Assembly: GCF_024436055.1 (NCBI RefSeq)
Contig: NZ_JANFNH010000049.1
Span: forward strand, 1-56,315
From: Streptantibioticus rubrisoli
Lineage (GTDB): Bacteria; Actinomycetota; Actinomycetes; Streptomycetales; Streptomycetaceae
Direction: 5' to 3'
Length of the DNA: 56,315 nt
The stretch's first letter is position 1, and each line of letters opens with the position of its first letter. The position numbers were made by a program, and so were the translations under genes. This document shows, one piece after another, positions 1 to 56,315 of the stretch. The notes under the pieces were generated by a model. It saw only the letters and a list, made by a program, of their open reading frames with translations, was not told where the DNA came from and searched no databases.

Positions 1-127
1 GACCGCGGCCCCCGCGAGCAGTGGCCGACGTGGCAGATCACCGTGCGCGGCAAGGACGGCCAGGTTCGCGAGCACTGCACCGGCTGGGACCCACGCAAGG
101 ACCGCATCGTCGACCAGGCCCCCGCCG
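1..127. repeat. 127-bp terminal direct repeat, left copy
   Basis: Bases 1-127 are identical to bases 56189-56315. An exact repeat of 127 bases at both ends is the usual signature of a circular contig from a k=127 assembly graph. It implies a circle of 56,188 bp and that this copy is an assembly overlap rather than a biological repeat. The gene that crosses the join stays in frame, which supports this. Confidence 0.95.
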
Positions 128-582
128 ACGTGACGATCGTGTCCGTCGGCCGCCTGCACGACGACGGCGAGGGCGAGTACGCCGACGTCCTGCAGCGCGC
201 CACCATCGCGCTCGACCTGCGCCACCACTTCCGCGACCCGCACGTCCGCGCCGACCTGCGCCAGCTCACCGCCCACGACCGGGTCGTGCGCGATACCGTC
301 ATGGACACCCCGGGCGTCCGCCAGGTCCTCGCCGCGACCGCGCTGCAGGTCCAGGGCTACCTCGCCGGGCCCACGGCCGCGCCGCTCACCGTGGTCACCC
401 AGTGCGCCGGCGGGCGCCACCGAGCCGCGGCAACGGCTATGGCCCTGTGCGCCGTCCTCACCGGGGACGTCGAGCAGGCCGCCACGTACGGGCTGGCCGA
501 CGCTGCCAAGGAGTTCACCGACCGGCGCCTGAGCGTCGACCTGGTCCACCGCGACCTCGACAAGGACGTCGTCGACCGCTGA
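1..582 (+). CDS. Zinc-ribbon / RapZ C-terminal-like protein, 3' part (gene crosses the circle join)
   Basis: This is the downstream part of a 303-codon gene that starts with GTG at 55859; position 1 is the first base of codon 111 and the stop TGA is at 580-582. The part seen here contains CAGGRHRAAA at whole-protein residues 245-254, close to the CxGGxHRS signature of the RapZ C-terminal domain, and LRHHFRDPHV at 183-192, which resembles the preceding conserved segment of that family. RapZ itself is an RNase adaptor, but only the C-terminal domain is matched and there is no N-terminal ATPase, so RNA or nucleotide binding is an inference. A strong hairpin terminator follows at 603-639, so this gene ends the transcription unit that begins with the helix-turn-helix gene at 55059. 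Confidence 0.8.
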   Translation, partial: DRGPREQWPTWQITVRGKDGQVREHCTGWDPRKDRIVDQAPADVTIVSVGRLHDDGEGEYADVLQRATIALDLRHHFRDPHVRADLRQLTAHDRVVRDTVMDTPGVRQVLAATALQVQGYLAGPTAAPLTVVTQCAGGRHRAAATAMALCAVLTGDVEQAATYGLADAAKEFTDRRLSVDLVHRDLDKDVVDR

Positions 583-602
583 CCGTCCGGCAGCACCACA
601 AC

Positions 603-639
603 GGGCGCCCGCAGCCATTCGAGCTGGCTGCGGGCGCCC
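603..639 (+). terminator. Hairpin terminator with 14-bp stem
   Basis: Perfect 14-bp arms (603-616 and 626-639) flank the 9-base loop attcgagct and are followed by TTTCG. It lies 20 bases after the stop codon of the RapZ-C-like gene. The same loop with its GCC/GGC flanks recurs in the hairpin at 15316-15344. Confidence 0.85.
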
Positions 640-705
640 TTTCGACTGTACCGGCCCCGATCCGTACGGCGGGTGGGGTGCCGCACGGTCAGAATCGCGA
701 GGACA

Positions 706-1059
706 TCAGCCCAGCACCCGCCAGGGCTCCCGGCCGTCCTTGTCGGGACCGGCCTGTGCCCACATCTCACGGTTGAACTGCTCGTACGCCGCCTGCAGGT
801 ATTCGGGCGACAGGTGGGAGCCATTGGCCAGGGTCTCGAAGGTCTCCCCTTCGGCGAGCGCCTTTTCGACTGCTTCGTGCAAGCTGATCTGAGTCCGGCG
901 GCTGGCTTCGGCCAGGTCGGCGACGAGGTCCGCCCAGCGGCCCTCGCGCAGGCTCTTCGCAGCGTTGTCGGCTATCAGGTCAGCGGCCATGGCCAGACCC
1001 GCATCCATCGTCTGCAGGTCCTCGGACAGTTCCTTGGTCTTCTTGCCGGGAATCCTCAT
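706..1059 (-). CDS. Hypothetical 117-aa helical protein
   Basis: The frame begins with ATG (residues MRIPGKKTKELS) and has a weak AGAGGG about 15 bases upstream; an extension to a farther upstream start exists but would put the RBS-like sequence inside the gene. The protein is mostly alpha-helical by composition, with Lys-rich N-terminus, an acidic/alanine-rich middle and a tryptophan-containing tail (EPWRVLG). No known domain was recognised. It converges on the terminator at 603-639. It may be a small DNA-binding or antitoxin-like protein, but nothing in the sequence proves this. Confidence 0.6.
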   Translation of the reverse strand: MRIPGKKTKELSEDLQTMDAGLAMAADLIADNAAKSLREGRWADLVADLAEASRRTQISLHEAVEKALAEGETFETLANGSHLSPEYLQAAYEQFNREMWAQAGPDKDGREPWRVLG

Positions 1060-1222
1060 GGCGGCACAGTAGAACCCTCTGGCCCTCGCCCGCCGGGGGT
1101 CCGCCAGCACTGTCATGCGGACACTGGCCCGGGGCAGGGCGAAGTCCGCGCGCGAGCGGCAGCAGCTGGTGGCGAGGCCGAGCGGCTGCGCTGACCAGGA
1201 CGGAGGCAGGCGGCGCGGTCTG

Positions 1223-1345
1223 TCAGGCGGACTGAGTCTCCGGGGCGAATCGCTTCTGCCAGGCCCCGCACTTCTTGCAGGCGCCCCAGCGGTCCTTCTC
1301 CTCGATGCGGGCGCCGCAGTTCGGGCACGCGTCCTTCACCGGCAT
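1223..1345 (-). CDS. 40-aa zinc-ribbon protein
   Basis: A short gene with a good ribosome binding site (GGAGGG, 7 bases before the ATG). The protein contains CPNCG near residues 7-11 and CKKCG near 25-29, a classic two-knuckle zinc ribbon, and little else. Proteins of this size usually act as accessory nucleic-acid or protein-binding modules. It is transcribed away from the antitoxin gene at 1481, and the 135-base gap between the two holds the divergent promoters. Function unknown. Confidence 0.65.
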   Translation of the reverse strand: MPVKDACPNCGARIEEKDRWGACKKCGAWQKRFAPETQSA

Positions 1346-1480
1346 CGTCGGCCCTCCCGTCCTCGTACGGCCGATGGCAGCAGGCTCCCAGCCCGTGGAC
1401 TCGATCTCAAGCGTCCGCCGGACAGGCGGGCGCCCGTGCTCCCCGCGCATCCGGCAGACTTGTCAACTAAGCTTCAAGTC

Positions 1481-1951
1481 ATGAGCGTGTTGGAGACGAA
1501 CCTGTCGGAGCTGCTGAACAAGCCCAAGGCGACGCTGGCCGCGCTGCGCGGCAGTCGGCGGATACTGCTGCGGCGACGGGACGACGAGGACCTGGTGCTG
1601 ACCACGGCCGCCCGCGCCGAGCAGGACCAGGAGGTCATGGGCGCGACCAGCCGCCTGTTCGTGGAGATGATGCGCACCCCCCAGGGCCGCACCCTGGTGC
1701 TGGACGTGCTGCCCGCGACCTTCCCGTGGGTGCGCTACCTGCCCGCCCACGACGTGCGGGAATTCTCCGTGGAACTGGTCGACGCACTGAGCGCCGCCGT
1801 CGAGATGGACAACACCGCCGCCGTCGCCCAGCTGATCACCGAGTGGCGGCACACCGCCGAGGTCCACGCCGACCCCGAGCTGTACGCCGCGCTGACCACC
1901 GACTCCGGCGAGGACTTCGGCCCCGTGCCCGAGCCGGGAACCGCCGCGTGA
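1481..1951 (+). CDS. Probable type II antitoxin (Phd/prevent-host-death-like N-terminus)
   Basis: The 156-aa product starts MSVLETNLSELLNKP and continues with a basic strand-like LRGSRRILLRRR segment near residues 22-33 and a DLVLTTAARAEQ segment, the order of elements expected for a Phd/YefM-type DNA-binding N-terminus. The C-terminal two thirds is a helical, acidic domain that could bind a toxin. The gene probably makes a leaderless mRNA: a TAAGCT box lies at 1468-1473, 7 bases before the ATG, and no Shine-Dalgarno is seen. Its stop codon overlaps the GTG of the next, toxin-like gene, which is typical of antitoxin-toxin pairs. Longer upstream starts were rejected because they run through the opposite-strand zinc-ribbon gene. 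Confidence 0.6.
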   Translation: MSVLETNLSELLNKPKATLAALRGSRRILLRRRDDEDLVLTTAARAEQDQEVMGATSRLFVEMMRTPQGRTLVLDVLPATFPWVRYLPAHDVREFSVELVDALSAAVEMDNTAAVAQLITEWRHTAEVHADPELYAALTTDSGEDFGPVPEPGTAA

Positions 1952-2304
1952 GCCCCAAGCGCGGAGACCGCGCGGCCCCGCCGCCGGGCTCCGGCGAGTG
2001 GGACGTCCGCTTCGCCAACGGCGACGCCGCCAAGGGCTGGGACGAGCTGTGCGCCCAGGCACCGACGAACACCCGCTCAGCCTGGCAGCTGATGCGCACC
2101 GACCCGGCCCCCGCCACCCGGACCGAACGCCACCACCGCCTCAAGGGCGAACTCGCCCACGGCACCCACCGCGGCCAGACCCTCGACCGCTGGCAGATCG
2201 AGGTCACCGCTGGCGGACGCATCTGGTACCTGGTCGACCCCGACCGCCGCACCATCTGGATCGACCGGGCATCCACCCGCCACCCCAGGCAGACCGACCG
2301 CTAG
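1948..2304 (+). CDS. Probable RelE/ParE-superfamily toxin
   Basis: The 118-aa protein begins at a GTG that overlaps the antitoxin stop by 4 bases. Its arrangement fits the RelE/ParE fold: an N-terminal strand (WDVRFANG), a helix with AAKGWDELCAQ, an RLKGELAHG turn in the middle, then strands WQIEVTAGGRIWYLV and TIWIDRA and a C-terminal HPRQTD tail. RelE toxins cleave mRNA on the ribosome and ParE toxins poison gyrase; the subtype cannot be told here. With the preceding gene it would form a plasmid-stabilising module. The assignment is by motif order, not by a database match. Confidence 0.6.
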   Translation: MSPKRGDRAAPPPGSGEWDVRFANGDAAKGWDELCAQAPTNTRSAWQLMRTDPAPATRTERHHRLKGELAHGTHRGQTLDRWQIEVTAGGRIWYLVDPDRRTIWIDRASTRHPRQTDR

Positions 2305-2391
2305 CGAGGACGCTCGCAGCAGGAAGCCTCCGGCTTCCCCTTCGAGATCGACCCCGCCGGGCTCGTCCGCCAGTAAACGCACCGAGCAGCA

Positions 2392-2430
2392 CACGGCGCC
2401 CCCGACAAGGCAGATGTCGGGGGCGCCGTG
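2392..2430. terminator. Bidirectional hairpin terminator, 16-bp stem
   Basis: Arms 2392-2407 and 2415-2430 are perfectly complementary around a 7-base loop. It sits between the end of the toxin-like gene (2304, plus strand) and the end of the VOC gene (2482, minus strand), so it can stop both convergent transcripts. Confidence 0.8.
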
Positions 2431-2481
2431 CTGTCCGCACCTACGCCCCGGGCCGGGGCCGACCCGGGCGCCCCGCACGCC

Positions 2482-2856
2482 TTACGCGGGTGTTGATCCG
2501 GGTCCGTCGATGCCGATGATGGTTCCGAAGGGGTCCGTCAACTGGCAGATTTTTCGGCCCGGTTCGGCTTCGATGGGGCCGCGGTGGTGGGTGCACCCGG
2601 CGTCCAACAGACGTTGGCGGACCGCGTCGACGTCGTCAACGGCCCAGTACACGACGGGGCTACCCCCGCGAGGGTTGCGTGCGTCGTCGGCCGGGTGGAA
2701 GCCGAGTTCGACCCCGTCGACGTCCAGCCAGGCGTACACCCGGCCGTTCTCCACTTCCAGGTGGATCTCTTCCGCCTCCAAGACATCCGCCCACCAGCGA
2801 GCGGACTTCTCGGGATCGTCGGCGAAGACCATGACGGTGCGGATGCCCTGGAACAC
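2482..2856 (-). CDS. VOC-family (glyoxalase/bleomycin-resistance fold) protein
   Basis: The 124-aa protein has the paired beta-alpha-beta-beta-beta layout of VOC proteins: an N-terminal TVMVFADDPEKSARWWADVL half with EVENGRVYAWLDVDGVELGFHP, and a second half with PVVYWAVDDVDAVRQRLLDAG and ending DPFGTIIGI. Such proteins are metal-dependent lyases, isomerases or small-molecule binding (resistance) proteins. It starts with GTG behind GGAG and lies only 15 bases after the kinase gene stop, so it is probably the last gene of the peptide-MBL-kinase operon. It could modify, bind or protect against the cassette's product; this is an inference from position. Confidence 0.85.
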   Translation of the reverse strand: MFQGIRTVMVFADDPEKSARWWADVLEAEEIHLEVENGRVYAWLDVDGVELGFHPADDARNPRGGSPVVYWAVDDVDAVRQRLLDAGCTHHRGPIEAEPGRKICQLTDPFGTIIGIDGPGSTPA

Positions 2857-2871
2857 GTACGTACTTCTCCT

Positions 2872-3744
2872 TCATGTGGTGGCGCCGTGAAGGGAGTGCA
2901 GGCCGGTGGCCTGTGCGAACGCTTCCAGCGCGCGCACGAGGCTTGCGTCGGTCCACGTGGCGCCGAGCTGGTTGCAGTGCTGACGATAGACCTGGCGGAT
3001 CCAGCCCGGGGGCATGTCCGGGTGATCCCTCGCCAGGTAGGCGAGGGTGATCAAGTCGGGTAGCCCGGTGAGGTCGGGCCGTAGTGTCTCGGCGTCGATG
3101 AGGACCAGGTGTCCGTTGTCCCTGCGGCAGTGATCGGGTTTCAGGTCGAGGTGGCCCAGCGGGACGTGCCCGGTGCCGTGCGCGTCGGCGGTCAGCTGGA
3201 GCAGCAGCCGCCAGGCCGGCGGGTCGCGGATCCACGCTGGTGTGGAGGCTTCAAGGAGTTGGTCGAGTCGCCATTGGCTCATGGCGTCGGCGGTGTGGGC
3301 TGGCCAGCGGGTGGGGGCGGTGTGGACGGCCGCCACTGTGGCGACCAGGTCCTCCCACGCTTTCGGCCCGTCCAGTGGGGCGGGCTGGTCGAGGTAGTCG
3401 ACAACCAGCGTGAGCGCGGTGTCGCTGCAACCGTGTAGGGCTGGCAGCGCTGCTTCGTGCTGCAGCAGCTGGTAGGCGAGGACCTCACCGAGGTACGCGG
3501 CTTCGGCCGCGTGCCGCTTGAGCAGTTGCTGGGGCGGGTCGCCGAGGGTGAACGTCGCGGTGCGGTAGCGGGCGGTCAGGCAGCGGACCGGGCCGGGAGC
3601 GGCCGGGTGGTGGCGGGGCAGCAGGGCGCGGGCCTGGGCCTCGGCGTGGGCGATGCTGGTGGTCAGCGGAGTGTCCAGCCAGCCGTCAGGCCGCAGACGG
3701 GCAGCGCCGTCCAACGGCCCGACGGGAGCGGTGCGGTGGCTCAC
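2872..3744 (-). CDS. Aminoglycoside-phosphotransferase-like kinase
   Basis: The 290-aa protein carries HLDLKPDH (residues 198-205), the catalytic-loop motif of the APH/choline-kinase family, and LIDAE (215-219), the metal-binding DFG-like motif. LLKRH around residue 76 may provide the ATP-binding lysine. The usual Asn of the catalytic loop is His205 here, which is unusual. The GTG start at 3744 overlaps the stop of the MBL-fold gene (GTGA), implying translational coupling; a longer frame upstream would lie wholly inside that gene. APH-like kinases modify small molecules, and in class V lanthipeptide clusters an APH-like protein acts on a precursor peptide. The nearby 46-aa peptide gene makes a peptide substrate possible. 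It could also be a plain resistance or sugar/choline kinase. Confidence 0.8.
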   Translation of the reverse strand: MSHRTAPVGPLDGAARLRPDGWLDTPLTTSIAHAEAQARALLPRHHPAAPGPVRCLTARYRTATFTLGDPPQQLLKRHAAEAAYLGEVLAYQLLQHEAALPALHGCSDTALTLVVDYLDQPAPLDGPKAWEDLVATVAAVHTAPTRWPAHTADAMSQWRLDQLLEASTPAWIRDPPAWRLLLQLTADAHGTGHVPLGHLDLKPDHCRRDNGHLVLIDAETLRPDLTGLPDLITLAYLARDHPDMPPGWIRQVYRQHCNQLGATWTDASLVRALEAFAQATGLHSLHGATT

Positions 3745-5228
3745 GATGCTGCCGGGGTGATGCCGAGGCGGGCCAGGCTGTAGGCGTAGCAGCGGGCCGC
3801 CAGGTCCGGCCGCTGGTGCTCGCCGTAGACCGCGAACAGCGCGAAGACCGGTGAATCCAGCGGTTCGCCGATGTGCCATCCCTGGTAGGAGCCGCCGATC
3901 ACGTCCCAGATCTGGGCGCGGCCGTCGAACAGGGCCACGAAGTCCTGGAAGTAGACCTCGATCCCGAACGGGTAGACGGCCATGGTCTCTTCACGGCTGA
4001 CGGTCGGTACCGGCTCCCAGCGCGGTCCGGTGATGTCCCACGCGTAGCTGTCGACGCCGCCGGGCTGGCCGGGCGGATCGAGCAGCCGGAGCACCAGGCG
4101 GTGAGCGCCGAGCGGACCAGCTAGGTAGTCGTGGATGCTCCCGGCCAGCGTGCCGGTGCGGGTGGCGATCAACTCACGGGCCAGGCGCGGCAGTTCCCGG
4201 GCCACGGTCTCGCGGGCGGTGTCCCACTCGTCTTCCGGCAACGGTGAGGTGATCGGCGTCGGGGTGACCTGGCGCGGCTGGTCGAGGAAGGCCGCCAGCG
4301 CGGCGCAAGCGCGCTTTTCTTCAGCGGTGTCGATGGTCACCCACGGGGCCCGGCTGGAGGTGATCGCCGTCCGGTCGCCGGGCAGGGTGAGCTGGTCGCC
4401 GGGGCGTGGGCCGTGGACGCGGAACAGGTGCTGGAGCGTGTTGGCGGCCTGGGCGAGCGCGGCATGGTCGGCGTAGAGGAACGGGCCGTGTGGGCTGCGC
4501 GGCGCGGTGAACCCGTTGCCGCACAGCGCCACGTCGGCAACACCGTCCAACGGGCGTAGGTAGTCGATCAGTAGACCGTTCAGCACTTGGACGCCGGTCT
4601 TGCGATGGCGCGGGCCGTCCAGGCCCGGCAGCAGGTTGGTGTCCGCGCCGAGCGCACCGTAGGGGACGCTTTGGCTGTTGTTGGACACCACCGCGAGCCG
4701 CGGCGGTACTACGGCTCCGTCCGTCAGCTGCTCGACGTACAGGTCGGAGACGTCGGCGTCCACGCCGACGAACACGTCTGCGTCGCTGGTGCCCGCCAGC
4801 CGTACCAGCGGCTGTACGACCCGTTTCTCCCAGAACAGAGTGCGGGCGCCGGCCGGGTAGAGGGTGATCTCGATGTCGCCAACCCGGATCGGCTGGGTGT
4901 GGTCGACACGGTGCACGCCGAAGCCCAGTAAGGCGATGGCGTCGGTCACGGCGGCTGGAGTGGTCATCCCCGTGTAGACGGGCGTCGAGCGGTCGAGCAG
5001 GTGCAGTGAGGGCAGGTGGAAGTGGTCAAGGTGTTCATGGGTGAGCACGATGGCGTCCGGCGCGGGCATTGCCGCTACGTCCACCTGGCGGGGCGGCCAG
5101 ATCTCGAATCGCAGATCTCCCGCGCCGAAGGCGGTGTCGAGGATGGGATCCAGCAGCACGACGGTGTGCCCATCGCTGATGTGCCACGTTTGGTGTCCCA
5201 GGAACGTCAGGTGCAGGTCAGCGGACAT
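3741..5228 (-). CDS. Metallo-beta-lactamase-fold hydrolase with a long C-terminal extension
   Basis: The 495-aa protein has the metal-binding HEHLDH motif at residues 64-69 (HxHxDH), preceded by an N-terminal GHQTWHISDG segment and followed by the core of an MBL fold up to about residue 270. The last 200 or so residues form an extra domain rich in Arg, Trp and aromatic residues (for example AYPFG-like and GGSYQGWHIGEP segments) that I do not recognise. The start at 5228 has GGAGAGG directly before the ATG. It is the second gene of a minus-strand operon, after the 46-aa peptide gene and an intervening hairpin, and its stop overlaps the kinase start. MBL enzymes use one or two metal ions for hydrolysis or redox chemistry; the substrate here is unknown. 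Confidence 0.85.
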   Translation of the reverse strand: MSADLHLTFLGHQTWHISDGHTVVLLDPILDTAFGAGDLRFEIWPPRQVDVAAMPAPDAIVLTHEHLDHFHLPSLHLLDRSTPVYTGMTTPAAVTDAIALLGFGVHRVDHTQPIRVGDIEITLYPAGARTLFWEKRVVQPLVRLAGTSDADVFVGVDADVSDLYVEQLTDGAVVPPRLAVVSNNSQSVPYGALGADTNLLPGLDGPRHRKTGVQVLNGLLIDYLRPLDGVADVALCGNGFTAPRSPHGPFLYADHAALAQAANTLQHLFRVHGPRPGDQLTLPGDRTAITSSRAPWVTIDTAEEKRACAALAAFLDQPRQVTPTPITSPLPEDEWDTARETVARELPRLARELIATRTGTLAGSIHDYLAGPLGAHRLVLRLLDPPGQPGGVDSYAWDITGPRWEPVPTVSREETMAVYPFGIEVYFQDFVALFDGRAQIWDVIGGSYQGWHIGEPLDSPVFALFAVYGEHQRPDLAARCYAYSLARLGITPAAS

Positions 5229-5263
5229 GGCCTCTCCGAATGGGGCGTGAGTGGATGTCAGGA

Positions 5264-5295
5264 GCGGGGAGGGGCTTGCGAGCGCCCCTCCCCGC
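5264..5295 (-). terminator. Intercistronic hairpin between peptide gene and MBL gene
   Basis: Arms 5264-5275 and 5284-5295 are perfect 12-bp complements around an 8-base loop. The hairpin lies 7 bases after the peptide stop codon and 36 bases before the MBL start. It would let most transcripts end after the peptide gene, or stabilise the peptide mRNA, giving more peptide than enzyme. It does not prevent read-through to the downstream genes. Confidence 0.75.
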
Positions 5296-5302
5296 GTTGC
5301 GC

Positions 5303-5443
5303 CTACCGGTGGTAGTACGTCGGCGCGTGGCTGGTCGCGCCGGTCGCCGCGAACGCGGCCACGCGACGTTGCAGCGTCCGGACAGCCGCCGCGGACACCA
5401 CCGCCTTCGTGGCCGTGATCTCCCGCTTACTGGACTTCGTCAT
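5303..5443 (-). CDS. 46-aa peptide, candidate RiPP precursor
   Basis: The gene has the strongest ribosome binding site of the region (GAGGAGGTGA, about 5 bases before ATG) and encodes 46 residues. Residues 1-33 are a Lys/Arg-rich, alanine-rich amphipathic helix (starts MTKSSKREITATKAVV, later RTLQRRVAAF), a reasonable leader; residues 34-46 are short and different in character, ending TSHAPTYYHR, with Thr, Ser, His and two Tyr. There is no Cys. It is followed by a hairpin, an MBL-fold enzyme and an APH-like kinase on the same strand. That order (short peptide, attenuator, modifying enzymes) is common in RiPP loci. It could instead be a small regulatory or membrane-active peptide. I do not recognise a known RiPP class. 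Confidence 0.65.
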   Translation of the reverse strand: MTKSSKREITATKAVVSAAAVRTLQRRVAAFAATGATSHAPTYYHR

Positions 5444-5563
5444 GCTGCTCACCTCCTCTCGGGGTTGGCTGGCAGGGGTGCGGCGCCACGCCTCGGGGGA
5501 TGGGCGAAGGGCGCCGCGGCCCGGCCGGTCCGTGCCCCTTGCTATGCGGACCGGCCGGGAGCT

Positions 5564-6013
5564 TCACGCACCGCCGACGACGGAGCGGATGACCGCGTGG
5601 AGCAGTACGGCGTGAGCCAGGCGCCCGTCAGGGTGGGGCGGGCTGAGCCAGTGCGGCCCCGGACCAGTGGTCCGTGCGGCGTGCACGACTGTGACCCACC
5701 CGCCAGTGCTGCGGCAGACCACGCCGGGGAAGTCCCAGTGGGTCGTGGCGCCGGGCCGCACCAACCAGTAGTGCCACCCGGCGTAGGGATCGAGGATCAC
5801 CGGCCCGGCCTCGCCATGCGTCGCATCGCGCATGCGTTCATAGACCGTGGGGCCGATCGTCGGGTCGAGCCGCACCGCGTCCCAATCCCGGCCCGCCCGC
5901 CGCAAGCTGGCCTTGCCCGGCAGAGCGCTCACCCAACCGCCGGACGGTACCGAGTGCAGCGGTGAGGCGGACTCCACAGCATCGCGGGACTGGCGCGGTA
6001 CGGACGCGGTCAT
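5564..6013 (-). CDS. Conserved 149-aa protein of unknown function
   Basis: Starts at ATG 6013 behind GGAG. The protein has a GRDWDAVRLDP segment near residue 41, a GPVILDPYAGWHYWLVRPGA segment near 70-89 and a tail with GPGPHWLSPP. I recall similar small proteins (bifunctional-primase/polymerase-N-like in weak annotation) beside XRE-type regulators in Streptomyces, but I cannot name a function. It is the first gene of the minus-strand group, 120 bases before the peptide gene, and is divergent from the regulator at 6258. The shared intergenic region carries the CCGGACTTT direct repeats described separately. Confidence 0.7.
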   Translation of the reverse strand: MTASVPRQSRDAVESASPLHSVPSGGWVSALPGKASLRRAGRDWDAVRLDPTIGPTVYERMRDATHGEAGPVILDPYAGWHYWLVRPGATTHWDFPGVVCRSTGGWVTVVHAARTTGPGPHWLSPPHPDGRLAHAVLLHAVIRSVVGGA

Positions 6014-6176
6014 TCGACGAACTCCGGGTGGTGAGGTACCGCCGGCTCACTCCGCGCCGACGGCCATGGGCGGGTAGCCCGACCCATTGGGGGCGCTCGC
6101 TCCTGGGCCGAGCTTCGTTGTGTCCAGACAACCGCCGCGCCCGCACCGCGCGGCGGACATGTCCCCGGACGTATCG

Positions 6177-6229
6177 CCGGACTTTTCCGCGTCCGACCGG
6201 ACTTTCGGAACACTGGGCACCGCTACCGT
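6177..6229 (+). promoter_or_regulatory. Direct repeat CCGGACTTT and -10 box before the regulator gene
   Basis: CCGGACTTT occurs at 6177-6185 and 6197-6205, exactly 20 bases (two helical turns) apart, on the same side of a TACCGT -10-like box at 6224-6229. This looks like an operator upstream of a promoter for the gene at 6258, in the divergent region shared with the gene at 6013. Confidence 0.5.
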
Positions 6230-6257
6230 CGGTTCAGCAGCTGCACCGGGGGTTCAG

Positions 6258-7532
6258 GTGACCGACGACGTGACACCGTTTCAACGGGCATGTGTCGCCC
6301 GCGGTTGGGACCAGCCCGCCGCATTCCTGCAGGCGTTCGATGCCACGGCCCGGCTGCTCGGCGAGCCGGTCACCGTCACCGAGCGCCAGCAACGGCGATG
6401 GAGACAGCCGGACCCGCCCCAGCCTCGGGCTCGTGCCTGGGCTGTGCTGCAGGCGATGTTCGGAACGGACCCCTCCGCCTTGGGGTTTCGACCCCGGACG
6501 ACCGGTGAGACGATCACGCCGACGCGGAAGGAGGCGCGGGTGGAACGGCGGGCATTTGTGGCCGACGCGGTGAGCTTGGCCGCTTGCGCGGCGCTCCCGC
6601 GAGGAGGCCATGAGGTCGGCTCCGCCCACGTCCTGGAGCTGCGCGAGGGACTGCGGTCTCTGTATGCCCTCGACGACGCGTACGGCGGTGCCGATGTCCT
6701 TTCGCTGGCCGTGCGCCATCTACACCGCGTCCGTCGGGTACTGAACACCGCGGCCGTGGCCGAGCCGATCGCCCGCCAGCTGCAGCTGCTCGTCGGCGAG
6801 ACCGCGGAACAAGTGGCGTGGCTCGCCTACGATGCCGACGACCAGGACGCCGCCCGCCGCTACTGGGGCGAGGCGCTGACCACCGCCACGGTGATGGGCG
6901 ACACCGGACTGGAGGTCCTGGTCCTGGCAGCGTTGAGCATGCAGGCCATCCACGAGGACCGCCCCCGCGACGGCTACGACCTCGCCCGCACCGCCCGCAG
7001 CAAGGCCGAAGGACTCGGCTCCCCCACCCTGCTCTCGCTCATCACCACACGGGAAGCACGTGCACTGGCCCGGATGCGCGACGCCACCGCAGCCAGCCGC
7101 CAACTCGCCACCGCCATGCGCATGCTGGAGCGCACCGACCGCGGCCGACCCGCACCACCGTGGGCCGCGTTCCACGGCCCGGCCGAACTCGACTTCGCCC
7201 AAGGGCTGCTGTACGCCGACACCGGCCGGCCCCGCGCCGCCGTCCCCTTCCTGCGCGCCGCCGTGACGCGGCAGGCCGCCGCATACGGCCGCAACCGCGC
7301 GCTGTACCGGCTCACCCTCGCTCGCGCCCTGGTGAACGCCGGAGAAGCCGACGAAGCCGCCGGCGAGGCGACCGCCGCGCTCGACGACCTCGCCGAGGTC
7401 GACTCCGGTCGCGTCATCCGCCGCCTCGCCCAGGTCCGCGGCCAGCTGCAGCGCACCGACGCCCGCAGCGCCCGCGAGGCGGTCGAGGCCATCACCCCGT
7501 ACCTGACCACGACATCCGGAGGCCACCGATGA
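6258..7532 (+). CDS. Transcription-regulator-like protein with helical (TPR-like) C-terminal region
   Basis: The chosen GTG at 6258 has GGGGG 5 bases upstream and lies 28 bases after a TACCGT box. Starts farther upstream (ATG 6159) would put the promoter inside the gene. The 424-aa protein begins VTPFQRACVARGWDQPAAF, the entry to a helix-turn-helix-type N-terminal domain found in many Streptomyces regulators, continues with a linker (RKEARVERRAFVADAV), and then has about 280 residues of Ala/Leu/Arg-rich helical hairpins with repeating ARxLARMRDA-like units, typical of TPR ligand or peptide sensing domains. It is likely the cassette-specific regulator of the divergent peptide operon. Its stop overlaps the GNAT start (ATGA), so the two are co-translated. 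Confidence 0.75.
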   Translation: MTDDVTPFQRACVARGWDQPAAFLQAFDATARLLGEPVTVTERQQRRWRQPDPPQPRARAWAVLQAMFGTDPSALGFRPRTTGETITPTRKEARVERRAFVADAVSLAACAALPRGGHEVGSAHVLELREGLRSLYALDDAYGGADVLSLAVRHLHRVRRVLNTAAVAEPIARQLQLLVGETAEQVAWLAYDADDQDAARRYWGEALTTATVMGDTGLEVLVLAALSMQAIHEDRPRDGYDLARTARSKAEGLGSPTLLSLITTREARALARMRDATAASRQLATAMRMLERTDRGRPAPPWAAFHGPAELDFAQGLLYADTGRPRAAVPFLRAAVTRQAAAYGRNRALYRLTLARALVNAGEADEAAGEATAALDDLAEVDSGRVIRRLAQVRGQLQRTDARSAREAVEAITPYLTTTSGGHR

Positions 7533-8098
7533 CCGCACGCCCCGCCCTGCAGGTCCTCGACGGCCCCGCCGCCCTCGACCAGCTCGACGCGTTCCTGCCT
7601 GCCTACGTCGAGGTGTACGTCGAGCCCCCGTACAGCGAAGGCCCTAAGGACGTGAAGGAGTTCACCGAGCGGTTCGCCCGCCAGGCCGCGACCCGCCCGC
7701 ACTTCCGCCTGGTCCTCGCACGCGACGACGAGGGCCAGGTCATCGGCTTCACCTACGGCTACTGCCTGCCCGCCGACACCCGTTGGTGGTCTGGCCTGCA
7801 GCAGCCACCGGCCGACCCCGGTTTCACCCGCGAGACCGGCGAGCGCACCTTCGCGGTCATCGAGCTGGCCGTCCGCCGGCCGTGGCGCCGTTCCGGCGTC
7901 GCCACCGCTCTGCACACCGCGCTGCTGGCCGGCATGCCCGCCGAGCGGGTCACCCTCACCGTGCGCCCCGAGCCGGAAGCAGCCCCAGCACGGCAGGCGT
8001 ACAACCGCTGGGGATACCGCTCCCTGGGTCCCAGCCGCCCGTGGGACGACGCCCCGCTGTACACGGCGATGATCCGCACCTTCGACGGTCAACCGTGA
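7529..8098 (+). CDS. GNAT-family N-acetyltransferase
   Basis: The 189-aa protein shows the GNAT core: a strand pair with FRLVLARDDEGQVIGFTYG (about residues 64-82), the strand IELAVRRPWRRSGVATALHTALLAG (about 111-135) that contains the acetyl-CoA pyrophosphate loop R-x-x-G-V/G-A, and the C-terminal YNRWGYRSLGPS motif. It would transfer an acetyl group from acetyl-CoA to an amine. It overlaps the regulator gene by 4 bases. The substrate may be the cassette's product, a drug or the regulator itself; none of these can be shown from sequence. Confidence 0.88.
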   Translation: MTARPALQVLDGPAALDQLDAFLPAYVEVYVEPPYSEGPKDVKEFTERFARQAATRPHFRLVLARDDEGQVIGFTYGYCLPADTRWWSGLQQPPADPGFTRETGERTFAVIELAVRRPWRRSGVATALHTALLAGMPAERVTLTVRPEPEAAPARQAYNRWGYRSLGPSRPWDDAPLYTAMIRTFDGQP

Positions 8099-8153
8099 GC
8101 ACCGCCCGCTGACCAGCGCGGGTCAGCTGCCGTACCGCTGCCTGGCACGACGA

Positions 8154-8180
8154 AGGGGACCGCCGAGGCGGCCCCCTTTT
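8154..8180. terminator. Hairpin terminator with T run
   Basis: A short GC-rich stem (GGGGACCGCC paired with GGCGGCCCCC, three-base loop gag) is followed by TTTT. It lies between the convergent GNAT and Mrr-like genes. Confidence 0.75.
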
Positions 8181-8199
8181 CCTGTTCCTTCCCGAACCG

Positions 8200-8901
8200 C
8201 TACGACAGCGGCGTGGTTTTGCGTGGTGCGGGCAGCCGCGGCAGCAACTCCCACAGCGGGCGGGACCCCGTCGCCCATGTGCCCAGCAGCCGCCGGTCCA
8301 CCAGGTGGAGTTTTTGGGACTTCGCCAGCGGGGCGCACGGCTGGGTGAAGCGGCCGTTGGTCACCAGGACCACCACGTCGGCGCCGTGCAACTGCCGAGC
8401 GGTGCCGTTGAGTACGTGGAGGTCTGGGGTTCCCACCGGTGATCCAGCGTCCCCGTTGCGGCGGTGCTTGCACTGGATCACCCAGCGTCGACCGAGCGGA
8501 TCGGTGGCTTTGACGTCCGCGCCGTTGTCCCCGGCCCCGCCGACCTGGACCGCGTCCGCACAGCCGTCCCGCTGCATCAGGTCGCGTATCGCGTGCTCGA
8601 ACTCGCGGTGATGGAGTGCGTCGAGCTGCGCCAGCCCGTAGCGCAGGCCGTTGATGCGCACCCGCTCCCACTGCGCCCGCTGCTGCACCCGGTACAGCCA
8701 GACCCCGCCAGCACCGGCGGCGATGACCGCCAGGACGACGAGGATCCACCAGTTCGCCAGCAGCCACTCGATCACGGCGAGCGCGATACCGAGCGCCACC
8801 AGGCCCACGACCCACTCGCCGCCACCACCACGGCGCCGGGTGCGCCGTCGGGCCGGAGCCCGCCGGGCGGGACGGCGCCGGGCCGGTGGCCGGCGGCTCA
8901 C
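8200..8901 (-). CDS. Membrane-anchored Mrr-like restriction endonuclease
   Basis: The 233-aa protein has an Arg-rich N-terminus, two adjacent hydrophobic segments (about residues 31-50 and 51-69) and a C-terminal Mrr-type nuclease domain. The catalytic pattern is complete: ALHHREFEHAIRDLMQRDG helix, then GADV with Asp129 and VIQCKHR with Gln143 and Lys145 (D...QxK). Mrr-type enzymes cut modified DNA, and membrane-tethered versions are common in actinomycetes. The GTG start overlaps the stop of the gene at 8898-9119 (GTGA). A close architectural relative with the catalytic residues lost is at 22282-23013. It may defend the plasmid host or the plasmid. Confidence 0.82.
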   Translation of the reverse strand: MSRRPPARRRPARRAPARRRTRRRGGGGEWVVGLVALGIALAVIEWLLANWWILVVLAVIAAGAGGVWLYRVQQRAQWERVRINGLRYGLAQLDALHHREFEHAIRDLMQRDGCADAVQVGGAGDNGADVKATDPLGRRWVIQCKHRRNGDAGSPVGTPDLHVLNGTARQLHGADVVVLVTNGRFTQPCAPLAKSQKLHLVDRRLLGTWATGSRPLWELLPRLPAPRKTTPLS

Positions 8902-9119
8902 CGCCCACCCCCCGGATGCGCCGGAGCCGTCACCTGCGTGCGCACTGCGGGCGCGTCCGGTGTCTTGACCGTCACGTGCACGTGCCCGGCTGTCAGCGCC
9001 CAAGCGGCTAAGACCACCCCGGCCAGGATGGATAACTCCCGCTTCGCCCCCGGTGCCGAGCGTGAATGCGCCCGCACCTGGGTTCCGTCCTTGCGCGTGT
9101 AGCTGTCTATGAACGGCAC
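8898..9119 (-). CDS. Small membrane protein with Y-R-x-DGT-VR-H-R motif
   Basis: The 73-aa product starts at GTG 9119 behind a long GGGGAGGGG ribosome binding site. Residues 4-18 (DSYTRKDGTQVRAHS) match a short basic motif that recurs in many small Streptomyces proteins and, in altered form, in the product of 10406-10642. A single membrane helix follows (about residues 28-45, LSILAGVVLAAWALTAG), then a short tail with Thr/Pro-rich residues. Its stop overlaps the Mrr-like nuclease start, so it may be a membrane partner of that nuclease. Confidence 0.68.
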   Translation of the reverse strand: MPFIDSYTRKDGTQVRAHSRSAPGAKRELSILAGVVLAAWALTAGHVHVTVKTPDAPAVRTQVTAPAHPGGGR

Positions 9120-9224
9120 CGCTGCCCCTCCCCAAAGCTGTTCGACGTACCCCCGTGCCAACCAACCAGTGCAGCAGATGCCACTGACAACCAGTCAGAA
9201 AATCGAAGAGGTGTTCTGCCAGCG

Positions 9225-10232
9225 TTAGGCGGCGAGCGCGGCCCGTAGCCCTTCGTGAGCGGGGATAGGCACTCCAATCGCGTCGAGCCCGGCCCGCAAG
9301 ACCATGGGCAGACCGCCACCGTTGGGCAGTTGGCGGCAGACCAGCGCCCACACCGAGCTGAACAGGGCCACCAGCTGAGCCAACATCGCGTGCTGGCCGG
9401 GATCCACGCCCATCCCGTCTGGGACGATGGCCGCAGCGACCGAGCGGAACTCCTCGCGGGCTCGGGTCATCTCCTCGGTGGTCGCCGCCGCCTCGCCATT
9501 GAGCAACTGCTGCACGGCCAGGTCGACCAGCCCATGGCCCGATGTGCCGGTCAGCTCCATCAGCCCGCGGCCGAACAGCCACCCGAGTCCGGCCATCACG
9601 GCCATCTCGTCCGGTGACTCGGAGGTCAGCCCCAAGGCGATTCCCCACATATGGGCCGTTTCATCGTCGGGTGGCTCCGCGAAGGCGGACCACATGCGGA
9701 TCAGCATCTCGTTCAGCGGATTGTCCGGGACCTCACACCCGGCAGCCCGCAGCCGAGTCCGCATCCGCTGCGTTACGCGCCGACCAGAGTTCCGCTGTCC
9801 TTCGACGATCCGCGCCATCGCCTCGGCCTGCTCGTAGGCCGGATCCAGCCGCAGATCCTCCGGTACCGGGCTCGCGGCCATCTCCTGCTCCAGCTCCGCG
9901 TGCACGGTCTCCAACAACGTGCGCGTGCTGTGCCGCACGGAGCGGGCCAACACTGAGGGCTTCACCGGTGCCCCGTCCATCCACGCCAGCACGGCCAAGT
10001 CTGCCCAGCCCCGGCCACGCCGCGCCCGCCGACCCAGGGCGGTCGCCAACTCCACACTGCCCTCTGGCAGCGAGCACGTGCTGCCGTACTTGCCCTGCCA
10101 CGTCCGCGTCGCCCTCGGCAGCAGGCCCCACCGCCGCCACCGCTCCAGCTGGGCGGCGCTCACCGTCACCCCGGCCGCGCTGACCGCGGCCATTAACTCC
10201 TGATCCGCCTTACTCGGCGTGCTCCTCGGCAT
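9225..10232 (-). CDS. MerR-like helix-turn-helix protein
   Basis: The 335-aa protein begins with a winged-helix-like segment, VSAAQLERWRRWGLLPR (about residues 24-40), which looks like the recognition helix region of MerR-type proteins, followed by GYGST-like turn residues and a helix ELATALGRRARRGRGWADLAV. The rest (about residues 100-335) is a helical domain of unknown role. There is no Shine-Dalgarno; TACCGT (complement of 10241-10246) lies 8 bases upstream of ATG, so a leaderless transcript is likely. It is divergent from the small membrane-protein gene at 10406, and a perfect 20-bp inverted repeat lies between them. Confidence 0.7.
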   Translation of the reverse strand: MPRSTPSKADQELMAAVSAAGVTVSAAQLERWRRWGLLPRATRTWQGKYGSTCSLPEGSVELATALGRRARRGRGWADLAVLAWMDGAPVKPSVLARSVRHSTRTLLETVHAELEQEMAASPVPEDLRLDPAYEQAEAMARIVEGQRNSGRRVTQRMRTRLRAAGCEVPDNPLNEMLIRMWSAFAEPPDDETAHMWGIALGLTSESPDEMAVMAGLGWLFGRGLMELTGTSGHGLVDLAVQQLLNGEAAATTEEMTRAREEFRSVAAAIVPDGMGVDPGQHAMLAQLVALFSSVWALVCRQLPNGGGLPMVLRAGLDAIGVPIPAHEGLRAALAA

Positions 10233-10270
10233 AACAAACGACGGTACGACCGGCCACTGACACTCGGGGC

Positions 10271-10320
10271 GCCCACAACGCGGGGGTGCAACTTCCGCCG
10301 TGCACCCCCGCGTTGTGGGC
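10271..10320. repeat. Perfect 20-bp inverted repeat between divergent genes
   Basis: 10271-10290 and 10301-10320 are exact reverse complements around a 10-base spacer. It lies between the divergent starts at 10232 and 10406, upstream of a TACCGT box at 10346-10351. It could be an operator for the MerR-like protein or a leader hairpin that ends read-through transcripts. Confidence 0.8.
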
Positions 10321-10405
10321 CCCTCATCCGCGAATCCCCACTCCCTACCGTCGAGAGCACGGTCAACTGACCGCCTTCCACGATCGAGTGAAACGGAGAC
10401 TTCGC

Positions 10406-10642
10406 ATGCCTCACGTCCGTGGCCACTACCGCGCCGGCACCTACGTCCGCCCCCACTACCGAGGCGGCTCCTACGCCGGTTCGGGAGGCGGCGCCACAGC
10501 CGCAGCCGCAGGAGGAGGCGGATTCGCGGCCTTCTTGCTGATCCTGGCGCTGCTCGGCTCCCATCCCCAGCAAAAGGCCGCACCAACTCACCACCCCACA
10601 CCCGCGATCAGCCACGTACACGCCATATCCGCGACCCCGTGA
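10406..10642 (+). CDS. Small glycine-rich membrane protein with VR-H-YR repeats
   Basis: The 78-aa product has GGAG 7 bases before ATG. Its N-terminus repeats a basic unit (VRGHYRAGTYVRPHYRGG, residues 4-21), continues with a Gly/Ala-rich stretch and a hydrophobic segment (about residues 38-50, FAAFLLILALLGS), and ends in a His/Pro-rich tail. The Y-R/T-YVR-H pattern resembles the gene at 8898-9119. A hairpin terminator follows. Function unknown. Confidence 0.65.
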   Translation: MPHVRGHYRAGTYVRPHYRGGSYAGSGGGATAAAAGGGGFAAFLLILALLGSHPQQKAAPTHHPTPAISHVHAISATP

Positions 10643-10694
10643 ACCGCACCACGACGGGTGCGGCAACCGCCCGCGCTCCACCCGCAGGCCCCAC

Positions 10695-10725
10695 GTGGTG
10701 CCTCCCAACGGACGGGAGGCACCAC
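10695..10725 (+). terminator. Hairpin terminator, 12-bp stem
   Basis: GTGGTGCCTCCC (10695-10706) pairs with GGGAGGCACCAC (10714-10725) around a 7-base loop, 50 bases after the small membrane-protein gene. No T run follows, as is usual in Streptomyces. Confidence 0.75.
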
Positions 10726-11088
10726 GCCGTCGTTGCTGGTCCTCCGTGGTTGCGCTCGCTTCGCGCGTCGGCGCCGCCGTTGTCTGCAGACCGTAGGCAG
10801 CACTTCCGGCGCGGAGTCTCGGGTGGTGACGACCGTGACGATCAAGCAAACAGGGAGTGGCTGAGGCCCGTTGGGGTGCAGGTGGCATACGCGCGCCTGC
10901 TCGGGCGGCTGACCGCATCGTCGTGGCTGACTGGCCGTGGCTGAGGCCGAAAACAGGGTAATTATGGATCTTGTCGCATCATTTGGACCGCAGTGACGTT
11001 CCCTCAAACCACATTCGCCTCAAAGAAGTACGGCGACACGCCGACATTCCGTAGTGATTACGTCGGCATCTATGGAAAGATCGACAGC
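10726..11088. other. Gene-free stretch
   Basis: No convincing coding frame was found. The part around 10940-11085 is less GC-rich than its surroundings and includes ttatggatcttgtcgcatc-like and ggcatctatgga-like sequences, so it probably carries the promoter for the small gene at 11089. Confidence 0.5.
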
Positions 11089-11364
11089 ATGGCAGGACGA
11101 GCTGGAGCATCAGGACCCGTGCGTGGACGAGCGCAAGGTGGCCGTCGTGTCTCCTACGACCCGTCATCTGGCGAGAATTGGCGGACCGGCATCGTGGTGG
11201 TGCCCGACGTGGCCGTTAAGGCCATCCGGGCAGCAGAGCGCACCGGGCTGTCATTCGCGGGACTCGTCAACGAGTTGGTACGGCGGATGGAAGTCGACGA
11301 GAACGGCCGCCCAGTATGGGCGGACGAACACGACGACCAAGAAGCCCTACCGATGACCGGATAG
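11089..11364 (+). CDS. Small protein with ribbon-helix-helix-like C-terminal half
   Basis: The 91-aa product has a basic, disordered N-terminal 30 residues (MAGRAGASGPVRGRAQGGRR) and a folded part with the strand TGIVVVPDVAVKAI, then a helix ERTGLSFAGLVNELVRRM and an acidic tail ending EVDENGRPVWADEHDD. The strand-helix-helix order suits a ribbon-helix-helix DNA-binding protein. Located just upstream of the replication region, it could control copy number, but the start and role are uncertain. A longer frame to the left exists without a recognisable ribosome binding site. Confidence 0.6.
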   Translation: MAGRAGASGPVRGRAQGGRRVSYDPSSGENWRTGIVVVPDVAVKAIRAAERTGLSFAGLVNELVRRMEVDENGRPVWADEHDDQEALPMTG

Positions 11365-11605
11365 TCCCCCAACGTCCGGACGCGCCAAAAAGCCCCGGCT
11401 ACCCACCGGGGCGGCGCCCATCCGAACAAGGACTCAGCTCACCACCAAATACCAGCGGCTGAATCCCGAAACACAGCAACACCCACCACGGCTGACCGGC
11501 CAGTCAGCCACCCGCACAAATCGCGGGACCCGGGTTACCAGCCCGGAGTCCTGCAGAGCCAGGAGGTGCAGCACTCCCCAAGACCACACAGACCGTTTGG
11601 TGATT

Positions 11606-11621
11606 TGTGACCCCATAAGGA
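11606..11621 (+). repeat. 16-bp direct repeat, copy 1 (candidate iteron)
   Basis: TGTGACCCCATAAGGA is identical to 11667-11682, with centres 61 bases apart (about six helical turns). Flanks also agree in part (TTTGGTGATT and GTTGGTTTA). It lies 100 bases upstream of the replication-protein start, as expected for a Rep-binding iteron or promoter element. Confidence 0.6.
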
Positions 11622-11666
11622 ACGTCAGGCCCTCCACGAGGAGGGTCCGGCCGCCCTGTTGGTTTA

Positions 11667-11682
11667 TGTGACCCCATAAGGA
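11667..11682 (+). repeat. 16-bp direct repeat, copy 2 (candidate iteron)
   Basis: Second exact copy of TGTGACCCCATAAGGA, 41 bases upstream of the start codon of the replication-protein gene. Confidence 0.6.
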
Positions 11683-11723
11683 GTGCCCCCATCGTAGCGG
11701 ACAGCTGCGATGTCGGTCAGCCC

Positions 11724-13892
11724 ATGCCTGCCGCCGGTGTGTCATCGGACGCGGGCGTGCACAGCCCGTCATCTGCCCGAATCCCCCACCCCCGTACCGG
11801 TGTTCTCCCTGTTTTCGATGCCGCGCGCGTCGACCTGCAGGAGCTGTTTCTGCGGCTGTCCCCGCGCCTTTCCCTCCGGGTCGACACCCGTTCTACCGAT
11901 GGCAAATGGCTGCACAAGTACGTGGAGCGGTCCCTGCCGCGGACCGCTCCCACGCGCCCGTACGCCGTCTACCTGTCGTCTTGCTGGGGCCGCTACCGCT
12001 GGCTGTGCTTCGACTTGGACGACAAGCGCGGCGACGTGGGCCCTGATCTGGCGACCTTGCTGCGCTGGCTGGAGGAGGCCGGTATCACCTATGTGGTGGC
12101 CGCCTCCGGGTCCGCCGGCGGACGGCACGTGTGGGTCGCCGCGGAGACGCTGCTGGACTCCGTCCTGGTCGCCTCGATCGCTGTGGCCGCCGCCAAGCGC
12201 CTGCCGACCCTCGACTACGGCCTGCTCAAGAACCGCAAGGGCGCGGCCCGCCCCATCGGTGCCCCGCACCGCAACGGTGGCCGCAGCCAGCTGATGTTCC
12301 CGCAGGACTCGCGCACGGCTGCTGCCTTGCTCACTCCCGCCACGTGCGGCAACAGCTCCGAGGCGTTCACTCGCCTGCTGCTCATCATCGACGCCGTCCC
12401 GGCCCGGGTGGAGATCCGCCCACGCATCATCGGCAAGGACCAATTCACCGAGATCATCGATGACGAGCTGGGGCCGCGTCTGGCCGGGACTCCCAACACC
12501 GTGCTGGACCGCGAGACGCTGGCCCAGCTCACCCGTCGACCGCCCGAGGACCGCGTCAGTGAGGTCTGCGGCTCGGTGCTGACCAAGCTGGCGCTGCGCC
12601 GTTGGACGTTTCCGATGGTCGAACGCCTGCTCCGGGAGCGGGCGTACCGCGAGGGCGGGCTGCTGCACCTGTGCACGAGCCCCGGGAACGGCACGCTGCG
12701 TGTGGTCCTGGACGCTGACGACGTCACGGAGAAGCTGGAGCGCCAGTGGGCGCGCTGTGTGGCGTACGCGGCCACCCTGCCGCTCACCGAGGAATCCCTG
12801 GCCTGGACCGAGACCATCGGCGACGTCGTCGCCCTGGTCGAGCAGGTACAGGCCGCCGCCGACGCGTGCCCCAAGCGCTGGGCGAAGAAGTCGGGCCCCG
12901 CCGACCGCGCCGCGCTGGATCTGCGCTGCCTGCTCGCGCTGCGCTCCGGCACCACGGTGCTCGACCTCGACGTCCGCCGCGCCGCCCTCGCCGTCGGCAG
13001 CAGCAGCTCCGCCATGCACCGCGCCCAGCACCGTCTCAGCCTCGACGGCTGGCTCGCCGCCCGCACCTCCGACGGCCCGGCCGCCACCCACGAACTGCTC
13101 CCCGTCACCGCTTCGCACCCTGGATTCAACCTCGCTGCCCAAGGTGGGACACAAGGAAACCCGCCCCCCGCAGGGGAAAGCCGAGGGACCTGGATCTCCC
13201 GGCTTCAACGGCGTCTTGCTGCAGGTCAGTCCGACGTTTTCGCCTACGGGCGACCTAACCAGAGCCATGCCGGGGGGCTCGGCCACCACGCGGGCAGGGT
13301 CTACCAGTTGCTGGTCGAGCACGCTGAACGCCCGCTGAGCCTCTCCGAGATGTGCGAAAAGTCCGGGTACGCTCCGCGTACCGTCACCAAGCACCTCGCC
13401 CGCATGCGGGACCTGATGGTCGCCACCCGGGCAGTGATGACCGTCCACCACGAGTGCCCCACCTGCCAGGTCGCGCCCGGCGAGCGCTGCCGTACGGGCA
13501 CGGGCAGCGTCCTGCGCCGCCGAGGAGCCGACCAGCACGCTGCCCGCGGCACCCTCGCCGCCGAACGCTCCAGCACCCCGCACTACCGCCCCAGGCCCGG
13601 CTCGCTGGTCGCCGCGGCGAAGGCCCTGGGCACCCACGGGCGCTTGGCCACCCGCGCTCGCTGGTACGCCGTCGAGATCGAGCTGTACCGCTGGTGGCGG
13701 CAGGAGGAGGCGTGGATGCGCGCCCCCAAGGCCGGCATCCGCACCGGGGTCCAGACCCACGACGAGCAAGCCGCCCTGGTGCTCACCACGCTCCCTCGCC
13801 AGCCCCGCCGCCGCTACCCCCGCGGAGCCGACGGCCGAGGCGACCACGCCGCCGCCAGGGCCCGCATCGAGCGCCGTATCGCCACCGCCTGA
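11724..13892 (+). CDS. Plasmid replication protein with archaeo-eukaryotic-type primase domain
   Basis: The 722-aa product contains WLCFDLDDKRGDVG (about residues 92-105), a DxD metal motif, then GITYVVAASGSAGGRHVWVA (about 120-139), the SxH-type motif, both in the order and spacing of archaeo-eukaryotic primase/polymerase domains. A helical middle follows, then a winged-helix-like segment PLSLSEMCEKSGYAPRTVTKHLARM (about residues 536-560) and a CPTCQVAPGERCRTGTG zinc-binding motif near 574-590 that is common in phage and plasmid proteins. It lacks an obvious helicase Walker motif, so host helicase would be needed. No Shine-Dalgarno is evident at ATG 11724. This is the best candidate for the initiator of this replicon; the direct repeats upstream may be its binding sites. 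Confidence 0.8.
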   Translation: MPAAGVSSDAGVHSPSSARIPHPRTGVLPVFDAARVDLQELFLRLSPRLSLRVDTRSTDGKWLHKYVERSLPRTAPTRPYAVYLSSCWGRYRWLCFDLDDKRGDVGPDLATLLRWLEEAGITYVVAASGSAGGRHVWVAAETLLDSVLVASIAVAAAKRLPTLDYGLLKNRKGAARPIGAPHRNGGRSQLMFPQDSRTAAALLTPATCGNSSEAFTRLLLIIDAVPARVEIRPRIIGKDQFTEIIDDELGPRLAGTPNTVLDRETLAQLTRRPPEDRVSEVCGSVLTKLALRRWTFPMVERLLRERAYREGGLLHLCTSPGNGTLRVVLDADDVTEKLERQWARCVAYAATLPLTEESLAWTETIGDVVALVEQVQAAADACPKRWAKKSGPADRAALDLRCLLALRSGTTVLDLDVRRAALAVGSSSSAMHRAQHRLSLDGWLAARTSDGPAATHELLPVTASHPGFNLAAQGGTQGNPPPAGESRGTWISRLQRRLAAGQSDVFAYGRPNQSHAGGLGHHAGRVYQLLVEHAERPLSLSEMCEKSGYAPRTVTKHLARMRDLMVATRAVMTVHHECPTCQVAPGERCRTGTGSVLRRRGADQHAARGTLAAERSSTPHYRPRPGSLVAAAKALGTHGRLATRARWYAVEIELYRWWRQEEAWMRAPKAGIRTGVQTHDEQAALVLTTLPRQPRRRYPRGADGRGDHAAARARIERRIATA

Positions 13893-13963
13893 CGTCACGG
13901 CAGGCAGGCCGTGACCTCTTCCGGCTGCTGCCGCGCTCTTTCCGATCTTCGGGTGACCCCCCA

Positions 13964-13985
13964 CCGCAGGGCTTGTTATTGGCCC
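13964..13985 (-). repeat. Dispersed 22-bp element, copy A
   Basis: Read on the minus strand this is GGGCCAATAACAAGCCCTGCGG. It shares 20 of 22 bases with 23097-23118 and 17 consecutive bases (AATAACAAGCCCTGCGG) with 50141-50157. All three lie between genes. Confidence 0.75.
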
Positions 13986-14008
13986 TGGTTGGGTTCCAGC
14001 CAATCTCT

Positions 14009-14052
14009 GTCAACTGGTTGACGCTGACTTGAGACACCGTCAACCTGTTGAC
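14009..14052. promoter_or_regulatory. Tandem GTCAAC/GTTGAC inverted repeats (operator pair)
   Basis: GTCAACTGGTTGAC (14009-14022) and GTCAACCTGTTGAC (14039-14052) are two inverted repeats whose centres are exactly 30 bases apart, about three helical turns. They end 32 bases before the ATG of the helix-turn-helix gene at 14085 and are likely its operator. Confidence 0.65.
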
Positions 14053-14084
14053 GTCAGACCGCACTCAGCGACGAGGAGAACTGG

Positions 14085-15293
14085 ATGAGCAGCAACGAGG
14101 CCGTGTCCGTCCCGCAGATCGAGGTGGCCACCTACCGGGCGCCGAGGGTCACCGTCACACCCGTCACGGAGGTGATCCCGTCGGAGCCCGTCGCCGGTGC
14201 CCACGCGCCCGGCGCCTACCAGAACGTCCTGCTCAACACCCGCACCGGCGAGCTGTCCTTCCACGAGAGCACCGAGCACCGGGAGCCCTGGAACCCCCAG
14301 TGGAAGGCCATCAACGACGTCCCCCGGGAGACCTGGAAGCGCTGGCACCCGGGCAAGCTGTTCCTGCCCGGGGCGGGTCCGCACATGTGGTTCGAGCCGG
14401 TCCCCGAACTGCTGAACTGGACCGTCGACTCCGGCTTCACCGGGCACCCCTACCTCGACGTCGAGGCCGCCAACGCCCTGCTGGAGCTGGTCGCGCCGTA
14501 CGCCCAAGAGCTGCTGGACGGCTTCTTCGAGGCCGGGGGCGAGCTGGACTGGTCCGCCGCCTCCGCCCGCGCCGGCCGCCAGCTGTGCCGCCTGACCTCC
14601 CGTCACCGTGAGGCCGCCCTGCCCGAGGTCGACGCTGACCTGGTCGACTTCGCCGAGGTCGTCGCGCACTTCCCCCAGGTCTACCGGCCCGAGATGCTGC
14701 GGCTGTCCCTGGACAAGCTGGCGCACGAGTGCGAGGTGCAGACCCGGTACATCGGCGCGAACGAGCACTGGCACGAGGAGGTGAAGAAGGTGTTCGGCAC
14801 CCCGCACCGCGACGGCACCGGCGTGCACCTGCAGGTGACCGGCGTGCGTTCCTGGTACCGGACCGTGCTGCTGGACGGAGACCCCCGGGAGCCGCGCGAC
14901 TTCGCCGACTGGGACGCCGCGCACGGCAGCCTCAACGGCAGCGGCATCACCTCGGAGTCCACCGACGCGGACCTGGACGCCTGGATCGAGCGCGAGGAAC
15001 TGCGCGCCGCGCAGGCGGGGCTGCGCCTGTTCGGCACCCGCGAGGCCGCCTACAGCCACCGGGCCCGGCTGCGCGAGCAGGACTGGGACCGCCTCGCCGT
15101 GGTCGGCGCCGAGTGCACCCGGCTGGAGAAGTACCGCACCGAGCGCCTGCAACTGGTCAACCGGGCGATCTCGTGGGGCTACAGCGACTCCGACATCGCC
15201 GGGCGGGCCCGCGTGTCACGGCAGGCCGTGCACAAGCTCAGCAAGAAGACCGAGGACGGCTCCGGGCAGGCCGACGACCCCGAGCTGGCATGA
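14085..15293 (+). CDS. Helix-turn-helix plasmid protein (402 aa)
   Basis: GAGGAGAA precedes the ATG by 6 bases. Most of the protein is unlike any family I recognise: an N-terminal PVTEVIPSEPVAGAHAPGAY segment, a region rich in Trp/His (about 90-130) and helical middle parts. Residues about 369-385 (YSDSDIAGRARVSRQAVHKL) are a clear helix-turn-helix with the SRQAVHKLSKK recognition helix, followed by a short acidic tail. The same SRQA(V/A)(H/R)K recognition pattern occurs in the genes at 23237 and 55059. Two inverted repeats upstream suggest autoregulation. Possible role: control of the replication or conserved-gene operon downstream. Confidence 0.7.
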   Translation: MSSNEAVSVPQIEVATYRAPRVTVTPVTEVIPSEPVAGAHAPGAYQNVLLNTRTGELSFHESTEHREPWNPQWKAINDVPRETWKRWHPGKLFLPGAGPHMWFEPVPELLNWTVDSGFTGHPYLDVEAANALLELVAPYAQELLDGFFEAGGELDWSAASARAGRQLCRLTSRHREAALPEVDADLVDFAEVVAHFPQVYRPEMLRLSLDKLAHECEVQTRYIGANEHWHEEVKKVFGTPHRDGTGVHLQVTGVRSWYRTVLLDGDPREPRDFADWDAAHGSLNGSGITSESTDADLDAWIEREELRAAQAGLRLFGTREAAYSHRARLREQDWDRLAVVGAECTRLEKYRTERLQLVNRAISWGYSDSDIAGRARVSRQAVHKLSKKTEDGSGQADDPELA

Positions 15294-15315
15294 GGCACCA
15301 CCTGCCCACCGCCGC

Positions 15316-15344
15316 GGCCGGAGCCATTCGAGCTGGCTCCGGCC
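15316..15344 (+). terminator. Intra-operon hairpin with the attcgagct loop
   Basis: GGCCGGAGCC (15316-15325) pairs with GGCTCCGGCC (15335-15344) around the same 9-base loop, attcgagct, as the terminator at 603-639. It lies between two genes on the same strand, so it may attenuate rather than end transcription. Confidence 0.75.
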
Positions 15345-15373
15345 GCCGCCAACTCCCCTTCCGAAAGGACCCG

Positions 15374-15733
15374 ATGAGCACCACCGACCCCTTCGCCCTG
15401 CTGCGCGCGACCGCCGCCGTCCAGCGCCTGGACGAGGAGCTGACCGTCCGCCCCGGCGACCGCCGACGCGAGCGCGCGTACCTGGTGCACCGCGCCGCCC
15501 TCGCCGACCGCGCCGTGCCCGCCCTCGCCGAGGTCGAGGACCCGGCGACCAGCGAGCAGGACGCCGAGGACACCGCCCGCCGCCTGCTGGAGCACGACCG
15601 CGCCCACGCCACCGGCCGCGGCCCCGTGCCGGCCGCCGACACCCGATGGGACACCGACGCCCGCGGCTACGCCCGCCAGGAGCACGCCGCCGCCGTCCTC
15701 GACGAGCACGACCAGGAGCACGCCCGTGGTTGA
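15374..15733 (+). CDS. Hypothetical 119-aa protein
   Basis: AAGGAC lies 4 bases before the ATG. The product is rich in Ala, Arg and Asp, predicted almost wholly helical (for example RRRERAYLVHRAALADRAV and DTARRLLEHDRAHATG), with no recognised domain. It overlaps the next gene by 8 bases, so the two are co-translated. It may be a small accessory or structural protein of the replication/conserved block. Confidence 0.65.
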   Translation: MSTTDPFALLRATAAVQRLDEELTVRPGDRRRERAYLVHRAALADRAVPALAEVEDPATSEQDAEDTARRLLEHDRAHATGRGPVPAADTRWDTDARGYARQEHAAAVLDEHDQEHARG

Positions 15734-16463
15734 GCTGCAGATGAGCGAGGAGGTCCGCGCGCTGCTCGGTCCCGAGGGCCTCGCCCGCGCCGCCGAGGTG
15801 TCCCTGGCCGACGGCCGGTGCGTCGCCTGCAGCCGGCCGCTGGACGGCACGGTGCACATGGTGGTGCGCACGAACGGGTCCTTCACCCACGTCGTCTACG
15901 TCCACGCCGGATGCGGCCCCTCCGAGGTCATCCAGATGGGCCCCGACTTCGCCCCGGCCACGCCCGCCGACGGCTACGACATGACGATGACCGCCGCCGT
16001 CCTCGACCACGGCGGCGCCGACCTGCCGGTCCTGGTCGCCGAGACCGTCGGCAAGGCGTACATCGTCAACGACGGCCCCGGCGAGCTGACCAACGTGGTC
16101 GCCAGCCACCTACTGGGCCAGGGCTTCCACCTGGTCAACCGGCTACGCCAGGCCCCGCCGCAGGTCGCCGAGTGGGTCGGCGTGCTGCTGCTCGGTCACG
16201 GCCCGGCCGGCGAGGACGGGCTGCTGGTCCTCGACCCCGACGGCGGGCAGTTCTACACCGGGGCCGTAGACCTCCCCGACGGCTGGCTCACCCAGGCCGC
16301 CCGCTACGGCTGGGCCGTGCTCTACGTCGGCAACGCCGGTGGACTCCACCCCCGCGCCCACGACGCCAAGGCCACCGCCAGGGCACTGCGCACCGCCGCC
16401 CAGGCCGGGCAGCTGGTCGGCGCCCGCATCGCCGTCGGCACCCCCGGGCCCGCCCAGGCATAG
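15726..16463 (+). CDS. Conserved plasmid protein with Cys-x2-Cys and two HxxxC-like elements
   Basis: Starts at GTG 15726 (or ATG 15741) overlapping the previous gene. The 245-aa protein has a CVACSRPLDG motif near residue 32 and HAGCGP near 57, which may bind zinc, then an alternating strand-helix fold with hydrophobic patches (VGVLLLGHGP near 155, DGWLTQAARYGWAVLYVGNA near 183). I do not recognise a family. It is the last gene of the 14.1-16.5 kb group and is followed by a hairpin terminator. Confidence 0.65.
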   Translation: MVELQMSEEVRALLGPEGLARAAEVSLADGRCVACSRPLDGTVHMVVRTNGSFTHVVYVHAGCGPSEVIQMGPDFAPATPADGYDMTMTAAVLDHGGADLPVLVAETVGKAYIVNDGPGELTNVVASHLLGQGFHLVNRLRQAPPQVAEWVGVLLLGHGPAGEDGLLVLDPDGGQFYTGAVDLPDGWLTQAARYGWAVLYVGNAGGLHPRAHDAKATARALRTAAQAGQLVGARIAVGTPGPAQA

Positions 16464-16482
16464 CCGCTTCCCGCCCCGCCGC

Positions 16483-16517
16483 CAGTGCGCCGAGACCACC
16501 CCGGTCCCGGCGCACTG
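16483..16517 (+). terminator. Hairpin terminator
   Basis: CAGTGCGCCG (16483-16492) pairs with CGGCGCACTG (16508-16517); inner bases GACC/GGTC extend the stem with one mismatch. It is 20 bases after the stop of the preceding gene. Confidence 0.75.
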
Positions 16518-17599
16518 TGCTGCTGTCCGCCGGGGTTTTGGGACTTTTGAGACCGCCCGACTCGCCCGCGCGCGAAGCAGCCCCGCGGCACCGGGTCCGC
16601 CCCCCCGGTCCGGTGCCCCACGAGGCACGCTCCCCTTCCGCGCCAACTTGCTCGCCGCCGCGCGGCAGGACCGCCAGTCACCCAAATTTGGGTGACTGGC
16701 AGCAGCCGCCGCGGGCCACCGCCAACGAACGCCGGGCGCCTCAGCCGCGGTCGGATTTATGAAACCGGCCCAGGTCAGCACCCCCGCACCGGCCCGGCGA
16801 CGGCCGCCCGGCACGGGCCCGGGTCACAGAGAACGCCTCCGGCAGGCCCTCGCTCCGAGGGGGCGGAGAGAACGCCGTCGGCCGCGGCCCGGTGGGGAGC
16901 TGGGGTCAAGGTTGGGTCGCGGCGCGCTCCCTCGACGACCGGGCCCCGGAGGGTGCCACAGGAACCCCGTCCACTGCGAGGACGCCGCCGGCGCCGCAAG
17001 CGGTCGCGCGAGCGCGATCCCCTCCGCTCCCGGGAACCCTGCGGCAGCGCTGCGCGCGCCCGACCGACGAGGGAGCACCCCGCTCCGGCCCGAGGCATGG
17101 CGCGGGCCCCGGGGAGGGCCGCCCAGGGTCCGTAATCCTCCGTGGCCCGCAGCGTGCGCGGCTGCAGGTGCTTCGGGCTGGAAAAGACGGCCAGCGGCGG
17201 AGGGAGGGGGGTCGGTGGCGGACCGATCGCCGCCTGCCCGGCCGGAGCGGGGCCGCCCGCCGTACTCCCGCCGTCGCGCATGACGGGCGCGCGAGGAGAC
17301 CGCACCGCCCGGCCGTGGCCGACGGGGAGCAGCTGCTGCCGCGCAGTGGTGACCGGCCGGTGAGGTCGCTCCGCGTCGGCCCGGGTCTCGCTGTGGCCGA
17401 GGAGCGTGTCGTCAGTGGTCGGCCCGGCCCGTCGAGGACCCACCGCCCAAGGCCCGTGCCACCAAGAGCCCCGCCCGCAGCGCCCGGGGCGAGGACGTGA
17501 CACCCCAAGCGGTCGCCACGACCGGCGATCGTACGGCCGCGATCATGCCGACACCCCTAAAACATTGCGTTTCATTGCATCACTCTGTAATGAAATGCA
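16518..17599. other. Gene-poor, extremely GC-rich stretch
   Basis: About 1.1 kb without a frame I can support. Long open frames exist on both strands but have unusual composition (very high Pro, Arg and Gly on both strands at once) and no ribosome binding site or domain. The stretch contains one copy of the 20-bp plasmid palindrome (16673-16700). The right end turns AT-rich and carries the promoter of the gene at 17666. It could hold a structured RNA, centromere or antisense control region, but I could not recognise one. Confidence 0.5.
16673..16700. repeat. Plasmid palindrome, copy 1 (28-bp perfect palindrome)
   Basis: Contains the 20-base core GTCACCCAAATTTGGGTGAC, here extended by 4 matching bases on each side. 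The same core occurs at 23126-23145, 33293-33312 and 33599-33618. It lies in a gene-free stretch. Confidence 0.9.
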
Positions 17600-17629
17600 T
17601 TGACGAAATGCAATGCAATGCATTAGACT
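17600..17629 (+). promoter_or_regulatory. Strong sigma-70-type promoter inside AT-rich repeats
   Basis: TTGACG (17600-17605) and TAGACT (17624-17629) are separated by 18 bases and lie 37 bases before the start codon of the gene at 17666. The spacer and flanks are made of repeated ATGCAATG/AATGCATT units (for example ATTGCATCAC, ATGAAATGCAT, ATGCAATGCAATGCAT from 17570 to 17623), so a repressor probably binds here. Confidence 0.65.
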
Positions 17630-17665
17630 GGAATCCTGAACAACTCACCACGAAGGGGGCACAGG

Positions 17666-18856
17666 ATGGGACTGCGGGACGAGAGCCAGCACCTCCGGCG
17701 CAGCGACGGCACCACCGCCCGCCGGCCGCTCCAGGACACCGGCTGGGGACCGGAGCGCGCCGCCCGCTACGCCGCTCGATGCGAGCGCTACGTCGACATC
17801 GAGCGGCTGCAGCTGCGTGCGCACGGCCGCGCCGCGGTCCGCCTGGACTTCCCCTACGCCACCGGCCGCGGTCCGCAGCGCGCCGAGGCCGCCCACACCG
17901 TCGGCGTCCGCTTCGGCGTTGAGGTCCGCAGGCTCGACCGAGCCGGGCGAGCGCTGCGGGTCACCGGCCCCGCCGAGGAAGTGGCCCGCTACGCCGCCGC
18001 ACTCCCCCGCGTCCTGGACCACGCCGAGCAGCTGGCCAGCTGGGCCGCCCGCATGTACGGCGAGTGCGCCCGCCGGCCCCAGCACGCCGACTACTTCGAG
18101 GCCCTGGGCACAGCTGGGCGCCGGGCCGCCGCCGCTTACTTCCGTGCCGTCGCCTTCCGCCGGATTGTCGAGGTCCTGGCCGGGCCGCAGGACGTCGTCG
18201 TGCCCGAGGTCGACCCCGCTCTGCCCCTGTGGGAGCAGGCCGAGACCCTCGCCGGAGTTCTCGGCGAGTACGGGTGGGTCGAGATCCGCGACGCCTACGA
18301 CCCAGCCGCCGCCCTGCAGCTGCTCGACGCCGCCGAGCGGATCGAGGCCCCGGCCGCGCGCTGGCCGGTCGCCGCCGCGCACGGCGAGCAGCTGGCCCTG
18401 TTCGACGGCACCTCCCCCGCCGCGGCCGGGCCGGTCGTCGTCATCCCCTGCTCCGGCCCGAAGTTGGACCACGCGGCCCCGGCCGGGAAGCTGTACGTCG
18501 GCAGGCTGCACACGCACGCCCGCCGGACCGCCGACGCCCTCACCGCCCGCGGCGGCACCGTCCTGGTGCTCAGTGCGCTGCACGGTTTCCTGCCGTTGGA
18601 CCAGGTCATCGAGCCGTACGACCACACATGGGAAGACGTCGGCAGCGTCACCGTGGAGGAACTGCGCGCCCAGGCCGCCGAGCTGGGGCTGACCGACGCC
18701 GAGGTCGTGCTGCTCACCCCTGAGAAGTACACCCAGCGCGCCGCCGCGGTCTGGCCGCACGCCCGCACCCCGCTGGCCCACCTGGGCATCGGTCGGCAGC
18801 GCGGCAGGCTGACCGCCATGCGGGAGAGCGCCGACCAGTACACCACCGCCGCGTGA
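17666..18856 (+). CDS. DUF6884-like protein with an N-terminal helical domain
   Basis: A strong AAGGGGG site precedes the ATG. The 396-aa protein has a helical N-terminal half of unknown role (about 1-250). The C-terminal part (about 253-390) carries VVVIPCSGPKLDHAAPAGKLY, then VLVLSALHGFLPLDQVIEPYD (about 292-313) and TVEELRAQA, the pattern of DUF6884, a domain distantly related to the tRNA/DNA-guanine transglycosylase fold and found in plasmids and phages. A Cys and the LSALHG loop are conserved. It might edit or recognise modified bases. The promoter with repeated ATGCAATG elements upstream suggests repression. I am moderately sure of the domain call but not of the reaction. Confidence 0.7.
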   Translation: MGLRDESQHLRRSDGTTARRPLQDTGWGPERAARYAARCERYVDIERLQLRAHGRAAVRLDFPYATGRGPQRAEAAHTVGVRFGVEVRRLDRAGRALRVTGPAEEVARYAAALPRVLDHAEQLASWAARMYGECARRPQHADYFEALGTAGRRAAAAYFRAVAFRRIVEVLAGPQDVVVPEVDPALPLWEQAETLAGVLGEYGWVEIRDAYDPAAALQLLDAAERIEAPAARWPVAAAHGEQLALFDGTSPAAAGPVVVIPCSGPKLDHAAPAGKLYVGRLHTHARRTADALTARGGTVLVLSALHGFLPLDQVIEPYDHTWEDVGSVTVEELRAQAAELGLTDAEVVLLTPEKYTQRAAAVWPHARTPLAHLGIGRQRGRLTAMRESADQYTTAA

Positions 18857-18888
18857 GCCGTCGTCCGGCACACGCACCCGTCCCCGGA

Positions 18889-18919
18889 TACGGCACGCTG
18901 TCGACCGCAGCGTGCCGTA
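18889..18919 (+). terminator. Hairpin (terminator or leader structure)
   Basis: TACGGCACGCTG (18889-18900) pairs exactly with CAGCGTGCCGTA (18908-18919) around a 7-base loop. It lies between the gene ending at 18856 and the one starting at 18952, both on the plus strand. Confidence 0.75.
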
Positions 18920-18951
18920 CCGACCGCACCGCCCCGTAGGAGTTCTTCCAG

Positions 18952-20082
18952 ATGAGCGAGCAGCCGACCGAGCAGACCGTCGAGGCAGAGAAGGCGCCCC
19001 AGTGCCGGTTCCCGGGGTGCACCGAGCGGCCGGTCCCCAAGGACCCCACGGTGACCGGCCCCGCGCCGAAGTACTGCGCCAACCCAGACCACACCCCGAT
19101 GAGCGCGTACCGGGCCAAGCAGCAGAAGAAGACCGGCGACACCGCGCCCGCACCCGTGAAGGAGCAGGCCAGCGACCAGATCGTGAGCGACGCAGCCCGG
19201 ACCGCCGGAATCGTCCAGGGCACGGTGCTGGAGAAGGTCGAACAGCTGCAGCTGGAGCTGGCGCGGTACCTGGAGCTGCTGAAGACCGTCACGGACCCGG
19301 ATGCCGCCGAGGCCCAGGTCGCCGCAGCCGAGGCCCGCGCGGACGCCCGGGTCGCCGAGTTCCGCGAGGCAGCGACCGCCGAGCGCGGCCGGCGGGAGAC
19401 AGCCGAGCGGCTGGCCGCGGCTGCCGAGGAGGCGAAGGAAGCCGCCGAAGAGGCCGCGGACCAGGCCATCACAGAACTGGAGGAGGCCAAGGCCAAGTTC
19501 GAGGCGGAGACCGAGCGCATCCACACGGAAGCCGACGAACAGATCACTGCGGCCCAGGCCGAGGCCCGGCAAACCCGCACGGACGCCGAGGCAGCCATCG
19601 AGCAGGCCCAGGCCGAAGCCGAGCAGAAGGCCACCGCCGCCCAGGCCGAGGCGGACAAGCGCGTCCGGGAGGCCCAGGAGGCAGCCGGGAAGGCCGAGGT
19701 GGAAGCCCGGCGCAAGGTCGAGGCGATGGAGAAGACCGTCACCCAGGCCGAGGCCGCCGCCGAGCAGGCAAAGACGGAGGCCGCCCAGGCGCAGGCCGCA
19801 GCCGACAAGCGGGCCCAGAACGCCGAGGAGGCAGCCAACAAGGCCAAGGTCGAGGCTGCGGCCCAGGTCGACGCCGCCGACAAGCTGGTCGGCGAGCTGC
19901 GCGACGCCCTGGAGCGGATCCGCGAGGACGCCAAGGGCTACCGCGAGCGTGCCACCGAGCTGGAGACCCGGCTCGACCAGGTGCGTACCGAGCTGGACAC
20001 CGCCCTCACCGAGAAGCGGGCCGCCCAAGACGAGGCCCGCGACGCCCGCCAGCAGCTGCAAGACCAAGGCCGGAGGAAGTAG
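18952..20082 (+). CDS. Alanine-rich coiled-coil protein with N-terminal zinc-binding motif (KfrA-like layout)
   Basis: AGGAG lies about 9 bases upstream of ATG. The 376-aa protein has an N-terminal Cys motif (CRFPGCTERPV, residues 17-27, and KYCANPDH, 40-47), then a linker, then an unbroken alanine/glutamate/lysine-rich coiled coil from about residue 100 to 365 with repeated EAxAExAKxEAxxA units. This resembles KfrA-type proteins of plasmids, which bind DNA with their N-terminus and form a filament-like coiled coil that helps plasmid stability. Whether the Cys motif binds zinc or DNA is unknown. It heads a plus-strand operon with the next two genes. Confidence 0.7.
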   Translation: MSEQPTEQTVEAEKAPQCRFPGCTERPVPKDPTVTGPAPKYCANPDHTPMSAYRAKQQKKTGDTAPAPVKEQASDQIVSDAARTAGIVQGTVLEKVEQLQLELARYLELLKTVTDPDAAEAQVAAAEARADARVAEFREAATAERGRRETAERLAAAAEEAKEAAEEAADQAITELEEAKAKFEAETERIHTEADEQITAAQAEARQTRTDAEAAIEQAQAEAEQKATAAQAEADKRVREAQEAAGKAEVEARRKVEAMEKTVTQAEAAAEQAKTEAAQAQAAADKRAQNAEEAANKAKVEAAAQVDAADKLVGELRDALERIREDAKGYRERATELETRLDQVRTELDTALTEKRAAQDEARDARQQLQDQGRRK

Positions 20083-20085
20083 CCC

Positions 20086-20469
20086 GTGCCCGCCGCCTTA
20101 CTCGCCGCCGCAATCTGCGCGGCCCTGCTCGCTGCGGTGCTGGCGACTTGCCGCCGCATACGCCACCACCGCGCCGAGCGCGCCCGGCGCACCGCCGCTG
20201 AGCACCGCCACCGCCAGTTGGTCAACGCCGCCGACCAGGCCATCAGCACGGCCGTCCGCGCCAGCCTCGCCGAGCTGGCCGCCGCCCCGGCCGCCGAGCC
20301 GCCCCTGCGCGTCAACGTCGCCGACGTCCTAGACCGCGCCCGCTCCGACTTCAACCTGCAGATCACCCGGGCCGAGGCCGCCACCATGCTGCGGCACCGG
20401 CTGGAGTTCCGCGGCCACGCCACCTTCGGCGCGGTCGTCACCGACGCCTACGAGGAGCCGCAGCAGTGA
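20086..20469 (+). CDS. Small membrane-anchored helical protein
   Basis: Begins with GTG 3 bases after the previous stop. The 127-aa product has an N-terminal membrane helix (about residues 3-21, ALLAAAICAALLAAVLATC), followed by a highly basic RRIRHHRAERARR turn that would stay in the cytoplasm, and then a soluble helical domain. No family recognised. It overlaps the next gene by 4 bases, so it is part of the same operon as the coiled-coil protein. Confidence 0.65.
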   Translation: MPAALLAAAICAALLAAVLATCRRIRHHRAERARRTAAEHRHRQLVNAADQAISTAVRASLAELAAAPAAEPPLRVNVADVLDRARSDFNLQITRAEAATMLRHRLEFRGHATFGAVVTDAYEEPQQ

Positions 20470-21392
20470 AGTTCCGCCTTCCCTTCCGCCACCGCACCGC
20501 CCCGGCCGCCGCCGACACCGGCCCCGCGTGGGAGCAGCCCGGCCACTTCAAATCCGGCGACACCGTCCACATGCCGCCCGACTCGGTCCGCGAAACCGTT
20601 GTGTGGGTCGAGGGAGACCTGGTCGGCGTCGAATTCCATCCCCGTTTCGGCCCCTCCAGCGTCGGGACGTCCGATGTCCGCCACCTGGAGGGCTGCGAGC
20701 CCTGCATGGTCGACGCCCGCCGCCAGGGCGAGGAGGAGCAGGCCCGCGAGGAGACCTACTGGGCACAGTGGCCCGATGAAGACCGGGACCTGTACGACCG
20801 TGTGATGGAAGGCAGGGTCGTCGTCGGCGACCGCCCCCGCCGCTACCGCTTCGGCGACCGCACCCCGGTACGTGAGTGGATGCGCACCGAGCTGGACGGT
20901 CACCTGCTCGACGACGAGATGCCCAGCCTGACCATGGGGCGGATCTGGGACCCGGTGGACTGGCCGCGTCTCGAACGGGAGTACGGCGACGACGGGCTGA
21001 CCATCATTAACCCGTGGGAGACCGTCCTGTGGCCGACGATCAGGTCCGCCTTCGTCGTCCTGCAGCAGGCGGGCTACTCCCCGGCCCTTGACGCCAGCGT
21101 GGAGATGGACCGGCTCGACGACGGCACGATCGGCGCCGAGGTCATCGTCTCCGCCCTCATGGTGGACGGCCCCATCGACGCCGACACCTACGGCCAGGCC
21201 GTCGCCCTGCTCGGCGACGCCACCGAGTTCCCCCACACCTGGCTGCGCTACGAGTCCTATCCGGACCGGCCTGGCCGCGACCTCAGCCAGCCCTACCAAC
21301 CCGACGAACGCAATGTCACCGGGTGGAACTGGTCCGGTGGCGACTGGATGGGCACCTTCAACCCGCCCGCTCAGGAGACGACCTCGCACTGA
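20466..21392 (+). CDS. Conserved hypothetical 308-aa protein
   Basis: The GTG start overlaps the previous stop (GTGA). The product has a basic N-terminus, an SGDTVHMPPDSVRETVVWVEGDLVGVEF beta-rich segment (about residues 30-57), a CEPCMVDARRQ motif (about 77-87), long acidic helices in the middle and a Trp-rich C-terminus (GWNWSGGDWMG). I do not recognise a family. The first domain looks like a small beta-barrel, common in nucleic-acid-binding or regulatory proteins. Confidence 0.6.
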   Translation: MKFRLPFRHRTAPAAADTGPAWEQPGHFKSGDTVHMPPDSVRETVVWVEGDLVGVEFHPRFGPSSVGTSDVRHLEGCEPCMVDARRQGEEEQAREETYWAQWPDEDRDLYDRVMEGRVVVGDRPRRYRFGDRTPVREWMRTELDGHLLDDEMPSLTMGRIWDPVDWPRLEREYGDDGLTIINPWETVLWPTIRSAFVVLQQAGYSPALDASVEMDRLDDGTIGAEVIVSALMVDGPIDADTYGQAVALLGDATEFPHTWLRYESYPDRPGRDLSQPYQPDERNVTGWNWSGGDWMGTFNPPAQETTSH

Positions 21393-21463
21393 TGCCGTGT
21401 CAGTGCACGGCGCTACGGTCCCACCACAGGCCGTAACAGCCATACCAGGAGGGGGAGTTCACC

Positions 21464-22207
21464 ATGACCACCACACCAGGCCGCCGAGCCGGAGCCGGAG
21501 CCAGCGCCCAGCGGATCGCCGACGTCATGCGGACCGCCGAGCGCACCGAACAGCACCGCCGCGCCAAGACCGTCTTACCCGTCACCGCCGCAGCCGCCGC
21601 CGTCCTCGGCTACGCCGCAGCCGTGGCCACCACGCTGTGGCCCGCCGGAGTCGTCGTCGGCCTGGGCGTCGTCGCCTACGGGCTGCGCCGGGTCTACCGG
21701 CGCAGCGCGAACTCCTGGGCGACCGGCGCGGCCGGCGAAGTGCGCACCGCCCACCTGCTCGCCCCGCTGTCCCGCCGCGGCTACATCGTGCTGCACGACC
21801 GGGCCGTACCGTCGAGCCGGGCAAACTTAGATCATCTGGTCGCGGGCCCGGCGGGCGTGTTCTACATCGACACCAAGAACTGGCGCTCGAAGACCGCCCG
21901 CGTCACGGTCACCGGCGGTCTGCTGCGCTACGGCCGCTACGACAAGACCCGCGAGCTGCAGACCGTGGTGTGGGAGGCCGAGCAGGCAGCCCGCGCCCTG
22001 AGCGTGCCGGTTCGGCCGATCATCGCCGTCCACGGCGCCAAGGTCCCGGCCCCACGAGGCCGCTTAGAACTGCACGGGGTGACCGTCGTCGAGGCCAGGC
22101 GACTGCGCGGTCTGATCCAGAGTCTGCCGCCGCAGCCCGGTTGGGACGCCGACCGCATCACCGCCGTGCAGCAGCTGGCCGAGCGGACGCTGCCGCCCGC
22201 CCGCTGA
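21464..22207 (+). CDS. NERD-domain (nuclease-related) membrane protein
   Basis: A GGAGGGGG site lies 9 bases before the ATG. The 247-aa protein has a basic N-terminus, two adjoining hydrophobic segments (about residues 38-60 and 62-76) and a NERD domain: GAAGEVRTAHLLAPL (about 88-102), ANLDHLVAGP with Asp123 and GVFYIDTKNW with Asp136 and Lys138, the D...DxK-like catalytic residues. NERD proteins are restriction-fold nucleases of unclear biology; membrane-attached ones are common in actinomycetes. A bidirectional terminator follows, shared with the convergent Mrr-like gene. Confidence 0.85.
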   Translation: MTTTPGRRAGAGASAQRIADVMRTAERTEQHRRAKTVLPVTAAAAAVLGYAAAVATTLWPAGVVVGLGVVAYGLRRVYRRSANSWATGAAGEVRTAHLLAPLSRRGYIVLHDRAVPSSRANLDHLVAGPAGVFYIDTKNWRSKTARVTVTGGLLRYGRYDKTRELQTVVWEAEQAARALSVPVRPIIAVHGAKVPAPRGRLELHGVTVVEARRLRGLIQSLPPQPGWDADRITAVQQLAERTLPPAR

Positions 22208-22221
22208 CCCACCGTCCGCAC

Positions 22222-22254
22222 AGCAAAGGGCCCGGCATCCGCCGGGCCCTTGCT
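22222..22254. terminator. Bidirectional terminator
   Basis: A stem of 14-15 bp (22222-22236 with 22241-22254, one mismatch) closes a 4-base loop and has A-rich and T-rich flanks on opposite strands. It lies between the convergent NERD gene and the Mrr-like gene. Confidence 0.85.
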
Positions 22255-22281
22255 CATTCGACGCGCTCGACCAGGCCGCGG

Positions 22282-23013
22282 TCAGTCCGCGTGGCCGAGG
22301 TCGAGCAGGTCCCACAAGTCCTCGCCCGCCGCCCACCGCTGCAGCAGGACACGGTCGACCAGGCGCACGCTGTTCCTCGCCGCCCAGACAACCCGCTCCC
22401 GAGGGAACGTGCCGGAGCAGACGATCAGCAGTAACGGCGCAGGCCCGCCCTCGCGTTCCGGCGGATCATCCGGCGCCGCGCTCACCGGCCGCAGCACCGC
22501 CGCCCCGCCGTGTCCGGCATCGTCGGCCCCGCGCTCGAACGCGCAGCCCATGCGCCGGGCGGCGCGTTCGCCGACCAGGTGCACCGCTCCCGCGTCGTTG
22601 ACCCGTACCCCCTTGGCCGTCCAGCCGTCGCGGACCAGGAGCCGGCCGACGATGTTGCGGAATCGCCGGTCGTCGGCCGCGTCGATGTCGGCGAGCGTGA
22701 AGCGCACCGCCGCCCGTTTCTTGCGGGCAGCCGCTTGACTGCGGCGCAGTACCAGGGCCCGCACGCCGTAGCCCAGCGCTGTGGCGGCCAGTAGCGCCGC
22801 CCACCAGCCGACCCGCGACCACAGCCAGACCAGCACGCACACGGGCAGCCCGATCGAGACGAGGACCACGGCGACCGCGGGGGCGACCTCCCACCACTCC
22901 GGGCCGTACTGCCCGGCCATGCGCAGCCGCAGGTCCTCACGTCGTCGCCAGGCGCGTCGTGTCCCCACCGGAGACCGGCGCAGCGGCCACACCTCGCTCA
23001 CCCCCACCACCAC
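22282..23013 (-). CDS. Membrane protein with a degenerate Mrr-like domain
   Basis: The 243-aa protein has two hydrophobic segments (about residues 43-65 and 68-85) and then the helix RFRNIVGRLLVRDGWTAKGV, which lines up with the Mrr-like nuclease at 8200-8901. However, the aspartate and QCK catalytic residues are replaced (GAVHL and GCAFER in their places). The end, LVDRVLLQRWAAGEDLWDLL, also matches that protein's tail. It may be a catalytically dead partner or decoy. The start is uncertain: GTG 23013 is used, but GTG codons downstream near VSEVW and MAGQYGPEW are also possible. It is divergent from the helix-turn-helix gene at 23237. Confidence 0.7.
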   Translation of the reverse strand: MVVGVSEVWPLRRSPVGTRRAWRRREDLRLRMAGQYGPEWWEVAPAVAVVLVSIGLPVCVLVWLWSRVGWWAALLAATALGYGVRALVLRRSQAAARKKRAAVRFTLADIDAADDRRFRNIVGRLLVRDGWTAKGVRVNDAGAVHLVGERAARRMGCAFERGADDAGHGGAAVLRPVSAAPDDPPEREGGPAPLLLIVCSGTFPRERVVWAARNSVRLVDRVLLQRWAAGEDLWDLLDLGHAD

Positions 23014-23096
23014 CCTTGCCCTGCCATGCGTGTGACCTCATGTCATATCTGCCCGCCCGCGAGCGCGTACAGCGGCACCGCCGCAGACCGGACAGC

Positions 23097-23118
23097 GGGC
23101 TAATAACAAGCCCTACGG
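23097..23118 (+). repeat. Dispersed 22-bp element, copy B
   Basis: GGGCTAATAACAAGCCCTACGG differs from copy A (minus strand of 13964-13985) at two positions. It is 7 bases upstream of the plasmid palindrome at 23126-23145. Confidence 0.75.
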
Positions 23119-23125
23119 GGTGCCG

Positions 23126-23145
23126 GTCACCCAAATTTGGGTGAC
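23126..23145. repeat. Plasmid palindrome, copy 2 (20 bp)
   Basis: Perfect palindrome GTCACCCAAATTTGGGTGAC in the intergenic region between the divergent genes at 23013 and 23237. Confidence 0.9.
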
Positions 23146-23182
23146 TCGCCAGCAGTCCGGTACGGAGCCGGAACTGGCCGTG

Positions 23183-23234
23183 CTGACAATCTGAGTTCCC
23201 CTGACAATCCGAGTTCACGTCAACTACAGTTGTC
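23183..23234 (+). promoter_or_regulatory. Operator-like repeats and leaderless promoter of the 23237 gene
   Basis: CTGACAATCTGAGTTCCC (23183-23200) is followed directly by CTGACAATCCGAGTTCAC (23201-23218), 16 of 18 bases the same. CAACTACAGTTG (23221-23232) is an inverted repeat that contains the -10 box TACAGT (23225-23230), 6 bases before the ATG. The CTGACAA half-site also occurs in the operator at 55008-55057. Confidence 0.65.
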
Positions 23235-23236
23235 GC

Positions 23237-23860
23237 ATGGAGCGAGTAGAGGAACCGCCGGGCTTCTGGGAGCACTTCATGCGTCCCCGAGACCCGGCAT
23301 TCACCGATCCGACCGACGACCAGAGCGCCGACCTGCGCGACCGCCTGCTCGACGCGGTCGCCGAGCTGGCCGCCCAGATCTCCACGCGCGAGCAGGAGCT
23401 GACCGCCACGGGCCAGACGCCCACCCAGTTCGTTCGCGAGCACGCGCTGATGACCCCCGACTGGCACCTGTCGGTGCTGCGGGCCCTGCGCGAGGGCCGC
23501 GACGTCATCGAGCAGCTGGCCGACACCTCCGCCCGTAGCGCCGGGGCCGCTGGCGCGAACTACCCGCAGCTGGGGGCTGCCTGGGGCATCAGCCGCCAGG
23601 CTGCCCGCAAGCGCTGGCTCGGCGCGGTGAGCGCCGCCAACGAGACCGCGAACAAGGAGCCCGTCGAGATCCGCGCGTTCGGTGGCGAAGCCCGCGTCGC
23701 CTTTCACGTCGACGAGGGCGGCTGGTGGTGGATCGGTCACGGCGCCGACGGCACCCCCGGCGACGCCGGAGACGACGTCACGTACGACACCAAGGAGGAG
23801 GCCGCCGCCCACGCTGGCGCCTTCCTGCAACAGCACGCCGTGAAGGAGACGCACGCATGA
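23237..23860 (+). CDS. Helix-turn-helix DNA-binding protein (207 aa)
   Basis: Leaderless start: TACAGT lies 6 bases before the ATG. The N-terminal half contains helices (RLLDAVAELAAQISTREQELTATG and VIEQLADTSARS) and a helix-turn-helix with LGAAWGISRQAARKRW (about residues 114-129), the same SRQA recognition type as in 14085 and 55059. The C-terminal part is an unusual beta-rich RVAFHVDEGGWWWIGHG segment (about 155-171) ending in an acidic tail; it may sense a ligand. The gene starts an operon with the three genes up to 25357. The direct repeats just upstream suggest autoregulation. Confidence 0.75.
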   Translation: MERVEEPPGFWEHFMRPRDPAFTDPTDDQSADLRDRLLDAVAELAAQISTREQELTATGQTPTQFVREHALMTPDWHLSVLRALREGRDVIEQLADTSARSAGAAGANYPQLGAAWGISRQAARKRWLGAVSAANETANKEPVEIRAFGGEARVAFHVDEGGWWWIGHGADGTPGDAGDDVTYDTKEEAAAHAGAFLQQHAVKETHA

Positions 23861-24171
23861 CGAACCCGCACCTGCCGCCCGGTGCCCTGCTCGCCGCCGC
23901 GCTCCAGCAGCTGGTCGACGACTACCCCACCGACGACGCGGTGAGCGTCGTTCTCACCGTCACCGACCTCGACGAGCCGGGCCGGGGTGAGCCCATCGAC
24001 ATCAAGTTGCAGCCCGGCCAAGCCGCGTGGCTGACCTCCCTGGTCATGGACGAGGGCGCGACCTGCCGCAACGCGCACCCGGGCGGGAACGACCAGTGCG
24101 GGCACTGCCGGGGCACCGGGCGGGTACGCGGCGCCGACGAGCCGCCCGCCGACGACGGGAGTCGCCCGTGA
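23857..24171 (+). CDS. Small protein with a DnaJ-like zinc knuckle
   Basis: The ATG overlaps the previous stop by 4 bases. The 104-aa protein has an N-terminal strand-helix domain with VSVVLTVTDLDEPGRGEP (about 31-48) and a C-terminal CRNAHPGGNDQCGHCRGTGRVRG, the C-x2-C-x-G-x-G repeat unit of DnaJ-type zinc knuckles and related short domains. It ends in an acidic tail. It is the second gene of the 23237 operon. Role unknown. Confidence 0.65.
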   Translation: MTNPHLPPGALLAAALQQLVDDYPTDDAVSVVLTVTDLDEPGRGEPIDIKLQPGQAAWLTSLVMDEGATCRNAHPGGNDQCGHCRGTGRVRGADEPPADDGSRP

Positions 24172-24743
24172 TGTCCGTCACACCGCCGTGCCCGCACTGC
24201 TCGACCGCGACGGAGCCGATCGAGGCCGAGGGCGAGGAGATGTGGCACTGCCCGGCGTGCGGGCGGCGTACCTACGGCACCGGCGACCCGGACGACGACG
24301 TCGACCTCCCGCCGTACAGCGAGGTCGACGAGGCGGGGGCCGTTCTCCTCTACTACGGCGACGGCACTCTCGACGAGGAGGCAACCGCCGAGTACGCCCC
24401 CCAAGAGGGCCCCGACGACGAGGACGACCAGGACGAGGAGGAGCCGGCCGAGCTGGGCCCGGCGCCCGCCGGGTGGGAGGCGCAGGTGTACGAGGTCCGC
24501 GTGAAGGACCTCGCCGCGGTGCTCACCGGCGCGTGGGTGTGGATCTACGGCGACCCGGGGTGGCGGTTCTGCACCAGCGCCGAGTACGACCCGGACCGTG
24601 GGGACACCATGGTGAAGCTCACGTACGGTGACGGCGAAGTGGTGAAGGAGGAGCCGTGGCCGCAGGCCCGGCTCGTGTACGCCGGGCCCGACAGCATCCC
24701 CACCGCGACCCGACCCGGACCGGCTCAGTTGGTGAAGCGGTGA
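24171..24743 (+). CDS. Zinc-ribbon protein with acidic linker
   Basis: Starts at ATG 24171 (GTG one codon earlier is also possible), overlapping the previous stop by one base. The 190-aa protein has CPHCSTATEP (residues 7-16) and HCPACGRRTYG (25-35), a zinc ribbon, then a very acidic linker (for example DDEDDQDEEEPAE) and a C-terminal folded domain with YEVRVKDLAAVLTGAWVWIYG and KLTYGDGEVVKEEPWP. No family known to me. It is co-translated with its neighbours and lies beside the GGTGAA box array. Confidence 0.6.
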   Translation: MSVTPPCPHCSTATEPIEAEGEEMWHCPACGRRTYGTGDPDDDVDLPPYSEVDEAGAVLLYYGDGTLDEEATAEYAPQEGPDDEDDQDEEEPAELGPAPAGWEAQVYEVRVKDLAAVLTGAWVWIYGDPGWRFCTSAEYDPDRGDTMVKLTYGDGEVVKEEPWPQARLVYAGPDSIPTATRPGPAQLVKR

Positions 24744-25720
24744 GCATCACCAACCCGGCGGAGCCGCGCCGTCACCAGTCCGAGCTTCACCAGCCCGCTG
24801 GTGACGTCCCCCTGTTCGGTGGTGAAGTCGGCGAGGCCGACGGCGCCGCGCCGACTTCACCAGTCGACTGGGGACGGCTGCTGGCCGATGGTGAGACCGT
24901 CGCCCGCTACTGGAGCCACGTACTGCGGCGCGGCCCGGACGAGTGCTGGTGGTGGACCGGCGGGCTCATCCCCACCGCGCACGGGACGTTCCGCGCCGGG
25001 TCCCACACCACCGGCACGAGCCGCGTCGTGCCCGCCCATTTGTTCGGTTACCGGCTTGCTCACGGCGCCGACTCGATCCCGGCCGGGCAGGTCTGCCGGC
25101 ACACCTGCGACGAACCGCCGTGCCAGAACCCGGCGCACTGGATCCTGGGCACGCGAGGTGACAACAACCGCGACGCCGCAGCTAGACGGCGACTTGCCGG
25201 TCATGCGCTGGCCGACGTGCGCGGCCCGATCGGGCGGGCGCGGGCAGTCCAGGCCGCCATCGCCGCCGCCCCCGGCCCCGAGCACCTCGACGCGGCCATC
25301 GCCGCGGCGCTCGCCGCGGGCAACCCCAGCAGCGCCCACCAGGACAGCCTGTTCTGACCGTCTGCTCACCCGCCGGCCCCGGACCCTCGGTCCGGGGCCG
25401 GACGCGTTGGTGAACCTCACCGGGGAAGATCGCGTGCGACTCGCGGCAGCACTTCACCGCCGCCGCTTCACCACGACCTGGTGAAGCGGCGCGCTGCTCG
25501 ATTGGTGAAGCAGCGCCGTTGGTGACGCTCGCCAGGTGGTGAGCTTCACCAGCCCGCCGCCGACTTCACCACGGCGTTGCTTCACCACTTCACCAACGTC
25601 GGTGGTGAACCTTCTGCGTCACCACGCCGTGGTGACGTTCGCGCCGCCGGTGCTTCACCACAGCCATCGGGCCGGTGAACGTCACCACCCGGCGAGCGCG
25701 CGGGTTGGTGACGAGGCCGC
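24611..25720. repeat. Dense array of GGTGAA / TTCACC boxes
   Basis: From 24611 to 25679 there are at least 18 copies of the hexamer GGTGAA or its complement TTCACC, far above chance; 12 lie in the 271 bases 25409-25679 (GGTGAA at 25409, 25480, 25504, 25604, 25674; TTCACC at 25453, 25467, 25545, 25565, 25581, 25589, 25654). Extra GGTGAC/GTCACC boxes occur at 25521, 25618-25636 (palindrome) and later. Both orientations occur. It lies in the gene-free zone before the relaxase. Confidence 0.8.
24740..25357 (+). CDS. HNH-type nuclease (phage/plasmid class)
   Basis: The GTG start overlaps the previous stop. The 205-aa protein has a low-complexity N-terminus whose DNA contains several GGTGAA/TTCACC boxes, then the pattern GPDECWWWTGG (about residues 68-78) and GQVCRHTCDEPPCQNPAHW (about 116-134) with GTRGDNNRDAAARR after it: the Cys-His-Cys-Cys-His arrangement of HNH nucleases found in actinophages and plasmids. 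It could nick or cut DNA at the adjacent array, serve as a homing-type enzyme, or defend the plasmid. The box array begins within and around this gene and continues for 350 bases after it. Confidence 0.75.
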   Translation: MSITNPAEPRRHQSELHQPAGDVPLFGGEVGEADGAAPTSPVDWGRLLADGETVARYWSHVLRRGPDECWWWTGGLIPTAHGTFRAGSHTTGTSRVVPAHLFGYRLAHGADSIPAGQVCRHTCDEPPCQNPAHWILGTRGDNNRDAAARRRLAGHALADVRGPIGRARAVQAAIAAAPGPEHLDAAIAAALAAGNPSSAHQDSLF

Positions 25721-26276
25721 GCACGGTAACGCACCGTGGCTGCATCGAGCGGGCTGGTGGGGAAGCACCGGCCGCCGCGCGAGCGCGCCGGCCGGTCGGC
25801 GGGGGCGGTGCGCGGGCGTCCTCACCGCCCCTTGGTAACAGTCGACCCCCGCACCGGAGTCCGGGCGGGGGCCTATGTCGTCGGTGCCGACCGTAGCGCA
25901 CCCCTGCGGGCGGTGGCCACAACCGCCTCCCGATCGGGGCGACGGAACCCCGGTGGCCGCTCTCGCAGCGCGCCGCCCGCGGCGGTGCAGGCCGCCGACC
26001 GCCGACCGGCGCATATCGGGCAACCGAGCGCGCCGCGCCACCCATCCGCCCCAAGCGCAGTAGCCCGACTTTCCCTTGATGGCCCCTCACGAGGCAGACT
26101 CAAATGGGACATTCTGACCCTCTACAGTCCCAGGCCGCAGCCACCCGAGCAGCCCCCGACTCACCCAGGTACCTCACAGCCCGTCAATCCTCATGCCTAC
26201 TACAACAATCCTCCACACCTATGCATCACGATCCGATGGCTACTGTTGATCTTGAAAGTTCGCTACCTTGTGTGAC
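25358..26276. other. Gene-free region before the relaxase (candidate oriT/centromere)
   Basis: No supported gene for 919 bases. The left part holds most of the GGTGAA array and the GTCACCACG-C-CGTGGTGAC palindrome at 25618-25636. The middle has GC-rich hairpin-like sequence (CCCCCGC near 25846 with its pair near 25870). The right end (26080-26276) is clearly lower in GC than the rest of the plasmid, as expected for a nick or melting region in front of a MobF relaxase gene. The nick site itself could not be located. Confidence 0.6.
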
Positions 26277-29200
26277 GTGCTTTCGATCTCTACAGGTAGC
26301 GATCCTGGCTACCTGACCAAGGAAGTTGGTCAGGGCCGGGAGCACTACTACCTGCGGTCGATCGACGAGGCAGGCGAGCCGCCCGGCTACTGGACCGGCG
26401 ACGGCGCGGCCGAGCTGGGGCTGTCGGGTGAGGTCAGCAACGACGTGATGACCGACCTGTACACGGACTTCATCGACCCGCGGAAGCGCGACGAGATGTA
26501 CGCCAAGCTGGCCGAGATCACTGCTGACCCGGAGTCGGAGGAGTACAAGCAGGCCGAGGCGAAGATCCGCAAGGAAGCCCGGCTGGGCACCGCCCCGAAG
26601 ACCTACGAGAAGGCGTTTGAGAAGCGGTTCGCTGCTGCGGTCGAGAAGGCCCAGGAGCGGGCCGCTGGCGACCTGACCCCGGAGCAGATCAAGAGCATCG
26701 AGCTGAGCGTGCGCAAGGAAGCCCCGAGCGCGACGCTGTACTACGACCTCACGTTCAGCGCACCGAAGTCGTGGTCGGTGTACCACGCCAGCTTGCAGGT
26801 GAAGGCGGCGCAGGCTCGCGAGGCGGGCGATGTGGAGGCGGCGGAGAAGTTCGCCAAGCAGGCCGAGCAGGTGTGGGATTGCTGGAAGACCGGCGTGCAG
26901 GCCGGGATCGAGCACATGCAGGAGGAGGCGGGCTACTCCCGCGCCGGGCACCACGGCGCGAAGGTCGGCGGGCGTACCTCCGGCCGGTTTGTCGAGGCTC
27001 CCGAGTTCACCGCCGCAGCATTCGCCCAGCACACGAGCCGCAACGACGACCCGCAGCTGCACGTCCACGTCGCGGTGCTCAACAAGGTCAAGACCGTGGA
27101 CATCGACCCGGTGACCGGTCAGGAACGCGTCGTGTGGCGGGCGCTGGACGGGCAGGGACTGTTCCGGCATAAGCAGGCCGCCGGCCACCTCGCGGAGCGC
27201 GTGGCCGAGCAGGAGCTGGAGCGGACGCTGGGTGTACGGGTGCAGATGCGCCCGGACGGCAAGGCCCGCGAGATCGTCGGTATCAGCCCCGAGTTGCGCG
27301 ACGAGTTCTCCAGCCGTCGGACGGCCATCAAGGAGACGGTCGCGGAGCTGGCGAAGGCGTACGAGGAGCGCCACGGCGTGGCACCGACCCCGTACGTGTT
27401 GGCCCGTATGTCGGAGGACGTGACCCTCGACCAGCGCCAGGCCAAGAAGCACGATGCTCTCTCCCGCGAGAGGCTGCTGGACCGGTGGGAGGCATCGAGC
27501 AAGAGCCGACTGCGCGAGTCGCTGGCGGACGTGCCCGAGCAGGTCGCCTTGGAGTCCGCGCTGCACGAGCGGTACCGGCCAGCCGGGGAGTTCGACCCGG
27601 CCCGCATCCAGCGGCGGGCCATCGCTGCCGTCCAGGAGCAGAAGGCGACCTGGACCCGGCCCGACCTGATCGTGGAACTGAACCGGCAGCTGCCCGACAC
27701 GCTGGGCGGGCTGGACCGGCACCAGGTCCGCGACCTGCTCAACACCCTTGCCGACGAAGCCCTGAACCCGACAACTGACAACGGCGTGGTGCGCACCACC
27801 GCGCCGCACATCGTGGAGATTCCCGCCGAGCTGCAGCGCAAGGACGGCAGCTTCATCTACGAACCGGCACAGAACACCACCAACCGTTACGCCACTGAGG
27901 ACCACCTGCGCGTGGAGGAGCGGCTGCGGGAGTTCGCCGGGCTGTCCGGTGCACCGGCTGTTCCCCGGCAGTTGGTCGAGGACGTCATCGAGCGCCGCGG
28001 ACTCACCGGCAAGCAGGCCGAGTTCGTGCGCCAGGCCGCGACCTCCGGCCGCCAGGTCGACCTGCTCATCGGCCCCGCTGGTGCGGGCAAGAGCTACACC
28101 CTGGCCGCGCTGTGTGAGGTGTGGGAGCAGCACAACAACGGCCAGGTGCTGGGCCTGGCCAGCGGCCAACGCGCCGCAGACGTGCTGGCCGAGGAAGGGA
28201 TCTCGAACGTTGCCAACATCAGCAAGCTGCTGAAGGCCAACGCGGCGATGGCAGCCGGCAGGGAGGTCGACGACGCCGAGCTGTACCGGATCAGGCCCGG
28301 TCAGCTGGTCATTGTCGACGAAGCCGGCATGACCAACACCCCGGACATGAAGCGGGTTGCGGACCTGGTCGAGGCCAGCGGCGCCAAGATGATCATGAGT
28401 GGTGACCACGGCCAGCTCTCGGCCGTCGGCGCGGGCGGGATGTTCGCCCAACTCGCCGAGGATCTCCCCGGCGTGCACACCCTCGAAGAAGTCCGCCGGT
28501 TCCGGGACACCGACGCGTGGGGCAACAAGACCGTGCGGCAGTGGGAGGCCGACGCCTCCCTGCAGCTGCGCCAGGGCGACTCCGAAGCGCTGGCTGCCTA
28601 CCAGGCGCACGGCCGTCTGCGCGGCGGCTCTGCCGAGGCCATGACCGAGCGCGCGTACCAGGGATGGATCGCCGACCACCTTGCGGGCCGCAACCCGCTG
28701 CTGATCGCGAGCACCAACGAGCAGGCCGCCGATCTGTCGATGCGGGCCCGCGCCGACCTGGTCCGCGCCGGGCTGGTCGAGGAGGACGGCGTCGTGCTGC
28801 GCACCGGGGACCGCTACCAGGTCGAGACCAGGGCCGGTCGCGGCGACCTCATCCAGCTGCGGAAGAACGACCGCAACATCACCGGCGAGAACGACAGGTT
28901 CGCGGTCAACCGGCTCACGGCCAAGGTGACCGGGATCGGCGACGACGGCTCCCTGATGGTGCAGCTGGAGGACGGCGGCCGGATGTACCTGCCCGCCGCC
29001 TACGTGAAGACGAACGTGGAGCTGGCCTACTGCAGCACGGTGCATGGCGCGCAGGGCCGCACGGTTGGCGTGTGCCACAGCCTGGTCGACGAGCAGACCA
29101 CCCGCGAGTCGCTCTACGTGGCGCTCACCCGCGGCGAGGGCGGGAACTACGCCTACGTGATCACGCACGGCAAGCCTGGCGACGGGATCAAGCCGGAGGA

Positions 29201-31139
29201 GGCGCCGCACCACCTCGCCTCCCTCGACCAGGCGCTGCAGCGCACCGAGCTGGAGCAGACCGCCACCCAGTCCGTCCGTGACGAGCTGGAGCGCCGCGAG
29301 CACCTGGCGGTCATGGAGCCGGTGTGGTCAGGAGTGAAGGACCAGCAGGCCGAGGCCCGATTCGGCAGCACCCTGCTGGACGCGCTCGGCCCGGAGGAGT
29401 ACGAGCGGCTCAGCAGCGAGGAGGCGTACGCCAGCTTGATGCGGCTGGCCCGGCACGTGGAGGAGCAGGGCCACGACGCCGAGGACCTGCTGCGGCGCAC
29501 CGCCACCTCCCGCGAGCTGGACTCCGCCGACAGCCACAGCAGCGTTCTGTACTGGCGGTTGGAACGCGCCTACAACCTCGCCGAACGGGACATCGTGCTC
29601 GCCGAGGAATCCGAGCAGCGCGCCGCCGTTGCCGAGCAGACCGAGCGCGTCGAGACCGTGCTCACCGCCGCGTACACCGCGCCGCTGCAGCCGGACCAGC
29701 CGGAGGCCGCACAGCACGCGATGGCCATGCAACTGGTCGATCTGGGCCAGGCGATGACCACGGAGGACCAGGACCAGGAAGTCGCCGAAGCTGTGGCCGA
29801 GGCGCACACCGCCCCGCCGGTCCACCCGCACCAGGAGGAGGCGCTGCAGCAGGCGATGGCGATGCAGTACCTGCCAGTGGCGCACGCCGGGCAGGACGTC
29901 GAGGTACGCCAGCGGCAGGCCGACGAGCGCGAGGCGCGGATGGAGGCGCTGGACTCGTACACCGCCCGCACCCCGGAGATCGACGGCGACCTGGGCCGGT
30001 TTATGGGCGAGTGGGCCCACGAGATGGACCAGCGTGTCGAGCGGCTGGGACAGCGGGTGGCCGAGCAGCAGCCGGAATGGGCGATGGATCGGCTGGGTCC
30101 GGTGCCCGAGGACCCGACCCAGCGCGCCGAGTGGGAAAGGTGCGCCGGCCGCATCGAGCGGTACCGGGAGGCGCACGGTTACGACAATGAGCATGACGCC
30201 ATCGGGCAGGCCCCGCCGCAGGGTGCCGTCGAGGCCCGCGCCGACTGGGAACGAGCGCGGCGGGCGCTGGGCGTGCCCGAGCAACAGGCCGACATCACCC
30301 GCGCGTCCGACGAGAGTCTGCGGCAGTCCATCGAGCGGTACGAGCGCGAGGAGGAGTGGGCTCCGCAGTACGTGGCCGACGATCTGGAGAAGGCGTCGCT
30401 GGCCCACCGCGACTACGGCGACCAGGCCGTGCAGCTGGAGCTGCGCGCCAAGGAGATGGCCGAACAGGAGGCCGCCGAGCACGAGGAACGGGTGACCGAC
30501 GCTGTTTACAACGCGCAGACCGCGCACGGCTACACCTATGAACAAGAGCACCTCAACCAGGTGATGGCGATGCAGCAGGCCCACACGCTGCAGGCCGAGA
30601 TCGACCCCAGCGAGCGGCAGAAGGAGATCGAGGGCCGCGCCGAGACCTCGCGGGACATCGCGGAGACGATGCGGGAGCGGGCCGAGCAGCTGCACGAGAT
30701 CCACGAGACGCGCGAGCAGTGGTACGCCGAGACCCAGCAGGCCCGCGAGGAATCCGAGTACGCGCGGATCGAGCTGGAGCGCCGGACCCCCGAGCCGCAG
30801 ATCGAGGAGCCGGACGCGCCGGACTCGACTGCCACCACCCCGGCCGCGCAGGACCCGTACGAGTTGGAGCAGGCCATGGAGCAGGCCCGCCGGGCTCAGG
30901 AGATCCTCGCCGAGCGTGCCCGGGAACGCGAGCAGGCAGCCCAGCGGGAGCCGGAGCATGCCGAGGACGCCGACCGCGAGCGCCGTGACACCGCATACGA
31001 GGCGGAGTACGCGCGCATCGGCCACGACCTCGCCGCCGCCGAGCACGACGTCGAGCCCGCGGCCAGCAGCCCGGCACCGCCTGCTCCTGAGCCGGAGCCT
31101 GTCCCCGAGCCTGCGCCGGAGCCTGAGATCGAGATGTGA
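26277..31139 (+). CDS. traA: MobF relaxase-helicase (TraA/TrwC type)
   Basis: GTG 26277 is chosen because the product then begins MLSISTGSDPGYL, like MobF relaxases; the upstream TTG 26268 would add three residues. The 1620-aa protein has N-terminal candidate nicking tyrosines (Tyr12, Tyr24, Tyr25), the three-histidine metal site (His252, His262, His264 in QLHVHV), a RecD/TraI-type helicase with Walker A GPAGAGKS near residues 599-606, Walker B IVDEAGM near 679, and VHGAQGRTV/ALTRGEG helicase motifs near 921-950. A C-terminal 600 residues are acidic coiled coil, with three repeats ending in (A/V)MAMQ near 1145, 1189 and 1427. It would nick, cover and unwind plasmid DNA for transfer. A terminator follows at 31141. 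Confidence 0.93.
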   Translation: MLSISTGSDPGYLTKEVGQGREHYYLRSIDEAGEPPGYWTGDGAAELGLSGEVSNDVMTDLYTDFIDPRKRDEMYAKLAEITADPESEEYKQAEAKIRKEARLGTAPKTYEKAFEKRFAAAVEKAQERAAGDLTPEQIKSIELSVRKEAPSATLYYDLTFSAPKSWSVYHASLQVKAAQAREAGDVEAAEKFAKQAEQVWDCWKTGVQAGIEHMQEEAGYSRAGHHGAKVGGRTSGRFVEAPEFTAAAFAQHTSRNDDPQLHVHVAVLNKVKTVDIDPVTGQERVVWRALDGQGLFRHKQAAGHLAERVAEQELERTLGVRVQMRPDGKAREIVGISPELRDEFSSRRTAIKETVAELAKAYEERHGVAPTPYVLARMSEDVTLDQRQAKKHDALSRERLLDRWEASSKSRLRESLADVPEQVALESALHERYRPAGEFDPARIQRRAIAAVQEQKATWTRPDLIVELNRQLPDTLGGLDRHQVRDLLNTLADEALNPTTDNGVVRTTAPHIVEIPAELQRKDGSFIYEPAQNTTNRYATEDHLRVEERLREFAGLSGAPAVPRQLVEDVIERRGLTGKQAEFVRQAATSGRQVDLLIGPAGAGKSYTLAALCEVWEQHNNGQVLGLASGQRAADVLAEEGISNVANISKLLKANAAMAAGREVDDAELYRIRPGQLVIVDEAGMTNTPDMKRVADLVEASGAKMIMSGDHGQLSAVGAGGMFAQLAEDLPGVHTLEEVRRFRDTDAWGNKTVRQWEADASLQLRQGDSEALAAYQAHGRLRGGSAEAMTERAYQGWIADHLAGRNPLLIASTNEQAADLSMRARADLVRAGLVEEDGVVLRTGDRYQVETRAGRGDLIQLRKNDRNITGENDRFAVNRLTAKVTGIGDDGSLMVQLEDGGRMYLPAAYVKTNVELAYCSTVHGAQGRTVGVCHSLVDEQTTRESLYVALTRGEGGNYAYVITHGKPGDGIKPEEAPHHLASLDQALQRTELEQTATQSVRDELERREHLAVMEPVWSGVKDQQAEARFGSTLLDALGPEEYERLSSEEAYASLMRLARHVEEQGHDAEDLLRRTATSRELDSADSHSSVLYWRLERAYNLAERDIVLAEESEQRAAVAEQTERVETVLTAAYTAPLQPDQPEAAQHAMAMQLVDLGQAMTTEDQDQEVAEAVAEAHTAPPVHPHQEEALQQAMAMQYLPVAHAGQDVEVRQRQADEREARMEALDSYTARTPEIDGDLGRFMGEWAHEMDQRVERLGQRVAEQQPEWAMDRLGPVPEDPTQRAEWERCAGRIERYREAHGYDNEHDAIGQAPPQGAVEARADWERARRALGVPEQQADITRASDESLRQSIERYEREEEWAPQYVADDLEKASLAHRDYGDQAVQLELRAKEMAEQEAAEHEERVTDAVYNAQTAHGYTYEQEHLNQVMAMQQAHTLQAEIDPSERQKEIEGRAETSRDIAETMRERAEQLHEIHETREQWYAETQQAREESEYARIELERRTPEPQIEEPDAPDSTATTPAAQDPYELEQAMEQARRAQEILAERAREREQAAQREPEHAEDADRERRDTAYEAEYARIGHDLAAAEHDVEPAASSPAPPAPEPEPVPEPAPEPEIEM

Positions 31140-31140
31140 G

Positions 31141-31168
31141 GAACCGGCGGGTTCCTGCCCGCCGGTTC
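31141..31168 (+). terminator. Hairpin terminator with 11-bp stem
   Basis: GAACCGGCGGG (31141-31151) pairs with CCCGCCGGTTC (31158-31168) around a 6-base loop, followed by TTCCT. It lies one base after the relaxase stop codon. Confidence 0.9.
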
Positions 31169-31207
31169 TTCCTGTCCCGTGTCGCACCCGCCCGCTACCG
31201 TGCAGGT

Positions 31208-31666
31208 ATGGCCGAGACAAGGTGGAACCAGCCCGCCGGCAACCCGTCGACTCAACCGACCGGAGCCCAGCCCACACCGGCCGTTCCCCCGCCCCCGGCA
31301 CAGCCGCCCACGGCGCTGACCATCGGGGTACGAAGCGCCGCCGAGGTCGGGCAGTTGGCCGCCGATGCTGCAGCGGCCAGCCCCCGGGTGGCGATGTTCT
31401 GCTCGGACGACGATGTGGCTGTCGAAGGGATCACCGCGACCGCGCGGTGGCTGCTCGGCCAGCGCAACACCTCCCCGATTTCCAACGAGGTTGACGATTT
31501 CCCGCGCACCGAGCAGGCCATCGGGCGGGAGACTGCCCGCGCCGATGACGCGATCTGGGGCCGCGGCCAGTTCGCCGACCTGCACGAGGACTACGCCGCC
31601 GGCGTACGGGAGACCCTCCGGTGGATCCAGGGGCGGGCTGACACCAAACGTCCCATCAGGGAATGA
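31208..31666 (+). CDS. Hypothetical 152-aa protein
   Basis: Leaderless layout: TACCGT (31196-31201) lies 6 bases before the ATG. The protein has a Pro/Gln-rich disordered N-terminus (about 1-40) and a compact C-terminal domain with ALTIGVRSAAEVGQLAADAAAASPRVAMFC, TARWLLGQRN and ETLRWIQGRAD. No family recognised. Its position between the relaxase and the ParA-like gene suggests an accessory role in transfer or partition. Confidence 0.6.
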   Translation: MAETRWNQPAGNPSTQPTGAQPTPAVPPPPAQPPTALTIGVRSAAEVGQLAADAAAASPRVAMFCSDDDVAVEGITATARWLLGQRNTSPISNEVDDFPRTEQAIGRETARADDAIWGRGQFADLHEDYAAGVRETLRWIQGRADTKRPIRE

Positions 31667-31795
31667 GCGTCAGTACTCCCGTTTTTCGTGCCGCCCGCGG
31701 CCTGCCCTCCATCCGGTGCAGGCCGCGCGTCATGTCGGGGGTGCGCTATGCGGGGCGGGTGTGTTGATCTCAGCAGGGGTCATAGGCTCAGCGCC

Positions 31796-32473
31796 ATGCT
31801 CATCGCGAACGTTTCCCCCAGGACCATGGCCAAGACCACAGACACGGCGTGGTTGGCCCACGCCCTGGCGGAGGACGAGGAGCAGTACGAGGTCGAGGGG
31901 TTTGACGCCGATCACTCCAAGCAGTTCTACAACTGGGGCAAGGAGGAGAAGGGCGACTTCCAGTTCCCGGTGCATCTTGCGGCCAGCGCGCAGTTCCACA
32001 AGGAGGTCGTGCCACCGACGGGGAAGTCGATCGGGATGGTGGACTGCGGGCACGCCGAGAACCACCCGCACATCACGGACTCAGTGCTGCGCGTCGCCGA
32101 TCTGGTGATTCTGCATATGTCTCCGACCGGCGCGGACTGGGAGCGGATCGTCGAGCCCCCGGACGCCACTCCCTTCATGGACATCCTCAAGCGAAGCGCC
32201 CCGCTTCGTGCCACGAAGAGGATGCCGACCACCTGGGTGCTGCTGAACCGCACCGTGGCCAACGCGTCTTCTACGGGCTACTACCGGGAGGAGATGGCCA
32301 AGGAGGGCTATGACGTCTTCACCACGGTCATCCCGCGCAGTGAGTTGTTCGGGCAGTCCCTGGGCTTTCCCATCCTGGATGCCAGGAAGACCGCGTTCGG
32401 GGCGCTGGTGACCGAGATGAAGATGAGGGGTCTGCTTCCCGTGACGAAGCAGAAGGAGCAGGAAGCCAAGTGA
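31796..32473 (+). CDS. ParA-like protein with a degenerate Walker A motif
   Basis: TAGGCT (31783-31788) lies 7 bases before ATG, so a leaderless mRNA is likely. The 225-aa protein has a ParA layout: an N-terminal strand and P-loop-like segment NVSPRTMAKTTDTAWLAHAL (residues 5-24), a VEGFDADHSKQF segment, GMVDCGHAENHPHITDSV and ADLVILHMSP (about 79-107), as in ParA/MinD folds. But the P-loop KGGxGKTT has been replaced, leaving only KTT, so ATP binding should be weak or absent. The 3' end overlaps the next gene by 4 bases, as in parAB operons. It may be a non-ATPase partner or a divergent family of plasmid segregation proteins. Confidence 0.75.
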   Translation: MLIANVSPRTMAKTTDTAWLAHALAEDEEQYEVEGFDADHSKQFYNWGKEEKGDFQFPVHLAASAQFHKEVVPPTGKSIGMVDCGHAENHPHITDSVLRVADLVILHMSPTGADWERIVEPPDATPFMDILKRSAPLRATKRMPTTWVLLNRTVANASSTGYYREEMAKEGYDVFTTVIPRSELFGQSLGFPILDARKTAFGALVTEMKMRGLLPVTKQKEQEAK

Positions 32474-33573
32474 GCTACCGGCAGCAGATGCAGGAGCGGG
32501 CCCGCCAGCGCGACGCCAAGCGTGGGGGACGGGAGACTGAAGGCCAGCAGGCCGCCACAGCGGGCGCGCCAGCGCCGCGCGGCGAGGCGGACCCGGTCGA
32601 GCCCGAGCCCCCGGCTTCCGGCACCGGGGCGTACCGGCCCCAGCCGTTCACCCCGGACCTGATCCCCGAGCCCGAAGAACTCGACGCACAGGGCCCGCTG
32701 ACCGACCAGGAGGTCGACGAACTCGCGCGCTGCGAAGCCGCCTACATCAACGCCAACCAGGCCGACTGGCTTAAGTGGAAGGCCGCGCACGCAGTCCGCA
32801 GCCGGAAGACCTACCGAGGTCCGGACGGCACCCGGACATGGCCGGAGTATTGCGATGAGGTGCTCGGCGAATCCGAGTCCGAGGTCAACCGTTCGATTCA
32901 GCAGTGGCCGCTGATGCGGGCTATCGCCCAGCAGTGGACGAAGCCGCTGGCGACGCCGGCCTCCCACGTCCAGGCGCTGCTGCCAGTGGTCGAGGGCTAC
33001 GGCCTGGAGGAGACCGCACGCGACTACGCGACGCTGCGCACCTGGGCCGCAGAGAACAAGAAGAGGGTCACCGCGGCCGATCTGGAGACCTGGGTGCAGA
33101 AGGCCCAGGCCATAGAGCGGCCGGAGGAGAAGCCTGCGCTGACCGCCGAGAACTGGATGGCGGCGCGGGAGGAGCGCACCCAGAAGGCCAAGGAGGTGCC
33201 CAAGCCGCGCGCCGTCGAGAAGACTCCGCTCGCTGAACCGGGTGCCGCCGAGCAGCGGGAGCGGGAGAGCCAGCCCCCGGCCGAGGAAGAGAGTCACCCA
33301 AATTTGGGTGACTCCGCCTCCGAGCAGCCGGAGGCCGAGGAAGCCCCGGCCAGTGCCGCCCCCGGCACCGGCGAGGGGAAGCCCGGCGAGCCGGAAGCTG
33401 GCGGGGAGCTGGAGGACCGGGCTGTGCACGCCTGGAGCGTCCTGGACGGGTTGCGCGAGGAGCTGGTGGCCAGCGGTGTGCTGGAGGGCGCCCGTAGAGA
33501 TACCGTCCGCGCCATCGAGGAGAGTGCCCGGTCAATCGCCGACGCCGCCGCGGCCATCCTCAAGGACCGGTAG
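32470..33573 (+). CDS. ParB-like partner protein containing the plasmid palindrome
   Basis: The GTG overlaps the ParA-like gene stop. The 367-aa protein has a disordered, acidic N-terminus (about 1-75), a helical core with GPDGTRTWPEYCDEVLGESESEVNRS (about 118-144), which can form a helix-turn-helix, and a long helix-rich C-terminus with LEDRAVHAWSVLDGLREELV. No ParB consensus (such as the arginine-rich NTPase box) was seen, so it is ParB-like by position rather than by motif. The DNA encoding its second half carries one copy of the perfect 20-bp palindrome (33291-33314) and a second copy lies 19 bases after the gene (33592-33625). Confidence 0.65.
   Translation: MSYRQQMQERARQRDAKRGGRETEGQQAATAGAPAPRGEADPVEPEPPASGTGAYRPQPFTPDLIPEPEELDAQGPLTDQEVDELARCEAAYINANQADWLKWKAAHAVRSRKTYRGPDGTRTWPEYCDEVLGESESEVNRSIQQWPLMRAIAQQWTKPLATPASHVQALLPVVEGYGLEETARDYATLRTWAAENKKRVTAADLETWVQKAQAIERPEEKPALTAENWMAAREERTQKAKEVPKPRAVEKTPLAEPGAAEQRERESQPPAEEESHPNLGDSASEQPEAEEAPASAAPGTGEGKPGEPEAGGELEDRAVHAWSVLDGLREELVASGVLEGARRDTVRAIEESARSIADAAAAILKDR
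33291..33314. repeat. Plasmid palindrome, copy 3 (24-bp, inside the ParB-like gene)
   Basis: Perfect 24-bp palindrome containing the GTCACCCAAATTTGGGTGAC core. It encodes SHPNLGDS in the ParB-like frame and the same peptide on the other strand. Confidence 0.9.
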
Positions 33574-33591
33574 AGGAAGCCGGATACGCAG

Positions 33592-33625
33592 ATGGGCAGT
33601 CACCCAAATTTGGGTGACTGCCCAT
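33592..33625. repeat. Plasmid palindrome, copy 4 (34-bp)
   Basis: Perfect 34-bp palindrome with the same 20-bp core. It lies 18 bases after the ParB-like stop codon and 18 bases before the end of the convergent DUF4913-like gene, so it may also work as a bidirectional terminator. Confidence 0.9.
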
Positions 33626-33643
33626 TGTGTCGATCAGCGTGGA

Positions 33644-34291
33644 TCAGCTGTCTTTGGGTTTCTTCTTCTCCGCGGGTGGGCGCCGGGCGACGTGCGCCTC
33701 GATGTAGGAGTGCAGGCCGCCGTCCTCGAAGTCCGTCTCGACCAGGGTCACAGTGCCGTCCGGCCTAGGTGGCGGGATCGGGTGGAGCATGACGGCGTCC
33801 GGCCGTTCATAGCCGCAGTCGCGGAACTCCTCGACCATGAAGGACTTGACGGCGGGCCACCACCGCACGTGCCACTCAGCCGCGCGGGTCGGGGGCACGG
33901 TCTTTTTCTCGTACGACCAGTGCCAGTACGCGCACAGCCAGGTGAGCTGGACCCGCAGTTGCGGGTGCTCGTACCAGCAGGGCCGCCAGATCGACTCGGC
34001 GTACATCGGGCGCAGGACGTCCCGGCACCACAGCGTCAGCCAGTGCCACAGCTCCCGGGCCTCTTCCTGGTTGACCTTGGTCCAGTCCGGCGCGCTGCCC
34101 GGCCCGCTGGGTTCCTCCTCTTCTTGCTGGGCCTGCAGCTGCTCGACAGCCTCGATGATGTCGCCCAGCGTGATCTTGATGCCTTCAATGCCCTGGACCA
34201 GGTCCTGCTCCTCCAGGGCCTCGACACGGCGCCGGACGTCGGCCACGTCGCCGGCCAGCGCGGTGAGCATCTTCTCCGGGGAGATCGCCAT
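33644..34291 (-). CDS. DUF4913-like protein of the transfer block
   Basis: The 215-aa product has an N-terminal coiled coil (about 10-60, VADVRRRVEALEEQDLVQGIEG) and a C-terminal domain with Trp/Tyr-rich sequence LWHWLTLWCRDVLRPMYAES, IWRPCWYEHPQLRVQLTWLCAYWHWSYE and SFMVEEFRDCGYE. The W-x-P-C-W-x-E-H pattern is that of DUF4913, common beside coupling proteins in actinomycete plasmids. Its start codon immediately precedes the coupling-protein stop (34291 and 34292), so it is the downstream gene of that operon. Probable accessory factor of plasmid transfer. Confidence 0.75.
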   Translation of the reverse strand: MAISPEKMLTALAGDVADVRRRVEALEEQDLVQGIEGIKITLGDIIEAVEQLQAQQEEEEPSGPGSAPDWTKVNQEEARELWHWLTLWCRDVLRPMYAESIWRPCWYEHPQLRVQLTWLCAYWHWSYEKKTVPPTRAAEWHVRWWPAVKSFMVEEFRDCGYERPDAVMLHPIPPPRPDGTVTLVETDFEDGGLHSYIEAHVARRPPAEKKKPKDS

Positions 34292-36661
34292 TTAGAACGC
34301 CCCCAGGTTCCGGGTGCGGCGCGGCGGGATGGCGTCCTGCACGTCGTCGTCCTGCTTCTCCTCGACTGGGGCGGGCGGCTGCGGGATCTTCTCCAGGTGG
34401 ACGGTCGGCTCGAACGCGGGCTTCTCCGGGACCGGTGCGGGCTGCGGCTGCAGGTCGACGACCTCACCGGGCACGACCCTCAAGTGGTCGCGCGGGCCAG
34501 GGAAGCCGCCACTGGCTGCCCAGCCGCTGGCCGCCGGGTCAACGGTCCACGGGCTGTGGGATGCGGCCGGGGCCGGGGGCGCCCACGGCTCCTCGAACGC
34601 GGCCGGGGCCTGCTCCCAGGCAGTCGCCGCCGGGGCCGCCGAAGCGGGACCCCACGGGCTGGCCTGCGGCATGGCGGGCGGGGCGTCCCACAGGTCCGCC
34701 GGGTTCGGCGCCGCAACCGTCTTGCGCTTGCGGGCCTTGAGCGCGGCGCGGGCTGCCTTCTTGTCCGCCTTGTCCAGCTGCTTGATGTCCTTGCGGGCCC
34801 ACACCATTTCGTACTTGGCGACCAGCACGCCGATGTGACGGCGGATCACCAGGACCTGGCCCGGCTCCAGGCCCATGATGTCGCTGACCGACATTGTCGG
34901 TTCCTTCACCATGCGCCACGAGGTGGTGGCCGTCGTCCCGTTCGGGCCGGGGCCCTTGCTGCCGGTCTCCTCCCGCACCCGCTTCTGCCCGGTCAGCTTG
35001 GAGAGCGATTCCAGGTGGTCGTCGTTCTTCAGGCCGCCGAGGATCAGAGCGGTGCAGTTGTCCCAGATGGTGTCCGCACCGTTGCGGCCCCACCGGTCGC
35101 GGATCTGGCCCCGGGACTGGAACGCGCAGTGCACGGTGATGCCCAGGCCGCGGCTGTCGGCGGTCCACCGCTCCAGCGGCACCGGGCAGATCAGCGCCGC
35201 TTCGTCCAACACGATCGTCAGTGGCGGGTCGTTGCGCTCCCCCGGCTGCGCGGGGGCACGCCGGCGGGCTGCTTCGTAGATCTCACCGGTCAGTGTCGTG
35301 AACAGCGGGCCGATGCCGCCGGTACCGGTGTCCTCGCCGAGGATGTACACGGTGTCGCTGCCCGACGTGATGAACGACTCGACATCGAACTGGGGGACGT
35401 CCTCGCGGTGCGCGTCCACGATCGACTGTGCGATCTCCGGCAGGGACAGGCACTCGAACGTGGTCGACAGCGTCAAGAAGACGTTGTCCAAGGTGGTGGT
35501 CTTCGAGCGGCTGTCCTTCTGAGCGGGCGCCTGGGTCTGCTGCAGGTCGTCCGCCCAGCCCAGCGGCGCGACGTCCGCGAACTCCTCGAAGATGGCGGTG
35601 GCGGGCGTCTCCAGCGGCTTCTTAGCCCAGCGCGCCACGTCCAGCAGCGTCAGCCCCTTCATGTCGGCCGCCCACAGGAAGCTTTTCAGGACCTTGAACG
35701 ACTGGGAGTTCCAGAAGTCCCTGTTCTCCAGCCCGCTAGTGATGTCCGAGCCATCGAGCAGGTACTTGGCCCGGCGCAGGGCCACCTTCGGGTCGCGGCA
35801 GCCGATGACCGGGTCCCACAGCAACGTCGAGCTGAACTTTCCGTCGCCCAGATCCTGCGGGTTGAAGGTCCAGATGCGCCCGCCCAGCCGAGCACGCAGC
35901 GGCGCGGTCAGGCGGACGATGTCGACCTTTGTGCTGGTGGCCAGCACCGAACCCGGGGCGTCCACCACGAAGTTGCCGATCAGGCCGGTCTTGCCCGCGC
36001 CCATGGGCGCGATGACCGCCGTGCTGTCCTCGATCGGCGACCAGACGTCGATATGGGTCTTACGGTCCTTGCCGAGCCGCACCGCCACCTCGCTGGTGTC
36101 CACCTGCCGGGCGGGCACGTCAGCGAGCGAGGGCCGCAGGGTCCCGCGCTGCTTGACCACGGCCCGTCGGCTGACGCGCTTGCGGATCTTGCGCGCCGTA
36201 GCGAAGCCGTCAGTCTCCCGGCCGCCAATGCCGATGCCACCGAGGAGAGTGTCTTCCTTGAGCTTCAAGTAGCCCGCGCCGAGACCGGCGACCACGATCG
36301 CCGACACCAGGAGCGGCTGCTGGGCGAAGAGGTGGCCAGCGATGTGGGCGATGCTGCCCAGCACCTTGCCGAAGCTGGGGGTGTTGAGGCCGGTCTGATC
36401 GGCCGCCAGGAACGTGGCGGGCACCGCGCCGAGCGCGGCGTACCGGGCCGTCGGCCGCCCGAGCAACTGGCGCTCGATACGCGACAGCGGGGCGGAGGTC
36501 ACGGCCGGGTCCCACACCCACCGCGCGCCACCAGGCGTCGGGGTGGCCAGCGCGTTGTCGTTGACCTCCTGCCGGGCGCTGGTCGTCAGCACCGCGGCGT
36601 CGTCGAAGAGGTGGTCTGCTGTCGTCGGGTTCGTCTCGCTGCCCTTACTGTTGTCGTTCAC
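34292..36661 (-). CDS. VirD4/TraD-type conjugal coupling ATPase
   Basis: The GTG at 36661 is preferred because GAAGGGA lies 6 bases before it; an upstream frame from 36763 would add 34 residues. The 789-aa protein has an N-terminal membrane-helix segment (about residues 118-135), the Walker A APMGAGKTG near 216-224 and Walker B LTIVLDEAALICP near 485, plus IWDNCTALILGGL and other VirD4/TraG landmarks. The C-terminal 200 residues are a Pro/Ala-rich, disordered tail. Such proteins bring the relaxase-DNA complex to the transfer channel at the membrane. Its downstream gene (DUF4913-like) begins directly after it. Confidence 0.93.
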   Translation of the reverse strand: MNDNSKGSETNPTTADHLFDDAAVLTTSARQEVNDNALATPTPGGARWVWDPAVTSAPLSRIERQLLGRPTARYAALGAVPATFLAADQTGLNTPSFGKVLGSIAHIAGHLFAQQPLLVSAIVVAGLGAGYLKLKEDTLLGGIGIGGRETDGFATARKIRKRVSRRAVVKQRGTLRPSLADVPARQVDTSEVAVRLGKDRKTHIDVWSPIEDSTAVIAPMGAGKTGLIGNFVVDAPGSVLATSTKVDIVRLTAPLRARLGGRIWTFNPQDLGDGKFSSTLLWDPVIGCRDPKVALRRAKYLLDGSDITSGLENRDFWNSQSFKVLKSFLWAADMKGLTLLDVARWAKKPLETPATAIFEEFADVAPLGWADDLQQTQAPAQKDSRSKTTTLDNVFLTLSTTFECLSLPEIAQSIVDAHREDVPQFDVESFITSGSDTVYILGEDTGTGGIGPLFTTLTGEIYEAARRRAPAQPGERNDPPLTIVLDEAALICPVPLERWTADSRGLGITVHCAFQSRGQIRDRWGRNGADTIWDNCTALILGGLKNDDHLESLSKLTGQKRVREETGSKGPGPNGTTATTSWRMVKEPTMSVSDIMGLEPGQVLVIRRHIGVLVAKYEMVWARKDIKQLDKADKKAARAALKARKRKTVAAPNPADLWDAPPAMPQASPWGPASAAPAATAWEQAPAAFEEPWAPPAPAASHSPWTVDPAASGWAASGGFPGPRDHLRVVPGEVVDLQPQPAPVPEKPAFEPTVHLEKIPQPPAPVEEKQDDDVQDAIPPRRTRNLGAF

Positions 36662-37015
36662 GAAGGTTCCCTTCGTCGGGGCCCCGGTGCTGTAGCCGCC
36701 AAGCTCAGAAAGCACCGGGGCCACTCCTGTTGGTATACGTCGTTGCACTGACAAGCGCCGCATGTTTGTTGCTGCCCATCGTTGTTGACCTGCTGCGCGC
36801 GGTTGCGCAGGCTCCCGTCAGGCGGGATGGCATGGGCAGATTGCCCGCCAGACCGGACACCTCCGGCGCGTGCGTGCCCAGCACGCGAGCGCCATCAGCC
36901 CCGGTACCGGAGCCACCCCTCGCGGGATGCACGGCCATGCTCTGGGCTCCGGCCTGTGGACAAAGTCCGCGGATTTCCGGGCCTGCGACTGACCCCTGTG
37001 GACAAGATTTCGCGG
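36662..37015. other. Gene-free stretch with two DnaA-like boxes
   Basis: No gene is supported here (354 bases). Two copies of TGTGGACAA (minus-strand TTGTCCACA), at 36955-36963 and 36997-37005, are 42 bases apart, exactly four helical turns. TTGTCCACA is the Streptomyces DnaA box. The stretch also holds the start region of the coupling-protein gene. It may be part of a replication origin, or the promoter may be DnaA-regulated. Confidence 0.55.
36955..37005 (-). promoter_or_regulatory. Pair of DnaA-box-like sites
   Basis: Both copies are exact TTGTCCACA on the minus strand and are in the same orientation, 42 bases apart. A random pair at this spacing is unlikely, as one exact match of this 9-mer is expected only about once per such replicon. 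Confidence 0.6.
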
Positions 37016-38626
37016 TCACCGCTCGGCGTCCGACAGCTCATCCGCGCGCTGGCCGGGCAGTTGCTGTGACACGGCCTGTGCGTCTTCTTCGGCGATGACC
37101 TTCAGATGACCGCGCACCGCGTCCTCCTTAAGCCCCAACTGCGGCGCGAGCACACGGGCCACGGCCCGCCGGGACACCAGCGGCTCCAACTCCTCCGGCC
37201 GCATCGTGGCCATCAGCTCCCGCAACCTCCTGCGCTTTTCCTGGGCATCGCCCCGGCCGGAGCGCGCGGGCGCAGCCGCGCTCTGGTCGTCCTCGACCTT
37301 GGCCTGCACCCGGTTGGGGCGCGTGCTGCGGGCCGGGGCCGCTGGCGAGGCGCCCGCCGCAGCCAGCTGCTCGGTGTTGGGGAACGTGTCGTGCTCGCCG
37401 ACGTCGTGGCCGTACTGGGCGAATTGCGCCTCGACATCGGGCTGTTGGGCTTCCGGCACCTCGACCGGCACGACGGGCGCGGCCGTCTGCTCGGTCGTGC
37501 TGTACGGCGCGGGCGCCGCGTACCGCTCGACGTCCTGCTGCCCTTGGCCGTTCCCGTAGCCGTAGGCGTGCAGCTGCTGTTCGACCTGCTCGGCGAACAT
37601 CGGCTCGGCAGGCGGGACTACTGCTTCCGGCTGCTCGTAGCCGCCGTACACCGCCGCAGGGGCGGGATCAGGTTCGGGAGTCGTAACCGGCTCGATCTCC
37701 TGGTGTTCCGGTACCGGGGTGTCGTCCGGCTCGTCCTCGACCAGGTCGACAACGTCCCCGCGGTCGTTGTCCTCGCTGCCTGTGGGCAGTTCGCGCATCA
37801 CCTGCAGGTCGAACTCGATTCCCGCAGCCGCCAGCCCGGCCGGGCCAGTCTCCGCCAGCGGCACTCCGTACCGCGCGAGGCGCAGCGGCATCAGGGACTC
37901 GACCGGGGCCTTACGCCGCCAGCCCCGCCCAAATCGCGACCGTAGACGCGCCTGATAGACGAGCCGCTCCTGCTCCAGCTTGATGACCTGGTCGTAGGAG
38001 CGCAGCTCCCACAGCTTCATCCGCCGCCACAGCAGGAACGTCGGGACCGGCGCCAGCAGCCAGCGCGTGATGCGCACGCCTTCCATGTGCTTGTCGGCGG
38101 TGATGTCGGCGGTCCGCCCGATCGCGTGCCGGGCCGCCTCGACGGAGACGACGAACAGCACCGGAATGACGGCGTGCATGCCGACGCCGAGCGGGTCTGG
38201 CCAGGCGCTCGCCCCGTTGAAAGCAATGGTGGCCGCGGTCAGCAGCCATGCCGTCTGGCGCAGCAGGGGGAACGGGATGCGAAACCAGGTCAGCAGCAGG
38301 TCCAGCGCGAGCAGGACCACGATCCCAGCGTCGATACCGATGGGGAAAACATTGGCGAACCAGCCGAACCCCTTGTGCAGGGCCAGGTCACGCACCGCCG
38401 CGTAGGAACCAGCGAAGCCGATGGAGGCGATCACGACGGTGCCCGCGACGATGACACCGACGAGCGTGCGGGCCGCTCCCTTGTCCTTGAGCCGTTCCCA
38501 TGGCTGCCGCTCCTGGGGCTGCCCGGTGGCGGGTTCGGCTGCTGACCCGGGCGGGCCGGTAGCCGTTCCCTGGGCGTGGAGCATGTAGGTCAACTCCCAA
38601 TCTGTGTCGTGTTCTTGGCTCGTCAC
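37016..38626 (-). CDS. DUF2637 membrane protein, Spd-like transfer/spread protein
   Basis: The GTG start overlaps the stop of the small gene at 38623-38805. The 536-aa protein has four membrane helices (about residues 52-74, 88-110, 120-140, 148-166) with the DUF2637 pattern (FANVFPIGIDAGIVVLLALD and PVLFVVSVEAARHA), followed by a helix ending KLWELRSYDQVIKL, a long acidic, Pro/Gln-rich linker and a C-terminal helix-turn-helix-like segment LEPLVSRRAVARVLAPQLGLKEDAVRGHL (about 470-500). DUF2637 proteins include the Spd/SpdB-type spread proteins of Streptomyces plasmids. This member probably helps intramycelial transfer. Confidence 0.85.
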   Translation of the reverse strand: MTSQEHDTDWELTYMLHAQGTATGPPGSAAEPATGQPQERQPWERLKDKGAARTLVGVIVAGTVVIASIGFAGSYAAVRDLALHKGFGWFANVFPIGIDAGIVVLLALDLLLTWFRIPFPLLRQTAWLLTAATIAFNGASAWPDPLGVGMHAVIPVLFVVSVEAARHAIGRTADITADKHMEGVRITRWLLAPVPTFLLWRRMKLWELRSYDQVIKLEQERLVYQARLRSRFGRGWRRKAPVESLMPLRLARYGVPLAETGPAGLAAAGIEFDLQVMRELPTGSEDNDRGDVVDLVEDEPDDTPVPEHQEIEPVTTPEPDPAPAAVYGGYEQPEAVVPPAEPMFAEQVEQQLHAYGYGNGQGQQDVERYAAPAPYSTTEQTAAPVVPVEVPEAQQPDVEAQFAQYGHDVGEHDTFPNTEQLAAAGASPAAPARSTRPNRVQAKVEDDQSAAAPARSGRGDAQEKRRRLRELMATMRPEELEPLVSRRAVARVLAPQLGLKEDAVRGHLKVIAEEDAQAVSQQLPGQRADELSDAER

Positions 38627-38805
38627 GCGTTGTGGCGTGTGAGGTAGTCGTCCAAAGCCGCGTCCACCAAGTCCTGCAGGTTGACGTCGTGCTCGGCCGC
38701 GTAGAGCCGGGCGCGCCTGCGGACGGAAACCCGCACTCGCGCGGAGAAGTTGACGCGCTCCTCGCCCTCTTCTTCGGGGGTCTGAGGCTGCGACTGCTTC
38801 GGCAC
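38623..38805 (-). CDS. Small ribbon-helix-helix-like DNA-binding protein
   Basis: GTG 38805 is chosen because GGAG lies 5 bases before it; the longer ATG at 38868 has no such site. The 60-aa protein has an acidic N-terminus, then a strand VNFSARVRVSVRRRARLYAAE and helix DVNLQDLVDAALDDYLTRH, the ribbon-helix-helix order, and its stop overlaps the DUF2637 gene start. It may repress the operon, binding the large dyad at 38910-38955 just upstream. It could also be a CopG/Arc-like copy or partition factor. Confidence 0.72.
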   Translation of the reverse strand: MPKQSQPQTPEEEGEERVNFSARVRVSVRRRARLYAAEHDVNLQDLVDAALDDYLTRHNA

Positions 38806-38909
38806 TTTGGCTCCTGTTGTGGGTGGTTCCAGTGTTCCGAGCACCCTAGGCCCTTCCGTTGGCTTCATGGCTTCCTTGCTTGCCCGTCAACTGTACTGCC
38901 AACATCCAT

Positions 38910-38955
38910 GCTTGCCAACATTCAAGGAATCGTGATTCCAGGAATGTTGACAAGC
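38910..38955. promoter_or_regulatory. Large dyad, candidate operator between divergent operons
   Basis: A 46-bp imperfect palindrome with 22-base arms and only three mismatched pairs, centred near 38932. It contains the half-site CAACATTC (38916-38923) with the inverted copy at 38942-38949, and CAACATCC occurs again just to its left (38900-38907). It lies between the ribbon-helix-helix gene (38805, minus) and the promoter at 38947, and overlaps that promoter's -35 box. Confidence 0.7.
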
Positions 38956-38975
38956 TGGCTCAGGGGGAGGTTAAT
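38947..38975 (+). promoter_or_regulatory. Sigma-70-type promoter of the long plus-strand operon
   Basis: TTGACA (38947-38952) and GTTAAT (38970-38975) are 17 bases apart, in front of the gene at 39106. The -35 box sits in the right arm of the dyad, so binding to the dyad should block it. A strong hairpin (38984-39013) follows in the leader. Confidence 0.6.
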
Positions 38976-38983
38976 GGAAGTGC

Positions 38984-39013
38984 GAGAGGGCCGGGCTTGC
39001 CCGCCCGGCCCTC
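38984..39013 (+). terminator. Leader hairpin (attenuator-like) and adjacent second hairpin
   Basis: AGAGGGCCGGGC pairs with GCCCGGCCCTCT around ttgccc. A second, smaller GGGGC/GCCCC hairpin with the same loop (cttgccc) follows directly (39017-39035). They lie about 9 bases after the promoter's expected start and 90 bases before the first gene, so they may regulate read-through. Confidence 0.65.
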
Positions 39014-39105
39014 TCCGACCGGGGCTTGCCCGCCCCGGCCTTCACCCCGGACAGGCGCAGCGAACGCCTCCCGGGTTGGGACACCCCTGACTTGGAGGGA
39101 TATCC

Positions 39106-39447
39106 GTGAACCAGTCTCTCAGCCTCATGCCCGCCACTGAAATCAAGGTGGACGACAAGGCCGCACTGCGCTTGTCGCCCGAGGGGATGCCCGCGCTGGC
39201 GCTGATCGTCGGCCCCCGGCTCGCCGTCTCCGGTCTGATCGGCCCGCGCTGCCGTGACTGCCGCGACTTCCAGACCGTGGTCACCAAGGCCGGCACCGTC
39301 TCCTGCCACTGCCTCACGCGGGGCGAGGTCGACCGGCCCCCGCTGCCGGTCCGCCCGGAGCCCCACGAGCGTGACGGCCGGCAGTCCGCGCCCGCCGAGC
39401 CCGCCCGCGGCCCGCACGCGCGCCACCTCGCCCTGCTGGCCGGGTGA
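39106..39447 (+). CDS. Small protein with Cys/His zinc-like motif; first gene of the 12-gene operon
   Basis: GTG 39106 has GGAGGGA 7 bases upstream. The 113-aa protein begins MNQSLSLMPATEIKVDD, has a beta-rich middle (LALIVGPRLAVSGLIGPRC) and the pattern RCRDCRDFQTVVTKAGTVSCHCLTR (about 48-72), which suggests zinc binding. The C-terminal half is basic and disordered. It is the head of a very compact operon that runs to 45008 with mostly 4-base overlaps. Role unknown. Confidence 0.65.
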   Translation: MNQSLSLMPATEIKVDDKAALRLSPEGMPALALIVGPRLAVSGLIGPRCRDCRDFQTVVTKAGTVSCHCLTRGEVDRPPLPVRPEPHERDGRQSAPAEPARGPHARHLALLAG

Positions 39448-39575
39448 CCGCTGTGGCGTGCATCCAGGACCCCGCCGCCGCTGACGCCCTGCGCCGCGCC
39501 CAGGAAGCTGCCGAGGCCGCCCAACGTGCCCAGGCCCAGCGTGAGTCCGCCGGGTCTCAGAGCACCGGCCGCTGA
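39444..39575 (+). CDS. 43-aa alanine-rich helical peptide
   Basis: The GTG overlaps the previous stop (GTGA). The product is a short, alanine/glutamine/arginine-rich helix (for example DALRRAQEAAEAAQRAQAQR) with a short disordered tail. It fits the tight operon layout but is otherwise unremarkable; it could be a small coiled-coil partner. It is followed by a 87-base gap containing a possible hairpin (CGCTCCG... CGGAGCG near 39589-39628). Confidence 0.5.
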   Translation: MTAVACIQDPAAADALRRAQEAAEAAQRAQAQRESAGSQSTGR

Positions 39576-39662
39576 CCTGCACATCTGCCGCTCCGGGCGG
39601 TTGAGGGATACCCCGCTCGGAGCGCGCACCCCCTTCTCTTCTTCTCCTTTGTGGAGGCTGCT

Positions 39663-39950
39663 GTGCGTTCCACCTCGAAGGTCAGCGAGTTGCTGGCCGC
39701 TCTCCTGTTCGTCTCCCACGCCCCCGTCGCCGCGTTCGCGACGGACCCGGACGCTGCCCTGGCCCTGATCCACAAGACATCCGAAGCCCTCGGGCCGTTC
39801 GCGGCGAAGACCGCGCTGGCCGCCCTCGCCTACGAGTACGGCGCCCACCCGGAGACCGCCGTACCGCGGATGCAGGCATGCGTCGAAGCGGTCAAGGCCG
39901 TCCGCATCGAGCTGCCCGTGCCCGCGCCCCGTCAGGCGGTCGCCCGATGA
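39663..39950 (+). CDS. Small helical protein of unknown function
   Basis: GTG 39663 is chosen because GGAGG lies 5 bases upstream; an earlier in-frame GTG would include that site in the gene. The 95-aa product has a basic start (RSTSKVSELLAALLFVSHAPVAAFA) and helices with repeated Ala/Leu patterns (HKTSEALGPFAAKTALAALAYEYG). It is co-translated with the following membrane protein (ATGA overlap). Confidence 0.6.
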   Translation: MRSTSKVSELLAALLFVSHAPVAAFATDPDAALALIHKTSEALGPFAAKTALAALAYEYGAHPETAVPRMQACVEAVKAVRIELPVPAPRQAVAR

Positions 39951-40228
39951 CCATCACCCGCGAACACAAAGTGGCATGGCTCGCCACGCTGCTGGCCGTG
40001 CTGGTCGCCGTGATCGCCCTGCACTCCGGCGCTGGACTCGGCGACATCATCGGCGCCGCCCTGATCACCTACACCGGGACCGTGGTCGGCATCGCCTGGA
40101 AGCTGCGGCTGCAGCTGCACCTGGGCAAGGTCATCACCGCCACCGGACGGGGCGCGATCATCACCGCCGTCGTCATCGTCTTGCTGCTGACCGGCGCGTG
40201 GCGCTCCATCGCAGGGGCGATGGGCTGA
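39947..40228 (+). CDS. Small integral membrane protein
   Basis: The ATG overlaps the previous stop. The 93-aa product has three hydrophobic segments (about residues 10-26, 32-49 and 68-85, the last being IITAVVIVLLLTGAWRSI) and few charges. Its position in the operon suggests a membrane part of a conjugation, pilin or stability complex. Function unknown. Confidence 0.7.
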   Translation: MTITREHKVAWLATLLAVLVAVIALHSGAGLGDIIGAALITYTGTVVGIAWKLRLQLHLGKVITATGRGAIITAVVIVLLLTGAWRSIAGAMG

Positions 40229-40536
40229 TGAGCGTCCACCTCACCGTCGATCGCGACCTCGCCAAGAAGGTCACCGCGTTGGCCAAGGACGCCGCCGATG
40301 CCCGCGACCTGCTGCTCGTGCTCGGCCTGCTCGCCGAGGACCCCGAGCCCCAGTTGGACGTTGAGCCGGGCAGCACCTACGTTCCGCCCGCCCAGCGGTT
40401 GAAGGAGTGGACGCGGCAGGCGGGCGAGATGAGCGCCGCGGGCCGCAGCACCGCCGAGATCGCCGTCGCCCTCGCCATCGACGAGGACACCGCCGCCGAG
40501 CTGGTGGGCAACTGGTGGGCGGGGGTCGGCCGATGA
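40228..40536 (+). CDS. Small helical DNA-binding-like protein
   Basis: ATG 40228 overlaps the previous stop by one base. The 102-aa protein has an N-terminal helix (DRDLAKKVTALAKDAADARDLL), an acidic linker with Pro, and a C-terminal helix-turn-helix-like part, AGRSTAEIAVALAIDEDTAAELVGNWW (about 71-97). The tail is short. It could be a small regulator of the operon; no homologue is known to me. Confidence 0.55.
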   Translation: MSVHLTVDRDLAKKVTALAKDAADARDLLLVLGLLAEDPEPQLDVEPGSTYVPPAQRLKEWTRQAGEMSAAGRSTAEIAVALAIDEDTAAELVGNWWAGVGR

Positions 40537-41363
40537 CTCCCCGCCGGATCGTCTGCGACCCCGAGAACATGGCCACCGGCGAGCAGCTGGGCCTGTTCGT
40601 CGCGGCCCCGGAGTCGGTCGCCGTGCCGGAGCCCGCCGTGATGGCGGGCCCGGCCCGGCCGGCGGCTCCGGTTGCCCCGCTGGTGATGAGCCCCAGCGAG
40701 GCCGCGTGGGTGATCGAGCACGTCATCGCCGACTACCACCTCGCCAACGAGCACACCTGGGGCGACCCGGACCAGAACTGGGAACCGCGCTGCCGCTGCC
40801 AGATGCCGTGCGCGCTGTGCCGCGACGGGCAGCACGCCCGCTGCCGTGAACTGCGCGAGGCCACCCGGGACGCCGAGCATGGACCGTTTGCCCCGGGGCC
40901 GGAGACGCACCTGCGCGCCCCGGCCCCGTACCGGCTGCAGCGCACCCGGCCGCTGTACGTCGCGGTGTGGCTCGCCGACCGCCAGTGCCGGGCGCTGTAC
41001 GACTGCCCGCAGTGCGCCACCGAGGCCGCACAGCAGCCGGGCCGGACCACGGTGGTGTGCCTCAAGGGCCGCCGCGACGACCCGGCGATCGACGCCGTGG
41101 TCTACGTCGGCCGCCCGATGTACCAGGGCGGCTGGCGCCTGCACGGCCACCCGTTGGCCAACCCGTACCGGGTCGGTCGTCACGGCACGGCCGAGGAGTG
41201 CGTCGCCAAGTACCGGGTCTGGCTGGAGGAGCACCGGCAGCTGCTGGAGCGCGAGCTGCCCAAGCTCAAGGGCCAAGCGCTGGGCTGCTGGTGCGCCGAG
41301 GGCGAGCCGTGCCATGCCCGGGTGCTTGCCGAGTTGGCCGACTCCACGGGGGTGGCGTCGTGA
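40533..41363 (+). CDS. DUF4326-domain protein with N-terminal Cys-rich region
   Basis: The ATG overlaps the previous stop. The 276-aa protein has an N-terminal region with a CRCQMPCALCRDGQHARCRE cluster (about 88-107) that likely binds zinc, and a C-terminal DUF4326 domain: VVYVGRPMYQGGWRLHGHPLANPYRVGRHGTAEECVAKYRVWLEEH (about 190-235) and LKGQALGCWCAEGEPCHARVLAELA (about 246-270), with the family's GCWC and CH residues. DUF4326 is found in phages and plasmids and is of unknown role, possibly nucleotide-linked. Next gene (DUF1643) is also of this kind. Confidence 0.8.
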   Translation: MTPRRIVCDPENMATGEQLGLFVAAPESVAVPEPAVMAGPARPAAPVAPLVMSPSEAAWVIEHVIADYHLANEHTWGDPDQNWEPRCRCQMPCALCRDGQHARCRELREATRDAEHGPFAPGPETHLRAPAPYRLQRTRPLYVAVWLADRQCRALYDCPQCATEAAQQPGRTTVVCLKGRRDDPAIDAVVYVGRPMYQGGWRLHGHPLANPYRVGRHGTAEECVAKYRVWLEEHRQLLERELPKLKGQALGCWCAEGEPCHARVLAELADSTGVAS

Positions 41364-41914
41364 CGCTGACCGAGCAGATCGCGAGCTGGGCCGCAGCCTG
41401 CGGCCTGACGCACCAGCAGGGAACGGCCGGCACTGCGGTGTTCGGCCCCGAAGCCGTCCACCGCTACGCGCTCACCCGCACCTGGGACCCGGCCGGTTCG
41501 CACGCCGTGTTCGTGCTGCTTAACCCGTCGATGGCCACCGCGCACCAGGACGACCCGACCGTGCGCAGGCTGGCCGGGTTCGCCCGGCGAGAGGGCCATG
41601 GCGGGCTGGTGCTGGCGAACCTGTTCGCCGTGCGGTGCACCCACCCGACCGGGCTGCCCAGCTGCCCGGAGCCGGTCGGCGAGCACAACGACGCGCTGCT
41701 CGCGCTGCTCGCCGAGGCCGCTCGGGAGATCACCGTCGGGTGGGGCACGTGGGGATCGCTGCGGCGGGCCGACGAGGTGCTGGCCCTGCTGCGCGGGCAC
41801 GGCGCCCGCTTGTACGCGCTCGGCGTGACCCAGGCCGGATACCCGCGCCACCCGCTCTACCTCGCCAAATCCGCGCCGCTGCTGCCCTACGAGCCGCAGG
41901 GGGTGAGGCAGTGA
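41360..41914 (+). CDS. DUF1643-domain protein
   Basis: The GTG overlaps the previous stop. The 184-aa protein has the DUF1643 pattern: a start with RYALTRTWD, then AVFVLLNPSMATAHQDDPTVRRLAGFARREG (about 50-80), GLVLANLFAVRCTHPTGL, and VGEHNDALLALLAEAAREITVGWGTWGS (about 106-133), with the ...YPRHPLYL end. DUF1643 proteins are common in phages and bacteria; their activity is unknown. Together with the DUF4326 protein it may act on nucleotides or tRNA-like substrates, but this is a guess. Confidence 0.85.
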   Translation: MTLTEQIASWAAACGLTHQQGTAGTAVFGPEAVHRYALTRTWDPAGSHAVFVLLNPSMATAHQDDPTVRRLAGFARREGHGGLVLANLFAVRCTHPTGLPSCPEPVGEHNDALLALLAEAAREITVGWGTWGSLRRADEVLALLRGHGARLYALGVTQAGYPRHPLYLAKSAPLLPYEPQGVRQ

Positions 41915-42993
41915 GCCGCTTAACGCGCAAGGTCGAGGAGGCGCTGCTGGGCGCCGCCCTGTTCAACCCGGCGGCGCTGCCGTCGATGCGTCGGTGGCTC
42001 CCGTCGGCGGTGTTCTCCCGAGCGGACCACCAAGCCCTGTGGCAGGTGCTGCACGCCATCGACTTCACCACGGTGCCCAGCTCCCAGATACCGGCCACGG
42101 TCAGCGCGGCCATTGCGGAGCAGATCGCGGAGCCTGGACTGCGCGCTTGCCTGAGTCCAGCCCGGCTCGCCCAGCTGGCCAACGCCTGCCCGACCCCGGG
42201 CAGTGCGCCGTTGTACGGCGGGATGGTGTTGGAGGCCGCGGTCCACCGCTCCGTCGAGCGGGCCGGGGAGGAGCTGCGGCAGACCGCCCGGGAGGCCGAG
42301 GTCGACCAGGCCGCGCAGGCGCTGGCCCGCGTTGAGGGCACCGGCCAGCGGCTGGCCGCTTTGGGCGCCGCCTGGCAGGCCGCCCCGGAGACCGTGCGCA
42401 ACCTGCTGGACACCGCGCCCGAGCAGCCGGTCACCCTCGCCCCGCGCACCGAGCGGTCCCGGGTCGACCTGCGGGCCGAGGCGGAGACCGTCGCCTCCCT
42501 GCTCTACCAGCCCGCCCAACTCGACGAGGTCCGCTGGCTGCAACGCGGCGACTTCGCCGATCCCCAACTGGCTGCGGTGTACCAGGCGATGGCGACGCTG
42601 CACGAGCGGCACGCGCCCATCGACCCGCTGACCGTCGCCTGGCAGGCCCAGCGCCAGAGCGGCGCACAGCCCAGCGAGCAGGTCCTGGACGAACTCGACC
42701 GCGGCGGGACGCCGGGCACCGCCGTGCACACCGGCGAGCAAGTCCTGGCGACCGCCGCACTCGACCGGCTCGACGGAGCAGGCCACCAGCTGCGCAACCT
42801 CGCCCGCCATCCCGCGCTCGCCCCGGCCTCACTGGTCGGCCACTCCGACCACGCGCTGCAGCCCGTTGCCGCCGACCGCGAGCGCATCCGCCAGGCCGAG
42901 CGCGAACTGGCACCCGCCGACCAGGAGCCCGCCCCAGCCGAGCCAGCCACCCAACCCGCCACCGCCGCACCCGAGATGGAGATGGACCTGTGA
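41911..42993 (+). CDS. Protein with two DnaB-N-like helical domains, no helicase core
   Basis: The GTG overlaps the previous stop. The 360-aa protein carries two helical segments of the DnaB N-terminal type: near residues 5-40 (RKVEEALLGAALFNPAALPS and SRADHQALWQVLHAI) and near 186-245 (VASLLYQPAQLDEVRWLQRGDFADPQLAAVYQAMATLHERHAPID). No Walker motif follows either one, so it cannot be a helicase. It may bind the host replicative helicase and recruit or block it. The C-terminal tail is Pro/Glu-rich. The same DnaB-N arrangement is rare outside helicases, so this gene deserves follow-up. Confidence 0.65.
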   Translation: MSRLTRKVEEALLGAALFNPAALPSMRRWLPSAVFSRADHQALWQVLHAIDFTTVPSSQIPATVSAAIAEQIAEPGLRACLSPARLAQLANACPTPGSAPLYGGMVLEAAVHRSVERAGEELRQTAREAEVDQAAQALARVEGTGQRLAALGAAWQAAPETVRNLLDTAPEQPVTLAPRTERSRVDLRAEAETVASLLYQPAQLDEVRWLQRGDFADPQLAAVYQAMATLHERHAPIDPLTVAWQAQRQSGAQPSEQVLDELDRGGTPGTAVHTGEQVLATAALDRLDGAGHQLRNLARHPALAPASLVGHSDHALQPVAADRERIRQAERELAPADQEPAPAEPATQPATAAPEMEMDL

Positions 42994-43754
42994 ACACCCC
43001 TGAGCGGTTCGACCCCGCCCTGTACCTCGCCGCCACCCAGCAGCAGGTCACCACGCCGACCGCCCCGGCCGTCGCGCCGCTGCCCGTGCCGCGCACCGGC
43101 TGGCGCTGGCTGTGGGACCACGCCGGGCGGATCGCCCCGGGCCTGCTCCCCACCATCGCCGCCGCCCTGGCGACCACCTGGCACCAGCAGCTGCCCGCCA
43201 ACTCCACCGAACCGCTGTGGCTCATGGGCACGCTCACCACGCTGGCCGGAGGCGCCGGGATCATCGCCGCCGCCAAGCAGCACGGCGACAAGGCGGTGAT
43301 GGGCACCGCGTTCGCCGCCGCTGGCACGTGCGCCACGGTCGGAGTGGCCGCGTGGACCCCGCACTGGCCCGTGGCCGTCTTGATGTGGCTGGCCAACGTC
43401 GCCGCCGCCTACGCGCTGTGCGCTCCGCACTGGCGGTCCGACCGGCGTGACCGCGCCCAGCACGAGCGCGCCGTCGAAATGGAGCACGTCCGCGGCTACC
43501 ACCAATGGCGCGACACCGCGACCAGGGCCGCCGCCGCCGTCGAGACCGCCCACTCCCTGCGCGCTGCCGAGACCGAGCGGGTACGGGCCATCGTCGCCGC
43601 ATCCGATGCGCGCACCCGTGACGCCCTGCTCGCCCGCGAGCAGCGCACCCTCGCCCCCGGCGAGGAGCTGAACGTCGCGGCCCTGCTGCAGGCCGCTGGC
43701 CACGACGCCCCGCGAGAGCTGACGGCCGCCGAGCGCGAGGAACAGTGGCGGTGA
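42990..43754 (+). CDS. Membrane protein with cytoplasmic helical tail
   Basis: The GTG overlaps the previous stop. The 254-aa protein has three or four hydrophobic segments (about residues 48-68, 75-92, 102-118, 125-143) and a C-terminal helical domain from about 150 (HERAVEMEHVRGYHQWRD) to 254. It resembles membrane proteins in Streptomyces transfer or stability operons, but I cannot assign a family. It is co-translated with its neighbours. Confidence 0.65.
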   Translation: MNTPERFDPALYLAATQQQVTTPTAPAVAPLPVPRTGWRWLWDHAGRIAPGLLPTIAAALATTWHQQLPANSTEPLWLMGTLTTLAGGAGIIAAAKQHGDKAVMGTAFAAAGTCATVGVAAWTPHWPVAVLMWLANVAAAYALCAPHWRSDRRDRAQHERAVEMEHVRGYHQWRDTATRAAAAVETAHSLRAAETERVRAIVAASDARTRDALLAREQRTLAPGEELNVAALLQAAGHDAPRELTAAEREEQWR

Positions 43755-44077
43755 AACCGACTCAGCCCCAAGGACGGCTCGTGCGGCACTGGCAAGGGCA
43801 CGTGGTCGAGGTCTCCGAGCGGGGACTGGCGATCGACGGCCGCACCGTCGACCCGGCCCCGCTCACCGAGCGGGACGCGGTCCGCCCGAGCGAAGACCCC
43901 CGCCAGCACCCCGCGCTGCAGTTCCTGCCCGGCGGCGCCGTGGTCTACCGCGGCCACGTCCAGGCCGAGGTACAGCCCGACCGCGTCACCGTGCACGGAC
44001 CCGCCGGCCAGCTCTGGCCGCCCCAGCGGGAACAGGCCGCCGAAGTCGACTACGACGACGAGGAGTTCGAGCTGTGA
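43751..44077 (+). CDS. Small beta-rich protein
   Basis: GTG 43751 overlaps the previous stop by 4 bases; GTG 43745 is an alternative. The 108-aa protein has a small beta-strand-rich body (GRLVRHWQGHVVEVSERGLAIDGRTVDPAPL and AVVYRGHVQAEVQPDRVTVHGPAGQ) and a very acidic tail (EVDYDDEEFEL). The body looks like a tandem of short strands, as in OB- or SH3-like folds. No function known. Confidence 0.6.
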   Translation: MKPTQPQGRLVRHWQGHVVEVSERGLAIDGRTVDPAPLTERDAVRPSEDPRQHPALQFLPGGAVVYRGHVQAEVQPDRVTVHGPAGQLWPPQREQAAEVDYDDEEFEL

Positions 44078-44457
44078 CCGAGCACGCCCAGAGCGACCCG
44101 GCCGACGAGGAACGGCAGCGCGCCACCGCCGCCGTACTGCCCGTCCTCGCCAGCCTCGACCAACAGGCCGCCGCGCTGCAGCAGGCCACTGACAGGGGTG
44201 AACAGATCAACCGCAGCGCCGTCGTGGCGTACGAGCTGCACGCGCAGCACGCCAAACACCTGCTCGGCGCCCATGCACTGAGCGCGAGCGACATCAAGGC
44301 CGCCGCCCACGAACACCGGGGCGCTGGCCCCCACGGATTCGCCGACCGCGCCCTGGACCACGCCACCCACCCCCGGCACTACGAGCCGACACCACCCCAC
44401 CAGCCGCAATCAGACGTCGACCAGGACGCCGAGAAGGAACAGGAGATCGACCTGTGA
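44074..44457 (+). CDS. Small helical protein with acidic C-terminus
   Basis: The GTG overlaps the previous stop. The 127-aa product has a predicted helical N-terminus (ERQRATAAVLPVLASLDQQAAALQQATDRG), a His-rich middle (AYELHAQHAKHLLGAHALSASD) and an acidic tail ending KEQEIDL. The tail resembles those of the two neighbouring genes (EFEL and IDI endings), which could mean they bind the same partner. Function unknown. Confidence 0.6.
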   Translation: MTEHAQSDPADEERQRATAAVLPVLASLDQQAAALQQATDRGEQINRSAVVAYELHAQHAKHLLGAHALSASDIKAAAHEHRGAGPHGFADRALDHATHPRHYEPTPPHQPQSDVDQDAEKEQEIDL

Positions 44458-45008
44458 ACAACGACCCCCAGCGCACCGTCGACCCGTGGAACAGCGCCCC
44501 GCCCGCGCCCACCGAGCCGACGTTCGAACAGCAGATGACCGACTACGACCGCACCCTGGACGCGGCCGGTTACGGTAGCCAGCAGCGCGAGCAGTACATC
44601 GCGGACTCCGCCGAAGACCCCGAATACGCCGCGTGCCAGTGGGACGAGATGATCGTGACCGCCGCCGAGGCCGCCGGGGAAATCCCCGCCCGGCCAGTCG
44701 AGCCATCCAGCCCCGTCGAGCAGGCCCAGGACGCGGCCCGCCAGCACGCGATGACCGAATACTGGCACCAGCACCCCGTCGAGCAGGGCGGATGGGACCC
44801 GTTCAGCAACGACCCGGAGAAGGAACAGCACTTCACCGCGTTCGTCTCGGCGCGGAGCACGCAGATTCTGCAGGACATCGGCGTCGAGCTGGCCGACCGG
44901 ATCGAGACCGCCGGCACCTGGGGCGAGAACACCGTCGCCGAGGTCTACCAGGCCACCACCGCACCCGAGATCGAGGCCGCAGGCGGCGACCTCGACATCG
45001 ACATCTGA
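44454..45008 (+). CDS. Acidic 184-aa protein, last gene of the operon
   Basis: GTG 44454 overlaps the previous stop. The protein is acidic, with a Pro-rich start, a helical part (EQQMTDYDRTLDAAGYGSQQREQYIADS) and a second half with YWHQHPVEQGGWDPFSNDPEKEQHFTAFVSA and EVYQATTAPEIEAAGG, ending LDIDI. No family is known to me. A strong terminator follows (45026-45054), so it closes the 39.1-45.0 kb operon. Confidence 0.6.
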   Translation: MNNDPQRTVDPWNSAPPAPTEPTFEQQMTDYDRTLDAAGYGSQQREQYIADSAEDPEYAACQWDEMIVTAAEAAGEIPARPVEPSSPVEQAQDAARQHAMTEYWHQHPVEQGGWDPFSNDPEKEQHFTAFVSARSTQILQDIGVELADRIETAGTWGENTVAEVYQATTAPEIEAAGGDLDIDI

Positions 45009-45025
45009 ATCACTTCTGTGAAATC

Positions 45026-45054
45026 TGTGGCCCCGGGGGTATCCCGGGGCCACA
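45026..45054 (+). terminator. Hairpin terminator, 12-bp stem
   Basis: TGTGGCCCCGGG (45026-45037) pairs with CCCGGGGCCACA (45043-45054) around the 5-base loop ggtat. It ends the long 12-gene operon and precedes a promoter for the next gene. Confidence 0.9.
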
Positions 45055-45076
45055 TGCATGTGAGTACGGTGCATCT

Positions 45077-46543
45077 ATGCAGGTCAACGGGCTAAAACCG
45101 GCCAATCGGTATGACGAGCGCGGTCACGTACTGCTCATCGCCGGGGACGTGGCAGCCCGACGACGCACCGTGCAGATAGCCCCCAGCATGAATCTCGCAG
45201 CCCTGTCCATCGTCCCGGTACCAGTGCTGCTGAACAGCGACGTGCCCAGCGACACGACGTACCTCGACGGCATGCGCGACCAAAACGCCGTGCTGATGCG
45301 GCTGCGGACGGCCGCCGCGACCCCAGGCCCGCTGCTGGTCTACCTCTCCGGACGCCTCACGGTGGACAGCCGCAGCCATCAGCTCTACCTCGCGCTGGTC
45401 GGCACCAAGGCATCCACCGCCCGTTACACAGCGCTGCCATGGCAATGGCTCACAACAGAGTTGCGCTACCGCCCCGCAGGAACCACCACCGTGCTGGTCG
45501 ACCTCGCCGCCGACAAAGCCGCCTGGCCCCAACTCCAGACCTACGGCACGCTGCCCGCCGGTCCGGCCGAGGTGTACGGCATCGTCGCTCCGCCCGGCTG
45601 GCCCGGCACCGACAGCGTCAGCGCCTACACCCGCAGCGTCATTGACGTCTTGCGCCAGTACCCGCAGCGCCTCGCCCACGCCCGAGTCCACGCGCTGGCT
45701 GTCGCCGCCGCCGACCTCCCGCCCGGCACCCTCGTCCTGCCCGCCGCCGCGCAGATCGCAACGTCCCGGCCGCATGACGAGCCAGCTCCCCGGCCAGTGA
45801 GCAACCTGCAGCGCCTACTCGCCGGAGACCTCGACGTTCTCCCCAACCGCCGTCGGCTCACCCAACGCGCCCTAAACCCCGACCAGTTGCCACCCTCCCC
45901 CGTCGAGCAGCCGGAAGAAACGTGGCGCCAGCCGCCGCCACCTCGTCAGCCGGCGCCTCCCGCGCCACAGCCGACCACGCCCCAGCCCACACGGGGCCCA
46001 CACCCAGAAACCTCCCCCGCCCCGCCGCAGACCCCAGCGCCCCGTCAGCCCGCCTCGCCCGCACCGCAGCCACAGCAGCCGACGTACGCACCGCAGCCCG
46101 TCATCCCGCACCCGCAGGACCCAAGGCCGATCATCTGGCAGACGGCACAGGCGGGACGGCACAACGAAGCCGCCGAGATGGCCGCAGCCTGGGAACAGTA
46201 CGCACTGCAGCAGTTCGGGGCCGACTCTCCCCAGGCCACCCAGTGGGCCGAGATTCGCGCCGATCTCGCCCGCATGGCCGGCCGGTGGGCCTACGCCACC
46301 CAGTTGTGGATCGCCGCCGCCCGCACCCGGCTCGCCCATCAGGCCCCAGACGTCCCCGAAGTCCTCAACGCGGCGACGTCCGCGCACTACTGCTGGACAC
46401 AAGTCACCGACCCCACCGAGGCCCGCGCCTGCGGCCCCGAACTGGTCAACCTCTTACGACAGCTGCCCGCGCTCGATCCACGGCACCTATCGACCGCTCA
46501 GCGGCGGCTGCAGGACCTGCAGCACACGCCGACCAGACCGTGA
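45077..46543 (+). CDS. Caspase/CHAT-like protein with C-terminal helical repeats
   Basis: Leaderless layout: TACGGT (45065-45070) lies 6 bases before the ATG. The 488-aa protein has an N-terminal domain whose strand order (HVLLIAGDVA, TPGPLLVYLSGRLTVD near residues 90-105, QLYLALVGTK, TTTVLVDLAADKAAW near 137-151) is like the caspase/CHAT fold, but the catalytic His and Cys positions (LSGR and VLVDLA) are changed. A long Pro/Gln-rich linker follows (about 260-350), then a helical region (AAEMAAAWEQYALQQFG and RMAGRWAYATQLWIAAARTR) as in TPR scaffolds. It may be a non-catalytic sensor or scaffold, or a toxin-like effector. Assignment is tentative. Confidence 0.6.
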   Translation: MQVNGLKPANRYDERGHVLLIAGDVAARRRTVQIAPSMNLAALSIVPVPVLLNSDVPSDTTYLDGMRDQNAVLMRLRTAAATPGPLLVYLSGRLTVDSRSHQLYLALVGTKASTARYTALPWQWLTTELRYRPAGTTTVLVDLAADKAAWPQLQTYGTLPAGPAEVYGIVAPPGWPGTDSVSAYTRSVIDVLRQYPQRLAHARVHALAVAAADLPPGTLVLPAAAQIATSRPHDEPAPRPVSNLQRLLAGDLDVLPNRRRLTQRALNPDQLPPSPVEQPEETWRQPPPPRQPAPPAPQPTTPQPTRGPHPETSPAPPQTPAPRQPASPAPQPQQPTYAPQPVIPHPQDPRPIIWQTAQAGRHNEAAEMAAAWEQYALQQFGADSPQATQWAEIRADLARMAGRWAYATQLWIAAARTRLAHQAPDVPEVLNAATSAHYCWTQVTDPTEARACGPELVNLLRQLPALDPRHLSTAQRRLQDLQHTPTRP

Positions 46544-46553
46544 GAGGGGGATC

Positions 46554-46838
46554 ATGAACGACGAGACCGACCAGCAATGGGACGGCAGCTGGGAGGAGCT
46601 GACCGTACCCGTGCCGCTGGCCGCCTCCATGCTCGGCATCAGCCCGTGCGCTGTCGTCCGCCTCGCCACCGCCGGGCACCTTGAGGACGACGTCCACCGC
46701 AGCTACCGGTTCATCACGTTGACCAGCCTGTTCGCCTACCGCCGCGTGCACTGGTCAGCTGCACGCGCCGCCCGGTACACCGTGGCGCTCGACGACGCCA
46801 CGGCCCTCGACCACGCCGCTGACCAACTCGCTGGATAG
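46554..46838 (+). CDS. Small helix-turn-helix-like protein
   Basis: GAGGGGGATC precedes the ATG by a few bases. The 94-aa product contains a winged-helix-like segment, VPVPLAASMLGISPCAVVRLATAGHLEDD (about residues 18-46), the pattern of MerR/excisionase-type HTH (SPxxVVRLxxxGxL), and a C-terminal helix. It follows the caspase-like gene and may control it or another plasmid operon. A terminator follows (46847-46869). Confidence 0.65.
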   Translation: MNDETDQQWDGSWEELTVPVPLAASMLGISPCAVVRLATAGHLEDDVHRSYRFITLTSLFAYRRVHWSAARAARYTVALDDATALDHAADQLAG

Positions 46839-46846
46839 CCCCCGCT

Positions 46847-46869
46847 GGCCTGTGCCCCCCACCAGGCCG
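46847..46869. terminator. Hairpin terminator between convergent genes
   Basis: GGCCTG (46847-46852) and CAGGCC (46863-46868) form a short hairpin between the end of the gene at 46838 and the end of the minus-strand gene at 46872. Confidence 0.6.
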
Positions 46870-46871
46870 GT

Positions 46872-47057
46872 TCAATGCCGTCCGGAGAACGCTTCGGACA
46901 TCCCGAAGAGCAGGGCAAGGAGGATCATCCCGAAAATCCAGGCCCTAAGAACGTAGCGAGTCATGCGCTGTGTGAAGCGGTGTAAGGGACTGTTCCTCTT
47001 TCTCTCCGCGTTGCGGATCCCCTTCTCCACGGCGCGTGCAAGCCGACGCTCGTACAT
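46872..47057 (-). CDS. 61-aa membrane protein
   Basis: GGAGGGG lies 3 bases before the ATG. The protein begins MYERRLARAVEKGIRNAERKRN, a basic amphipathic segment, and has one membrane helix near the C-terminus (about residues 38-53, RAWIFGMILLALLFGM). It may be a small membrane toxin or an anchor. A plus-strand gene lies beyond its promoter. Confidence 0.65.
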   Translation of the reverse strand: MYERRLARAVEKGIRNAERKRNSPLHRFTQRMTRYVLRAWIFGMILLALLFGMSEAFSGRH

Positions 47058-47167
47058 TGGCCCCTCCCCGGACATCCAGCGCTGGACGTGCGTCAGCGTA
47101 GTGTCGGCCCTGCCGCTCGCCGCCCCAACTCCCCGCCCTGGAATGGGAATCCGTACGATCAGCCGCC

Positions 47168-47350
47168 ATGAGCACCCCGCGCCGACCACTCGGCCACGGT
47201 CCCCAGGCCCCCACCGGCCCCCAGCACGCTGCCCGCCACCTGCCCACTGCCGAGGATGTTCCGTTGCCGCTGTACCGCCCCGGCGATCTGGAGCACCTCG
47301 CTCAGCTCCGTGAACGTGGCGTACTGGCCCCCACCCCACCAGCAGGCTGA
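47168..47350 (+). CDS. Hypothetical 60-aa protein
   Basis: Leaderless layout: TACGAT (47154-47159) lies 8 bases before the ATG. The product is Pro-rich at the N-terminus and has LYRPGDLEHLAQLRERGVL (about 35-53), a short helical segment. The small size and lack of domain leave the call uncertain, but the promoter layout matches several other genes here. Confidence 0.5.
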   Translation: MSTPRRPLGHGPQAPTGPQHAARHLPTAEDVPLPLYRPGDLEHLAQLRERGVLAPTPPAG

Positions 47351-47389
47351 CCAGCACGACTTCCTAAAAATCGACCGCGAATGCGGCGC

Positions 47390-47662
47390 TCACCGGCCCA
47401 GCCGACGCCCGCGCCCGGCCGCAAGCGCCCGCCGCTGGACCGGTCGCGGCTGGTCGTCACGCTCGACGGTGACCTCGACCCGGTCGACGACATCGGCCAG
47501 GACCTCGATATAGATGCGGCATCCGGAGCCACGCCGGTTCGGCACCGGGGCGGACACGTCCCCGACCCTCGTCTCGGGCCACGCCTTCAGCGCCCGTACG
47601 ACCGCGTCGGCCGTGCGCTGCACATCGTCAGGGTCCGAGCCCAGGAGACGGATCTGTGGCAT
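47390..47662 (-). CDS. Hypothetical 90-aa protein after the exonuclease
   Basis: The ATG overlaps the exonuclease stop (47662-47664), so the two are co-translated. The 90-aa product contains MPQIRLLGSDPDDVQRTADAVVRALKAWP, strand CRIYIEVLADVVDRVEVTVERDD and a basic tail. The strand-helix-strand order is compatible with a small alpha/beta fold such as a ferredoxin-like domain. Not assigned. Confidence 0.6.
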   Translation of the reverse strand: MPQIRLLGSDPDDVQRTADAVVRALKAWPETRVGDVSAPVPNRRGSGCRIYIEVLADVVDRVEVTVERDDQPRPVQRRALAAGRGRRLGR

Positions 47663-49275
47663 CAGGCGCTCACCTTCTGCGAACGGGCCCGCGCCCACGG
47701 CGGTGCCGTCGCCAGGTCCCTCAGCACGTCGAGGGCGCACTGCACGTCGCCCAGGGCCCGGTGACCGCCTCCCAGGGGCAGGAAGTCGTAACAGTCCTCC
47801 CAGCTGGAGCGCTCTTCCATCACGCAGCCCCAGCCCTTGCGCTTGGCCAGGTGCTCGGCGGAGAGACCCACCCGCCGGGAGTCCTTGACGATGACCTCCC
47901 AGTCGTAGTCCGCGTTGTACGCGAGCGGTGTCCGCCCGGCCGTGACGCGCAGCAGGTCCGGGAGTACCTGGTCCCAGGTCGGCGCGTCCGCGACCATCTC
48001 GTCACTGATCCCGTGCACGTCGAAAGCCCCGTCGGTCACCGGGGACTGCGGGTTCACGAGCGTCTCCAACAGGACTTCCCCGGTCGCGCAATCGATCGCC
48101 GCGACCTCCATGACCCTGCCCCACAGGGCGTGCGTCTCCGTATCGATCAAGACCCCGCCGCCGGGCTGCAGCATCCGCCGGGCCCAGTGCACCGTCTCGC
48201 CCACCGAGTCGAGCAGCCGCACCGTACCGGCGTACGGCGCCAGGCCCGGGTCGGCAGCGACCAACGCCGTCACGTCCTCGACCGCTGGCGTGCCGTCCTC
48301 GCGCGGCACCCAGTTGATGAACCACCGGTTCGACAGGTTGGCGTACCGGCTCCAGACCACCAGGCCGTGGTCGGCGCGCAGCCTCTCGACGAACGCGTGG
48401 ACCGCCTCAGCACGCTTGGGAGCCTGCGACACGAACTTCCGCAGCGGAGAGGGCTGACGAGGCTTGAGCGTGCGGACCGTGTCCCAGTCGACGTCCTCGA
48501 TCCGCAGCACCGCGTCCAGGTCACCCGCCCGGTACAGCGGCACGTCGACCGTCTTGTGGTAGCCGCGGCGCTCGCCGGACCACACCGTGCGCTTGATCTG
48601 GGAGACGGGGGAGATCCAGCCAGCCGCGACGACGTAGTCGAACTCCCGGCGCCTGACGCCCATGTGGTCGGCCGCTTCGTCCGGGCCCAGCATCCGCGCG
48701 GCAGCCACGTCCGGTTCCTTGACCCCGGCCAACCGCTCGATGCCGTCCAGCGGCCACCGCCCGAACTGGCCCGGCTTCAGGCCCGCCGCGCGGGCCGCGT
48801 TCTCGAACTCCAACTCACTCATGCCGCAGCGGCCGGCCGCCGCCTCCCGAGTGGCGCTCGACTGATACCAGGCCAGCCGCTGCTCGACGATCTCGCGCAG
48901 CGCTTCGGCGACCTCCGCCGAGGGCTCAGCGGCCACCCGAGGGTCGTACAGCGTGTAGTCCTTCCACTCCCCCGTCTCCTCGATGAGGCCGCGCGCGGCG
49001 AGCTGCTCGACATCCGCCGACCACAGCTCCAGCCCGGTGGCCTCCCGCAGGAGCTCGGCAGTGCGCTTGGCCCCGTAGCCTTGCCGGTCGCCGAGGACCT
49101 CGACGATCTGCCCCCGCCGCGCGGCGATGTCGTTGGCCTGCTCATCCGACCATCGCCCCGACGGCAGCCCCGGCTTCGGGACCAGGCCCTTCACCATCCC
49201 CCGATCGACCTGCCAGCGCGCCAGGCCCGCGTAGTCGGCCAGCTGCACCGGGCCGAACCCCTTCTGCTTCCCCAC
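47662..49275 (-). CDS. DnaQ-type 3'-5' exonuclease with large N-terminal extension
   Basis: The GTG at 49275 is preceded by a GGAG sequence about 11 bases upstream; an earlier ATG is out of frame. The 537-aa protein has about 350 N-terminal residues with WYQSS-, HMGVRRREFDYVV- and helix-turn-helix-like segments, then a DEDDh exonuclease domain near residues 372-520: GGVLIDTETHALWGRV (first D-x-E), VHGISDEMV, YNADYDWEVI and HRALGDVQCALD (final H and D). It may proofread, process single-stranded plasmid DNA or repair RNA. The region upstream holds one copy of the AGTAAACGACGTCGTTAA repeat. It heads a minus-strand pair with the gene at 47390. Confidence 0.82.
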   Translation of the reverse strand: MGKQKGFGPVQLADYAGLARWQVDRGMVKGLVPKPGLPSGRWSDEQANDIAARRGQIVEVLGDRQGYGAKRTAELLREATGLELWSADVEQLAARGLIEETGEWKDYTLYDPRVAAEPSAEVAEALREIVEQRLAWYQSSATREAAAGRCGMSELEFENAARAAGLKPGQFGRWPLDGIERLAGVKEPDVAAARMLGPDEAADHMGVRRREFDYVVAAGWISPVSQIKRTVWSGERRGYHKTVDVPLYRAGDLDAVLRIEDVDWDTVRTLKPRQPSPLRKFVSQAPKRAEAVHAFVERLRADHGLVVWSRYANLSNRWFINWVPREDGTPAVEDVTALVAADPGLAPYAGTVRLLDSVGETVHWARRMLQPGGGVLIDTETHALWGRVMEVAAIDCATGEVLLETLVNPQSPVTDGAFDVHGISDEMVADAPTWDQVLPDLLRVTAGRTPLAYNADYDWEVIVKDSRRVGLSAEHLAKRKGWGCVMEERSSWEDCYDFLPLGGGHRALGDVQCALDVLRDLATAPPWARARSQKVSA

Positions 49276-49456
49276 AGCCCGCCCATCTCCTTTCCGAACC
49301 GAATTCCTGTACCGCAATTGAATACCACAGCACGGGGCAGAATAAACGACATCACCCGGTTTCCACATGTGAATGAAGAAAACCGGGAAGGCCGCTATTT
49401 CCGCGCGCGCGAAGCCGGATGAAAGTAAACGACGTCGTTAAATTTCACCTCCGGCG
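49276..49456. promoter_or_regulatory. Upstream region of exonuclease gene with repeat element
   Basis: No gene. Contains AGTAAACGACGTCGTTAA (49424-49441) and, at about 49349-49361, a diverged half (ATAAACGACATC). The same 18-mer occurs just upstream of the gene ending at 49457. This suggests a common regulator of both minus-strand genes. Confidence 0.6.
49424..49441. repeat. 18-bp repeat/operator, copy 1
   Basis: AGTAAACGACGTCGTTAA, identical to 50096-50113. The core AACGACGTCGTT is a perfect palindrome. It lies upstream of the exonuclease gene (49275, minus strand). Confidence 0.75.
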
Positions 49457-50089
49457 TCACGCCGCGGGTGCCTCCTCCTGGGGGATGGGCCAATGGTCCT
49501 CGACGGCCTCCCGGGCGATCCGGCTCGACGGATACAGCAGCTCAGCGAGCCGTTCGCGCTCGGCGCGCGCCGCTTCGCTCAGGTCCCGCTGCGGGCCGAT
49601 CAGGTTCTTCTCCTCCAGTTCCTTCAGGACCGGCTCAGAGATGCGCCAGGCTGCGGTGCGCAGCTTCAGCACCAGGTCCTCGTCGAGGGTGAACGCCCTT
49701 TCCGCAGTACCGTGTTTGCACCCGGAGAGGCAGGCCGGCCACCGCCCCGACAGCGACAGCCGGGTCAGTTCGGACCGGCTCAGCGGCAGCCACGGACCGG
49801 CCGTGTCCGGCAGCTGCAGCCGCGCCTCCAGTGCCTGCCCCATCAGCACGTCCAGAGCAGGCCACCGGGTGGGCCGCACCTGTGCCGCCTCTATCCGGGC
49901 CTGCCGGCGCAGCCGTGCAATGGCCCGCTCCCGGGCCACCGAGCCGACCGGTTCCGCCAAGCTTTCCGACCTGTGTTCCACCAATTCCCTGACGAACAGT
50001 GTCTCGGCTTCCCGATGCCGCTTTATCAGCAACCGCAGACGGCCCGCCTGCTGCACCGAGAGCTGCAAGGTGATGCGCTTCTTCGCCAT
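49457..50089 (-). CDS. Hypothetical 210-aa protein with a basic N-terminus
   Basis: ATG 50089 starts MAKKRITLQLSVQQAGRLRLL, a possible strand-helix DNA-binding start, followed by a long helical middle with RRQARIEAAQVRPTRWPALDVLMGQALEARLQL and an acidic tail with KLRTAAWRISEPVLKELEEKN. There is no Shine-Dalgarno; TTTACT (minus strand, upstream) lies close to the ATG, so a leaderless mRNA is likely. A repeat at 50096-50113 overlaps the promoter, so it may be autoregulated. Not assigned to a family. Confidence 0.6.
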   Translation of the reverse strand: MAKKRITLQLSVQQAGRLRLLIKRHREAETLFVRELVEHRSESLAEPVGSVARERAIARLRRQARIEAAQVRPTRWPALDVLMGQALEARLQLPDTAGPWLPLSRSELTRLSLSGRWPACLSGCKHGTAERAFTLDEDLVLKLRTAAWRISEPVLKELEEKNLIGPQRDLSEAARAERERLAELLYPSSRIAREAVEDHWPIPQEEAPAA

Positions 50090-50095
50090 GAAGCA

Positions 50096-50113
50096 AGTAA
50101 ACGACGTCGTTAA
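50096..50113. repeat. 18-bp repeat/operator, copy 2
   Basis: Exact second copy of AGTAAACGACGTCGTTAA, 7 bases upstream of the ATG at 50089. Being at both promoters suggests a shared regulator. Confidence 0.75.
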
Positions 50114-50135
50114 CTTCGGTCGCAAGGCGCCCCGC

Positions 50136-50157
50136 GAGCTAATAACAAGCCCTGCGG
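50136..50157 (+). repeat. Dispersed 17-bp element, copy C
   Basis: GAGCTAATAACAAGCCCTGCGG shares AATAACAAGCCCTGCGG with copy A (minus strand of 13964-13985) and all but one base of that run with copy B. It lies between two minus-strand genes. Confidence 0.75.
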
Positions 50158-50210
50158 CCGGCGTCCGTCGGAAAGACCAGGTCGAGGCAGCAACAAGGAC
50201 AAGGAGGGAC

Positions 50211-51134
50211 TCAGACGGGTTCGGCCGCCTCGACGGTGACCGGCGGGGTCTCGGTGATGACCGCGCGGCGCAGCTGCTCCAGCTTCGGCGGCAGCAGGCC
50301 GGCGAGCCCGTACCGGCCGCGGCCCCGGCGGTAGCTGGTGATCAGCCCGTTCTCCTCCAACGGCATCCCCGGGGGCCGGTGCAGCGTGGCGCCCTCTTTC
50401 TCCGGGTTGCCGTCGTGGTTGTGCCACAGGGAGACCCACAACCGGCTGGTGCCGTGGGCACGTTGGGCCAGCTGAGCGCGCAGCGGCAGCCACCGCTCCA
50501 GCGCGGCCCGGCTCAGCGTCGACAGTTCGACCCAGTCGCCCTCGCCGTCCGGGTGGCCGCCGCCGCGCTGGGGGCGCCGCTCGACGTACACCGCGGCGTT
50601 GCCGTCGGCGAGGTGAGCCAGGCGCTGCTCGACCAGTTCGCCGGAGCGCGGGGCGGCGTCGAGGACCAGGGCGAGCACGGCCGTCAGCCGGATCTGCCCC
50701 GGGGACATGTGGCCGCCGAGGTCCTGGTCGAGCTGGCGGCGCAGGGCCGCGAGGTCGCCGAACCGCGGGGTGGGCTGCAGCGCCAGCGCGCCGCCGCCGA
50801 GCTGCAACACGGGCAGGCCGAGCGCGTCGCGCAGCACATCCACGCACTGCCGGCGGATCTCGTTGGTCGCCTCCGAGGTCCGCGGACGCTCCCCCTTCAC
50901 CAGCCGGGTCCGCAGGGCACCGGACTCGGCGAGCCGCACGTACGGGGCGAGGGACTCTTCATCGAGGAGCCGCCGCAGGCTGCCCCGCGCGGCGACGGGC
51001 AGGGCACCTTGGTGCAGCGCCCGCCGCAACTCGCCGCGGACCATGCCCAGCTGGCGCCGCCGGGCCTCGCCGACGTCCAGGTCGTCGAGGAGCCTGTCCA
51101 GCGCGGTGATCGAGGAGAACTGCGGCGACGACAC
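50211..51134 (-). CDS. Tyrosine-recombinase-like protein, probably inactive
   Basis: The 307-aa protein has a helical N-terminal part and then RLTAVLALVLDAAPRSGELVEQRLAHLADG (about 150-180), which resembles the first catalytic-Arg box of tyrosine recombinases (here R-S-G-E-L-V), and VELSTLSRAALERWLPLRAQLAQ after a strand with ERRPQRGG. The second Arg/His box and nucleophile Tyr are not apparent, so it is probably a non-catalytic relative. Leaderless layout: TAGCAT (complement of 51141-51146) lies 6 bases before the GTG. It is divergent from the gene at 51274. It may be a DNA-binding partner or regulator of the active recombinase at 53119. Confidence 0.6.
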   Translation of the reverse strand: MSSPQFSSITALDRLLDDLDVGEARRRQLGMVRGELRRALHQGALPVAARGSLRRLLDEESLAPYVRLAESGALRTRLVKGERPRTSEATNEIRRQCVDVLRDALGLPVLQLGGGALALQPTPRFGDLAALRRQLDQDLGGHMSPGQIRLTAVLALVLDAAPRSGELVEQRLAHLADGNAAVYVERRPQRGGGHPDGEGDWVELSTLSRAALERWLPLRAQLAQRAHGTSRLWVSLWHNHDGNPEKEGATLHRPPGMPLEENGLITSYRRGRGRYGLAGLLPPKLEQLRRAVITETPPVTVEAAEPV

Positions 51135-51273
51135 GCGTCGATGCTATCGACGGTTGACCGCGCCAGCCCCGGATGTCGGTGCGGTCAGCGAGACTGGACC
51201 AGCCCGGCGGCGCAAGAGTCATGCCGATGCTGCCGCCGCCGGGCACCCGTACACAGAGGAGGGGGAAACTCCC

Positions 51274-51933
51274 GTGGGCAGGTTCAAGGCCAACAAGCCG
51301 CGCCGCGAGCGCGGACGGTTGCACATCGACAATCAGCCCGTGGACGAAGCGGCCATCTTCGCGGAGGCGAACCGGATGGCCGAGCACGTCGACGACCACG
51401 GGCGCATCATGTTCTGGGACGACCCCGCGCTCCAACTGGGGGAGCTGGCCACCGGAGTGGACGTCACCACAGGCGCGATCACCACGGCGCCGGGCGAGAG
51501 CGGGCAGATGCCCGCCGCCCTCTTCGAGCCCGAGCGCGCCATGATGACGCGGCTACCAGGCCAGCCGCCGAAGGAAGGACAAGTCGAAGGCACCATCGCC
51601 CTGGGCTTTCGCCGCTTCCCCCGCGGATTCGCCGACATCCGTACAGCGCCCGGCTGGGAACTGCACCGTCTGCCCGACGACCAGCTCGAACTCCGCCCGC
51701 CCCACGGCGGGGTGTACTCCCGCATCCGCGTCCCGCTCGACCCCGCATGGGTCTCCGCCGCCCTCCACCACGGACACGTGCTGTGCCTGTACGGCCCGCA
51801 ACTGGGCGTCCGCACCCCGCCCGGGACACCCGCAGCCAAGTACACGCCGCAGGCCCGGCTGGAAGAGTTCCGCCAGGGACGCGAACGCGGCTGGGTGGCC
51901 GGCGGCCTGGTGACGTACTTCAACAACCGCTGA
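51274..51933 (+). CDS. Hypothetical 219-aa protein
   Basis: GGAGGGGGAAA precedes the GTG. The protein has a basic N-terminus (GRFKANKPRRERGRLHID), a strand-rich middle (EHVDDHGRIMFWDDPALQLGELA and GVDVTTGAITTA), and a folded C-terminal part with RFPRGFADIRTAPGWELHRLPDDQLELRPP and HHGHVLCLYGPQLG. I do not recognise a family. It is a single gene downstream of the divergent promoter with the recombinase-like gene. Confidence 0.6.
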   Translation: MGRFKANKPRRERGRLHIDNQPVDEAAIFAEANRMAEHVDDHGRIMFWDDPALQLGELATGVDVTTGAITTAPGESGQMPAALFEPERAMMTRLPGQPPKEGQVEGTIALGFRRFPRGFADIRTAPGWELHRLPDDQLELRPPHGGVYSRIRVPLDPAWVSAALHHGHVLCLYGPQLGVRTPPGTPAAKYTPQARLEEFRQGRERGWVAGGLVTYFNNR

Positions 51934-52068
51934 CAGCAGCTCACCGTCGAGGCCCGCACCACGGTGCGGGCCTCCCGCACGCCCAGGCCCGGCCATCAAC
52001 GGCCACCCGATGTCGGACCCCGCCGCTACGGTGACCGGATCGCAGCGACAAACGAGGAAGGGGAGGCC

Positions 52069-52341
52069 ATGGACCTGTTCCGCCGGAAGCTGAGGAAGGC
52101 CGGTCTGGACGCCGACCGGGCGCGTAAGGCCCTCATCGCGGCCAACGCGGTCATCCAGTCACACACCCCCACCGACGGCTCGTCCCACGAGGCCGAGTTC
52201 ACGATGGCCGACGTCCGGAAGACCGCGAGAAAGATGTTCGGCATCCGCCTGTCGACGGCGGAATGCATCGCGGCGACCAAGACCCGACTGGAGGCCATGG
52301 GCGCCGTCCAGGACGAGGCGGCCGGGCCCGAGGAGCCCTGA
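52069..52341 (+). CDS. Small 90-aa protein
   Basis: GAAGGGGA lies 5 bases before ATG. The protein begins MDLFRRKLRKAGLDADRARKALIAANAVI, a strongly basic, amphipathic helix, and has a second helical part (AEFTMADVRKTARKMFGIRLSTAECIAATKTRLEAMG). No domain known. Likely a small DNA- or RNA-binding helper. Confidence 0.65.
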   Translation: MDLFRRKLRKAGLDADRARKALIAANAVIQSHTPTDGSSHEAEFTMADVRKTARKMFGIRLSTAECIAATKTRLEAMGAVQDEAAGPEEP

Positions 52342-52375
52342 CCCGGCCGCAGACCCGGGTGAGACTTCCGCAGTT

Positions 52376-52618
52376 TCAGCCTCCCGACGTAGTCCTCTGC
52401 CCGCTCCGGGGCCGGGAGTTCCTGCGAGTAGCCCGCTCTCCGGGGGGCGTTCGACGGATCGCGGCGACGATCTGCGCGAGGGCGGACAGCACCTCCGCCG
52501 CCTTGTCGCGCGGCGCGCGCAGCAAAGCGACGACACCGAGGATCAGCACGGCGGTGCATAACGCCGTCACCGCCCAAGCTCCCTCGGCCATGACGCCCGG
52601 CAGCGCACCGGCGTTCAC
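52376..52618 (-). CDS. 80-aa membrane protein
   Basis: GTG 52618 overlaps the stop of the upstream gene (52615). The product has one hydrophobic segment (about residues 13-33, AEGAWAVTALCTAVLILGVVALL) and a basic cytoplasmic tail (RRTPPGERATRRNSRPRSGQR). Function unknown. Confidence 0.65.
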   Translation of the reverse strand: MNAGALPGVMAEGAWAVTALCTAVLILGVVALLRAPRDKAAEVLSALAQIVAAIRRTPPGERATRRNSRPRSGQRTTSGG

Positions 52619-52893
52619 CAGTCCCTCCCCGCGGTGACGGCAGCCGCCACAGTGCGGGCGGTGCAGCGTTCGCCGAGCCGCTTGAGCTTGCGCCGGACCC
52701 GCTCTCCGTAGGCCGCGGGCAGGCCGGTGTCGAGGGCGGCACCCTCCCAGCTGGTGCCGCCGTCGGCCCACACCAGGGCCACGGCCTCCTCGGCGGGCGC
52801 CAGGCCGCGAAAGACCCGATCTAGCCGCGGGTCGCAGAACCGCGGGCGGTCCAGGTGCGGGCGGAGCTGGTTCAGGTGCGATGGCATCGACAT
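52615..52893 (-). CDS. 92-aa protein, co-translated with the membrane protein
   Basis: AAGGAC precedes the ATG by 6 bases. The 92-aa product contains SHLNQLRPHLDRPRFCDPRLDRVF, then EEAVALVWADGGTSWEGAALDTG and RVRRKLKRLGERCTARTVAAAV (about 63-84, a helix with HTH-like pattern). Not assigned. Its stop overlaps the start of the membrane protein. Confidence 0.6.
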   Translation of the reverse strand: MSMPSHLNQLRPHLDRPRFCDPRLDRVFRGLAPAEEAVALVWADGGTSWEGAALDTGLPAAYGERVRRKLKRLGERCTARTVAAAVTAGRDW

Positions 52894-53118
52894 GACGGGT
52901 CCTTGTGGGTTGCGGGAATCCTTGCGGTCCTAGGCGCGATTCGCGGGCCCGATCCGGCAAAGAATCTCGGGACAGAGCGTGTGATGTGCGCCACTGCGCC
53001 CCGGCCGGGGTGTCCGGCCCCGCGTGCCCCGCCACCTCGTAAGTCCCGGATAACCTCACATATGCGGGACAAAGACGCTACAAATAGCAGTACGAACAAA
53101 GGGGCGTGACGGGCCATC
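52894..53118. promoter_or_regulatory. Upstream region of the recombinase gene
   Basis: 225 bases without a supported gene. Contains GTCCCG (near 53044) and its inverted copy CGGGAC (near 53065), about 20 bases apart, and an AT-rich stretch (cataTGCGGGACAAAGACGC). A 15-codon frame (53062-53109) ends just before the recombinase start; it may be a leader peptide. This could also be the recombination site for the recombinase, which cannot be confirmed here. Confidence 0.5.
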
Positions 53119-54213
53119 ATGGAGCAGACCGAGACGAGCACGGACGTTCGCCACGTCGTGACCCCCTCGCTGGTGCTGCCGGCGTCGGCCGGTCCGGCGG
53201 GCACCACCGCGGCGACCACCGCCGCGGCGTTCACCCCTGACGTGCTCGCCAAGCTCCAGGAGCTGGAGGAGCGCAGCGCGCAGCACGAAAAGAACCTCCG
53301 CCCGGACAACACCACCGACTCCTACGCCGCCGACTGGAGGCAGTGGGAGCAGTTCTGTGCGCTGCTCGAACTGCCCGTCACCGCCATCACGCCCGGCTCG
53401 CTGACCGCGTTCGTCGAGTGGCTGTGGTGGCAGCCCGGTTGGAAGAAGGGCACCTACACCGCGCCCTCGACCATCGACCGCCGCCTGTCCGGCGTGGTCG
53501 TCACCGGCCGCACCGACCACCGCCTGGTCCTCGACAAGACCGTGGCCGCCCGCGCCCGCCGCGTGCTCAAGGCCAAGGTGAAGGAGATGGAGAAGACCAA
53601 GGAGACCCGGGGCCGGGGACCGGCGCCCGCCCTGCTCGCCGAGCACCTGCGCGCCACCGTGGTCGCAGCACCCGACACCCGGCTGGGCATCCGCGACCGC
53701 TCCATCGGGCTGACCTGCTTCGCCATCGCCGGACGCGAGCATGAGGTCGCCTTCCTGCGGGTGCGCGACTTCGTCGAGACCGAGCACGGCATGGAGGTCG
53801 ACGTCCGGGTGTCGAAGATCAAGCCCCGCAGGGTGAAGGTGCCCTTCGGCTCCCGGCCGAGCAGCTGCCCGGTGCGCGCGTGGCGGGTCTGGAAGGCGGA
53901 GGCCAACCTGACCGACCCGGACGACTTCGCGTACAAGCCGCTGCACCCCCGCTGGCACACCGTCATGGACGGCGGACTCGACCCCGAGACCATCGGCGAC
54001 GTCATCACCCGGCTGGGCAAGTGGGCCGAGCTGTCCTTCCGGCCCACCGGGCACTCCCCCCGGCGCGGACTGGCCACCAGCTCCAAGCGCGCCGGCAACG
54101 ACCGCAAGGTCATCGCCAAGCAGGGCGGATGGGTCGAGAACTCCGCAGCCATGGAGGGGTATTTCGAGGAGGGCGACGGCTGGGAGGAGAACGCCCTGGT
54201 GAAGGTGCTGTAA
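53119..54213 (+). CDS. Tyrosine recombinase / XerC-like integrase
   Basis: GGGG lies 9 bases before ATG. The 364-aa protein has an N-terminal core-binding-like domain (about 55-130, with SYAADWRQWEQFCALLELPVTAITPGSL) and a catalytic domain with Arg206 in AGREHEV, Lys near 233 (SKIKP), the H-x-x-R box GHSPRRGLAT (His about 311, Arg about 314), GGW near 336 and the nucleophile Tyr near 347 (GYFEEG). All tyrosine-recombinase residues are present, so it is likely active. As the only active recombinase it may resolve plasmid multimers or insert the plasmid. The bidirectional terminator at 54232-54291 follows. Confidence 0.88.
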   Translation: MEQTETSTDVRHVVTPSLVLPASAGPAGTTAATTAAAFTPDVLAKLQELEERSAQHEKNLRPDNTTDSYAADWRQWEQFCALLELPVTAITPGSLTAFVEWLWWQPGWKKGTYTAPSTIDRRLSGVVVTGRTDHRLVLDKTVAARARRVLKAKVKEMEKTKETRGRGPAPALLAEHLRATVVAAPDTRLGIRDRSIGLTCFAIAGREHEVAFLRVRDFVETEHGMEVDVRVSKIKPRRVKVPFGSRPSSCPVRAWRVWKAEANLTDPDDFAYKPLHPRWHTVMDGGLDPETIGDVITRLGKWAELSFRPTGHSPRRGLATSSKRAGNDRKVIAKQGGWVENSAAMEGYFEEGDGWEENALVKVL

Positions 54214-54231
54214 GACGCCCCTGCGATTCCC

Positions 54232-54291
54232 AGGCGCCCCTGACCTGCGCGACCCCGGAGGCCTTCCGGGACGTCGAGGTCAGGGGCGCCT
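54232..54291. terminator. Strong bidirectional terminator with internal hairpin
   Basis: A 15-bp outer stem (54232-54246 with 54277-54291) encloses a second hairpin (CCCGG... CCGGG near 54253-54270). It lies between the convergent genes ending at 54213 and 54322. Confidence 0.85.
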
Positions 54292-54321
54292 TCGGTTTGA
54301 AGGTGTCGTCTGCTTGGGCGG

Positions 54322-54828
54322 TTAGCCCTCGCGTTCGTAGCGGACGATGGCGTCGGCCACGTCCTGCTCCAGGTAGTTGACCCACTCCGGGCCGAAGAAC
54401 GCCATCGGGTGCTGCTTGGAGTAGTGGACCGGCCCGACCGGGTCAGCGGCCATCGTCGTCAGGTACTGGCCCTTGTCGGTCCTGGGCTGGTCCAGGGTCA
54501 CCGCGGCGAAGTGCACCGTCTTCCTGTCCCGGTCCGCAACGAGCAGCATGACCCGGGGATTGATGACCGACCCGCCTTCCAGGTCCCTGATGCGCCAGCA
54601 CCACCACGACCCGGCCGGCTGGTAGGTGGTGCGGTTCTGCGGCCCGCGAACCGAGCGGTAGAAGTGCAAGGTCTCCCGGCAGTACGGCGCGAGCCGGGCG
54701 AGCGCTTCCGCCCCCAGCTTCCGCACCCGCTGCTGCGCCTCTGCCTCCCACTTCTCCTTGAGCCGCGCCTGTTCTTCCTGGCGGTCCCGTTCCTGTCTCG
54801 CCTTGCCGATCGCGTCGTCCAGCGCCAT
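54322..54828 (-). CDS. Hypothetical 168-aa protein
   Basis: Leaderless layout: TACCGT (complement of 54835-54840) lies 6 bases before ATG. The protein begins with a strongly charged coiled coil (MALDDAIGKARQERDRQEEQ, residues 1-20, continuing to about residue 40) and has a globular C-terminal part with SWWCWRIRDLEGGSV, NPRVMLLVADRDRKTVHF and AFFGPEWVNYLEQDVADAI. No family known to me. It is transcribed away from the gene at 55059, whose promoter region is beyond its start. Confidence 0.65.
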   Translation of the reverse strand: MALDDAIGKARQERDRQEEQARLKEKWEAEAQQRVRKLGAEALARLAPYCRETLHFYRSVRGPQNRTTYQPAGSWWCWRIRDLEGGSVINPRVMLLVADRDRKTVHFAAVTLDQPRTDKGQYLTTMAADPVGPVHYSKQHPMAFFGPEWVNYLEQDVADAIVRYEREG

Positions 54829-55058
54829 AGGACGACGGTAGCCAGGGGCACCGACACCCAGCCCCGATCCGGCCAACTCCCCTTCCAGCCCGGCGACGAC
54901 GCGCCACCGCTGCCCGCGTGCCAGCGCTGGCCGGCTGCTGGTGGCGTTGTCCTGAGCCGGACCGGTTCCGGTCACCTGCACGGGTGGATCCGGCCGACCT
55001 CAACGCGTTTGTCAGCTTCAGACTGACAAAGTGAGTTTGTCAGCTCTAAGCTGACAAC
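54829..55058. promoter_or_regulatory. Intergenic region with tandem operators
   Basis: No gene. Holds the divergent promoters. Two inverted repeats, 55009-55029 and 55037-55057, are described separately. The remaining bases show no other structure. Confidence 0.55.
55008..55057. promoter_or_regulatory. Tandem TTGTCAG inverted repeats, operator of the 55059 gene
   Basis: TTGTCAGCT, 3 bases, AGCTGACAA (55037-55057) is a perfect 9+3+9 inverted repeat that ends one base before the ATG. A second, slightly imperfect copy is at 55009-55029 (outer TTTGTCAG/CTGACAAA exact). Centres are 28 bases apart. The pair is probably bound by the protein encoded here. Confidence 0.7.
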
Positions 55059-55862
55059 ATGACCGACGAGACAACCCCGCCGCCGGCGGGACGGCACGAC
55101 CCCCCGCACCCGTACACCGAGACCGGGCTCGCCCGCCTGATGCTCTCCCACGCTTACCAAGAGACCGCCGGGTCCGCGCTCGGCGGCATCTCGCCCGGCG
55201 CCGACTCCTACGCGCAGCCCGGCGAGTTTGTCGAGAACGCCCGGCGCCTGGCCCGCTACGCCGAGGACGTCCTGCGCTGGGCCGTCGTCTACGAGCGCGA
55301 GCGCGGCACGTCCTGGGACGACATCGGCGAGGCACTGGGGTCCATCACCCGCCAGTCCGCCCACAAGCGGTTCGCCGACCAGGTCGAGCAGTGGCGCGCG
55401 CCGCTCGACGAGCCCGAGACCGTCCGCCTGAACGGCACCGCCGAGGACCCCCGCATCCCCTACCCGGCCAGCGACCCCGAGGCCGCCGCCGGGCACCTCG
55501 ATAGCTGGCTGCGCGACCACACCGCCCCGTACGACGCGTGGGCCCGCCGCGACCAGCCGGTCAGCGCCCACCTGGAGCGGCACACCACCACCTCCGCACT
55601 GATCATCACCGGCAAGTACACCGCCCGGCTGCTCAAGGACCAGATGGTCCCCGACCCGCACAAGCAGGCCGACGCCGCCGACTTCCACGCCGACCTGCTG
55701 GAGCGGCTCGCCCGCGAGGGCGACGCCCCGCCCGAGGTCACGGAGTGGATCGCCAAGGACCGGGCCCGCGCCCAGGCCCTGCGCGCTACCCCCGGCCACG
55801 GCGTCCCCTGGGACGCCATGACCAGCCCGAACGACGACACCGACAAGGAGACTTCCTCGTGA
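55059..55862 (+). CDS. Helix-turn-helix regulator, autoregulated (267 aa)
   Basis: ATG 55059 comes directly after the operator, so the mRNA may be leaderless or almost so. The protein has an N-terminal Pro-rich tail, an alpha-helical region, and a helix-turn-helix at about residues 82-104 (RGTSWDDIGEALGSITRQSAHKR), in the SRQ(A/S)-x-KR recognition family also seen in 14085 and 23237. The rest has helical domains (HLDSWLRDHTAPYDAWARRD and QADAADFHADLLERLARE) of unknown ligand. Its stop overlaps the GTG of the RapZ-C-like gene at 55859, so both are co-translated. Confidence 0.78.
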   Translation: MTDETTPPPAGRHDPPHPYTETGLARLMLSHAYQETAGSALGGISPGADSYAQPGEFVENARRLARYAEDVLRWAVVYERERGTSWDDIGEALGSITRQSAHKRFADQVEQWRAPLDEPETVRLNGTAEDPRIPYPASDPEAAAGHLDSWLRDHTAPYDAWARRDQPVSAHLERHTTTSALIITGKYTARLLKDQMVPDPHKQADAADFHADLLERLAREGDAPPEVTEWIAKDRARAQALRATPGHGVPWDAMTSPNDDTDKETSS

Positions 55863-56315
55863 CCTACCTCGACGACCTCGCCGCAGCCAAGCGCGCCCGC
55901 CGCGCGTGGGGTTGCCCGTGCGGCGCGGACAACCCTCCGCACTACGACGCCTGCCACGACTGCCAGCGCCCGTCCTGGACGTGCGCCAGCTGCGGCACCG
56001 TCAACTCCGACGCGTGGAGCCAGTGCCAGGAGTGCGACAACACCATCCCCGGCGAGGTCCTCGGCGACCGCGACGAGGGCTTCGAGATGACGTACGAGGA
56101 GTTCGTCGCCCTCCAGGTGGGCCCCCGCCGGGTCGGGGGCAGGTACGACCACGGGTACGCCGACAGCGAGTACGAGGTCCTCGCTATCGACCGCGGCCCC
56201 CGCGAGCAGTGGCCGACGTGGCAGATCACCGTGCGCGGCAAGGACGGCCAGGTTCGCGAGCACTGCACCGGCTGGGACCCACGCAAGGACCGCATCGTCG
56301 ACCAGGCCCCCGCCG
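55859..56315 (+). CDS. Zinc-ribbon / RapZ C-terminal-like protein, 5' part (continues at base 1)
   Basis: GTG 55859 overlaps the previous stop (GTGA). The N-terminal residues form two zinc ribbons: Cys19, Cys21, Cys32, Cys35 and Cys42, Cys45, Cys56, Cys59, spaced 2-10-2 or similar. The open frame continues past base 56188 into position 1 of the window and ends at 582 (303 residues in all). The last 127 bases are the overlap with the start. See the entry for 1-582 for the second half. Confidence 0.85.
   Translation, partial: MTYLDDLAAAKRARRAWGCPCGADNPPHYDACHDCQRPSWTCASCGTVNSDAWSQCQECDNTIPGEVLGDRDEGFEMTYEEFVALQVGPRRVGGRYDHGYADSEYEVLAIDRGPREQWPTWQITVRGKDGQVREHCTGWDPRKDRIVDQAPA
56189..56315. repeat. 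127-bp terminal direct repeat, right copy
   Basis: Identical to bases 1-127. Marks the circular join; remove one copy when circularising the sequence. Confidence 0.95.

What the first reader, a model, noticed from the sequence alone, without database searches (positions are those of the whole stretch)
2482..8098. Possible new peptide-modification cassette: 46-aa peptide, MBL-fold enzyme, APH-like kinase and VOC protein
Seen: a 46-aa gene (5303-5443) with the best ribosome binding site of the region, a hairpin, then an MBL-fold protein (HEHLDH), an APH-like kinase (HLDLKPDH) with a 4-base overlap, and a VOC gene 15 bases later, all on one strand. A regulator with helical repeats and a GNAT enzyme are divergent. 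The peptide has a helical basic N-terminus and a distinct C-terminal tail ending TSHAPTYYHR with no Cys. Known: APH-like kinases modify peptides in class V lanthipeptide clusters, but the other class V proteins (HopA1-like and the LxmY type) are absent. Inference: this could be a RiPP of an undescribed class, carried as plasmid cargo.
Basis: partly seen in the sequence, partly recalled or inferred. Interest (0 to 1): 0.82.

Follow-up and report, generated by a model that had tools for sequence, protein, structure and literature searches.

The report
Undescribed peptide-modifying gene cassette family
A tiny gene beside a metal-enzyme gene and a kinase gene belongs to a family found in several bacterial phyla whose small peptides keep one tyrosine near their tail, which points to an undescribed way of turning ribosome-made peptides into a natural product.

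Summary
In detail: on the minus strand lie a 46-aa gene, a hairpin, an MBL-fold gene, a divergent kinase gene and a VOC gene, with a divergent NsdA-type regulator and a GNAT gene. The peptide is real and tied to the enzymes. Of 24 loci fetched by near full-length MBL homology alone, 22 have an ORF ending Y-x-[RHY]-stop right upstream; the same filter on 220 other genes of these loci gives 1, itself the precursor of a 23rd locus. The 24th, Caenimonas, has (found by inspection) a GG-leader peptide with internal TYHY beside a C39 peptidase-transporter. The family spans Actinomycetota, Chlamydiota and two proteobacterial lineages. Two subtypes: Y-H tails with one MBL and a DIPK/APH-like kinase (17 loci), Y-[VTS]-R tails with two MBLs and a P-loop kinase (7 loci). 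Class V lanthipeptide membership fails (no HopA1, no Cys). Best reading: a RiPP family without a described class, its enzymes acting near the tail tyrosine. The chemistry is unproven; metal-dependent oxidation then phosphorylation is my guess. Ten full-text searches of open-licence papers listed no description of it, but some listings were cut short.

The parts
5303..5443 (-). 46-aa precursor peptide; helix-like N-terminal leader region (inferred), C-terminal ...APTYYHR with the family's Tyr at position -3
5452..5457 (-). Shine-Dalgarno AGGAGG of the peptide gene
   Evidence: read from sequence
5264..5295 (-). perfect 12-bp hairpin between peptide and MBL genes; the MBL ribosome binding site is not in this stem
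3741..5228 (-). MBL-fold enzyme, 495 aa: N-terminal MBL domain plus C-terminal part (about residues 330-490) of unknown role
2872..3744 (-). divergent kinase of APH/DIPK type, 290 aa; K76, E87, D200, H205, D217, E219 invariant in 17 of 17 aligned
2482..2856 (-). VOC (glyoxalase/bleomycin-resistance fold) protein, probable immunity or tailoring (inferred)
5564..6013 (-). 149-aa ORF of unknown family, clearly conserved only in Streptantibioticus ferralitis among the loci compared; membership of the cassette uncertain
6159..7532 (+). divergent NsdA-family TPR-like regulator (start codon uncertain)
7529..8098 (+). GNAT acetyltransferase, overlaps the regulator by 4 bases; optional accessory

Best explanation
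It is a RiPP-type cassette of an undescribed family. The 46-aa peptide is the precursor: its helical N-terminal part is the leader, and its C-terminus (APT-Y-Y-H-R) carries the core. The MBL-fold enzyme and the divergent kinase act on the tail around the invariant Tyr (position -3) and the residue after it. Most likely chemistry (inferred, about 0.3): a metal-dependent oxidation, such as hydroxylation, by the MBL enzyme, then phosphorylation by the kinase. The hairpin after the peptide gene favours precursor over enzyme expression (inferred). VOC, GNAT and, in relatives, MFS genes supply immunity, tailoring or export (inferred), and the NsdA-type regulator controls the operon (inferred). Shown: the genes, their conserved order, the conserved tail, the subtype-specific pairing of tail and enzymes, and the GG leader with C39 transporter in one relative. 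Not shown: any modification, product or activity.
For: Loci found by MBL homology only (35 loci, 24 of them near full length): 22 of 24 have an upstream ORF ending Y-x-[RHY] by a fixed filter; L048 has it upstream of a transporter-like gene, and L044 has a GG-leader peptide upstream of HlyD + C39-ABC + MBL + kinase, found by inspection. Background 1 of 220, the one being L048's own precursor. Plasmid collection: 5 records match the MBL, 4 examined, 4 of 4 have the peptide; one of these is identical to L039's peptide and the others are close to known ones, so this is confirmation within the same lineages. Class-level sample: 6 MBL-positive genomes of 394, our own included, all with the peptide; partly the same lineages. 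Tail matches enzyme set: Y-H in 17 of 17 single-MBL loci (internal in L044), Y-[VTS]-R in 7 of 7 double-MBL loci. MBL-A (7 rows) and MBL-B (5 rows) each form one supported group across phyla. Caenimonas: core LTYHYQQGPN after GG, C39 peptidase E 1e-32. Kinase residues invariant in 17 of 17; APH-fold neighbours include corramycin phosphotransferase, TM about 0.5; the annotation of 1 of 4 plasmid homologues is 'DIPK family protein', the other 3 hypothetical. L041 has an extra kinase resembling the class IV lanthionine synthetase kinase region (E 8e-14, but 51 bits against a cut-off of 650), with a relative in L042. MBL neighbours in PDB include the diiron oxygenases CmlA and FrsH. Hairpin z -1.9 or lower in 20 of 22 folded loci.
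Against: No known RiPP domain (RRE/PqqD, radical SAM, YcaO, LanB/C, HopA1) was hit in the 7 window proteins scanned, and no leader peptidase was recognised among them. Two of 7 genomes with a full-length peptide match lack an intact MBL gene; conversely 2 of 9 MBL-positive genomes of the family sample (G076, G160) have only broken or truncated MBL genes, and no peptide was found in their fetched stretches. MBL metal motifs are not canonical: first His of HxHxDH is Asn in 5 of 28 rows, and the region of the usual third His holds a His in only 5 of 28. PDB neighbours also include hydrolases (NAPE-PLD, SaxA), so oxidation is a guess. MBL, APH-like, VOC and GNAT folds are all common in resistance genes.
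Confidence: 0.77

Rival explanations
1. Regulatory leader peptide: the small ORF stalls ribosomes near its conserved last codons and, with the hairpin, controls a resistance-type operon (MBL, kinase, VOC, GNAT).
For: Conserved residues sit directly before the stop codon; a hairpin follows in most loci; downstream genes resemble resistance genes.
Against: In Caenimonas the TYHY motif is internal, followed by QQGPN, in a GG-leader peptide encoded with HlyD and a C39-ABC exporter. In Odyssella the peptide precedes an ABC-like gene, not the MBL gene. The window's MBL ribosome binding site lies outside the main stem. A helix-like N-terminal region is conserved too.
Confidence: 0.07
2. Peptide pheromone: the modified or unmodified tail is a signal read by the divergent TPR regulator.
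For: A TPR-type regulator of one cluster lies divergent in 11 of 17 type I loci, and an HTH regulator of another cluster in 3 more; L021 and L022 keep an intact peptide near an XRE-type regulator without an intact MBL gene.
Against: No such regulator clustered in the 7 type II loci within the range compared. A plain pheromone does not need two enzymes.
Confidence: 0.1
3. Self-protection or small-molecule operon in which MBL and kinase inactivate an outside toxin and the peptide is a bystander.
For: Enzyme folds common in resistance; corramycin phosphotransferase is a near structural neighbour of the kinase.
Against: Peptide present in 24 of 24 loci and its tail varies with the enzyme set.
Confidence: 0.05

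Closest known systems
Class V lanthipeptides / lanthidins / thioamitides (APH-like kinase + HopA1-like lyase), e.g. pristinin, kintamdin
   Same: Small precursor gene next to a phosphotransferase-type kinase gene in actinomycetes (PMC7794033 and PMC9415263, passages read).
   Different: No HopA1 match in the genome, no Cys in the precursors, kinase below any Pfam cut-off; an MBL enzyme instead.
PQQ and mycofactocin (RiPP-derived redox cofactors; recalled, not tested)
   Same: Short precursor with a nearly fixed Tyr-containing core; PqqB of the PQQ pathway is an MBL-fold enzyme (recalled).
   Different: No radical SAM or PqqD-like protein among the 7 window proteins; a kinase instead.
Phosphorylated RiPPs with HprK-like kinases (paeninodin-like lasso, LPP; PMC13381572, passages read)
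   Same: Kinase as a RiPP enzyme.
   Different: No HprK, RRE, lasso cyclase or SpI peptidase recognised in the window cassette; MBL enzyme present.
Biarylitides (YYH core, P450; recalled, and one abstract start seen) and XyeA triceptides
   Same: Window tail contains YYH; residues 6-28 weakly match XyeA (19 bits, cut-off 33).
   Different: No P450 or radical SAM gene among the window proteins scanned; type I relatives mostly read TYHR, AYHR or TYHH and type II Y[VTS]R.
CmlA / FrsH diiron oxygenases
   Same: MBL domain similar in sequence (E 3e-4 to 3e-3) and fold (Foldseek E 5e-11 to 4e-9).
   Different: MBL domain N-terminal here and C-terminal there, whole-length TM-score 0.34-0.38, third His not kept; known substrates are carrier-protein-bound amino acids (recalled).

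Membership tests
RiPP biosynthetic cluster (in general) | small precursor gene conserved beside modifying-enzyme genes | tested here: met
   22 of 24 loci by fixed filter, 24 of 24 with two found by inspection; background 1 of 220, itself a precursor
RiPP biosynthetic cluster (in general) | leader removed by a protease | tested here: inconclusive
   C39 peptidase and GG leader in Caenimonas; none recognised in the window cassette
RiPP biosynthetic cluster (in general) | post-translational modification of the peptide | not testable with these tools
   needs mass spectrometry
RiPP biosynthetic cluster (in general) | RRE / PqqD-like leader-binding domain (common, not universal) | tested here: not met
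   no Pfam or NCBIfam hit in the 7 window proteins
Class V lanthipeptide | HopA1-like lyase | tested here: not met
   PF17914: 0 matches in the genome at E 0.01
Class V lanthipeptide | Cys in core for thioether rings | tested here: not met
   no Cys in 23 of 23 aligned peptides
Class V lanthipeptide | APH-family kinase (PF01636) | tested here: inconclusive
   fold is APH-like; PF01636 reached by 1 of 17 kinases, E 0.084
XyeA triceptides | precursor reaches the NCBIfam cut-off | tested here: not met
   19.2 bits against 33; 1 of 23 peptides matches at all, and 1 of 23 weakly matches AmcA, E 0.036
XyeA triceptides | radical SAM enzyme | tested here: not met
   none among the 7 window proteins scanned
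CmlA-type diiron beta-hydroxylase | MBL domain with its diiron ligand set | tested here: inconclusive
   HxHxDH and a conserved Asp present; third His missing in most rows, invariant Glu134 might replace it; not checked on coordinates
Known anti-phage defence system | match to PADLOC models | tested here: not met
   0 families for 7 proteins at E 0.001

The most novel reading that the evidence does not exclude
A new RiPP class in which an MBL-fold metalloenzyme and a kinase convert the fixed C-terminal Tyr-Xaa-(Arg/His/Tyr) of a ~45-aa carrier peptide into one conserved small molecule (a cofactor, signal or metal ligand in the manner of PQQ or mycofactocin), spread horizontally between Actinomycetota, Chlamydiota and Pseudomonadota.
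Probability: 0.35. Interest if true: 0.9.

Novelty: new variant of a known kind. Interest (0 to 1): 0.77.

Why it matters
If right, it adds a RiPP class built on an MBL-fold enzyme and a kinase; apart from PqqB of the PQQ pathway (recalled) I know of no MBL-fold RiPP enzyme, and my ten open-licence literature searches listed none. The precursors are so small and so poorly matched by existing models that in the four plasmid records examined they are annotated only as hypothetical proteins. The near-fixed tail makes the substrate residue obvious, so the chemistry can be tested directly. Sporadic presence in an alphaproteobacterium, a betaproteobacterium, Chlamydiales, Frankia relatives and Streptomyces plasmids suggests a product useful enough to be traded between phyla.

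Tried and rejected
Class V lanthipeptide, XyeA triceptide and anti-phage readings were tested and dropped. Searching the peptide in plasmids by tblastn found nothing; the MBL query found plasmid copies. Of its 5 records I opened 4; the fifth, H5, covers 63% of the MBL in two pieces and was not examined. Searching relatives of the Caenimonas, Chlamydiales and Odyssella genomes gave no further members: 1 of 140, 1 of 90 and 1 of 42 genomes, each being the genome started from, so the cassette is sporadic there. Weak profile hits of the peptide (13 of 394 genomes, E 7.6e-4 to 9.5e-3) never reach the last residues of the profile and lie in longer open frames; they were dropped without further inspection. 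L054-L063 match only short MBL stretches (up to query residue 124) and were not examined for peptides. L053 (frameshifted, partial MBL) was left out of the 24; its peptide has a stop at the tyrosine codon. L035 (near copy of L034) and L044 (internal motif) were left out of peptide alignment A4 but counted in the 24. Near copies exist (L029/L030/L046, L034/L035, L037-L039), so the 24 are not all independent. One search looked only for ORFs with a Tyr near the end; one search repeats the count with the filter. The background contains other cassette genes and leaves out the anchor MBL genes. The structural search with VIA-align could not run.
Full report
What is there. The window is contig C48 of a genome whose same-genus relative G001 carries the contig of Streptantibioticus ferralitis. 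On the minus strand lie a 46-aa ORF with a strong ribosome binding site, a 12-bp hairpin, an MBL-fold gene, a kinase gene overlapping it by 4 bases and a VOC gene. On the plus strand are an NsdA-family TPR-like regulator (NCBIfam E 4e-79) and a GNAT gene. A TrwC relaxase and a weak integrase match (below Pfam's cut-off) mark the window as probably mobile DNA. Relatives of the cassette sit on linear Streptomyces and Kitasatospora plasmids.

Is the peptide real? I searched the 84,980-species genome collection with the MBL alignment only: 35 loci, of which 24 (L029-L052) have a near full-length MBL match. I then looked upstream. With a fixed filter (ORF of 35-70 codons within 450 bases, ending Y-x-[RHY]), 22 of 24 have it. 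The same filter on 220 other called genes of these loci gives one, and that one is the Odyssella precursor before a transporter-like gene in L048...TTIIAYVR. The last, L044 (Caenimonas), has ...ETAENVGGGLTYHYQQGPN, which I found by reading its gene list. In the aligned set of 23 (window plus 22 loci; L035 and L044 left out) only Met1 and the Tyr at -3 are invariant. In 36 pairs of nine close peptides, dN was below dS in 30. In the plasmid collection 5 records match the MBL; 4 examined, 4 with the peptide, one identical to that of L039 and the others close to known ones. The record annotation calls all four hypothetical proteins. In a class-level sample, 6 of 394 genomes have the MBL, our own included, and all 6 have the peptide; several are the same lineages as before.

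Two subtypes. Type I (17 loci): tail Y-H-[RHY] (internal in L044), one MBL, DIPK/APH-like kinase, VOC in 9, a TPR-type regulator of one cluster in 11 and another HTH regulator in 3. Type II (7 loci): tail Y-[VTS]-R, two MBLs, a P-loop kinase (by BLAST grouping; the L048 one matches no Pfam family), MFS exporter in 6. MBL-A and MBL-B each form one supported group across phyla; the type I rows are not resolved as one group. So the tail and the enzyme set change together. Two unrelated kinase types in the same position suggest that phosphotransfer is a required step (inference).

Caenimonas is the strongest single case: its precursor has a double-glycine leader and is followed by HlyD, a C39-peptidase ABC transporter (Pfam E 1e-32), MBL and kinase genes. 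That is the layout of an exported ribosomal peptide, and it argues against a regulatory leader peptide because TYHY is internal there.

The hairpin. Between peptide and MBL gene, 20 of 22 folded intergenic stretches are more stable than dinucleotide shuffles by z -1.9 or lower (exceptions L049 +0.8, L051 -1.3), with stems that differ in sequence between lineages. This suits higher expression of precursor than of enzymes (inference).

The enzymes. The MBL model is confident (pLDDT 92, 28 sequences). Nearest solved folds are proteins deposited as metallo-beta-lactamases (2wyl, 2wym, 3bv6), NAPE-PLD, SaxA and the diiron oxygenases CmlA and FrsH; by sequence NAPE-PLD, 3rpc, SaxA, CmlA and FrsH. 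HxHxDH is kept in 23 of 28 rows, with Asn first in the five MBL-B rows; Asp157 and Glu134 are invariant; the usual third His is missing in most rows. This is not an ordinary MBL hydrolase site, but it does not prove an oxygenase. The kinase model (pLDDT 93) has the APH/homoserine-kinase fold with corramycin phosphotransferase ranked second. K76, E87, D200, H205, D217 and E219 are invariant in 17 of 17; His205 stands where the fold usually has Asn (recalled). One of 4 plasmid homologues is annotated 'DIPK family protein'.

Against. The peptide also occurs without an intact MBL gene in 2 of 7 genomes with a full-length match (G131, G140); G131 keeps an MBL fragment beside it. In the same family sample 2 of 9 MBL-positive genomes (G076, G160) have only broken or truncated MBL genes and no peptide in the stretch fetched. 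In S. inhibens (L053) the MBL gene is frameshifted and the peptide's tyrosine codon is a stop. All this looks like decay, but it shows that the parts can separate. No RRE, radical SAM, YcaO or lanthionine enzyme was found in the window cassette. No modification has been shown.

Known or not. Ten full-text searches listed no paper that describes such a cluster. They cover open-licence papers only, and the listings were cut (10 of 11, 20 of 33, 25 of 89), seen as titles and abstract starts. I read passages of PMC13060819, PMC13381572, PMC9415263 and PMC7794033. A term search within PMC12710340 found no lactamase or kinase mention. In PMC7470986 the listing counts one metallo-beta-lactamase mention that the main-text search did not find, so I have not seen it. 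Class V membership is excluded by missing HopA1 and missing Cys.

Verdict. A real, coherent and, as far as I could search, undescribed RiPP-like family. The chemistry (oxidation, then phosphorylation near the tyrosine) is my best guess at about 0.3.

Noticed in passing
L053 6754-6882 and 7001-7562: Streptomyces inhibens carries a decayed copy: MBL frameshifted and the peptide's invariant tyrosine codon turned into a stop.
   Followed up: partly
L043 9419-12274; L048 4234-6999: Related 920-950-aa proteins in the Chlamydiales and Odyssella cassettes match ABC ATPases only weakly; possible unusual exporter.
   Followed up: partly
L041 9318-10130; L042 9390-10235: Extra kinase next to the cassette; the L041 one resembles the kinase region of class IV lanthionine synthetase LanL (NCBIfam E 8e-14, far below its cut-off).
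   Followed up: partly
L047 10515-11345; L052 13582-14202: Stf0-type sulfotransferase near type II cassettes, possible tailoring enzyme.
   Followed up: no
window 26277-31139: 1620-aa protein with TrwC relaxase and helicase domains, so the window is probably part of a conjugative element.
   Followed up: partly
window 8200-8808: Mrr-type restriction endonuclease gene next to the cassette.
   Followed up: no
window 5564-6013: 149-aa ORF without family, 70% identical in Streptantibioticus ferralitis; DUF6415 proteins occupy a similar place in L020 and plasmid L088.
   Followed up: partly
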